A DNA stretch of 32,712 nucleotides from Candidatus Peregrinibacteria bacterium (GTDB taxonomy: Bacteria > Patescibacteriota > Gracilibacteria > Peribacterales > Peribacteraceae), in assembly GCA_016196295.1 (NCBI GenBank), contig JACPYA010000052.1, forward strand, positions 1-32,712, in the 5' to 3' direction. The notes beneath the pieces are model-generated. The model ran no database searches. It saw only the letters and a list, made by a program, of their open reading frames with translations, and was not told where the DNA came from. Positions 1 to 32,712 of this stretch are shown piece by piece. A program made the translations under genes and the position numbers. Position 1 is the stretch's first letter. Each line of letters opens with the position of its first letter.

Positions 1-132
1 AAGTTAGAACTCGAATGTTGCGTTAGAACTGCCCGGCTTCGTCTCGCTGCGGCTCGACTACGCCGCGGCACCCGGCATTATTGGTTCTTTTGGGCAAGCG
101 AAACCTCGGCGTAGCCCGCAGGCGAAGCCGGG

Positions 133-206
133 TGGAGCGGGATACGAGAATCGAACTCGCGTCTCAAGCTTGGGAAGCTCGCATACTACCACTGTACTAA
201 TCCCGC
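133..206 (-). tRNA. tRNA-Gly (anticodon CCC)
   Basis: Read on the minus strand this folds as a full tRNA. The 7-bp acceptor stem starts GCGGGAT and pairs with ATCCCGC. The anticodon stem CGAGC/GCTTG carries the loop TTCCCAA, giving anticodon CCC, which decodes GGG. A T-arm with TTCGATT follows, and discriminator T plus an encoded CCA end the gene. It lies downstream of the second tRNA-Gly on the same strand and may be co-transcribed with it. A TACAAT hexamer at 240-245 could be its own -10 box, but I see no matching -35. Confidence 0.93.
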
Positions 207-284
207 GGGTTGAAAATGATGGCCTGCCAACCGAAGCGCATTGTACAACGAAAGCCAGCCTTCGCGCTTTCGCGCTACGGCCGG

Positions 285-306
285 CAACCTACGTGCGCGT
301 AGGTTG
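285..306. repeat. 9-bp hairpin at tRNA 3' end
   Basis: Perfect inverted repeat CAACCTACG / CGTAGGTTG with a 4-base loop. Its right arm overlaps the first two bases of the encoded CCA side of tRNA-Gly(GCC). On the minus strand it lies directly after the tRNA, so it could be a processing or termination signal. No T-run follows. Confidence 0.5.
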
Positions 307-381
307 GAGCGGATGACGAGGCTCGAACTCGCGACCTTCGCCTTGGCAAGGCGACGCTCTAGCCAACTGAGCTACATCCGC
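305..381 (-). tRNA. tRNA-Gly (anticodon GCC)
   Basis: On the minus strand: acceptor GCGGATG/CATCCGC, D-arm GCTC…GAGC, anticodon arm TCGCC-TTGCCAA-GGCGA (anticodon GCC), T-arm with TTCGAGC, discriminator T and encoded CCA. It decodes GGC and GGT. It is the promoter-proximal member of the tRNA pair, with a sigma-70-type promoter just upstream. Confidence 0.96.
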
Positions 382-402
382 AGGCTTTTTCGGAGCTTGC
401 CG

Positions 403-431
403 ATGGTACTTCGCTCACAGCTTTCTGCCAA
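403..431 (-). promoter_or_regulatory. sigma-70-type promoter for tRNA-Gly
   Basis: On the minus strand: TTGGCA (426-431), a spacer of exactly 17, then TACCAT (403-408). Transcription would start near 396, about 15 bases before the tRNA 5' end. Confidence 0.6.
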
Positions 432-506
432 GTCTGAGGGGTCACTTTTCCGCTTGGTATCCCTCTTTTTCCGACCCACCCGGTACTCGCTTTTTTGGCT
501 TAGTTC

Positions 507-515
507 TGCTATAAT
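507..515 (+). promoter_or_regulatory. extended -10 promoter, leaderless
   Basis: TGC-TATAAT forms a perfect extended -10 element. The hexamer ends six bases before the ATG at 522, so transcription should start on or next to the start codon. No convincing -35 is visible, as is common with extended -10 promoters. Confidence 0.7.
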
Positions 516-521
516 ACTTTG

Positions 522-956
522 ATGACATTGAAACCAATTTCCCGGCTTTCATACCTCGTCGGAACGTCTCTGTTTTGGGCAAGCGACGTGCTTGCGGCCA
601 ATCCCGGCGGGACCATCCAAACGACGAACGTAAAAACGACCATCGAACTCCTGGAGCCCGTCGGCGGCAAATCGACGGTCAATATCGTGCCGGGCCTCGG
701 CACGTTCTTCTGCTACTTCAATCTCCTCTGGCCCATCCTCATCGGGTCGGCCGCCGGTATCGCCGTGCTCATGGCGGTCGTCGGGGGACTGCAGATCATC
801 ATGTCGGGAGGCGACCAGGGCAAGCGCCAGGAAGGGCTTGATCGCTTCAAGAACGCGCTCCTCGGACTCCTGATGTGTGCTTTCGCGGGGCTTCTCCTTC
901 GAACGCTCAATCCTTCCTTCTTTAAAGCCGGCAGTGCGGGTGTCGCCGGTTGCTAA
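522..956 (+). CDS. VirB2/TrbC-like pilin subunit (1)
   Basis: Small membrane protein of 144 residues with a hydrophobic signal-like N-terminus ending near ASDVLAA, then two hydrophobic helices joined by a short polar loop (IIMSGGDQGKRQEG). This is the layout of VirB2/TrbC-type pilin or type IV secretion channel subunits. The ATG at 522 is preferred over the TTG three bases upstream because the -10 hexamer ends at 515. The product is probably exported to the cytoplasmic membrane and assembled into a thin pilus or channel, an inference from family shape. It heads a run of three similar genes; a VirB4 ATPase that could energise assembly is encoded at 13166-15178. Confidence 0.75.
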   Translation: MTLKPISRLSYLVGTSLFWASDVLAANPGGTIQTTNVKTTIELLEPVGGKSTVNIVPGLGTFFCYFNLLWPILIGSAAGIAVLMAVVGGLQIIMSGGDQGKRQEGLDRFKNALLGLLMCAFAGLLLRTLNPSFFKAGSAGVAGC

Positions 957-959
957 CCC

Positions 960-1550
960 ATGCGTTTTTCATTTTCCTTTCCGGCTGCTCTGATCCTCTC
1001 CGTTCCTGGAGCGGTCATCGCACAGGCGCCGCCGGTCGTGAACTGCACGGGGCTCATCGGTTGCGGCAGCGGACCCTCGAACGTGCTCCTCACGAGCACG
1101 CTCCCGACGGTCATCCGGCTGCTTGGGACATTCGCCGGAGGCGCGGCAGTCATCTTCATCTCCGTCGCCGGCGTGCAGATGGTGCTTTCGGCGGGAGACG
1201 AGTCGAAAGTCAGCTCGGCACGGTGGTCCGTGATCTACGCGCTGGGCGGACTCGCGCTCGCGATCATGTCCCAGACGATCGTCGCGGCGGTGGCCACGGA
1301 AACCTACGGGTCGGCCGGCGGCGACTTCATGGTCAGCCTCATGCGCGACGTGATCCGCATCATCCTGATCGGCTTCAACGTCACGTTCGGCCTCGCGATC
1401 ATGATCGCCGGCATTCGCATGGCCCTCGGCGGCGGCAAAGCGGATGAATTCCAGAAAGCGCTCTTCACGATCAAGTGGGCCATCGCCGGCGCCGTCGTGA
1501 CGAACAGCGCCGGTGCCCTCGTGAACGCCCTCTTCAACCTCGGATTCTAA
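960..1550 (+). CDS. VirB2/TrbC-like pilin subunit (2), longer
   Basis: Protein of 196 residues starting three bases after the preceding stop. It has a signal-peptide-like start (FSFPAALILSVPGAVIAQA) and then about four hydrophobic segments. These look like two copies of the two-helix VirB2/TrbC unit: the first near VQMVLSAGDESKVSSA, the second near IAGIRMALGGGKADEF. Each loop has the same Gly-Gly/Ala-Gly, Asp/Lys and short amphipathic pattern as the flanking genes. It is translated in an operon with both neighbours. The internal duplication is read by eye and was not scored. Confidence 0.7.
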   Translation: MRFSFSFPAALILSVPGAVIAQAPPVVNCTGLIGCGSGPSNVLLTSTLPTVIRLLGTFAGGAAVIFISVAGVQMVLSAGDESKVSSARWSVIYALGGLALAIMSQTIVAAVATETYGSAGGDFMVSLMRDVIRIILIGFNVTFGLAIMIAGIRMALGGGKADEFQKALFTIKWAIAGAVVTNSAGALVNALFNLGF

Positions 1551-1927
1551 TGCGACTCCTCCTCTCCCTCCTCGGCACGCTCGTCCAATCTGCACACGCG
1601 GGCATCTCCCAGCTCGGTTCCTCCAACTCCGGAGTCTCGGCCATGTGGTCGAGCATCTGCGCCGTCATGCCGTGCAGCGGGGGCAAGAGCACGCCCGCGC
1701 TGATCGCCGCGAGCGTCGTGAAGTTCCTGGTGGATATGATCGGCGGCGTCGCCGCGGCGGTCCTCCTCTACGCCGCGATCAAGATCATCATGTCGCAGGG
1801 CAAGGACGAAGGGATCTCGGAGGGAAAGAAGATCGCGATGTACGCGCTGCTCGGCGTGGTGCTGGCGATCATCAGCGACGGCGTCATCAGCTACCTGATC
1901 TCCGTGCTGCAGAACGCGGCGGCGTGA
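1550..1927 (+). CDS. VirB2/TrbC-like pilin subunit (3)
   Basis: Protein of 125 residues whose ATG overlaps the preceding stop by one base (TAATG), so it should be translationally coupled. It has a hydrophobic N-terminus with probable cleavage after SAHA, a short Cys-containing segment (ICAVMPCSGG), then two hydrophobic helices around IKIIMSQGKDEGISEGKK. That loop closely parallels the first gene of the set. A longer in-frame extension upstream to 1475 exists but would overlap gene 2 heavily, so the coupled ATG is preferred. Role inferred: pilus or secretion channel subunit in the membrane. Confidence 0.72.
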   Translation: MRLLLSLLGTLVQSAHAGISQLGSSNSGVSAMWSSICAVMPCSGGKSTPALIAASVVKFLVDMIGGVAAAVLLYAAIKIIMSQGKDEGISEGKKIAMYALLGVVLAIISDGVISYLISVLQNAAA

Positions 1928-1940
1928 GAGGGACGAGGTT

Positions 1941-1994
1941 TTAGGTGTTAGGTTTTAGACCGCATGGCATGATTTGAAGGTGTCTAACACCTAA
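1941..1994. terminator. inverted repeat after pilin operon
   Basis: TTAGGTGTTAG (1941-1951) pairs with CTAACACCTAA (1984-1994), an 11-bp perfect stem with a 32-base loop. It lies 14 bases after the pilin operon and may act as terminator or be a dispersed repeat. There is no clear T-run. Confidence 0.4.
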
Positions 1995-2020
1995 CCCCTC
2001 ACACATGATACCATTTCCCT

Positions 2021-2074
2021 ATGTCTCGTCGATACATCACCACAGCAATCGATCCGGCTTCGCGGTATTCTTGA
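2021..2074 (+). pseudogene. relic of a metG 5' end
   Basis: A 17-codon frame whose first 11 residues, MSRRYITTAID, match the start of the intact MetRS 128 bases downstream (MSKRRYITTAID, one residue longer). It then runs into unrelated sequence (PASRYS) and a TGA. Six of the eight shared codons after the gap differ only by synonymous changes, so this is not a recent copy; it looks like the end of a diverged metG. It keeps its own promoter-like element (TGA-TACCAT, 2006-2014) exactly six bases before the ATG. An inverted repeat, CCGGCT…AGCCGG, begins right after the homologous part. Confidence 0.65.
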
Positions 2075-2136
2075 TCGGAGCCGGTGGGTAAGAAATCCAG
2101 GGGAATTCTGCGATACCGCTGCGCCGAGATCGGATG

Positions 2137-2142
2137 TAGAAT
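2137..2142 (+). promoter_or_regulatory. -10 box of metG, leaderless
   Basis: TAGAAT ends six bases before the metG ATG at 2149, the same spacing as at 522 and 9898. No Shine-Dalgarno sequence is present. Confidence 0.5.
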
Positions 2143-2148
2143 TTCAAC

Positions 2149-3693
2149 ATGTCAAAAAGACGATATATCACGACCGCGATAGACTATCCGAACGCGGCTC
2201 CCCACATGGGGCACGTGCTGGAGAAGGTGCTGGCAGACGTCATCGCACGCTGGTGGCGGCTCTCGGGCGACGCCGTACGCTTCCAGATCGGCACCGATGA
2301 GCATGGGGTGAAGATCCAGCAGACGGCGGACCGCGAAAAAGTGACGCCGCAGGAGCTGGTCGATCGCAATGTGCCGATCTTTCAGAAGCTCTACGAGGAT
2401 CTTGGCATCAGTGCCGATGTCTTCATCCGCACGACGGACAAGAAAAAGCACTGGCCGACCGTGGCAGCACTCTGGAGAAAGCTCTCGGATGCAGGGGCGC
2501 TGGAGAAGCGGACGTACACGGGCCTCTACTGCAGCGGGTGCGAGCGTTTCGTGACGGCGAAGGATTTGATCGACGGCAAATGCCCCGATCACGGAATCGT
2601 TCCGACGCAGGTGAAAGAAGAGAACTGGTTCTTTCTCCTCAAGAAGGAGGAGCAGTGGCTCAAAAAACTCCTCAAAGATTCCTACACGATCGTTCCATCC
2701 TCCCGCGCGCACGAGACGTTGTCTCTGCTGGAGGCGGGACTCGAAGATGTGTCTTTCTCGCGTCCGAAGTCCAGCTTGGCATGGGGGATCCCGGTCCCCG
2801 GCGACGAGGATCAAACCATGTATGTCTGGTGCGATGCGCTCACGAACTATATTTCCGGAATTGATTATTTTGGATTGGCCGAAGGCCATGAGCGAGGCCC
2901 GAAGGGCCGAGTCGAATGGTGGGACGATGCGGAGGTCACGCATGTCATCGGCAAGGACATCGCGCGCTTCCATGCGCTCATCTGGCCCGCGATGCTCAAA
3001 AACGCAGATGTCCGCACTCCGGATCGGCTCCTGATCCATGGTTTCCTCACGAGCGAGGGGCAGAAGATGAGCAAGTCGGTGGGCAACGTCGTGGTTCCGC
3101 AAGAGGTGATCGCGAAGTACGGCGTGGAGCCGCTGCGTTTTTATTTGAGTCACGAGATCCCGGTCGGGAACGACGGCGATTTCTCCTGGAAGAGATTTGG
3201 AGAGCTGTATGACGCAAAGCTTCGCAATCAACTGGGCAACCTGCTCAATCGCGTGCTCGTGCTGCTCCAGAAAGAAGGAGGAACCATCGATCTCGAGGTG
3301 ACGAAAGAAGATGTGAAGAGTGCGGCGGAGAGCAGGAAGAAGTACGAAGAGCACATGAACGCGTTCGAGCTCTCCCAAGCGATGCAGTTCGCATTCGAGC
3401 AGGTGGCATGCATGAACGTGTTCATCAATGAACAGAAGCCGTGGGAGAAAAGCGGAGCGGAAAAAACGCAGACGCTCAGCGTGCTCGCGGAGAGTTTGCG
3501 GCAGATCTCGCTCCTGCTCCTTCCGTTCCTCCCGCAGACCGCGCAGGAGATTTCCCTGCAGCTCAATGTTCCCTACGCGAAAAAGATGCTCGGAAATGAC
3601 TTTGTGATCACGAACGAGATGAAGGAGTGGGGTAGTCAGACGAAATGGAAGAAGGTCGGGAAGCCGAAGATCTTGTTCGCTCCGGTGGAGTGA
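2149..3693 (+). CDS. metG: methionyl-tRNA synthetase
   Basis: Cytosolic class I aminoacyl-tRNA synthetase that charges tRNA-Met with methionine using ATP. The 514 residues carry the HIGH-type motif (PHMGH, about residues 18-22), a zinc-knuckle-like pair C128-x2-C131 and C145-x2-H148, and KMSKS at 306-310, followed by the helical anticodon-binding region. Length is normal for the short form without a C-terminal tRNA-binding domain. The ATG at 2149 is six bases after TAGAAT and lacks a ribosome binding site. The segment around residue 250 (GHERGPKGRVE) is encoded by a small palindrome, GGCCC-GAA-GGGCC, that looks like an inserted repeat. The stop codon abuts the stop of the convergent gene. Confidence 0.97.
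   Translation: MSKRRYITTAIDYPNAAPHMGHVLEKVLADVIARWWRLSGDAVRFQIGTDEHGVKIQQTADREKVTPQELVDRNVPIFQKLYEDLGISADVFIRTTDKKKHWPTVAALWRKLSDAGALEKRTYTGLYCSGCERFVTAKDLIDGKCPDHGIVPTQVKEENWFFLLKKEEQWLKKLLKDSYTIVPSSRAHETLSLLEAGLEDVSFSRPKSSLAWGIPVPGDEDQTMYVWCDALTNYISGIDYFGLAEGHERGPKGRVEWWDDAEVTHVIGKDIARFHALIWPAMLKNADVRTPDRLLIHGFLTSEGQKMSKSVGNVVVPQEVIAKYGVEPLRFYLSHEIPVGNDGDFSWKRFGELYDAKLRNQLGNLLNRVLVLLQKEGGTIDLEVTKEDVKSAAESRKKYEEHMNAFELSQAMQFAFEQVACMNVFINEQKPWEKSGAEKTQTLSVLAESLRQISLLLLPFLPQTAQEISLQLNVPYAKKMLGNDFVITNEMKEWGSQTKWKKVGKPKILFAPVE
2896..2908. repeat. small palindrome inside metG
   Basis: GGCCC-GAA-GGGCC. The 12-base core GGCCCGAAGGGC is also present in the palindrome within the FemAB-like gene at 21280-21305. 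It lies in a surface-type loop just before the DAEVTHVIGKD segment of MetRS. Confidence 0.5.
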
Positions 3694-4005
3694 TTAATCG
3701 TCGGATGGAAGCACGCTCAAAGATTCCAAGGTGGAACCCGGCGTATCCATCAGCTTCATAGCCGCCTGTACGTTTTCTTCATTTGCGTATCCAGCTGCGA
3801 TAATGATTTTGTCGTCCGGAAGGGGGTGATACACGATCGTTCGTCCAGCGAAGCTGTCTTCCAGAATGATGTCCTCCAAAAGCTCGGCAGCCTGAGCATG
3901 GTTGAGTTTCCGCTCGAGCCTCGTCGTTTCGAAAATTCTTTGAGCCTCCGGTGACAATGGAATAGCTTTGAGCGAGCCGATCGGTGCGGGAGAAAGACGT
4001 TCCAT
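3694..4005 (-). CDS. hypothetical protein, 103 residues
   Basis: I do not recognise the family. The product starts MERLSPAPIGSLKAIPL, is soluble with no membrane segment or signal peptide, and has an acidic C-terminus (LPSDD). The middle resembles a small alpha/beta fold (helical ETTRLERKLNHAQAAELLEDII, then strands RTIVYHPL and KIIIAAGYA). The start at 4005 is chosen because TATGCT (4012-4017, minus) lies exactly six bases upstream, fitting leaderless initiation; TTG at 4011 is the only nearby alternative. Its stop directly abuts that of metG, so the two genes converge without a gap. Confidence 0.65.
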   Translation of the reverse strand: MERLSPAPIGSLKAIPLSPEAQRIFETTRLERKLNHAQAAELLEDIILEDSFAGRTIVYHPLPDDKIIIAAGYANEENVQAAMKLMDTPGSTLESLSVLPSDD

Positions 4006-4205
4006 GCTCAAAGCATATCCTTTTCATATGGTACAGCAATTCCGGGTGCTGGAACCTGCAATCAGGCTTCCTCGCCGTTTTGGACAGATCGAGCCCGTGA
4101 GAGTACTCTTTGATCGCTCTCCATTGCGCGTGCCGAAAGTGCACACTTGAGGCGAGGCGAAAGAAGAGAGACCTATTTCTTTTCCACTTTTTTATGTTCG
4201 ACCCC

Positions 4206-4514
4206 ATGTCCGAACTCTCGGGCTCCGGAATCGGCGATGACGACACCGGTCCCGCACTTGCGGGACGTCCCCCGCGTCCGCCGGCACGTCAAAGCGGTGG
4301 CGGCGCCAATGCCCGCTTCGCGCAGGATCTGCACAGCATCACGATCCACGCCAAACAACGCACGTTCTACATCGACCTCAAGGAGTCGGGGAACGGCAAG
4401 TTCTTCAAGGTCTCCGAGAAGTCCCGCGGCGGCCAGAAGACGACGATCATGTTCGACGTCGAAGAGCTCGATAAATTCATCGAGGCGTTCAAGGAGATGA
4501 AGACGAAGTTATGA
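4206..4514 (+). CDS. PUR-alpha-like nucleic-acid binding protein (DUF3276 type)
   Basis: The 102-residue product has a Gly/Asp-rich, probably disordered N-terminus and then one PUR-repeat-like domain: HSITIHAKQRTFYIDLKES, NGKFFKVSEKS, and a final helix VEELDKFIEAFKEMKTKL. This pattern of strands plus a helix is typical of bacterial PUR-alpha-like proteins (single-stranded DNA/RNA binding), seen mainly in Bacteroidetes and spirochetes. Start: TATGTT (4193-4198) precedes the ATG at 4206 by seven bases; the in-frame ATG at 4194 is possible and adds four residues. No Shine-Dalgarno site is visible. Function is inferred from family resemblance only. Confidence 0.72.
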   Translation: MSELSGSGIGDDDTGPALAGRPPRPPARQSGGGANARFAQDLHSITIHAKQRTFYIDLKESGNGKFFKVSEKSRGGQKTTIMFDVEELDKFIEAFKEMKTKL

Positions 4515-4546
4515 AGGAGGTTGTCGTCAGATGAGTTATCTGATGG

Positions 4547-4633
4547 GAAACCGATGAGACCAATGAGACCGGAGAGACCGAGGATTCGAAACTGAGAATG
4601 CATTCCTTGGTTTCATTGGTTTCCTTGGTTTCC
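4547..4633. repeat. imperfect inverted GAGACC/GGTTTC repeat
   Basis: Left arm is built of GAGACC-AAT and GAGACC-GGA units; the right arm is built of TTGGTTTC units, so the arms are roughly complementary. It separates the convergent PUR-like and S-layer genes and may end transcription from both sides; its right end overlaps the last codons of the minus-strand gene. The same unit appears inside the MurF-like gene at 24679-24722. Confidence 0.5.
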
Positions 4634-5899
4634 TTCCGAGGATGATTCTTCGCCAGGCAGGACATATCCATTAATATAAGGATTACTGAGCATGATGTGG
4701 TGGACGAGCTTCGCCGCTTCCGCGCGCGTGATGCTCGCGTGGGGTCGGAAGGTCCCGTCGCCGTAGCCTTCGATGAAGTCTTCGTAGATCGCCTGCTTGA
4801 TGTACGGGGCGAACCAATCATCACCCGAGACATCGGTAAACGAGATCGCGACCTCTTCGGTTGGCGGCTCCAGTCTGGATGCGAGCAAGAGCATCTTCAA
4901 CGCCTCGGCCCGCGTCACCTGCGCGTCGGGCCGGAAATTGCCGTCTTCGTAGCCCTTCACGATGCTCAGTTCCGCTGCGCTGTAGATGATCCGGCGGCGA
5001 AACTTCATATCGCTGCTCTCGCGCGGACGCTCATCCTTCGGCAGATCGCGGAAGTCGAGTGCGGAGGAAAGTTCGCTCGAGCCTTTCAAGTGAATGCAGC
5101 TGCTGTAGAGGGCGATCTTCAGGAGCTCAAAGCGTGTGATCTCTCTGTTTGGGAGGAAAATCTTCGTGCCATCCTCTTGGTCGTACCCGCGGATGATGGG
5201 GTCGAGTGTCGGGAGGGTGAGTGTTTGGGTGAGAAGTGAGACGAACGCTTCCGCCCAGTGTCCCTGGAGGTCCGGGAACGTCGTGCTCTGCTCGCGGTAA
5301 CTGAGACACGCGCTCTCCTCGGGGTCCGTGCCCTTCACGACTTCCTCCGCATCGTCTACGCCGTCGCGATCGGTATCGTTCGCGGTCGGGTTCGTCCCTT
5401 GGACGAACTCCTCGCGGTTCGGGAGCCCGTCGCCGTCATCATCGTTATTCGCGTTCGCCGATGTTTCGGTCGAGAGCCCGTGCTGCGTTTCCCACTCGTC
5501 TGCAAGGCCATCGCCATCCGCGTCTTTCTGAAAAGCTTCCTCCAGCGGGAACGGATCGTCGCGATCGCTGAGGCCGTCCCCGTCGGTGTCCGCTTGCTTC
5601 GGGTTCGTCGCCCGGAGAGCCTCCTCGCAGTTCGTCAGCCCGTCGCCATCCTGATCGAACGTGCAGTCATCCGCTTGTGCGAGGGGATCTCGCCCGTCTC
5701 TGAGCTCCGAGCCATCCGCCTCGCCGCCGTTATCCGTGTCGGCGTTGCGCCAATCCGTCTCGCCAAGGTCGAAGACCTGGTTCCCGTTTCGGTCCTCCTC
5801 GCTATCCGTCAGGCCATCTCCATCAATATCAGTAGACGATTGCGCACCGAGGCCGCCCGGGAGCATCAGGAGAATGACAAGCATCCATATCTTTTGCAC
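4613..5899 (-). CDS. S-layer-homology protein with TSP3-type calcium repeats
   Basis: Exported cell-surface protein of 428 residues. A short signal peptide (VQKIWMLVILLMLPGGLGA) is followed by about 180 residues of thrombospondin type 3-like repeats with D-x-D-G-D-G-L motifs (calcium binding expected). Three S-layer homology domains follow, recognisable from FPDLQGHWAEAF, then GYEDGNFRPDAQVTRAEALK and FTDVSGDDWFAPY…GYGDGTFRPHASITRAEAAK. The SLH domains should bind secondary cell wall polymer. The GTG at 5899 is chosen because it gives a good signal peptide and TACTCT (5905-5910) lies five bases upstream; the longer frame to 6079 adds implausible charged sequence. The tail is Ser/Glu/Gly-rich. 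Confidence 0.85.
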   Translation of the reverse strand: MQKIWMLVILLMLPGGLGAQSSTDIDGDGLTDSEEDRNGNQVFDLGETDWRNADTDNGGEADGSELRDGRDPLAQADDCTFDQDGDGLTNCEEALRATNPKQADTDGDGLSDRDDPFPLEEAFQKDADGDGLADEWETQHGLSTETSANANNDDDGDGLPNREEFVQGTNPTANDTDRDGVDDAEEVVKGTDPEESACLSYREQSTTFPDLQGHWAEAFVSLLTQTLTLPTLDPIIRGYDQEDGTKIFLPNREITRFELLKIALYSSCIHLKGSSELSSALDFRDLPKDERPRESSDMKFRRRIIYSAAELSIVKGYEDGNFRPDAQVTRAEALKMLLLASRLEPPTEEVAISFTDVSGDDWFAPYIKQAIYEDFIEGYGDGTFRPHASITRAEAAKLVHHIMLSNPYINGYVLPGEESSSEGNQGNQ

Positions 5900-5988
5900 G
5901 GATAAGAGTATGCGCGTGAAAATCCGAAGAACCAAATTCGAAATTCGAAACAGATTCGAATAAAAAAATCTCTCACGTTCGGATTTCG

Positions 5989-6041
5989 CCCGCCCGTACG
6001 AACGTACGTTCGGGCGGGTGCTTCCCTGCCCGTCCGGCAGG
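5989..6041. repeat. two palindromic repeats between SLH gene and fmt
   Basis: First palindrome: CCCGCCCG (5989-5996) and CGGGCGGG (6011-6018) around an inner self-complementary CGAACGTACGTTCG. Second: CCTGCC-N5-GGCAGG (6025-6041). Both families recur inside coding regions: the first at 20815-20847 in the FemAB-like gene, the second at 22833-22849 in the DegT-like gene. It could also act as terminator for fmt. Confidence 0.7.
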
Positions 6042-6057
6042 CGGGGAATTTCGGATT

Positions 6058-6927
6058 TTATCGAAGACCGCGTTCCCAATCGTTCGCCGACATTGGCTTC
6101 TTCCCGGGTTCTTGCACTCGCACGACGTAGAGTGTCCCCTCCGCGCAGGGCAGAGCAATACTGCGGGGTGTTTCTGTGAGTGCGGTCTCCAGGAGTTTCA
6201 CCTTCTTTCCTTTTATAGAGCCGGTGACACCCGGCCAGGGCGTGAGCGCGCGGACCTTTCGATCGATGTCCTCTGCGCTCGTGGTCATGGGGTCTACCTG
6301 CCCGTCCTCGCGTGTGAGTTTTCCACAGAGCGTGACCTTGGATGCGTCCTGTTCGACTGGCTTCAGGGGTTTCTTCAAGGTCTGTACGAGGAGATCTGCG
6401 CCCATCTTCGCCAGGCGGTCATGCAGCGTGGGAGCCGTTTCTCGTGCATCGATGGTTGTGGCCTCCTGCGCGACGATAGGACCGGCATCCAGCTCTTTCA
6501 CCATCTTCTGCACGGTGACGCCGGACTGCCTATCTCCCGCGAGGATCGCATGTTGCATAGGGGATGCACCGCGCCACCGCGGCAGCAGCGACGCGTGGAC
6601 GTTCACAGGGGCAACCTTTGGGAAGTCGAGAACTTCCTGTGACAGGATCTGTCCGTACGAGACGACGACCAGGAAATGAGGACTGAGGACAGAGGACTGA
6701 GGACTTCGGATCCATTCATTGATTTTATTGGGCTGAACGACTGTTAAACCCAGTTGTTGCGCCGCGACTTTTACTGGGGAACCGGTTAATTCCTGAGATC
6801 GCCCAACGGGTTTGTCAGGCTGTGTGATGACGAGATCAATGCGAAAGGCCGGGTCCTTCGCGAGTTTTTCCAAAGCAGGAACAGCGAATGAGGACGTGCC
6901 GCAAAAAATGATTGATGAAGACGACAT
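6058..6927 (-). CDS. fmt: methionyl-tRNA formyltransferase
   Basis: Formylates Met-tRNA(fMet) with 10-formyl-tetrahydrofolate so that translation can initiate; cytosolic. The 289 residues show the N-terminal Rossmann-type formyltransferase fold (IIFCGTSSFAVPALEKL), the loop ITQPDKPVGR, and the signature NVHASLLPRWRGASP (about 109-123) with catalytic His111. A C-terminal OB-like domain contains LTREDGQVD and LTPWPG. Start ATG 6927 follows TACACT by seven bases; the longer frame to 6960 lacks a promoter. Residues 75-84 (SPQSSVLSPH) come from a GGACTGA direct repeat inserted between the conserved helix and the VVVSYGQIL strand. Another tRNA-Met enzyme, metG, lies nearby but is not co-transcribed. 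Confidence 0.95.
   Translation of the reverse strand: MSSSSIIFCGTSSFAVPALEKLAKDPAFRIDLVITQPDKPVGRSQELTGSPVKVAAQQLGLTVVQPNKINEWIRSPQSSVLSPHFLVVVSYGQILSQEVLDFPKVAPVNVHASLLPRWRGASPMQHAILAGDRQSGVTVQKMVKELDAGPIVAQEATTIDARETAPTLHDRLAKMGADLLVQTLKKPLKPVEQDASKVTLCGKLTREDGQVDPMTTSAEDIDRKVRALTPWPGVTGSIKGKKVKLLETALTETPRSIALPCAEGTLYVVRVQEPGKKPMSANDWERGLR
6676..6706. repeat. GGACTGA direct repeat inside fmt
   Basis: Tandem GAGGACTGAGGACAGAGG-type units on the plus strand, read in frame by fmt as SPQSSVLSPH. The position is where other Fmt proteins have a short linker before the VVAYGQ strand, so it looks like a tolerated insertion. Confidence 0.55.
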
Positions 6928-6966
6928 GGGGAGTAAGTGTATCGCAATTCCTCGCTTCAAAGTGAT

Positions 6967-8274
6967 TCAATTTTTTGTTCCGTTCTTGCGATTGCCGAGC
7001 GAATGAAAGATGTCCGTGGCGATTTCGTACTTGAATGAATGAACCGAGCCGTCGCACATTGCCATGTTCATCGTCGATGGGTGGGCACCGCCATAGATGT
7101 AGAAATTCTGATATCCCGGCCGGTCTCGCAGCGGTCCCTCGATCCCCGGCATGACGAAGCGGATCGTGTCGGGATTATCTCCTGAATAAAGTGTTTCGTT
7201 GTCCCCCCAGTCCACGCCATCCTCGTAATGATCCGGATTGACGTATTTTTCTCCAGCCAGGAACACATTGGACATGCCATCGAGCACGTCACTATCTCGG
7301 AATTCCGATGCGACCCCGATAACTCCCGTCAGCAGGTTTGACGCTTGTTTCCATGCTCCCCAGTTGAGACCGGACGGGTAATCGGCCGGTCCCGCGTACG
7401 AATATCCCGCATGGGGCGCCCCGATGTACAGGTCCCCTCCATTGGCCGCGTAGTTGGAGCGCGCGACGATCTCCGTGTGAGAGGCGTAGTACGGCTCGCG
7501 AAAGTGGGGAGACCAGTTTTCCGTTTGGTACGCGAGCGGCGCTCTGCGCGTTGGGCAATTCATGACGGAGAGAGGGGTCGCGATCATCGTCTTCGCGGCA
7601 TCGGCTTTTGGGACACCGGCTAGCCCCAACTGCAGGTCATGCAGAGATTCTTGTTCCAAATACGGGAGCACGTTGAATTGCCAGCTACCGGGTTGGCGCC
7701 AATCATTTCCTTTCTCGGGATCGCCAATCCACGCGTAGCCCCACCCTCCGCACGGAAATCGACCCGTCGCGGATAGATGATGATGAACTCCAAGGCCGAG
7801 CTGACGGAGATTATTCTTGCATTGGGTGTTGCGGGCGGACTCTCTTGCTGCTTGGATCGCCGGGAGGAGTAGTGCGATGAGGATGCCGATGATGCCAGTC
7901 ACGACGAGGAGTTCCGTGAGTGTGAAACCCTTGCGAGTTTCCGGAGACCACTCTGTGGTCACGCGAACGTCGAGCTCCTCGTTTCCACGCGGCGGCTTCC
8001 AAATGTCCTCCAGACGGAGCGTCTGTAGGGTCGTATTAAGTATGCCCCCTACGAGGGTTCCATTGACGTGGAACTGCACTTCGTCCTTGTTCTTCGTCAC
8101 CATTACCTTGTACGCACCGGTCGCCTCTATTGTTGTGCTCACTTGCTCTGCTGCCCTCTCGAGAGTTTCAGACGTCCATTGCCTGTAGTCTTGTTGCGTC
8201 TTTTGGACGTGCGATGGGGAGAACCGTCCTTCGAGAGAAGGATCGATGATATGCTCGAGAGAAGAAAGCGTCAT
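6967..8274 (-). CDS. DUF1559-type pseudopilin-like protein with N-terminal extension
   Basis: Residues 115-145 form a type IV pilin/pseudopilin signal: [35 protein letters not shown], with Gly-Phe and Glu at +5. A long DUF1559 domain follows ([27 protein letters not shown], near the end [13 protein letters not shown]). This family is best known from Planctomycetes. The product should be membrane-anchored after prepilin peptidase cleavage. Odd feature: about 114 residues precede the cleavage site where leaders normally have 6-30. They look like a separate mixed alpha/beta segment. The ATG at 8274 sits about 21 bases below a TTGCTT/TACTAT promoter. An internal GTG (codon 105, with GAGGAG 12 bases upstream) would give a normal leader. 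Confidence 0.8.
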
Positions 8275-8301
8275 GAACCCAAGGGAAAATTGGGAGCAAT
8301 C

Positions 8302-8331
8302 ATAGTACAGATCGAAAATTTTACCAAGCAA
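8302..8331 (-). promoter_or_regulatory. promoter of the DUF1559 gene
   Basis: Minus strand: TACTAT at 8302-8307 preceded by TG, with TTGCTT about 18 bases further upstream. The predicted start near 8295 leaves a 21-base leader before ATG 8274. Confidence 0.5.
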
Positions 8332-8384
8332 TTGAGAATTTGAAGAAGAAGATACGGAGGTATTTTCTCAGCATTTGTTCTATC

Positions 8385-8708
8385 ATGAATTCTGTGCCCC
8401 GCGCTCCCTCTCACCGTCCGGCGATGATCGCTACCTCCATTCGGACGGCCATTGCGCCGGTCCTCAAGCTCTGTCCGCCCGAGTGCGGCATCGTCTCCAT
8501 CACGAAGATCGATGTGTCTTCCGACCTGAGCTACGCGACGCTCTATGTCTCCGCGCTCAAAGAACCGCAGCTCGCGCTCGCGTTTCTGCAGGATCGTGTG
8601 CAGGAACTGCGCAAAAACCTCTCACCGCTGGGGCTGCGGCGCGTGCCGCTCGTTCGCTTTCGTTTGGAACAGGGCGGAACAAACCGATTGGATGAATTGT
8701 TGCGATGA
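8385..8708 (+). CDS. rbfA: ribosome-binding factor A
   Basis: RbfA binds the 30S subunit and supports late 16S rRNA maturation. The 107 residues show the KH-like pattern of the family: an N-terminal helix with MIATSIRTAIAPVL, the strand ECGIVSITKIDVSSDLSYATLYVSAL (the family's V-x-V-S-x-D-L-x-x-A-x-V-Y-V core), a helix LAFLQDRVQELRKNLSPL, and the final PLVRFRLEQGGTNRLDELL (family: P-x-L-x-F-x-x-D). The ATG at 8385 is preferred; GGAGG at 8356-8360 is too far upstream to serve it. The next gene is nrnA, matching the common rbfA-nrnA order. Confidence 0.93.
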   Translation: MNSVPRAPSHRPAMIATSIRTAIAPVLKLCPPECGIVSITKIDVSSDLSYATLYVSALKEPQLALAFLQDRVQELRKNLSPLGLRRVPLVRFRLEQGGTNRLDELLR

Positions 8709-8767
8709 ATATTGAATATGGAATGTCGAATGTTGGTGACCAACATTCAATATTCAACATACAACAT
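8705..8767. repeat. large AT-rich inverted repeat
   Basis: GAATGTTGGT-G-ACCAACATTC forms a 10-bp stem with a one-base centre, flanked by further complementary TTGAATAT/ATATTCAA-like stretches. It starts inside the rbfA stop region and fills half of the gap to nrnA. It may end rbfA transcripts or be a dispersed element. Confidence 0.6.
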
Positions 8768-8829
8768 GCACGGCAAGTGCACTTCATTGAACTCGTCATA
8801 TCTCCGTCGTACGCTTTCACCCTTTCACA

Positions 8830-9831
8830 ATGCCTCTCGCTTCCGCTGATGTCTCGAAGGCACTGTCCCTCATCCAGAAAGCACCTCGTGTGCGCGTCCT
8901 CTGCCATCGCAACCCGGACGGGGATGCCATCGGAGCGCTCCTCGGTGCCGGCTTGATGGTGGAAAAAGCATTTCCGGAGAAGCAGATCTCCTTTCACTGC
9001 AAAGATCCCGTCCCCGCGTCGTTCCATTTCCTCCCGGCGGCGTTCCGCGTGGAGGGTCCGCCTGCTCTGCAGAAAGGAGATGCCGTGATCATCGTCGATT
9101 GTGCGACGCCGAAGATGACGGAGATGCACGAGAGCCACCCGGAGCTCTTCGACAAGACCTACCCGGTCATCAACGTCGATCACCACCGGGACAATCCTCT
9201 CTATGGCACGGTGAACCTGGTCGTTCCCACGGCGGCCTCCGCGTGCGAGATCCTCGTCGAGATCGCGGATGGCTTCGGATGGAAGATGAGCGGCGACATC
9301 GCGACGTGCCTGCTCACGGGCGTGTACACAGACACGGGCGGCCTCCTCCATAACAGCACCACCGCACACGTGTACCGCACAGTGGCACGCTTATTGCGTG
9401 AGGGTGCGCGCCAGCAGGCGATCGTGAAGGCGGTCTACCGGAACCAAAAGCTCTCGACCTTGCGGCTCTGGGGTCGCGTGCTCGAGAAGATCTCGGTCAC
9501 GGCCGAAGGCGGAGCGATCTCCGCCGTGACGGAAGGCGACTTCCGCGCGACGGGGGCGGACTACAGCGAGCTCACGGGCGCGATCGACTACGTGAATGCT
9601 GTCCCGGGCATGCGCTTCTCCATGGTCCTCTCGGAGCGTTCCGGACTCGTAAAAGGATCCATCCGCACATTGCGTGATGATGTCGATGTCGCCGAAATGG
9701 CCGGTAAGTTCCAGGGCGGGGGACACAAACGCGCGGCAGGGTTCGCATTGCCGGGCAAACTGAAACCGGAGGTGCGGTGGAAGGTTATAGAAGAGTCACG
9801 TAAAGAGCCGTCGGCTCCAGGTGACACGTAA
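8830..9831 (+). CDS. nrnA: DHH/DHHA1 phosphoesterase, NrnA-type oligoribonuclease/pAp phosphatase
   Basis: Predicted to degrade 2-5 nt RNA oligomers and/or dephosphorylate pAp; cytosolic, Mn-dependent. The 333 residues show HRNPDGDAIG (26-35), the aspartate-ending strand AVIIVDCA, the DHH motif VDHH (116-119), then TGVYTDTGGL and the DHHA1 glycine motif GGGHKRAAGF near 297-306. All metal ligands expected of the family appear present. The ATG at 8830 begins the first conserved helix directly; no ribosome binding site is visible. Downstream of rbfA in the same orientation, as in many bacteria. The C-terminus (ESRKEPSAPGDT) is unremarkable. Confidence 0.93.
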   Translation: MPLASADVSKALSLIQKAPRVRVLCHRNPDGDAIGALLGAGLMVEKAFPEKQISFHCKDPVPASFHFLPAAFRVEGPPALQKGDAVIIVDCATPKMTEMHESHPELFDKTYPVINVDHHRDNPLYGTVNLVVPTAASACEILVEIADGFGWKMSGDIATCLLTGVYTDTGGLLHNSTTAHVYRTVARLLREGARQQAIVKAVYRNQKLSTLRLWGRVLEKISVTAEGGAISAVTEGDFRATGADYSELTGAIDYVNAVPGMRFSMVLSERSGLVKGSIRTLRDDVDVAEMAGKFQGGGHKRAAGFALPGKLKPEVRWKVIEESRKEPSAPGDT

Positions 9832-9885
9832 AGTCCGTGTATAGGAATCTGCGCAATCTCCCTTGTTCCACAGGCCATTGTACGT

Positions 9886-9891
9886 TATAAT
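9886..9891 (+). promoter_or_regulatory. -10 box of toxin-antitoxin operon, leaderless
   Basis: Perfect TATAAT ending six bases before ATG 9898. Such systems are usually autoregulated near this site. GTACGTTATAATGGCC has no obvious extended palindrome. Confidence 0.65.
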
Positions 9892-9897
9892 GGCCAC

Positions 9898-10170
9898 ATG
9901 ACGAAGACCGTCACCGCATCAGAGGCAAGGAACAATTTTTTTGCCATTCTGCAGGAAGTAAAAACTCCCGGGGTCTCCGTGATGATCACGCATGAAGGTC
10001 ACCCTGCCGGCGTCTTGATGTCTGCCGAGGAGTTCGAGGGCTTGATGGAGACGTTGGATATCATGTCTGATCCTGAGGAGGCTGCTGAGATTCTTGATGC
10101 ATTGCGTCACAAAGATACGGAAGAAACGGTGACTCTCGACGAGCTGAAGAAGGATCTCGGCCTCGCATGA
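9898..10170 (+). CDS. Phd/YefM-family antitoxin
   Basis: A 90-residue protein with the Phd/YefM start pattern (MTKTVTASEARNNFFAILQEV, then VMITHEGHPAGVLMSAEEFEGLMETLDIMSDPE). The N-terminal half should dimerise and bind the operon promoter; the acidic C-terminal helix (KDTEETVTLDELKKDLGLA) should wrap and block the toxin. Its TGA overlaps the toxin ATG by four bases, so the two are translationally coupled. The start is fixed by the TATAAT six bases upstream. It lies immediately upstream of the diversity-generating retroelement; whether the pair helps retain that element is inference only. Confidence 0.9.
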   Translation: MTKTVTASEARNNFFAILQEVKTPGVSVMITHEGHPAGVLMSAEEFEGLMETLDIMSDPEEAAEILDALRHKDTEETVTLDELKKDLGLA

Positions 10171-10427
10171 CCATGATATACAGGGTCATTATCCTTGCAC
10201 GCGCAAAAAAGCAGTTGAGCAAGCTTCCACCTAAAGAACAGCGGCGTATCGTGCAGGCACTTGCTTCTTTAGAGACTGATCCATTTCGAGGCAAGCAGTT
10301 GCATGGAGATTATGAAGGGGCGTGGGCCATCCGTGTCTGGCCTTACCGTATCATTTATACGATAAAAAAGGAGCTCGTGACTGTGACGGTTGTGAGGATC
10401 GGGCACAGGAAGGATGTCTATCGATAG
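10167..10427 (+). CDS. RelE/ParE-superfamily toxin
   Basis: An 86-residue basic protein: YRVIILARAKKQLSKLPPKEQRRIVQALASLETDP, then GAWAIRVWPYRIIYTIKKE and the final VTVVRIGHRKDVYR. The fold pattern (strand, two helices, then strands with R-x-x-x-Y-R-I-x-Y and the closing GHRKDVY) is that of RelE-type mRNA interferases that cut mRNA in the ribosomal A site. The Arg and terminal Tyr residues used by RelE enzymes are present. It follows its antitoxin with an ATGA overlap. RelE versus ParE function (ribosome or gyrase target) cannot be told apart from this reading, although the R-x-G-H-R-x-x-x-Y end favours RelE. Confidence 0.9.
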   Translation: MTMIYRVIILARAKKQLSKLPPKEQRRIVQALASLETDPFRGKQLHGDYEGAWAIRVWPYRIIYTIKKELVTVTVVRIGHRKDVYR

Positions 10428-10429
10428 AC

Positions 10430-10457
10430 TTGACTTTTATTCCAAAAAAAGTATTAT
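10430..10457 (+). promoter_or_regulatory. sigma-70 promoter of the DGR target gene
   Basis: TTGACT (10430-10435), a 16-base spacer, then TATTAT (10452-10457); a second TATTAT at 10455-10460 overlaps. The start near 10464 gives a leader of about 140 bases, in contrast to the leaderless genes around it. Confidence 0.65.
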
Positions 10458-10500
10458 TATATTTAGATGTTCTTTGAGAGCATCGTCAAGATTTGAAAGT

Positions 10501-10545
10501 GAGGCAAGCATTGTGGGCACGCCTTGTGCCCAGAATGCTTGCCTC
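10501..10545 (+). promoter_or_regulatory. long hairpin in the leader of the DGR target gene
   Basis: GAGGCAAGCAT (10501-10511) pairs with ATGCTTGCCTC (10535-10545). Inside it, TGGGCAC (10514-10520) pairs with GTGCCCA (10526-10532), separated by two-base internal loops and a five-base apical loop. No T-run follows, so it is not a simple terminator. It may stabilise or regulate the mRNA, or be an inserted palindromic repeat. Confidence 0.5.
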
Positions 10546-10605
10546 ATTCCTGAGCAGCACCGAGCCGGCGGATCCGGTTTCTTCAGCTCCCGAAAGGAGT
10601 TCGTC

Positions 10606-11286
10606 ATGAGTATCAGTTTGAAGCGCCTTGAGAGAAAGAAGCTCAATCTCGGCATGGATAAGCTGGGATCGGCCGGGATCGATGTCGAACGGTGGCTTGC
10701 CATGGTCGACGCCGATGAGCAAACGATGAAGGAGCTCGTCGCGGCATGGCCGAAGCTCCTGCCATCCTTCACGTACGACGCCGTCGCGTTGTTTGGTTTC
10801 GGAGAACCGAGCAAAGACCCGCTCCCAAAACCCCGCCCCGGCGAAATCGTGATCCGCGTCGGCGATTGGTCTTTGGCCGATCTGCTCAACTGTCCGCTGA
10901 TCGTTCGCAAAAACCTGTTTTGGCAACAGGACTGGTACCACGGATATCCCTGGGTCGGCGAGAAAATGCGGGCCGGCATCTACCGCGTCCGCATGCCGAT
11001 TCCCGACTCGAACCGGAAGACCGCGCCGGAGCAGGAGAAGCTTTTCCTGCACGGTGAGGATTTCGTGTCGGTCTGTCTGGGCGCAACGACCCTTGCGGCG
11101 CATCTCCATGAAACGGGGCAAGATCTCCTGAATGGGGATTGGACTCGCTGCAAGGAGCGCTCCTCGGGCGGCGTCCGCGCCGGGCTGGTCGTGCACGAGG
11201 GTCGCGTGTACCTCGGCGGCCGCTGGGATGGCCTCCACCACGGCTACGTGTGGGCGTCGTCCGCTCGGGAGGCTTCCGAATCTTGA
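10606..11286 (+). CDS. DGR target protein with C-terminal variable region
   Basis: This 226-residue protein is diversified by the adjacent retroelement. Residues from about 186 to the end are encoded by the variable repeat, which matches the template repeat at a constant offset of 460 bases. The end GRWDGLHHGYVWASSAR resembles the C-type-lectin-like variable domains of DGR targets. The preceding part (RVGDWSLADLLNCPLIVRKN, YPWVGEKMRAGIYRVRMPIP) fits the constant scaffold. No signal peptide, lipobox or membrane helix is visible, so the product looks cytosolic or escorted by a partner. The ATG at 10606 is preferred over a longer in-frame extension because AAAGGAG lies seven bases upstream, a real Shine-Dalgarno site. 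The ligand is unknown. Confidence 0.85.
   Translation: MSISLKRLERKKLNLGMDKLGSAGIDVERWLAMVDADEQTMKELVAAWPKLLPSFTYDAVALFGFGEPSKDPLPKPRPGEIVIRVGDWSLADLLNCPLIVRKNLFWQQDWYHGYPWVGEKMRAGIYRVRMPIPDSNRKTAPEQEKLFLHGEDFVSVCLGATTLAAHLHETGQDLLNGDWTRCKERSSGGVRAGLVVHEGRVYLGGRWDGLHHGYVWASSAREASES
11161..11269 (+). repeat. DGR variable repeat (VR)
   Basis: Aligns without gaps to the template repeat at 11621-11729 (offset 460). Sixteen of 22 template adenines in 11621-11730 are replaced here, against 10 of 88 other bases. The 14 bases at 11251-11264 (TGGGCGTCGTCCGC) are identical in both copies and free of adenine, fitting the initiation-of-mutagenic-homing site. The three template AAC codons read GTC, GTC and CAC here. 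Confidence 0.9.
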
Positions 11287-11329
11287 GTTCGAAATCTTGA
11301 ATTCCGTGAATTCTTGATCTTCGAACTTT

Positions 11330-11359
11330 GACGGCGTTGCGAAAGCACCGCCGTCGTTT
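11330..11359 (+). other. GAAA-loop hairpin downstream of VR
   Basis: GACGGCG pairs with CGCCGTC around an inner TGC-GAAA-GCA, with one T/C mismatch between stems, then GTTTT. It starts 44 bases after the target stop. DGRs are known to need a GC-rich hairpin with a short GNRA-like loop just downstream of the homing site; the same structure could also be a rho-independent terminator. Both roles are compatible. Confidence 0.7.
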
Positions 11360-11361
11360 TG

Positions 11362-11370
11362 TGATAGCAT
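11362..11370 (+). promoter_or_regulatory. possible promoter for template-repeat RNA
   Basis: TGA-TAGCAT matches an extended -10 element and lies just after the hairpin. The start would be near 11377, about 240 bases before the template repeat. No -35 was found; the call is tentative. Confidence 0.3.
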
Positions 11371-11614
11371 GAAAAGGCATCTCGCTTCTGCAGTTCGGAC
11401 TATGGTTCGCGCTCGCGAATGCCGCTCTTTGAATCGCATCAGAATTCGCGAACCTCCGCGGAACGCGAAGCGCATGCCACGAAGAATGTGAAAGAGAAGG
11501 AAGTCCGTGCTTGTTCCTGGCGGAATCCTCGCATCCTTGATGTGGGGTGCTCCCGAATCAAATACAGCGGTGAGAGTCACTCAAGCCGCAGTGCTAAAGA
11601 AGGGAACAAGTACC

Positions 11615-11729
11615 AAGCGCACCTCGGACGACAACCACGCCGAACTGAACGTGAACGAGGGTCGCGTGCACCTCGACGACGACTGGGATGGCGACCGCAG
11701 CGGCGACCTCTGGGCGTCGTCCGCCCGGC
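11615..11729 (+). other. DGR template repeat (TR)
   Basis: Template copied by the reverse transcriptase into the variable repeat. It is adenine-bearing at codon positions that become variable (AAC, GAC and CAC codons in the frame of the target gene), while the 3' end (TGGGCGTCGTCCGC at 11711-11724) has no adenine. Homology stops at about 11615 on the left and just after 11729 on the right. It lies in a gap of about 460 bases (11287-11746) with no credible protein gene; the open frame across it merely mirrors the target frame. It ends 17 bases before the 3' end of the opposite-strand avd, so its RNA is likely to extend antisense to avd. Confidence 0.9.
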
Positions 11730-11746
11730 ACTTCCTTCTCTCTACT

Positions 11747-12124
11747 TCAAAAGCTCCGCTGGGGGGGCGTGGTGCCGGAAGAGCGAAGCGATTTGATCCA
11801 TCCGCCGAGCATCCGGCCAATTTCGTCGATCAACTGTTGCAGATGAACGGTCTTCTTCATATCCAATACTTTCGTGTCTTTGCGTAATCGTACGAACAGT
11901 CGGAGAAGGTTCAATTTGATGCTCGCTTGTTCCAAGTGGGCCAGTTTTCCATTCTTTGGCGATTGTCCTGCTGAGAGGATGTCCTCGAGAATGTCGAGGA
12001 TCACGTTTTCCGCCCGCTGCCACAGCGTATAGCGGTCGGCTTTCGGGACAAGCGCGCGCCATCCATGGAATGCCTTGTAGAGTTCGTAGCTCTTCTTAAG
12101 AATGGGAATGTCCAGTTCTTCCAT
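11747..12124 (-). CDS. avd: DGR accessory protein Avd (four-helix bundle)
   Basis: The 125 residues form the helical pattern of the Avd/IVP-type superfamily: ILKKSYELYKAFHGWRALVPKADRYTLWQRAENVILDILEDIL, then KLAHLEQASIKLNLLRLFVRLRKDTKVLDMKKTVHLQQLIDEIGRMLGGWIKSL. Avd proteins form basic pentameric barrels that bind the RT and the TR RNA and are needed for mutagenic cDNA synthesis. Basic residues are plentiful, as expected. Here avd is on the strand opposite to TR and RT, with its start 11 bases from the RT start and its stop 17 bases from TR. The C-terminal tail (RSSGTTPPQRSF) is low in structure. No Shine-Dalgarno site is present. Confidence 0.9.
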   Translation of the reverse strand: MEELDIPILKKSYELYKAFHGWRALVPKADRYTLWQRAENVILDILEDILSAGQSPKNGKLAHLEQASIKLNLLRLFVRLRKDTKVLDMKKTVHLQQLIDEIGRMLGGWIKSLRSSGTTPPQRSF

Positions 12125-12135
12125 AGTAAAAAAGC

Positions 12136-13338
12136 ATGAAAGTGCATCACTCTATCTTCGATCGCCTCGTTTCGCCAGAGAGTCTGTTTTCCGCTTGGGA
12201 GGAGTTCAAGAAGGGGAAAACATCGCGTCGGGATGTAGAGCACTTTGAATGTCATCTTGAAGAAAGTCTCTTTGCGTTGCAGCGTGAACTCGCATCCGGA
12301 ATGTACCGACACTGTTCCTACAGCGCATTTACCATTTGCGATCCGAAGCAGCGGCAAATGCACAAAGCGACGGTCCGCGACCGAGTGGTTCATCATGCCG
12401 TCTTCTCTGTCTTGAACCCCATCTTCGAGCCTCTATTCATCGCGCATTCGTATTCCTGCCGCAAAGGAAAGGGGACGCATAAAGGCGTGGATGCATTGGA
12501 GTCGATGCTTCGGAAAGTCAGTCGCAACGGCACGCGGCCCTGCTTCGCTCTCAAGTGCGACATTCATCGATTCTTTGGGTCCGTGGATCATGAGATCCTC
12601 GTCGATCTGTTCGCTCAAAGAATCGAAGATAAGCGAATAATGGCTCTTCTCCGGGAGATCGTCGCGAGTTTTTCATGGAACGGAAACGGGAAAGGAATTC
12701 CCATCGGCAATCTCACGTCGCAACTCTTCGCCAATGTATATATGAATGAATTTGATCAGTATATGAAGCATGTCCTGAAGATTCCACACTTCATTCGTTA
12801 TACGGATGACTTCGTCATCATTTCTGAAAATGAAGGTGATCTTCGCGCTCTTTTGCCTGCCATTCAGTCCCATCTCCACGATCGATTGCGGCTACAACTC
12901 CATCCTCACAAAGTGATGATCCGGAAATTCCGTCAGGGCATCGATTTCTTGGGATATGTCGTCCTGCCGCACCATCGGATGCTTCGCACGAAGACGAAGC
13001 GGCGAATATTTCGCAAACTCCGCGAAAAAGAAGCGACATGCGCGCGAGATCCACTCCGACGGGAATCCTTTGGGCAAACGCTTCAGTCCTATCTGGGCGT
13101 TCTCTCCCATGCGAATGCTCACCGATTTGAGCGAGGATTTGAAGAATCGATTCTTCGTCAGCCGATCATGAGGCCTTCGGCGCTTCCGGCGCCGGGTTCG
13201 CCACGGCACCTGCTGCGTCCTGCGGCGGTTTTAGCTCAGGTGTTTCGATCTTCCCCTGAGCACGCAGCGCAGCGATGTCTTCTTTCTTCGCGGCGATCAT
13301 CTGCTTCTGCGCCAGGACTTCCTCCGGCTTCGTCGTGA
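12136..13338 (+). CDS. DGR reverse transcriptase
   Basis: Retroelement-type reverse transcriptase that copies TR RNA into adenine-mutagenised cDNA. Visible RT motifs: RDRVVHHAVFSVLNPIFEPLFIAHSYSCRKGKGTHKG, CDIHRFFGSVDHEIL (catalytic Asp), GIPIGNLTSQLFANVYMNEFD (the DGR-type GNxxSQ motif), YTDD at 222-225 with two catalytic Asp residues, and FLGYVV. There is no maturase or endonuclease domain, as usual for DGRs. The natural fold should end near SYLGVLSHANAHRFERGFEESIL (codon about 340). The remaining 55-60 codons are antisense to the virB4 3' end (overlap 13166-13338) and have no RT-like sequence, so the native stop may have been lost. Start ATG is 11 bases from avd on the other strand. Confidence 0.93.
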   Translation: MKVHHSIFDRLVSPESLFSAWEEFKKGKTSRRDVEHFECHLEESLFALQRELASGMYRHCSYSAFTICDPKQRQMHKATVRDRVVHHAVFSVLNPIFEPLFIAHSYSCRKGKGTHKGVDALESMLRKVSRNGTRPCFALKCDIHRFFGSVDHEILVDLFAQRIEDKRIMALLREIVASFSWNGNGKGIPIGNLTSQLFANVYMNEFDQYMKHVLKIPHFIRYTDDFVIISENEGDLRALLPAIQSHLHDRLRLQLHPHKVMIRKFRQGIDFLGYVVLPHHRMLRTKTKRRIFRKLREKEATCARDPLRRESFGQTLQSYLGVLSHANAHRFERGFEESILRQPIMRPSALPAPGSPRHLLRPAAVLAQVFRSSPEHAAQRCLLSSRRSSASAPGLPPASS

Positions 13339-15178
13339 TGACCTTCGCTTCGTCGGGGCTCGCGACGATCTGGATCGCGACGTGTTTGTTGCCGGCGAAG
13401 AAGATGCCCTGTCCGATGCCGGAGTTGAGGAGCACGTACTTTTCCCCATCCGTCAGGTAGAAGAGTTTCTGCAGCTGATCGACGGCGGTGGGGGATTGCT
13501 TGAGGAGAATCTGGAGCGCGGAGTTCGTGATGATCGGCTTGCCGTACGGCGAGTTCACGAAGTCCTCGATGTCCTGGGTGATGGTCGTGATGCCGAGGAA
13601 GTACTTGCGGGCGCGCTTCACGATGCCGTAGAGGAAGCGGGCGCTGTCCTCGTGCTGCATCAGGTTCCACGCTTCGTCGATGCAGAGGAACCTCTTCTTC
13701 AAGTTGCTGCGGATGCGGTTCCAGAGGAAGTTCAAGACGATGTAGATCGCGATGGGACGGAGTTGTTCCTCCAGGTCGCGGATCTGGAACACGACCATCT
13801 GTTTGTCGAGCTCGACGTTCGTCTTCTGGTCGAAGAGTCCCGCGTAGCTTCCTTCCGTGTACTTCTGGAGGATCTTCGCCATATTCTCGCCGCCCTGCGT
13901 CGTCATCAGCACATCGACGAGGTCGTGCATGGTCGGCACTTCCATCGTCATGGGGTCCGCGGTCTGGAGCGTGATGCCGTGGAGCGCGTACGTATCGAGG
14001 ATCGCTTTGTCGAGAACCCCGTCCTCGGCCGGGGTCAGCGTGCCGAGCATCAGCTTGAACAGGCCGTGCAGGTTGATGACCGCGGCACGGAGCACTTCGC
14101 CGACCTCCGCGTCTTCCCCGCGCACCGCCTGCGGCAGGTCGAAGGGATTGATGCGGAACGAGCTCTGGAGCGACATGGGCACGAACGAGCCGCCGACGGT
14201 CTTGCAGAGCTCGACGTATTCGTTTTCCGGGTCGATGACGAGGACTTCCGTCCCGAACATGAGCGCCCGGAGGATTTCCAGTTTCACGGTGAAGGATTTA
14301 CCCGCGCCGGAGGTGGCGAATACGTTCGCGTTCGCGTTCGGCAGGTCGAACCGGTCGAAGATCACCAGGCTTTCGTTGTGGCGGTTGATGCCGTAGAGGA
14401 TGCCGTGGTCGTCTGTAAGATCCGAACTCGAGAACGGGAAGCTCGTCGCGAGGGGCGAGGTGTTCATGTTGCGGTTGATCTCGAGTTCGTCCAAGCAGAG
14501 CGGCAGGGTGGAGTTCCACGCGTGCTCCATCTGGAACATCGCGGGCTTCGTGAGGACGAGCTTTCCACCGAGGATCGACTCGATGTCTGTCTGGAGCTTT
14601 TTGAGCTTCTCTTCGTTCTCGGCATAGAGCGTCACGTACATGCCAAATTGGAACAGCTTCTCGCGACCGCGCGCGAGGAGGTCCCGGAGTTCCTCGGCGT
14701 CTTGCAGCGCCGCCTCCAGCGCCGGGTCGCGGACGATGCCGCGCTGCTCGAGCATGCGGATGCTGGACCTGAGTTCCGCGACTTTCTTGCGGAGCATCTT
14801 CATGATCGCTTTGTTCGTCGTCGGGTAGATGAATTGGCCGATGTCCATCTGCGCCTCGAAGTTCACAAGCTGGCTGAGCCAGTTCGGATAGATGTAATTC
14901 GGCCAGTTATAGGCATAGAGCGTGCGCGAATGCTGATCGTTCAAAATCACTTCGTTGTTTTTGATCTCCATCGCCGCCGGCGCGATCAGATCGAGCGCTT
15001 TCTGCAGACCTTCCTCGTAGTGTTTCAACGTTTCTCGATCTTCATCCGTGAGTTTCTCTTCCTTCTCGCCCGCCGCTTTCAAGATGACCTCGGCCCTCTT
15101 CTGGAGACCCAGGAGTTCGTCGATCGCAGCGAGGATGACGCTGTGACTCTTCGGCAGGGGAGTGGGATGTACGGGCAT
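13166..15178 (-). CDS. virB4: VirB4-type secretion ATPase
   Basis: Cytoplasmic ATPase of type IV secretion/pilus machinery. About 670 residues: an N-terminal domain with NDQHSRTLYAYNWPNYIYPNWLSQLVNFE, a coiled-coil insertion (KMLRKKVAELRSSIRMLEQRG), Walker A ATSGAGKS (about 288-295), VLVIDPENEYVELCKTVGG, Walker B FLCIDEAWNLM (about 497-507) and the late motif TTITQDIEDFV. All ATPase motifs look intact. The tail is Pro/Ala-rich (PPQDAAGAVANPAPEAPKAS). The ATG at 15178 is used; an in-frame TTG at 15193 is the alternative, and TGC-TATAAT lies at 15206-15214. It probably works with the three pilin-like genes at 522-1927, whose promoter has the same TTCTGCTATAAT core. Its 3' end overlaps the RT frame by 173 bases. 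Confidence 0.93.
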   Translation of the reverse strand: MPVHPTPLPKSHSVILAAIDELLGLQKRAEVILKAAGEKEEKLTDEDRETLKHYEEGLQKALDLIAPAAMEIKNNEVILNDQHSRTLYAYNWPNYIYPNWLSQLVNFEAQMDIGQFIYPTTNKAIMKMLRKKVAELRSSIRMLEQRGIVRDPALEAALQDAEELRDLLARGREKLFQFGMYVTLYAENEEKLKKLQTDIESILGGKLVLTKPAMFQMEHAWNSTLPLCLDELEINRNMNTSPLATSFPFSSSDLTDDHGILYGINRHNESLVIFDRFDLPNANANVFATSGAGKSFTVKLEILRALMFGTEVLVIDPENEYVELCKTVGGSFVPMSLQSSFRINPFDLPQAVRGEDAEVGEVLRAAVINLHGLFKLMLGTLTPAEDGVLDKAILDTYALHGITLQTADPMTMEVPTMHDLVDVLMTTQGGENMAKILQKYTEGSYAGLFDQKTNVELDKQMVVFQIRDLEEQLRPIAIYIVLNFLWNRIRSNLKKRFLCIDEAWNLMQHEDSARFLYGIVKRARKYFLGITTITQDIEDFVNSPYGKPIITNSALQILLKQSPTAVDQLQKLFYLTDGEKYVLLNSGIGQGIFFAGNKHVAIQIVASPDEAKVITTKPEEVLAQKQMIAAKKEDIAALRAQGKIETPELKPPQDAAGAVANPAPEAPKAS

Positions 15179-15205
15179 GAAAAGTAGATTCAATGAATCC
15201 CATTA

Positions 15206-15214
15206 TTATAGCAG
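15206..15214 (-). promoter_or_regulatory. extended -10 promoter of virB4
   Basis: Minus strand TGC-TATAAT within TTTCTGCTATAATAATG. The predicted start near 15199 leaves about 20 bases before ATG 15178. The same core lies upstream of the pilin operon (507-515) and, with one change, of the small membrane gene at 20379. Confidence 0.65.
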
Positions 15215-15270
15215 AAAAGGGCTATGATTGGAAGCGTGGGACAGTAGGGTCTTTTAGCATCCTTTGGCCA

Positions 15271-15395
15271 CAATTCTTAATTTTCATTTTTCATTTTTCA
15301 ATGAATTTTCAATCTATCAATTTTCAAGAAAACGTTCGCATGGATCCTTGAACTTTGAAAATTGATTGGAAATTGAAAATTGTGAACTGAAAATT
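15271..15395. repeat. AT-rich inverted repeat, about 125 bp
   Basis: The left half is made of AATTTTCA/TTTTTCAAT units and the right half of TGAAAATTG/GGAAATTGA units, so the halves can pair around a central AACGTTCGCATGG. It fills most of the gap between the lipoprotein stop (15418, minus) and the virB4 promoter and may end lipoprotein transcripts. Related AATTATCAATT units flank the gene at 21662-22012. Confidence 0.6.
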
Positions 15396-15417
15396 GCCGT
15401 ACTGGCCTCTCAAAGCC

Positions 15418-16272
15418 TTACTGGATAGGTCCGAAAATCGACTCGCCCCGTCTCCTGCCTTCCCCCTCGCTATCCATGATGATGCCGAGGTCCTCGATAC
15501 CCGGGAGCTCCACGACCGAGAGCCCCGCGATGAGGATTTCGCGATTCTGCTCGATCGCGGTCACGCGTTCCTCCGCGATCTCGAGGAGGTCGCGGAACGC
15601 TCGCTGGATATCCCGCATCCGTTCGAGTTCTCCTTCGGTCATGTCGAGCTTTGTCTGCGCCGTGACGAGGGACTTCTGCTCTGCTCCCGCCGTCCCGTAG
15701 TCCTTTTCTCGCAGCGCTTTGTTGATCACGCGTTGAATCGCGGTGACGGCCGCGCGCTCTTCGCGTTGCCGTTCGCTCAGCGCTTCCAGTTCTCCCTCCA
15801 GCTGCTGATTTCTTGTGAAACTGCGTCGGGCCACGGAATGCAGCTGCGAAAGGTACTGATTGAGGGTTTCCGCGCGGTTCTGGCTGCGATTGAGGAGCTC
15901 GGGGACATCGACCTGCAACGCCGTGCCGAGTTCCTGGAGAAGGGCGAACGTGTCATCGAGACTCATGCGGTCGCCGGCTTCGAGCTGCACGGTCGCTCCG
16001 AGTCCGCGCAGGGCGGAACTTTCGGCGAAGACCGTGCCCCGTTCGAGGTAAAGCGACACAAAGAGCCCGAGCATGGGACTCGGACGAGAGTTTTCCGCAG
16101 TGCGTACGAAGAGTTTCATGATGGACTGCACGGCTTTGTTCGCGTTTCCTGTCGTGACGGTCTGCGCTTGCTCTCCCCCGGACCCACCGCAGGCAGCAAG
16201 CATCAGCAGAAGGCCTAAGCAACATACGTTCCTGGCGCTCTTTTGGTGCATAATATAGAGAGTCCTGATCAT
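15418..16272 (-). CDS. coiled-coil lipoprotein of unknown function
   Basis: The N-terminus MIRTLYIMHQKSARNVCCLGLLLMLAACGG is a lipoprotein signal, with lipobox LAAC and Cys28 as the lipidated residue. The rest of the 284 residues is mostly long amphipathic helices (QLEGELEALSERQREERAAVTAIQRVINKALREK, LDMTEGELERMRDIQRAFRDLLEIAEERV), so a coiled-coil envelope protein is likely. The ATG at 16272 is fixed by an excellent promoter, TTGATA-N17-TATAAT, with the hexamer ending six bases upstream; the ATG at 16251 would lie deeper in the transcript. The family is not recognised. Its neighbour virB4 is read in the same direction, but a large inverted repeat separates them. Confidence 0.75.
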   Translation of the reverse strand: MIRTLYIMHQKSARNVCCLGLLLMLAACGGSGGEQAQTVTTGNANKAVQSIMKLFVRTAENSRPSPMLGLFVSLYLERGTVFAESSALRGLGATVQLEAGDRMSLDDTFALLQELGTALQVDVPELLNRSQNRAETLNQYLSQLHSVARRSFTRNQQLEGELEALSERQREERAAVTAIQRVINKALREKDYGTAGAEQKSLVTAQTKLDMTEGELERMRDIQRAFRDLLEIAEERVTAIEQNREILIAGLSVVELPGIEDLGIIMDSEGEGRRRGESIFGPIQ

Positions 16273-16278
16273 TTCATG

Positions 16279-16307
16279 ATTATACACTTTTTTAGTGTTT
16301 TTATCAA
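16279..16307 (-). promoter_or_regulatory. consensus sigma-70 promoter, leaderless lipoprotein mRNA
   Basis: Minus strand TTGATA (16302-16307), 17-base spacer, TATAAT (16279-16284), six bases, then ATG 16272. This is the best-defined leaderless promoter in the window because the -35, spacer, -10 and start codon all agree. Confidence 0.75.
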
Positions 16308-16470
16308 GTAGCGGAATGCTGCCCTCTGTGAGCTCCATTCACTCTCTCATGCGGTAGCAAAATTTCTGAACAATGATCATCGGTCGTATCAAAATATTTT
16401 CAAAAAAATGATCTGATACGGCTGCGCGATATGACATAAACAATAGTTATATCCATGCTAAAGCCCATGT

Positions 16471-16536
16471 CGGCGCAGCGATCCGACTTCGTCCGCCTAA
16501 GGCGGACTTCACCGGACACGTATCGCTACGCCGCCA
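16471..16536. repeat. long palindromic element upstream of argS
   Basis: Outer arms GGCGCAGCGAT and ATCGCTACGCC (10 of 11 pairs) surround an inner GTCCGCC-TAA-GGCGGAC (16491-16507). It lies in the 426-base gap 16339-16764, where I find no protein or RNA gene; the rest of the gap is AT-rich and holds the argS promoter. Confidence 0.6.
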
Positions 16537-16705
16537 TCGATTTTTGATAGCGAACTAAAAATTGTCGCAGAGGCATCGCGAAGCCGCATGAAAAAGTACT
16601 CGTCCTCCTGAGTGAACGAACGTGCATACAAATTGTGTTCAAAACATGAGCAGAATCTGTGTGCAAGATCAATTTTTGTTATCAAGTGGCATAAGCCCTA
16701 AAAAT

Positions 16706-16714
16706 TGCTATATT
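16706..16714 (+). promoter_or_regulatory. extended -10 promoter of argS
   Basis: TGC-TATATT. The start would be near 16721, giving a leader of about 44 bases without an evident Shine-Dalgarno sequence. Confidence 0.5.
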
Positions 16715-16764
16715 CTGCGCACTTTTCTGAGTAGCAGTTTTGTTCATCGTCACTTTTTCCACCG

Positions 16765-18468
16765 ATGTTTGAGGAGCTCTCCACCCTTGGGACAAAGATG
16801 CTGAAAAAGGCGTTCGGTGGGGGTGATGTGAAGGTCCTGTGGACCTCGCCGAAGGAAATTGCGCATGGCGACGCAACCACAACGGTGGCGTTGGAACTTT
16901 CGAAGAAACTTGGTACGAAGCCGCGCGCGATCGCAGAGGTGCTGGCGAAGGAACTCTCGCATCACTCCTCTATAGAGAAGGTGGAGATCGCCGGTGCGGG
17001 GTATGTGAACGTGTGGCTGAAGCCGAGTGCCCTCATCACAGAGCTGCATCGCTCGCGCGCGGCCTGCACCGCCCGAGTGCCGAAGAAGACGGCGCGCCCC
17101 GTCATCGTGGAGTATTCCCAGCCGAACATCGCCAAACCCCTCGGCGTGCATCACCTCCTCTCGACCGTCATCGGACAGGCGATTGCGAACTTGCACGAAC
17201 ATGCCGGACAGAATGTGATCCGCTGGAACTACCTGGGCGACTGGGGCACGCAGTTTGGAAAACTTGCGGTCGCTCTGGAGAAGTGGGGCAAAGGAAAGAA
17301 GCCCCGCGACTTTGCGATCGACGAACTCCTCGCCCTCTACGTGAAGTTCCACGATGAAGCGGAGAAAGATCCGACCCTCGAAGATCAGGCACGCAAGACC
17401 TTCCGCGCACTCGAGCAGGGCGATCCGCATCTCCGGAACTTCCGCGAAGACATCGTGGCGGTGACGAAAGGGTCGCTGGGCGCGCTCTACGGACGGCTTC
17501 ACGTGAACTTCGACCTCGACCTCGGCGAGAGTTTCTACGAGGACAAGATGGATGCGATTCTGGAAGAAGGGAAGAGAAAGGAAGTGTTCGAGACGGGCGA
17601 AGGCGGCGCGCTGATCGTGCGGTTCCCCGAAGAGACGGGGATGCCGCCCTACATGGTGCAAAAGAGCGACGGCGCCACTCTCTACTCCACGCGCGACCTC
17701 GCCCAGATGCGCTACCGCATCGATACGTACAACCCGGAGGGCATCTACATCGTGACGGACATCGCGCAGAAGCTGCACTTCGAGCAGCTCATGGAGACCT
17801 GCCGGATGCTCGGGTGGAAGCTGCCGGACTTCGAGAACGTCCTCGTCGGGCGCATGCGCTTCGCCGACAAGAAGATGAGCACGCGCAAGGGAAACATCCT
17901 CAAGCTCGAAGAGGTGCTCGACGAAGCGGTGCGACGGGCGGACACGATCATCGCCGATCGCGGCGACAGCATCCAGACGGATGACCCGAAAGAGCTCTCC
18001 GAGATGATGGGCATCGGCGCCGTCGTCTACGGGATCCTCAGCCAGAACCGCAAGATGGATCTGGTCTTCGACTGGGACAAGATGCTCAGCTTCGAAGGAA
18101 ACTCCGCGCCGTACCTGCAGTACACGCACGCACGGGCGAAGTCCGTCCTGCGAAAGTCCGACCAGCAGGACTTCTCGTTCCCGAAGGAGATCAAAGCTCT
18201 CACGGAGAAAGAGCGCGTCGTCATCGGCACCCTGCTGCAGTTCCAGTCCGTCCTGGATGACGCCCTGGAGACGCACATGCCCCACAAGCTCGCGAATTTC
18301 CTGTACCAACTCTCGCAGGACTACAACGCTTTCTATAACGGAGAGCCCATTCTGCAGGCAGACCAGGCAGAAGAACGGGCTCTCCGTCTCGCTCTGACCT
18401 CCCTCACCGCGACCGTCCTCAAGACGGGAGCAGAACTTCTCACCCTGCGCGTTCCCGAACGCATGTAG
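16765..18468 (+). CDS. argS: arginyl-tRNA synthetase
   Basis: Cytosolic class I synthetase that charges tRNA-Arg. The 567 residues include a short Add1-like N-terminal domain (MFEELSTLGTKMLKKAF…AGAGYVNVWL), the ArgRS signature VEYSQPNIAKPLGVHHLLS with the HIGH-type motif GVHH at 127-130, RWNYLGDWGTQFGKL, the KMSK-like KKMSTRKGN (370-373 = KMST), and a C-terminal DALR-type anticodon-binding domain containing APYLQYTHARAKSVLRK. Length is typical. The start ATG lies below a TGC-TATATT promoter; upstream in-frame codons were not needed to complete the first helix. Confidence 0.97.
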   Translation: MFEELSTLGTKMLKKAFGGGDVKVLWTSPKEIAHGDATTTVALELSKKLGTKPRAIAEVLAKELSHHSSIEKVEIAGAGYVNVWLKPSALITELHRSRAACTARVPKKTARPVIVEYSQPNIAKPLGVHHLLSTVIGQAIANLHEHAGQNVIRWNYLGDWGTQFGKLAVALEKWGKGKKPRDFAIDELLALYVKFHDEAEKDPTLEDQARKTFRALEQGDPHLRNFREDIVAVTKGSLGALYGRLHVNFDLDLGESFYEDKMDAILEEGKRKEVFETGEGGALIVRFPEETGMPPYMVQKSDGATLYSTRDLAQMRYRIDTYNPEGIYIVTDIAQKLHFEQLMETCRMLGWKLPDFENVLVGRMRFADKKMSTRKGNILKLEEVLDEAVRRADTIIADRGDSIQTDDPKELSEMMGIGAVVYGILSQNRKMDLVFDWDKMLSFEGNSAPYLQYTHARAKSVLRKSDQQDFSFPKEIKALTEKERVVIGTLLQFQSVLDDALETHMPHKLANFLYQLSQDYNAFYNGEPILQADQAEERALRLALTSLTATVLKTGAELLTLRVPERM

Positions 18469-18481
18469 GTTGCCTTTCACC

Positions 18482-18500
18482 CGCAGGTCGAAGACCTGCG
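18482..18500. terminator. hairpin after argS
   Basis: CGCAGGTC-GAA-GACCTGCG, an 8-bp perfect stem with a 3-base loop, then CTTTCATTCC. It may be a weak terminator or a dispersed palindrome of the kind seen elsewhere in the window. Confidence 0.5.
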
Positions 18501-18521
18501 CTTTCATTCCCATTCAGTTCC

Positions 18522-19979
18522 ATGACTCCCCGTCGTTACCGTCCCGCTTCGCGGGGCTCGAGCGCACGCCCGCTCATCGCGTTCCTCCTCATTGCCTCGT
18601 TTGGCATTCTCTTTGCCGGATGCAGCAGATCGGGCATACGGGGTCCGGAAGACATCGCGGATGAATTTACCTTCACCGAGGACGACGTCGCGCGCTTCCG
18701 CGAGCTCGCAACCTCCTCCTCGCCCGCGAGCGCACCGGCTGCGAAGACGAAGACGGGCGCGACGATGGAACTGAATGTGAACGATGCCTCCAGTGTGAGC
18801 ACTCTCCCGACCACAGCCCCGGAGATCGACCTCTCCCGCGCGAAGACCTACGAAGCCATCCGCAGCGGCCCTTCCGGAGCAGGGAAAAACCTCTACCGCG
18901 TGACCAACGAGTTTTTGAACGTGCGCGACCAGGCAAACATCACGTCCGGAAACCTCGGCCGCCTTGACCGAGGGGCGATCGTCACGATGGTGGATTTCAC
19001 GAACGCCGCGTGGGCTACGGTCGAGTATGCCCCCGGCAAGCAGGGATACGTGGCGCTGCGCTACCTCAGCAAGCTCACGACGGAGGACAAGCTTGCGGAG
19101 GAGAAGAAGGCATTCGACGGGCAGTACTTCGTGAACTTCGGTTTCGTGAACGTCCGCAAAGACCCGAACGCCCAGAGCGAGAAGCTCGGCGAGCTGCCGG
19201 GCCAGCAGATCGTGAAGCCGATCAGCAAGGACGATGTCTGGGCCCGCATTCCGTTCAGCGGCCGCGAAGGCTACGTCGCGATGCAGTACCTCTCGCCGTT
19301 CGTGCCGAATTTCCTCGTCCGCCAGGAGAAATTCACGCTCCCGATCCTCCACTACAACATGGCGGAGGACGACATGCAAAAGGCGCTCGTTGCGCATGTG
19401 GCGAAACTGCGCGCGGAGGGCATCCGGCTCCTCACGATGCGAGACTTCTATGATCTCCTGCTCGTGCAGGAACAGCGTGACGTCCGCCTGGAACCGAAGA
19501 CCGTCGTCATCGCTCTCACGAACATCACGCCGAAGAACGTCGATGCCGTCTCCAGTCTGCTCTCCCAAAACAACATCCGCGCGACGCTCTTCCTGGAGAC
19601 GCAGCACCTGGGGCTCACGGGCATCCCGGAGAAGAAAGTCCTCACGCTCCTCGCGAACGGCATGGACCTGCAATCCGCCGGACACACGGGCGATGACCTG
19701 CGATCCCTCACGAACGCGCAGGTGGAGCTGGAACTGAAGCAGAGCCGCTCCATTCTGGAGGATCTGACGAAGAAGACCGTGTTCGCGGTGGCGTACCCGC
19801 AAGGGGGCGTGAACGATCGCGTGATGCAGAAGGCGATCGAGGCGGGCTACCTGCTGGGCCTCGGCTCGGCTCCGGAACGCACCTTCGGTCGCGGACAGCT
19901 CCTCCGGCTTCCGAGCTTCACGATCACCGCGAGCATGCAGGAAGATGACGTCCTCCAGATCGTCCGTCCCGAGCAATGA
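18522..19979 (+). CDS. lipoprotein with two SH3b domains and a degenerate polysaccharide-deacetylase domain
   Basis: 485 residues. The signal is lipobox FAGC with Cys34. After a low-complexity stretch come two bacterial SH3-like domains (EFLNVRDQANITSGNLGRLDRG…GKQGYVALRYLS and GFVNVRKDPNAQSEKLGELPGQ…GREGYVAMQYLS), likely to bind cell wall. The last 200 residues follow the NodB deacetylase layout: KTVVIALTNITPKNVDAVSSLLSQNNIRATLFLET, then GMDLQSAGHTGDD, then AVAYPQGGVNDRVMQKAIEAGY. The motif-1 Asp-Asp is replaced (ALTNIT for TFDDG) and the second His of H-x3-H is Asp. Metal binding and catalysis are probably lost, leaving a binding role on the cell surface. Its stop overlaps a following small ORF (ATGA). 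Confidence 0.85.
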   Translation: MTPRRYRPASRGSSARPLIAFLLIASFGILFAGCSRSGIRGPEDIADEFTFTEDDVARFRELATSSSPASAPAAKTKTGATMELNVNDASSVSTLPTTAPEIDLSRAKTYEAIRSGPSGAGKNLYRVTNEFLNVRDQANITSGNLGRLDRGAIVTMVDFTNAAWATVEYAPGKQGYVALRYLSKLTTEDKLAEEKKAFDGQYFVNFGFVNVRKDPNAQSEKLGELPGQQIVKPISKDDVWARIPFSGREGYVAMQYLSPFVPNFLVRQEKFTLPILHYNMAEDDMQKALVAHVAKLRAEGIRLLTMRDFYDLLLVQEQRDVRLEPKTVVIALTNITPKNVDAVSSLLSQNNIRATLFLETQHLGLTGIPEKKVLTLLANGMDLQSAGHTGDDLRSLTNAQVELELKQSRSILEDLTKKTVFAVAYPQGGVNDRVMQKAIEAGYLLGLGSAPERTFGRGQLLRLPSFTITASMQEDDVLQIVRPEQ

Positions 19980-20110
19980 CCTGGACCCTGCGTCTCCGGC
20001 ACGTTCGGTCGCGACCGACGTGCCTCCGTCGGCTGCGCGTGTGGATGTTGCCGCCGATGCTCATGGTGCTCGCTGCGCGGATTCTGAAGGTGATTCACCA
20101 GCTGTATTAG
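19976..20110 (+). CDS. possible small basic membrane peptide, 44 residues
   Basis: The ATG overlaps the stop of the preceding lipoprotein gene (ATGA), so it could be translationally coupled. The product MTWTLRLRHVRSRPTCLRRL is strongly basic, followed by a hydrophobic helix (VWMLPPMLMVLAARILKVI). No homologue is recognised. The frame ends exactly where a perfect 24-base palindrome (terminator) begins, which supports a real operon end, but at this size the frame may be chance in GC-rich sequence. Confidence 0.35.
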   Translation: MTWTLRLRHVRSRPTCLRRLRVWMLPPMLMVLAARILKVIHQLY

Positions 20111-20132
20111 GTGCTGATTGCAATCAGCACCT
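20109..20132. terminator. perfect palindrome, probable bidirectional terminator
   Basis: AGGTGCTGATTG / CAATCAGCACCT, a 24-base perfect palindrome between the plus-strand lipoprotein operon and the minus-strand small membrane gene that ends at 20137. The right flank is CCTCTCATT, a weak pyrimidine tract. Confidence 0.6.
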
Positions 20133-20136
20133 CCTC

Positions 20137-20379
20137 TCATTGAAACGGCGACATCTTGAGTGCCTGCTCCGCCGCTTGCTCTGTAATTTTCTTCAGGATG
20201 GCATCCGCGTTGTTGTAGAAGTACCACACCGAGGCAATGAAAATCAGGAGAGGAATGAAGCCGAGGATCGTCCGGACAAAGCCTCCCCACGTGCGAATGC
20301 GATCCCGCTTATCCATGCGTTCCAGGTGTTTCACGATGAGATCGAGTTTGTCTTCGGCGGTCTGAGGCACTTTGGGCAT
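20137..20379 (-). CDS. small single-pass membrane protein
   Basis: 80 residues: a charged N-terminal helix (AEDKLDLIVKHLERMDKRDRIRTW), one membrane segment (TILGFIPLLIFIASVWYFY), and a short outer tail (NNADAILKKITEQAAEQALKMSPFQ). The family is not recognised. The start ATG 20379 follows TGC-TATACT by seven bases, so the mRNA should be leaderless. The promoter sits directly beside the palindrome that ends the FemAB-like gene upstream. Confidence 0.72.
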   Translation of the reverse strand: MPKVPQTAEDKLDLIVKHLERMDKRDRIRTWGGFVRTILGFIPLLIFIASVWYFYNNADAILKKITEQAAEQALKMSPFQ

Positions 20380-20386
20380 GCAGCGC

Positions 20387-20395
20387 AGTATAGCA
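20387..20395 (-). promoter_or_regulatory. extended -10 promoter of the small membrane gene
   Basis: Minus strand TGC-TATACT within TTTTCTGCTATACTGC, seven bases before ATG 20379. The TTCTGCTATA core is shared with the pilin and virB4 promoters. Confidence 0.6.
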
Positions 20396-20400
20396 GAAAA

Positions 20401-20431
20401 TTCGTAGGCCGAAATATTTCGGCCCTACGAA
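20401..20431. terminator. palindromic terminator of the FemAB-like gene
   Basis: TTCGTAGG-CCGAAAT / ATTTCGG-CCTACGAA with one extra base, followed on the minus strand by TTTT. It lies three bases after the FemAB-like stop codon, and its T-run is also the upstream edge of the next promoter. Confidence 0.65.
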
Positions 20432-20433
20432 TT

Positions 20434-21627
20434 TTAAAACCCACGCTTCCACTTCCGGAGGTTCTCGAATGCGCGGGTGAGCTTATAGGATGGCGTGAGC
20501 GGGAGATCGAAGCAGTGCACGAGATTCAGGAGCTCGCCGCCGAAGCCGGTCTTGAAGAGCGTGACGCCGGCGAACGGGTGATTGGTTATTGGTTTCTGGT
20601 TATTGGTTTGAGGGGCAATGCCCCAGAAGTTATAGATGTGATCGCCGCGCTTCAGCGCATCCTGGATCGCTGTCCACTGGAGCAGATAGCTTGCCGGGAT
20701 CTTCTTCCACTTCTCCGCGCTTGCGCCGTGGTGGTAGCTCGTCTCGCCCCCCATATGCATGTGGATCGATGCCGCGACGGTTTCGCCTTGGTAACGGGCG
20801 AGGTACAGCGTGCACCCGCCCGAACGATCCCGTTCGGATCGGGCGGGCTCGTTCCTCGGCGCAAAGTGCGCGACTTGGGCGCGGAAGAACGCATCGGTGT
20901 ACGGTGTGAAGCCATGGCGCTTCCTCGTCTCGTCGTGGAGGGTGAGAAATTGCGGCAAGTCCCGCACGGGGTCTTGGGAAATTTGGATAGTGACGCCATC
21001 CTTTTCCGCCCTGCGAATGAGATTCCGCGCCGTAGATCTCATCTGTTTAAAAATCTCTTCTTCTGAGCGAGGTGTCGATATTTCTCGATGTTTCGCGGAG
21101 TCTTCATACTCGTTTTTCTTGTCCTCTGAAGCCCTCACCCCCAACCCCTCTCCCTCTGGGAGAGGGGAGGTTTGCTCGTTCCAAAAATTAGGTGTTCTCA
21201 GGGGTAAGTACCACAGGTGTTCTGCAAGCAAGTGGAGTGGCGAGGGGATTGCATCTGAAATTTCATAACTTTCCGAGCGGGGCCCGAAGGGCGCCCTTTG
21301 GGCCCAGAACGGGCTCATGCGGATGAAGGTGCACCGCTTCTCCCGCGCGATTTCCTTCAGTCGAGCGACGATCGCATCGAGCGCTTCGCGCGAGCTCACG
21401 AGCGGGCCGTAGGGGACCGAGAGGTGCCTGCCGCGACGCGCCGGCACGAGGATAGCTTGGCAAATGCCGATGATGCTTTCGCCCTCCCGTGCCTCGAGGC
21501 GGATCGGTTCTTGATGCGTGTCTCTGTAGACCTCGCCCATCGTCCACGATTGAAGAAAGGGCCTGAATTGCTGTGCATTCAGGAAGGCATCCCATGCCGC
21601 TGGATCGCGTGCGTCTGCAATGAGCAT
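20434..21627 (-). CDS. FemAB-family peptidyltransferase (lipid II interpeptide bridge type)
   Basis: 397 residues with two GNAT-like halves: N-terminal WDAFLNAQQFRPFLQSWTMGEVYRD…RGRHLSVPYGPLV, C-terminal KQMRSTARNLIRRAEKDGVTIQ, FFRAQVAHF and TLYLARYQGETVAASIHMHMGGETSYHHGAS…LLQWTAIQDALKRGDHIYNFWGI. FemX/FemAB enzymes add amino acids from aminoacyl-tRNA to the peptidoglycan stem peptide. The start ATG is used; an AT-rich TATCAAT tract lies about five bases upstream. The gene is remarkable for four repeat-like insertions: residues about 108-117, 153-166, 260-271 and 329-341. It sits in a minus-strand envelope block with DegT- and MurF-like genes. Confidence 0.87.
   Translation of the reverse strand: MLIADARDPAAWDAFLNAQQFRPFLQSWTMGEVYRDTHQEPIRLEAREGESIIGICQAILVPARRGRHLSVPYGPLVSSREALDAIVARLKEIAREKRCTFIRMSPFWAQRAPFGPRSESYEISDAIPSPLHLLAEHLWYLPLRTPNFWNEQTSPLPEGEGLGVRASEDKKNEYEDSAKHREISTPRSEEEIFKQMRSTARNLIRRAEKDGVTIQISQDPVRDLPQFLTLHDETRKRHGFTPYTDAFFRAQVAHFAPRNEPARSERDRSGGCTLYLARYQGETVAASIHMHMGGETSYHHGASAEKWKKIPASYLLQWTAIQDALKRGDHIYNFWGIAPQTNNQKPITNHPFAGVTLFKTGFGGELLNLVHCFDLPLTPSYKLTRAFENLRKWKRGF
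20581..20609. repeat. GGTTATTGGTTT direct repeat inside FemAB-like gene
   Basis: Two copies of TTGGTTATTGGTTT-like units separated by a few bases, read as QTNNQKPITNH (about 330-340) between NFWGIAP and FAGVTLFK. Other FemAB proteins have a short loop here. Confidence 0.55.
20815..20847. repeat. CCCGCCCG…CGGGCGGG palindrome inside FemAB-like gene
   Basis: Outer arms CCCGCCCGA / TCGGGCGGG, inner GAACG-atcc-CGTTC. It is the same family as the intergenic palindrome at 5989-6018. It encodes PARSERDRSGG (260-270) just before the TLYLARYQGE strand. Confidence 0.65.
21145..21167. repeat. CCCCTCTCCC-TCT-GGGAGAGGGG palindrome inside FemAB-like gene
   Basis: Perfect 10-bp arms with a 3-base loop, extended by CCCTCACCCCCAA on the left. 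It is read as TSPLPEGEGLGVRAS (about 153-167), a peptide typical of read-through of a widespread bacterial intergenic repeat. Confidence 0.65.
21280..21305. repeat. GGGCCC-type palindrome inside FemAB-like gene
   Basis: GGGCCCGAAGGGC / GCCCTTTGGGCCC, palindromic except for one position. It is read as AQRAPFGPR (109-117). The core GGCCCGAAGGGC is shared with the metG palindrome. Confidence 0.6.
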
Positions 21628-21629
21628 TT

Positions 21630-21663
21630 GGAATTGATAATGGATAATTGATAATTAATAATT
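21630..21663. repeat. AT-rich terminal inverted repeat, left of IVP-type gene
   Basis: Built of GATAATNGATAATTGATAATTAAT-type units; its complement resembles the right-hand element at 22019-22053. The two enclose one AT-rich gene. Confidence 0.5.
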
Positions 21664-22012
21664 ACGTCGCTTTCGAAGTTTTAATAATGGATATTAACAA
21701 TTTTAAAATTTCATCGATTTCTGAGAATAGGGCACCCATCTCTTGCAAAGAAGCGGTCTTCGAATCACGAATTAATCGCAACCAATATTTCGTTTCAAAG
21801 GCTTCTTTAAGAGAGATGGATAATTTTGCAATGAAATCTCGTCTGCTCTGTGCTTGCAGGGCTTCCTCAATATTTGCTCCAATGCTCGTTCCTGATTTTA
21901 AAAGTTGCTTGCTCAATACATATTGTCTTCGTTCATTGAGAACATTACAGAACTCAATGATATGCAATGAGAAGCCATAGCTTTTTTCCTGAATGACATT
22001 GGGCTTTTGCAT
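21662..22012 (-). CDS. four-helix-bundle protein of the 23S rRNA intervening-sequence (IVP) type
   Basis: About 116 residues: MQKPNVIQEKSYGFSLHIIEFCNVLNERRQYVLSKQLLKSGTSIGANIEEALQAQSRRDFIAKLSISLKEAFETKYWLRLIRDSKT…EIDEILKLLISIIKTSK. The SGTSIGANIEEA-x-x-x-x-S-x-x-DFIxKLxIxLKEAxExxYWLxL signature is that of IVP/S23-type proteins. These share a fold with DGR Avd but are usually not DGR-linked; their function is unclear. The gene is clearly AT-rich against GC-rich neighbours and flanked by inverted AT-rich repeats, so recent acquisition is likely. ATG 22012 is used; GATAAT lies eight bases upstream. An ATG at 22018 adds two residues. Confidence 0.85.
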   Translation of the reverse strand: MQKPNVIQEKSYGFSLHIIEFCNVLNERRQYVLSKQLLKSGTSIGANIEEALQAQSRRDFIAKLSISLKEAFETKYWLRLIRDSKTASLQEMGALFSEIDEILKLLISIIKTSKAT

Positions 22013-22018
22013 GTTCAT

Positions 22019-22053
22019 GCATTATCAATTATCAATTTTTAATTATCAATTTG
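22019..22053. repeat. AT-rich terminal inverted repeat, right of IVP-type gene
   Basis: Contains repeated ATTATCAATT units, roughly the complement of the element at 21630-21663. Part of it overlaps the last codons of the DegT-like gene (22039 onwards), which end QQIDN. Confidence 0.5.
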
Positions 22054-23292
22054 TTGTTGAATTGCTTCTACGAGCCTTCTTGCCTGTCTTAATGACGTCT
22101 TTGGATGTGTGGGGAGCGAGAGGATCCGTACGCACACGTCTTCTGCAGCAGGGTCGGTGCCGGGAACGTACTCGGTCTTTCCAAGATCGATGTTTTCCGG
22201 GCAGATGACGCAGCCGGTCCAGCCGTCGTTCAAGTGAATGTTCTCTGCCTTGAGCGCGCGGCGCAGTTGTTCGGCTCCCGGAAAGAAGAGCGGGAACTTC
22301 TGGAGCAAGGAGTAAGGGAGGATAGCACCCGGGAAGCGCCAGCCGCGCTTGCGTGCCTCCTCGAAGTAGAAGCGCGTGAGCATCCGGCGGTGGTCGTTGA
22401 TCTTCCGGAGGGACCGAAGCTGCGCGAGCGCCAGGGATGCGCAGGCATTGGGGATTCTGTGTAGCACAGGGGACATGGATCCTTCTTTTTCCTGCACATC
22501 CAGGATGGGAATGAGCAGCCGCAGAGAGCGCAGCGCCTTCAGGAGAGCTTTGCCGATCCAAAGCCCGTAGAGCGGCCGTGCGACGGCGTAGAAGAGGGGA
22601 TACTGGAGCAGTCGGCAGATCGTCCACATCGAATGATCGACCGCGGTTCCCTGGATTTTTCGAAGCTCCATGGTCGTCGCAGGGTCTCGCGAGAGCACCG
22701 CCCCGCCGCTGATGCCGGAGATCGCCTTGTCGCGGCCGAAACTCAGGATCACGAAGTCGCCGCTATAGCCCATGGATTGGTTCTGATCTGGAATGCTGTG
22801 CGCGCAGTCTTCGATCAGCACGGCACCGCCCGCCTGCCGGCCGGGCAGGTAGCGGTCACAGAGTGCTCGAAGCCTTGTGGTGTCCGCGGGGATGCCAAAC
22901 GTGTGCTGACAGATGACCGCGCGCGTCCGGGGCGTCATCAGCGCTTCTACGGATGCGGGATCCATATTCAGCGTGTCCTCCGCGATGTCGGCAAACTTCG
23001 GCAGTGCGCCGGACGCATGGATCGCATTGGGGACGACGACGCACGTGTAGCCCTGAACGATCACTTCCTCGCCCGGGCGGACCTTCAACGCTTTGAGGAG
23101 TGCCAAGAGTGCTTCTCGCCCGGAGCCGAACGTGTACGCTTCGCACTCAAACTTCTCTGCGAGCGCTCGCTCCAGTCTCTTCACCGCAGCTCCCCGCTTG
23201 TATTTCCACGGCTGGAGCGTCAGCGCGAAGGCCAGTAGACATTGGGAGAGATCCCCGAGGGGGGCGAACGTGTGATGGATGGGGGAGAACAT
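22039..23292 (-). CDS. DegT/DnrJ/EryC1-type PLP aminotransferase
   Basis: 417 residues of the sugar aminotransferase fold. Visible features: FGSGREALLALLKAL (cofactor phosphate-binding turn), GEEVIVQGYTCVVVPNAI, ICQHTFGIPADT, VLIEDCAHS (Asp162, partner of the pyridine nitrogen) and SFGRDKAISGISGGAVL with Lys189 as likely Schiff-base lysine. Such enzymes make amino sugars for surface glycans, which fits the envelope block. The ATG at 23292 follows a telomere-like repeat that would be its whole leader; TATTAT at 23329-23334 is the likely -10. Residues 149-156 (LPGRQAGG) come from an inserted palindrome. The last residues fall in the neighbouring AT-rich repeat. Confidence 0.88.
   Translation of the reverse strand: MFSPIHHTFAPLGDLSQCLLAFALTLQPWKYKRGAAVKRLERALAEKFECEAYTFGSGREALLALLKALKVRPGEEVIVQGYTCVVVPNAIHASGALPKFADIAEDTLNMDPASVEALMTPRTRAVICQHTFGIPADTTRLRALCDRYLPGRQAGGAVLIEDCAHSIPDQNQSMGYSGDFVILSFGRDKAISGISGGAVLSRDPATTMELRKIQGTAVDHSMWTICRLLQYPLFYAVARPLYGLWIGKALLKALRSLRLLIPILDVQEKEGSMSPVLHRIPNACASLALAQLRSLRKINDHRRMLTRFYFEEARKRGWRFPGAILPYSLLQKFPLFFPGAEQLRRALKAENIHLNDGWTGCVICPENIDLGKTEYVPGTDPAAEDVCVRILSLPTHPKTSLRQARRLVEAIQQQIDN
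22833..22849. repeat. CCTGCC-N5-GGCAGG palindrome inside DegT-like gene
   Basis: CCTGCC-GGCCG-GGCAGG. The intergenic palindrome at 6025-6041 has the same arms. It is read as LPGRQAGG, just before the conserved VLIEDCAHS strand. Confidence 0.65.
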
Positions 23293-23320
23293 AGGGTTAG
23301 GGTTAGGGTTAGGGTTGGGG
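23293..23320. repeat. telomere-like TTAGGG array
   Basis: On the plus strand: AGGG, then three perfect TTAGGG units, then TTGGGG; the four G-tracts could form a G-quadruplex. The array starts directly after the DegT-like start codon complement (23290-23292), so on the minus strand it is the CCCTAA-rich 5' leader of that gene. Confidence 0.8.
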
Positions 23321-23345
23321 CTAGGAAAATAATACGTCCAAAGCA

Positions 23346-23363
23346 GCAGGCGTTCCCGCCTGC
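23346..23363. terminator. hairpin after the MurF-like gene
   Basis: GCAGGCG-TTCC-CGCCTGC, a 7-bp stem with a 4-base loop, four bases after the MurF-like stop. It is followed on the minus strand by TGCTTTGG and then the presumed promoter of the DegT-like gene. Confidence 0.5.
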
Positions 23364-23367
23364 GGTT

Positions 23368-24885
23368 TCATGCGATCAGTCGGCGGATGGTAGCAGGAGG
23401 AACGAGGCCGATGCAGACGAGGAGCGCACCTCCGGAGATTTTCGGCGTGTCCCTCGAAAGGACCGTCACGGGTTTGCCGTACCCGCGCTCAAATTCCTTC
23501 GCGCGCTTCGCATGCGTGAAGAGGACGGCGTCGAACACCGAGGCGGCGAGTCCTCCGAGTTCCGCATGGATCTTCTCCTGGTCTTCGCCCAGCTCGATGA
23601 GCCCGCTCGTGAGGAGGATCTTCCGCTCGCTCGGCCGGGTCCGCGCCCACTCGATGGCCGCGCGGAAGCTCATGGGGCTCGCATTGTGCGTGTCATCGAG
23701 GATCGTGACGGGTCCCACGCTTCGGATCTCAAACGTCTGCTTCGGCGGCGCAAAGGACCGCAGCCGTTCGGCAATCTTCGGGAGGGGCAGCGTGAGGTGC
23801 ATCCCGACGGCGATCGAAAGCAGCACGTTCGTCACGTTGTGCGTGCCGTGGATCGGCACGGAGAAAGCGAGACCCTGCACCGTGAAACGGATGCCCTGCG
23901 GCGTCTCTGCGATGTCGAATGCCTCGAGGTCAGCCGGTCCGCCGGTTCCGACAACCGTCACCGGACACTTCGCTTTGGTTCGGACACTTCGACACAGTTC
24001 GCTGTCGCCATTCAGGAACGCATGACCATTTGGAGGCAGTGCCTCGATCAGTTCGCCTTTTGCTTCTATGAGTGCCTCCTGGGATCCAAACAGCGCCATG
24101 TGTTGCCTGCCGATGAAGGTCACGACTCCATAGTGAGGTTGGACGATGCTGCAGAGAGTTCGAATTTCCCCACGACGGTAGGCGCCCATCTCGATGATGA
24201 GAATCTTCGGTCGCTCATTCCTCGTGAGGTTGCTAATCAACCACTGTGCCACGCCCATTTCAGAATTGACGTGTCCCGGCGTCACGAGCGGATGCAGATC
24301 TCGCAGGACATGTGCTAGGAGTTCTTTCGTCGTCGTCTTGCCCACACTCCCCGTGATACCGATGACCGTGAGGTCCGGATTCTGAGATCGGATCTCCTGT
24401 GCCTTCTGCATGATGCGTCGTTTCAACAAACGATCGAGTGGGAGAAGCAGAGCCCACGACACCGCGAGCAAGAACGGTTGGATGAATGGAATGACGAGAC
24501 CGAGGATGGCGTGCCCCGCGACGATCGCGGCCCATGTGAGCACAATGGAGAGGACGAGGGTCAGGACTGTGAGGGCGACCGCCTTGCTCGTCCGCACCGG
24601 CATCGGCTGGCGTCGAAGAGCAAGCTGCAGAACGAAGAGGGCTGTGAGAACGCCGAGGAGGTAGAAGGGCCAATCGCGCAGGAGACCGAGGAAACCAATG
24701 AGACCAAAGAGACCAAGGAATAGTGGTCGCACGACGCCGAAGAGTTGGCGAAACCACCCCTCCGCTCGAAGATGTTCTTTCAAGCGATCCCACCGCCATT
24801 CCTTCAGCTGCCATACATGGGCGGCGGTCAGAAGCGGGGAGAGGCACGCCGTGACAATCAGGACAAAAAAGACGAGCACCTGCAC
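23368..24885 (-). CDS. MurF-like Mur ligase with N-terminal membrane domain
   Basis: 505 residues. The first ~150 hold four to five membrane helices. A Mur ligase core follows: P-loop GITGSVGKTTTKE (176-188), TPGHVNSEMGVAQWL, ILIIEMGAYRRGEI, TFIGRQHMALFGS, GTHNVTNVLLSIAVG, then ILDDTHNASPMSFRAAIE, as in UDP-MurNAc-tripeptide:D-Ala-D-Ala ligases. An ATP-dependent ligation of a peptidoglycan-type precursor at the membrane is likely; MurF substrate choice is inferred. The start is GTG 24885, because TAGGCT lies exactly six bases upstream (leaderless pattern). The first-helix region LFLGLFGLIGFLGLL (55-69) is encoded by a GAGACCAA-type repeat, also seen at 4547-4633. Confidence 0.88.
   Translation of the reverse strand: MQVLVFFVLIVTACLSPLLTAAHVWQLKEWRWDRLKEHLRAEGWFRQLFGVVRPLFLGLFGLIGFLGLLRDWPFYLLGVLTALFVLQLALRRQPMPVRTSKAVALTVLTLVLSIVLTWAAIVAGHAILGLVIPFIQPFLLAVSWALLLPLDRLLKRRIMQKAQEIRSQNPDLTVIGITGSVGKTTTKELLAHVLRDLHPLVTPGHVNSEMGVAQWLISNLTRNERPKILIIEMGAYRRGEIRTLCSIVQPHYGVVTFIGRQHMALFGSQEALIEAKGELIEALPPNGHAFLNGDSELCRSVRTKAKCPVTVVGTGGPADLEAFDIAETPQGIRFTVQGLAFSVPIHGTHNVTNVLLSIAVGMHLTLPLPKIAERLRSFAPPKQTFEIRSVGPVTILDDTHNASPMSFRAAIEWARTRPSERKILLTSGLIELGEDQEKIHAELGGLAASVFDAVLFTHAKRAKEFERGYGKPVTVLSRDTPKISGGALLVCIGLVPPATIRRLIA
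24679..24722. repeat. GAGACCAA repeat inside the MurF-like gene
   Basis: Plus strand GAGACCGAGGAAACCAATGAG and further ACCAAAGAG units; the complement (TTGGTCTC units) is in frame as LGLFGLIGFLGLL, a membrane helix. It matches the unit of the intergenic repeat at 4547-4633. Confidence 0.6.
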
Positions 24886-24966
24886 CGTAGTAGCCTAGCT
24901 GATTATCGAGGCCAGCAAAGGCTCCAAAAGACCCCTCTGTGGCCTCTCTTGGGGATCATGAAATGA

Positions 24967-24995
24967 TTGAAAAAATGAGCAAAATATTGTATTAT
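24967..24995 (+). promoter_or_regulatory. sigma-70 promoter of the acidic protein gene
   Basis: TTGAAA (24967-24972), 17-base spacer, TATTAT (24990-24995). The start near 25001 leaves a leader of about 20 bases before ATG 25021 with no Shine-Dalgarno site. Confidence 0.7.
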
Positions 24996-25020
24996 AGAGA
25001 GTGAACTTACACAAACATCC

Positions 25021-26211
25021 ATGACCCATTCCAATAAACAGCTTGTTGGTTTTGGACTCGTCGTCCTGCTTCTTGGGCTCATCGGCCTGCTCATGTCGGA
25101 ACTCCGTGCGACCGCGTGGCTGCCGGGGGATATCAACAATGAGTGGTACGTGAATGAGTCGGGAGACGCAGGAGATGATGGGGGTTCTGACGAGGGAGAT
25201 GAGGATGGAGAGGATGAAGATGGTGATGAGTCTGGAGAGGATGAGGGAGACGAAGACGGAGATACCTCAGCAGACGATGATGGAGATTGGGATATAGGAG
25301 GAGTTGATGGTGGTGGATTTGGAACGGGTGGAGAGAATAGAGGGGATGAGGACGATGGAAATGACAATGGAGGCGGAAGCGAAGGTGACGCAGATAGCTG
25401 CAATGATGGTTCCGATAATGATGAAGATGGTGCTACTGATTGCGATGATTCAGAATGTATGATGTTTTGTGAGGTTGATGACGGAGACGATTCTGGAGAT
25501 GACACCACGGCGAGCGGCGGAGAGGATTGTTGGAATGGAGTGGATGATGATGACGATGGTCATGTTGATGCGGATGATGGTGATTGTTCTGCTCCGCCCC
25601 CGTTCTTTGCTATCCCGCCAACGGCGCCTCCTTCAGGCATTCCGCCATCCTTTGGACCTCCGACCCATACTGCTGCCCCAGACAAGACCCCGAGCGTCAC
25701 GCTTCCGCCGTGGCCCATCGGCATACCTCCTTCCTTTGAGGATCTCCCTCCGTCCGTTCCGGATTTCTCTGACCCTTGGTATCACCAGATGTTCCAAGAG
25801 TTCCAGAGTGATACGAGTCTCATGCAGCAGATCGATGAGATGTGGAACACCGCCGATGAAACGCAGTGGGATCCCACGGATACAGACGTATGGTACGACA
25901 AATTTGTTCCGTTCGAAGAGTACGAGATCCCCGTCGAAGATTCTTCCTTCTACGATGAGGGCGGCATGTGGTATACACCGCAATCCACATTAAACGAATG
26001 GAACGATGAAGTTCCGTGGGATGACCAGATGGACTACGGACCGGAGTTCTTCGATTCCGAACGTGAAATCGATTGGCTCGATGGACGATCTGCAGCTCCG
26101 TCTGTAGAAGAAGAGGTTGTGGAGGACCTGGTGGGAGAGGGCTTCTGGAACACCCTTCAAAACACCCTACAGGCCATTTTGGACAGTCTGTTTGGAGGCT
26201 CAGCCGAATAA
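25021..26211 (+). CDS. membrane-anchored, highly acidic Cys-motif protein
   Basis: 396 residues. One N-terminal membrane segment (LVGFGLVVLLLGLIGLLM) acts as signal anchor. Residues 45-125 are almost only Asp, Glu, Gly and Ser, encoded by a strand of nearly pure purines. Next come two Cys motifs: SCNDGSDNDEDGATDCDDSEC, and a shorter DCWNGVDDDDDGHVDADDGDC. Both resemble the C-x-D-G-x-D-N-D-x-D-G-x-x-D-C calcium-binding motif of outer-surface proteins. A Pro-rich stretch (PPTAPPSGIPPSFGPP) leads to an acidic, Trp-rich C-terminal part ending in an amphipathic helix (GFWNTLQNTLQAILDSLFGG). Extracellular and calcium-binding by inference. It precedes the kinase pair but has its own promoter and terminator. 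Confidence 0.72.
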   Translation: MTHSNKQLVGFGLVVLLLGLIGLLMSELRATAWLPGDINNEWYVNESGDAGDDGGSDEGDEDGEDEDGDESGEDEGDEDGDTSADDDGDWDIGGVDGGGFGTGGENRGDEDDGNDNGGGSEGDADSCNDGSDNDEDGATDCDDSECMMFCEVDDGDDSGDDTTASGGEDCWNGVDDDDDGHVDADDGDCSAPPPFFAIPPTAPPSGIPPSFGPPTHTAAPDKTPSVTLPPWPIGIPPSFEDLPPSVPDFSDPWYHQMFQEFQSDTSLMQQIDEMWNTADETQWDPTDTDVWYDKFVPFEEYEIPVEDSSFYDEGGMWYTPQSTLNEWNDEVPWDDQMDYGPEFFDSEREIDWLDGRSAAPSVEEEVVEDLVGEGFWNTLQNTLQAILDSLFGGSAE

Positions 26212-26234
26212 CGAATTACCGAAATACCGCAAAT

Positions 26235-26267
26235 AAGGCCAATCCTAAAAGGATTACGGCCTTTTTT
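26235..26267 (+). terminator. rho-independent terminator
   Basis: AAGGCC-AATCC / GGATT-ac-GGCCTT with a TAAAA loop, followed by a T-run (TTTT). It lies 24 bases after the acidic-protein stop. Confidence 0.85.
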
Positions 26268-26291
26268 ACAGGATTTGACAAGTATTCAAAT

Positions 26292-26320
26292 TTGACGTGA
26301 ATAGTACTTAAGTGTATTAT
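26292..26320 (+). promoter_or_regulatory. sigma-70 promoter of kinase 1
   Basis: TTGACG (26292-26297), 17-base spacer, TATTAT (26315-26320). Because the hexamer covers the first ATG (26319), translation must begin at the second ATG (26331), ten bases after the hexamer. Confidence 0.7.
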
Positions 26321-26330
26321 GGCGACCTCT

Positions 26331-28676
26331 ATGGCTTCTGAGATTCTCTCCGGACAATTTGGGGCTAAAGACGATCCTGTTCTGCCTGGAACTCGGGAGT
26401 TCGAGGCGGCAGACCCTGGCAAAACCAGCCAGTTTGATTATCGCACTCCCACGACGCGATCGACGGGTACCGTCCGAACGGGAGGAACGTTAGATAAGAA
26501 AGAACTGTTGCGAAGAGTGGAAATGGCCGTCCCAGATCTGGCCCTTGAGGATTTGCGTTCGGCCGAAATGAGTTTGGATGCAGCCATTGCTGAGATTCAA
26601 ACCCGATTGCTGACGCAAGCTGCCGTTCAGAACACCATCAAAGATCGTCAAACCTGGGTCACGAATGTCATGAGTAATGTCTTGAAGTATGCTCGGCCAC
26701 CGCTGAGTGCCTTCCGACGCGAAGACGGTACGCATTATTTTATACACGATCCTTTTGCAGGCGGAGGCATGGGCATTGCGGCCAGAGTCGAGTCCGAAGC
26801 GGAGCCTGAAGCAGATCTTGTTATTAAAATGATGAATCCGACGGGCGCAACGGATCCTCATCGAGGGGATTTCCTCCGCAGAGCTCGTGATGAACGGTTA
26901 TATACGAGAAAGTTAAAAGGAATGCCCGGAGTCGTTCAGTACGTTGATGGCGGTGAAGTATTGGATGACCCGTACCTTGTCATGCTCGCATGTCGGGGAG
27001 TCACGCTTGATGATCTCTTGAATGCTGCGAGACGAGCGGGCCGAGAAGGCTTGCCGCCGGAATTCGTTCGGATACTGGGACATCGATTGGCTCAAACAAT
27101 GGAAGCAGTTCACAATGCCGAGATCGTCCTCACGGAAGAAGAAAGTCCGACAGAGCAACCTCAGACCATCCATGGAATCATCCATCGGGACTTAAAGCCG
27201 TCTAACATCATGACGAATGGCGCGGCGGAAGAAGTGATGGATTTTGGCATCGCTCGTTTTAAAGAGAGGGTTGGTCCTGGACTCACGGAGACAGGTGTCG
27301 GTCTTGGTTCCCTGGATCACATGGCGCCTGAGCAGAGGAGCGCGAAATATGTTGATGCACGAGCAGACGTCTATGCACTGGGAAGCACGCTCTACAATCT
27401 CCTTACGGGAAAACCTTTCGTTCCCGGAAAAGAGAAAACCGCGGCGTTCAAAAAGCAGACTGCCGTTCGAACGGCCGAGCACGATCTTGAATTGCAGAGG
27501 TGGAAACCGGTCGATCCCGAGCTGGTAGGCCTCCTCGATGAGATGCTCCAGGAAGATGTCGAGAAACGCCCCAAGACAATGGCCGTGGTCATGCGCAAGC
27601 TCAAGGAAATGGGAGTGGAAGACAAGTCCTTTGCCCCGGCAACAACGGTGGATTCGCTGTATCTCTATGACCACTCGAAGGAGAAAGCCGCTGATGCGAT
27701 TTACACAGAGATTGCTCGTGTATGCCGATACGTCGATGCGGTCCTCCAAGAACCAGGAGGACTCTCGAAAACAAGGATGGGAACGATTGCTGCACTCATC
27801 CTTGCTGCTGCAGGAACGATTGGAACTATCGGCTACAGATATTCTTCCGGGAAACCGGTTGTGGATGGAGTGAAGGCAGAAAGCCCCGATTCGAATTCAC
27901 ATGGAACCGTGCCAATTGAAAAAATTGAGCAGCCGGGAAGTGAAGAAAAAATAGAGGAACCCGAGGTGATTGATCAAAAAACACCGGTGCTGCTTAAGTT
28001 TACTCATCCGGAAGATGATCCTGGCAAATTGGTAGGCCTGGATTACATTCGTTTGCTGCGAAACCGGACAATCGATACTGAAGGAAAGGTGTCTGAGGAG
28101 TTTTTGCAGATCGATGGGAAAAATGCCATCCAAATTCGCGATGCGAATAATAATCTTCGGTCTTTTCGAATTGATGTATCTCTCGAAGAGGTCAAAGATT
28201 TACGAAAAATTTCTGGAGCCGATCCAATTCGAGACATCATGAAACCGGAAGTAGGAATAGTAATCTTGAATGGCAGAGGGGATTATGTTTTGGATATTCC
28301 ATACGTTGGGATATATATTTCGGATCAAGATATGTGGGCTCCTTTGAGAAAACCTAATGGCACGGCAGCTATAGATTATTCTAACATCACCCATCGCCCC
28401 AAGGCTCTCGATGAAGCGGGACTTGGTTCTAAGAAAGATCGCTTCACGAAGATGCAGGCAACAGGCAAGCTCCCTTCCGATCCAGATGGCGACAAATGGG
28501 GTGGAGGAGCGCAGGCGAAATACCACGCCGGTTCCCTGTTTGATAAATTGGATGAGAAATTGGGTCATTTGCCTGCGTATGGTTCTATTGAATCCTCTTC
28601 GCAATCTCCCCCGCCCGCTCCCGATGAACAGCGTGCCGCACGCCAGAAAACAGGTGGAGCCGTGAAGCAGGAATAA
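26331..28676 (+). CDS. transmembrane Ser/Thr protein kinase (kinase 1)
   Basis: 781 residues: an N-terminal helical region (KKELLRRVEMAVPDLALEDLRSAEMSLDAAI), then a Hanks-type kinase domain (about 130-430) with a Gly-rich loop (GGGMGIAARVE), Lys in DLVIKMM, catalytic loop HRDLKPSN (Asp287), DFGIARF and APEQRS. A membrane helix follows near 483-503 (IAALILAAAGTIGTIGY) and then an outer domain of about 260 residues that I do not recognise. All catalytic residues are present, so it should be active, sensing outside and phosphorylating inside. The ATG at 26331 is used because the promoter hexamer overlaps the earlier ATG. The last ~25 residues (APDEQRAARQKTGGAVKQE) are antisense to a hydrolase-gene relic and nearly repeat the tail of kinase 2. 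Confidence 0.9.
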   Translation: MASEILSGQFGAKDDPVLPGTREFEAADPGKTSQFDYRTPTTRSTGTVRTGGTLDKKELLRRVEMAVPDLALEDLRSAEMSLDAAIAEIQTRLLTQAAVQNTIKDRQTWVTNVMSNVLKYARPPLSAFRREDGTHYFIHDPFAGGGMGIAARVESEAEPEADLVIKMMNPTGATDPHRGDFLRRARDERLYTRKLKGMPGVVQYVDGGEVLDDPYLVMLACRGVTLDDLLNAARRAGREGLPPEFVRILGHRLAQTMEAVHNAEIVLTEEESPTEQPQTIHGIIHRDLKPSNIMTNGAAEEVMDFGIARFKERVGPGLTETGVGLGSLDHMAPEQRSAKYVDARADVYALGSTLYNLLTGKPFVPGKEKTAAFKKQTAVRTAEHDLELQRWKPVDPELVGLLDEMLQEDVEKRPKTMAVVMRKLKEMGVEDKSFAPATTVDSLYLYDHSKEKAADAIYTEIARVCRYVDAVLQEPGGLSKTRMGTIAALILAAAGTIGTIGYRYSSGKPVVDGVKAESPDSNSHGTVPIEKIEQPGSEEKIEEPEVIDQKTPVLLKFTHPEDDPGKLVGLDYIRLLRNRTIDTEGKVSEEFLQIDGKNAIQIRDANNNLRSFRIDVSLEEVKDLRKISGADPIRDIMKPEVGIVILNGRGDYVLDIPYVGIYISDQDMWAPLRKPNGTAAIDYSNITHRPKALDEAGLGSKKDRFTKMQATGKLPSDPDGDKWGGGAQAKYHAGSLFDKLDEKLGHLPAYGSIESSSQSPPPAPDEQRAARQKTGGAVKQE

Positions 28677-28680
28677 GGGA
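28591..28680 (-). pseudogene. antisense relic of an alpha/beta hydrolase 3' end
   Basis: The minus strand reads SLIPASRLHLFSGVRHAVHR then ERAGEIAKRIQ and a TAG. This matches the C-terminus of the intact hydrolase downstream (SLIPGSRLRLFSGVRHSVHR, ERAREIAGMF), including the catalytic His. Homology starts at TCCCTTATT, beyond the kinase 1 stop, and about 88% of roughly 82 bases agree. It lies inside the kinase 1 frame, so the kinase tail is read from its antisense. Confidence 0.7.
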
Positions 28681-28702
28681 ACGCATCTATATCAAGTTGG
28701 TC

Positions 28703-28710
28703 TATATTAT
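28703..28710 (+). promoter_or_regulatory. -10 region of kinase 2
   Basis: TATATTAT contains overlapping TATATT and TATTAT hexamers nine bases before ATG 28720. No clear -35 is seen, so read-through from the kinase 1 promoter is also possible. Confidence 0.45.
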
Positions 28711-28719
28711 CATCCCCCA

Positions 28720-30999
28720 ATGGCCACAGTTGATAATCCAGGGCTGGCTGTGACGCACGATGGCTCTATTCCGCTCCCGGTGGGTAAAGCCACAACGACG
28801 AGCTTTGAGCTCGCGACCACGCTCGAAATCAGCCCTCCAAAGGAGGCTGAAGTGGAGGAGCGCTTGCAGAGGACGAACCTGATGGATCTCCCGGAGGTGC
28901 AGGATGAAGTCCGTGCCTATCACGAGGGCAATGGAAAGATCGATAATGGCGTGGAGCTCGCGCGGCGTGTATCCGCACGGATCGCACGGTACCGAAGCGC
29001 CGCCGCCGCGATGACGAAGACCGTATTGGAGTTACCGGTACAACCCGATGCGCCGACTGTCTCGTTGGTCGTGGAGGGTAAAGCCGTGAAAGTTCTAAAG
29101 CTCGGAGCGGGAGCAACCTCGGATGCGTGGTTTGGCGTCGCCCTTACGGAGAAACGGCATCCAATGGTTCTGAAAATTTTGCGCAATAATGTCTCGGATG
29201 CACAAGTGAAACAACGACTGCATGCGCGCTTTGCGCGAGAGATCGAACTTCTGGAGTCACTGGATGGGAATGGCGCGCCCAAAGTGCTCCTTCACGGCAT
29301 GACGGAAGAAGGTCCGTATTTCGCCATGGAATATCACGCGGGCCACACACTCGATGGCCTGATGGAACAAGTCGAGGAGCCGGATGCTTTCCGCAACCCC
29401 GATGTGATCGTGCAGATCGCCATGGATATGGCGCATGCGCATGAGAAAGGAATCATCCATCGAGACTTGAAACCGGAGAACGTGCACATCGGTGATGACG
29501 GCCTCGTCCGTATTTTCGACTACGGTCTCGCCGCGGAAGCGGACGTCGAGAATCGCACGCGTCTTACGATGTCGAACACGGTCATGGGCACGCCGAAATA
29601 CATGGCTCCGGAGCAGAGTGTGTCCCCCCATGCCGCCACCGAGAAAGCTGATGTCTACAGTTTGGGATGCATCATCTGCGAAATGTACACACGGCACACG
29701 CCCTACGTCGCAGAGTCCGCGGTGCAGCTGATATCGATGCATTCGAATAACAGTTACCAACCGGATCTCACTGCCATTCCCGATCCCGACATCAGAGAGT
29801 TTGTCGCCCGCATGCTGACGAAAGTGACGAGCAAGGATGATTTGGCGAATGCTCGCAAGCGGCCCTCCATGCAGCAAGTCGCTCAATTTTTCTGGGAGCG
29901 GAGCTCCTACAAGAGACGTGTTGCCGGTTCCTACAATGAATTTTCCGGCATGCCAGTGGAGAAGAGAAAATTGCGTACGGTCGAAAGCCTTCCGGCAACC
30001 GAGGAAGGAGATCTTGCTATTCCTGCTGTTCAAAATAAAGGGGATGCGATGAAAACCTACTACGACTCGTATCCTGAGATGAAAGGACCGGCGCGATACC
30101 AGAGATATACCCGGGGACAATCATTCAAGATTATGGGTGGGGTGGCAGGCGCATTGGCTGCTACCACACTCGCGATTGCAACTGGTGTTCACTATCTTAA
30201 GAAAGAAAAAGATGACTCCGGTCCTATTACAACAGTTCCAGCAGTTGCAGAAATTGAGGAGCCAAAAGTTTCCGAAATGCATATGCAATTCCAGGAATCC
30301 GGAGAATTAAATTCTCTCGCCATTGTTCATTCGGAAAGAAAGAATCCTTTCGTAGTGTTCGGAAGGGATGGAATAACCGTATGGTCAAATGGAAAGCCGA
30401 CTCTTGAACTCTTTACCTGTCGCTCCAGGGGAATCGCTCAACTCCTGAACCAACCCGGTACCGAAAAGCTTCCGGGATGGTTGCAGGAAGATATCGCTAA
30501 ACCATTAATATTCAGCTATCCCAATGACGCCGGGATGTGTTTTATATCCACGTTGCATATTGGTTTCTTCATGCGCAGCAGTTCGGGAAAATTGATGTAT
30601 TTCGCGGGTCCCCAGAACAACGGTCTCCGAGAGAATGGCGAGACCTTCTTTGAAGATCCTGCTGGAAACAAAATATCACTGGGGAAAGGTATCGAATTTG
30701 GCGGGTCGTTCGAAGACTTCTGGCAACATCCCGAAATTGTTTCTCACGTGAAAAATTTTGATAACACTCAGTGGGACAAATCGGATCCCATTCCAGACAC
30801 GCACCCCTTTCGTGATGCTTTTCCGAAGGATACAGTACTCAAAGGGAAGACATATGCTCAGCAGCTATTCGCTGCATGGAAAAAGAAGGTAGAGGAACTT
30901 GAATCAGAAGCTAAAACATCCCCGCAATCTCCCGTGCTCGCTCCCGATGAACAGAGTGCCGCACGCCAGAAAACAGGCGCAAGCGTGAACCAGGAATAA
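28720..30999 (+). CDS. transmembrane Ser/Thr protein kinase (kinase 2)
   Basis: 759 residues with a helical N-terminal region, then a Hanks-type kinase domain (about 125-400): LGAGATSDAWFGV, Lys in MVLKILRNN, catalytic HRDLKPEN (247-254), IFDYGLAAE (DFG changed to DYG, a tolerated change) and MAPEQS. A membrane helix lies near 472-492 (GGVAGALAATTLAIATGVHYL), followed by an outer domain of about 260 residues that I do not recognise. The start ATG follows TATTAT (28705-28710) by nine bases. The arrangement parallels kinase 1, but sequence similarity outside the kinase core and the tail is low. The last 89 bases overlap the 3' end of the convergent hydrolase gene. Confidence 0.9.
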   Translation: MATVDNPGLAVTHDGSIPLPVGKATTTSFELATTLEISPPKEAEVEERLQRTNLMDLPEVQDEVRAYHEGNGKIDNGVELARRVSARIARYRSAAAAMTKTVLELPVQPDAPTVSLVVEGKAVKVLKLGAGATSDAWFGVALTEKRHPMVLKILRNNVSDAQVKQRLHARFAREIELLESLDGNGAPKVLLHGMTEEGPYFAMEYHAGHTLDGLMEQVEEPDAFRNPDVIVQIAMDMAHAHEKGIIHRDLKPENVHIGDDGLVRIFDYGLAAEADVENRTRLTMSNTVMGTPKYMAPEQSVSPHAATEKADVYSLGCIICEMYTRHTPYVAESAVQLISMHSNNSYQPDLTAIPDPDIREFVARMLTKVTSKDDLANARKRPSMQQVAQFFWERSSYKRRVAGSYNEFSGMPVEKRKLRTVESLPATEEGDLAIPAVQNKGDAMKTYYDSYPEMKGPARYQRYTRGQSFKIMGGVAGALAATTLAIATGVHYLKKEKDDSGPITTVPAVAEIEEPKVSEMHMQFQESGELNSLAIVHSERKNPFVVFGRDGITVWSNGKPTLELFTCRSRGIAQLLNQPGTEKLPGWLQEDIAKPLIFSYPNDAGMCFISTLHIGFFMRSSSGKLMYFAGPQNNGLRENGETFFEDPAGNKISLGKGIEFGGSFEDFWQHPEIVSHVKNFDNTQWDKSDPIPDTHPFRDAFPKDTVLKGKTYAQQLFAAWKKKVEELESEAKTSPQSPVLAPDEQSAARQKTGASVNQE

Positions 31000-31669
31000 G
31001 GGACTTCATGAGGTGGGCATCCGAGACGGGTGTCATACGGTCTTCCGTGCCCCAGAAAATGTCCGTTGGTACATCGATGCTCGGGAGCAGGTCGCGCAGG
31101 TCTTCCGCTGTCACGCGCATCAAGGTATCACGCATGATAGGGCTCGCTTTTTCGTAGTCATGCACGCGGACGAGCTTGTAGAGGAATTTCTTCCCGAGCG
31201 GTTGCAGCGCTCGGAGGCCCGGGATTGTGAGGAAGAATTTTCCGGTCTTTGCGAGCATCAGGCCTAGCATTCTTTTGAAGTGCCGTGGGTGGCGGATCCC
31301 CGCGGACGAGCAGAGGATGAGCCGCTTGATGCGCAAGTTTTTAGTTTTTGGTTTTTGGTTTTTGGTTTCCTTACTAAGGAGTTTAATCAAAATTCTTCCT
31401 CCATGAGAGTGACCAAGGAGGATCAGTTCCCGGTCGAGGAGATTATTGTTGCGGAGGTACTGGACGAACCAGTCGGCGTAATCATCCGTCGTCCACGGTC
31501 GAGATGGTTCCGGCTCACTGCCAAATCCCGGCAGGTCGGGCGTGAAGATCTCGATATCTTTGGCCGTGTGTTTCAGGGCAGTTCGCAGCTCCGTGAAGGA
31601 CTCTTTGGAGCCCCCCCACCCATGGAGACAAACAAGAGCCGGATTTTTTTGAGAATGATGAGAGAACAT
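30911..31669 (-). CDS. alpha/beta hydrolase
   Basis: 252 residues with the complete fold signature: oxyanion region ALVCLHGWGGSKES, FTPDLPGFG, nucleophile elbow GHSHGG (Ser88), acid in FWGTEDRMTP (Asp200) and the terminal His in GVRHSVHRE (His238). Substrate unknown; an esterase or lipase-like soluble enzyme is likely. ATG 31669 is used; the longer frame to 31714 has no start signal. Residues 101-111 (ETKNQKPKTKN) come from a TTTTTGG direct repeat inserted after the nucleophile helix. The 3' end overlaps kinase 2 (89 bases). Upstream on the same strand lie two truncated copies of its own 5' end, below a TATACT box. Confidence 0.88.
   Translation of the reverse strand: MFSHHSQKNPALVCLHGWGGSKESFTELRTALKHTAKDIEIFTPDLPGFGSEPEPSRPWTTDDYADWFVQYLRNNNLLDRELILLGHSHGGRILIKLLSKETKNQKPKTKNLRIKRLILCSSAGIRHPRHFKRMLGLMLAKTGKFFLTIPGLRALQPLGKKFLYKLVRVHDYEKASPIMRDTLMRVTAEDLRDLLPSIDVPTDIFWGTEDRMTPVSDAHLMKSLIPGSRLRLFSGVRHSVHRERAREIAGMF
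31336..31371. repeat. TTTTTGG direct repeat inside the hydrolase gene
   Basis: AGTTTTT and three GGTTTTT units in tandem, read on the minus strand as TKNQKPKTKN. It has the look of an intergenic repeat tolerated in a loop. Confidence 0.55.
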
Positions 31670-31700
31670 AGAGGGTTGAACCAGTGGCTTTCGCCACGGT

Positions 31701-31739
31701 TCACGGCAAGCCATGGAGACAAACGAGCACCGGATTCAT
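31701..31739 (-). pseudogene. hydrolase 5'-end relic, copy A
   Basis: The frame MNPVLVCLHGLP and a TGA matches the hydrolase start segment NPALVCLHG. It is followed on the minus strand by the palindrome ACCGTGGC-GAAA-GCCACTGGT. Its ATG overlaps the stop of copy B (ATGA). Confidence 0.7.
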
Positions 31740-31831
31740 ACAATAGGCTTTGGAACACCAGATGTGGTCGAACCAGTCGCTTCGCGACGGTTCATGGCGT
31801 CGCCATGCAAACAAACGAGGACGGGTTTCAT
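31736..31831 (-). pseudogene. hydrolase 5'-end relic, copy B
   Basis: A 31-codon frame beginning MKPVLVCLHG, the typical alpha/beta hydrolase start, then running into unrelated sequence (DAMNRREATGSTTSGVPKPIV) that includes the palindrome ACCGTCGC-GAA-GCGACTGGT. Units 31675-31740 and 31768-31833 are direct repeats of [palindrome + hydrolase 5' end], roughly 75-80% alike by eye. Confidence 0.7.
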
Positions 31832-31840
31832 GCGCGGAGG

Positions 31841-31846
31841 AGTATA
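31841..31846 (-). promoter_or_regulatory. -10 box of the hydrolase region
   Basis: Minus strand TATACT nine bases before the ATG of relic copy B. If transcription starts here, the intact hydrolase is the third frame on the message. Confidence 0.4.
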
Positions 31847-31858
31847 GCGGCCATTTCA

Positions 31859-31887
31859 TTGACAGGTGGGTTCTTTGTCTTTAAAAC
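31859..31887 (+). promoter_or_regulatory. sigma-70 promoter of the DksA/TraR-type gene
   Basis: Perfect TTGACA (31859-31864), 17-base spacer, TAAAAC (31882-31887), then eight bases to ATG 31896. It points to 31896 as the true start of the gene. Confidence 0.65.
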
Positions 31888-31895
31888 ACTTCCCC

Positions 31896-32024
31896 ATGTC
31901 TAATAATCATCTCGAAGGCGAAACAGAGGCACCGGTGAGACGGAGGCTCGCGACGTTCCAGGAGCGTCTCCAAAAACGTCGAGACGAACTCAAGAGGAGA
32001 TGGACCAATCGAGCAGTTTGCTGA
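31896..32024 (+). pseudogene. 5' part of DksA/TraR-type gene (frame-disrupted)
   Basis: A 42-codon frame (MSNNHLEGETEAPVRRRLATF, then QERLQKRRDELKRRW) with the basic coiled-coil look expected before a DksA/TraR zinc finger. It sits right below a good promoter but stops at 32024. The zinc-finger frame overlaps it in the -1 frame. A run of five A at 31972-31976 is a candidate slip or error site. A one-base loss, a programmed -1 shift or an assembly error would all explain it. Confidence 0.5.
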
Positions 32025-32317
32025 CGGGCGTGACAGCATCTGGAGACCTTATTGATCACGCACTAGATGAGGTCAATACGACCGTGAATGCGGGAATTGA
32101 AGAGAATCAATCTAAGGAGCTACAGAGACTCGATGATGCAATCGCTCGGATTCGAGAAGGATCGTATGGGGTTTGTGAAGGGTGCGGACAGAAGATTTCT
32201 ATCGAGCGATTGAACGCTCTCTCTTCAGTGACGACCTGTATCGCGTGTGCCCGGGATCGTGAGCGTTCAGGAGTCCAGCGTGTGATGGAGCAGTCTTCGA
32301 GGGGCGAGGAATCGTAA
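32000..32317 (+). CDS. DksA/TraR-type zinc-finger protein
   Basis: The 105-residue frame contains a helical region (LIDHALDEVNTTVNAGIEENQSKELQRLDDAIARIREGSYG) and the C4 zinc finger VCEGCGQKISIERLNALSSVTTCIACARDRE, with C-x2-C and C-x2-C ligands. Family members bind RNA polymerase through the secondary channel and tune transcription. The ATG at 32000 has GAGGAG directly against it (no spacing) and no promoter, so it is unlikely to be the natural start; the frame probably continues the coiled coil begun at 31896. The C-terminus (RVMEQSSRGEES) is short and polar. The following short ORF starts at the next base after the stop. Confidence 0.8.
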   Translation: MDQSSSLLTGVTASGDLIDHALDEVNTTVNAGIEENQSKELQRLDDAIARIREGSYGVCEGCGQKISIERLNALSSVTTCIACARDRERSGVQRVMEQSSRGEES

Positions 32318-32425
32318 ATGCGCCGGATATCACTCATAAAAAATGGTAGTACACATCCTCATTCTGCTTATCTCGTGGGTGACGGAGGTTCATATCTCTT
32401 CTGTGAGGCGTATGACAGCGCTTGA
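32318..32425 (+). CDS. possible small protein, 35 residues
   Basis: Starts at the base after the zinc-finger gene's stop (TAAATG), so coupled translation is possible. The product reads MRRISLIKNGSTHPHSAYLV, then GDGGSYLFCEAYDSA. The composition looks protein-like (alternating strand pattern) and not like random GC-rich frame, but no family is recognised. Confidence 0.35.
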   Translation: MRRISLIKNGSTHPHSAYLVGDGGSYLFCEAYDSA

Positions 32426-32440
32426 ACGAGCCAAAATTAT

Positions 32441-32453
32441 GGACAATTTGTCC
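32441..32453. promoter_or_regulatory. GGACAA-T-TTGTCC palindrome, possible operator
   Basis: Perfect 6-bp inverted repeat with a one-base centre, nine bases upstream of a CATAAT hexamer (32463-32468). The loop is too short for a hairpin, so a protein-binding site is more likely than a terminator. Confidence 0.4.
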
Positions 32454-32511
32454 TTTTAATCGCATAATGAAAAAGCGCGTTCCTTTACACCACTAGAAAG
32501 GAGGTGAACGT

Positions 32512-32712
32512 ATGGCAGCAATCGTCTATCCGTTCCACGTCAGCGAGCGTATCGTCTTTGAGGAAATCTACTTCCCGAAGCGAGCGGCCTACTACGGCAC
32601 GATTTTCACAGCGCTACTTAAAGGTCATGATGAGGACACTGTGAGGACGTATCTTCGCAGAAATGCCAAGTCTCTTCTGGAGGAATTGCGGGAGTTCTCC
32701 GTTATTCTCGAT
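32512..32712 (+). CDS. hypothetical protein, partial at window end
   Basis: The first 67 residues are visible: MAAIVYPFHVSERIVFEEIY, FPKRAAYYGTIFTALLKGHD, then EDTVRTYLRRNAKSLLEELREFSVILD. It looks soluble and helical; no family recognised. The start is certain: AAGGAGGTGA (32498-32507) lies five bases upstream, a full-strength Shine-Dalgarno site that is exceptional in this window. A nine-codon frame (MKKRVPLHH) at 32467-32496 ends just before it and could be a leader peptide. The gene runs off the window edge. Confidence 0.7.
   Translation, partial: MAAIVYPFHVSERIVFEEIYFPKRAAYYGTIFTALLKGHDEDTVRTYLRRNAKSLLEELREFSVILD

Follow-up and report, generated by a model that had tools for sequence, protein, structure and literature searches.

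A diversity-generating retroelement of a CPR clade with avd inverted between TR and the reverse transcriptase gene in a Candidatus Peregrinibacteria genome

Which features of its RNA does a diversity-generating retroelement (DGR) truly need? Mechanistic knowledge of DGRs comes almost wholly from BPP-1, in which the working RNA carries avd sequence before TR and a spacer after TR; a CPR clade that extends over many candidate phyla does not have this layout and yet shows clean adenine mutagenesis, and thus poses the question directly. The locus described here lies in a stretch of 32,712 nt (contig JACPYA010000052.1, positions 1 to 32,712; hereafter the window) from a Candidatus Peregrinibacteria genome of 1.13 Mb that is 85.7% complete, and it is a genuine DGR of a CPR clade with a fixed layout other than that of BPP-1. 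In the reading that we prefer, with a probability of roughly 0.7, avd was inverted once between TR and the reverse transcriptase (RT) gene in this clade, and the TR RNA is ended by a stem-loop. The parts of the element are, in order along the window:

10606 to 11286, plus strand: DGR target gene, 226 aa, with C-terminal VR; an open reading frame with AAAGGAG before its ATG, and with homologous targets at loci L042, L049 and L134
11156 to 11268, plus strand: VR, 78% identical to TR, with adenine-biased differences
11282 to 11331, plus strand: CTTGA-type repeats 3' of VR, a degenerate form of the clade-wide octamer chain
11329 to 11356, plus strand: hairpin downstream of VR with a GAAA loop, which fits the GRNA loop rule for hairpins of phage DGRs (PMC3240598)
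11616 to 11728, plus strand: TR, with 22 adenines and an adenine-poor 3' half
11729 to 11769, plus strand: TR 3' flank with a pyrimidine tract, a G-run and a weak stem, overlapping the avd stop codon
11747 to 12124, minus strand: avd (accessory variability determinant), 125 aa, above the cut-offs of NCBIfam DivGenRetAVD (NF033474; 81.1 bits, cut-off 80) and Pfam bAvd (PF22296; 67.5, cut-off 40)
12125 to 12135, no strand: 11-nt gap separating the start codons of avd and RT, which are divergent genes; read from the sequence
12136 to 13338, plus strand: DGR-type RT open reading frame, with homology to about 13125, a possible one-base frameshift at about 13126-13128, and read-through thereafter

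The initial annotation had proposed a full DGR, with a target gene carrying a C-terminal VR, a TR, avd and a DGR-type RT; all of these are present, far beyond chance. TR and VR, located like the pairs of the other loci by a diagonal scan, are each 113 nt long and 460 nt apart; VR differs at 16 of the 22 TR adenines and at 9 of the 91 other bases (Fisher p 8e-9), and since this bias lies on the plus strand, the TR RNA would have plus sense. The RT matches the PHROG reverse transcriptase family (E 1e-113) and Pfam RVT_1 (E 2e-19), has 8ub7 as its best solved relative by sequence (E 1e-47), and combines YTDD with GNLTSQ, a motif of the (I/L)GNxxSQ type required of DGR RTs. Two other identities were rejected: the PADLOC matches to other RT classes or defence systems reflect general RT similarity only, and the score against the group II RT model TIGR04416 is far below its cut-off. 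The hairpin downstream of VR, a further DGR hallmark, lies in a region with a fold z-score of -5.2; no known RNA family was matched. The target protein shows no known domain, and its structural model (pLDDT 81), with VR at the C-terminus, gave weak C-type-lectin-like Foldseek matches, none with E < 0.001. Position 10430, where the element had been taken to begin, shows only a promoter-like match; the target gene starts at the ATG at 10606. The possibility that TR is what remains of the 3' end of a second, duplicated copy of a target gene was discarded, as the own-genome match upstream of TR is carried by TR itself and the DNA upstream of TR in that match is no better than shuffled sequence. 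A 21-nt stretch upstream of TR (11366-11386) is similar (81%) to 12133-12153, where the RT gene begins, possibly by chance.

The window shares with BPP-1 (mtd-avd-TR-brt) the four parts, the adenine-biased TR/VR differences, the C-terminal VR and a GRNA-type hairpin after VR. In BPP-1, avd lies upstream on the same strand; in the window it is inverted between TR and RT, on the minus strand with TR and RT on the plus strand, as the initial annotation had stated. The 144-nt spacer between TR and brt, a structured element that recruits RT-Avd in BPP-1 (PMC12875486), is replaced in the window by a short TR flank followed by the end of avd; in the CPR clade generally, avd fills the position of the BPP-1 spacer. 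A further difference from BPP-1 is the presence of octamer repeats after VR.

The gene order had been called unusual, and compared to BPP-1 and phage-type DGRs it is; as an oddity of this one locus the claim fails. A search for the same avd orientation among relatives covered a CPR set of 98 loci: the window itself, 20 stretches taken from genomes related to it, and 80 named contigs, with 3 duplicates removed. In 91 of the 98, avd is opposite and head-to-head with RT (median of 28 nt between profile-matched avd and RT starts); five of the others have no avd in the stretch examined, and two are rearranged. Among the 78 CPR loci with an identified TR, 77 carry it on the same strand as RT, and the distance from its end to the stop codon of avd has a median of 23.5 nt. 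At L042 the RT is separated, yet TR and avd are still convergent. Of 80 IMG/VR loci, 67, of phage type, all have avd upstream on the RT strand, as in BPP-1, with TR-to-RT distances of mostly 100-225 nt; where avd is inverted in an IMG/VR locus, that locus is among the closest to the CPR RTs. On a 93-row RT tree that includes BPP-1 and phage RTs, the window's RT groups with CPR RTs, in agreement with the CPR origin suggested earlier, and the tree requires one single orientation change, on a branch with support 99; the layout is therefore an old clade trait. The window fits this inverted-avd clade, with its RT inside the clade, avd head-to-head with RT, and TR convergent with avd. The 11-nt gap between the avd and RT start codons is too short for promoters, which places the start signals of each gene inside the coding sequence of the other.

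Two surveys of CPR and other DGRs, by Paul et al. in 2017 and Wu et al. in 2018, reportedly cover a large number of CPR elements together with their architectures. No description of an inverted avd was found in the open-access literature, a scope outside which these two key surveys fall, and the layout may already be on record. The DiGReF survey, in the sections available, notes that RT and TR need not form one transcription unit, and describes rare inversions of RT relative to TR or VR but no inverted avd (PMC3521204). From its grouping with CPR RTs only, the DGR of the window probably belongs to clade 2 of Roux et al. (2021); the available text on this clade restricts it to Patescibacteria, characterizes its targets as typically without recognisable domains, and does not mention avd (PMC8144416).

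By analogy with BPP-1, a complex of RT and Avd would copy the TR RNA with adenine errors, and the resulting cDNA would overwrite VR and alter the target protein at its C-terminus. TR of the CPR clade lies outside any avd-TR-RT operon and points at the end of avd. A strong stem-loop, defined by a score reaching 18, starts about 12 nt after TR in 65 of 76 CPR loci, compared to 9 of 76 for a control stretch taken from within avd. It extends to about 11 nt past the stop codon of avd, and a T-run accompanies 41 of the 65 stem-loops on the TR strand and 4 in the avd sense. In phage-type loci such a stem follows TR in 24 of 63 cases, and a T-run in 0 of 63. In a set of 15 loci picked for a similar gap, 11 of the 13 pairs of the stem-loop show compensatory changes, and both sides changed in 39 cells, where shuffles gave 13 and slid versions no more than 13. 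With a stem-loop, often with a T-run, just after TR, the 3' end of the TR RNA probably lies close to the stop codon of avd, so that the overlap is mostly with the last avd codons; as a caveat, a T-run hairpin does not equal proof of termination in CPR bacteria. The TR RNA would accordingly be short, separate from other transcripts and closed by a 3' stem-loop of its own, and this stem-loop may take over from the BPP-1 spacer the loading of RT-Avd. The stem-loop is common to most members of the clade, not to all; the window and loci L034, L035, L038 and L046 have a variant flank in which a conserved pyrimidine tract and a G-run cover the last part of avd. The stem that follows TR in the window scores 12.5, which is weak and below the threshold for a strong stem-loop.

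At least three TTGs at 7-9 nt spacing follow VR in 51 of 87 CPR flanks (0.7 expected by shuffling), mostly as chains of imperfect CTTGRnnn octamers that lie ahead of the downstream hairpin; at least three TTGs within 75 nt are found in 75 of 87 CPR flanks vs. 14 of 62 phage-type flanks. Such chains were not seen in phage-type DGRs, and no published description of CTTGA octamer chains after VR was found. In the window, TTGs follow VR at 11283, 11297, 11314 and 11328, and the first CTTGA-type repeat contains the target stop codon. The octamer repeats are a candidate recognition signal. A more far-reaching version of the preferred reading, which we put forward tentatively and at somewhat less than even odds, describes a rewired DGR in CPR bacteria: TR would be transcribed as a free-standing small RNA, its own stem-loop would be the loading and priming platform for RT-Avd in place of the BPP-1 spacer, octamers and hairpin would mark the target, and the single move and inversion of avd would have created convergent TR/avd and divergent avd/RT units. 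From this clade, a compact TR RNA would be available for testing and engineering.

The copy in the window differs from its relatives in condition. It has more non-adenine TR/VR differences than most CPR relatives, which usually have 0-2 (median 0); its nine exceed the tolerance of one published screen (at most 2 per 100 bp), and all nine are in the 3' half (0/39 vs. 9/52, p 0.009). TR has 22 adenines, compared to a median of 31, and relative to the nearest TRs has lost 9-10 adenines in its 3' half, mostly by A to G change, and 1-2 in its 5' half; at five of the nine sites of non-adenine difference, the nearest relatives carry A. The last ~60 codons of the RT open reading frame (about 13130-13338) have no RT homology, and from 13166 onward the frame is antisense to a VirB4/TraG-like gene. 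The RT C-terminus diverges from its relatives near codon 330, and the matching end LSEDLKNRFF is found in another frame at the colinear place; this match is weak (E 0.39), suggests a one-base shift near 13126-13128, and could reflect a sequencing error. Judged from these sequence features, the copy is probably weakly active or decaying. That it is decaying outright, with adenines lost from the 3' half of TR and a frameshifted RT C-terminus, has in our estimate a slightly better than even chance; against it, the enrichment of A-loss over other change is modest (p 0.014-0.089), and avd and the TR flank look intact. Mutagenised cDNA perhaps overwrote the 3' half of TR, or a VR was copied into it, with loss of adenines. 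The window may illustrate DGR wear by TR adenine loss. Among the relatives, the RT open reading frames of L051 and L049 (in genomes G007 and G016) are without internal segments, in L051 including the YTDD part; both loci are probably broken DGRs.

The TR/VR differences would be no sign of decay if the last writing of VR had come in trans, from a second TR absent from the incomplete assembly. A precedent exists in genome G035, where two DGR loci appear to have written into each other's VRs: the VRs of L039 show 2 non-adenine differences from the TR of L041 and 10-12 from their own, and VR1 of L041 shows 3 from the TR of L039 and 12 from its own. Judged by non-adenine differences, this is sequence evidence of retrohoming in trans within G035. 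For the window, trans writing is rather unlikely; no second DGR RT, TR, avd or target was found in its 85.7%-complete genome, and the 5' half of VR matches the local TR with zero non-adenine differences.

The initial annotation had also argued that TR RNA with its 3' flank would be antisense to avd. For the clade, the stem-loop limits this overlap; for the window, with its weak stem, read-through into avd may occur. The stronger proposal, that the TR RNA continues through the spacer antisense to avd and couples the level of Avd to TR transcription, draws on the convergent arrangement of TR and avd in the whole clade, on the weak stem of the window, and on a peak of synonymous constraint close to TR, at avd codons 105-112 (z 7.2 for a diverged subset), which leaves room for a longer TR RNA running into avd. 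Values in RT windows go up to 8.7 and so span this peak; the stem-loop with T-run directly after TR in most relatives speaks against such coupling, as does the lack of a consensus RNA structure within avd on either strand of an 88-sequence codon alignment, the high diversity of which makes this not a strong negative. The coupling proposal is weakened and appears improbable, and termination of the TR RNA by its stem-loop is the preferred reading for the clade. Several relatives (L036, L037, L047, L052) have contigs that break at the DGR or close to it, but a one-off inversion or an assembly artefact of the window is ruled out, with practically no residual probability: 91 loci, drawn from many independent assemblies, share this layout, and it has a single origin on the RT tree.

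The neighborhood of the DGR contains several other features. A Phd/YefM antitoxin and ParE-type toxin pair (9898-10427, plus strand) lies directly upstream of the DGR target, and between the toxin gene and the target an inverted repeat (10500-10546; 21-nt arms, 95% complementary, 5 nt apart) is a possible terminator or regulatory hairpin. On the other side, the VirB4/TraG-like ATPase gene (13166-15193, minus strand) overlaps with its 3' end, tail to tail, the read-through part of the RT open reading frame. Finally, a gene at 6967-8331 (minus strand) combines an N-terminal methylation motif with DUF1559 (Pfam SBP_bac_10, E 1e-36), a domain associated with Planctomycetes, and was possibly acquired by transfer.
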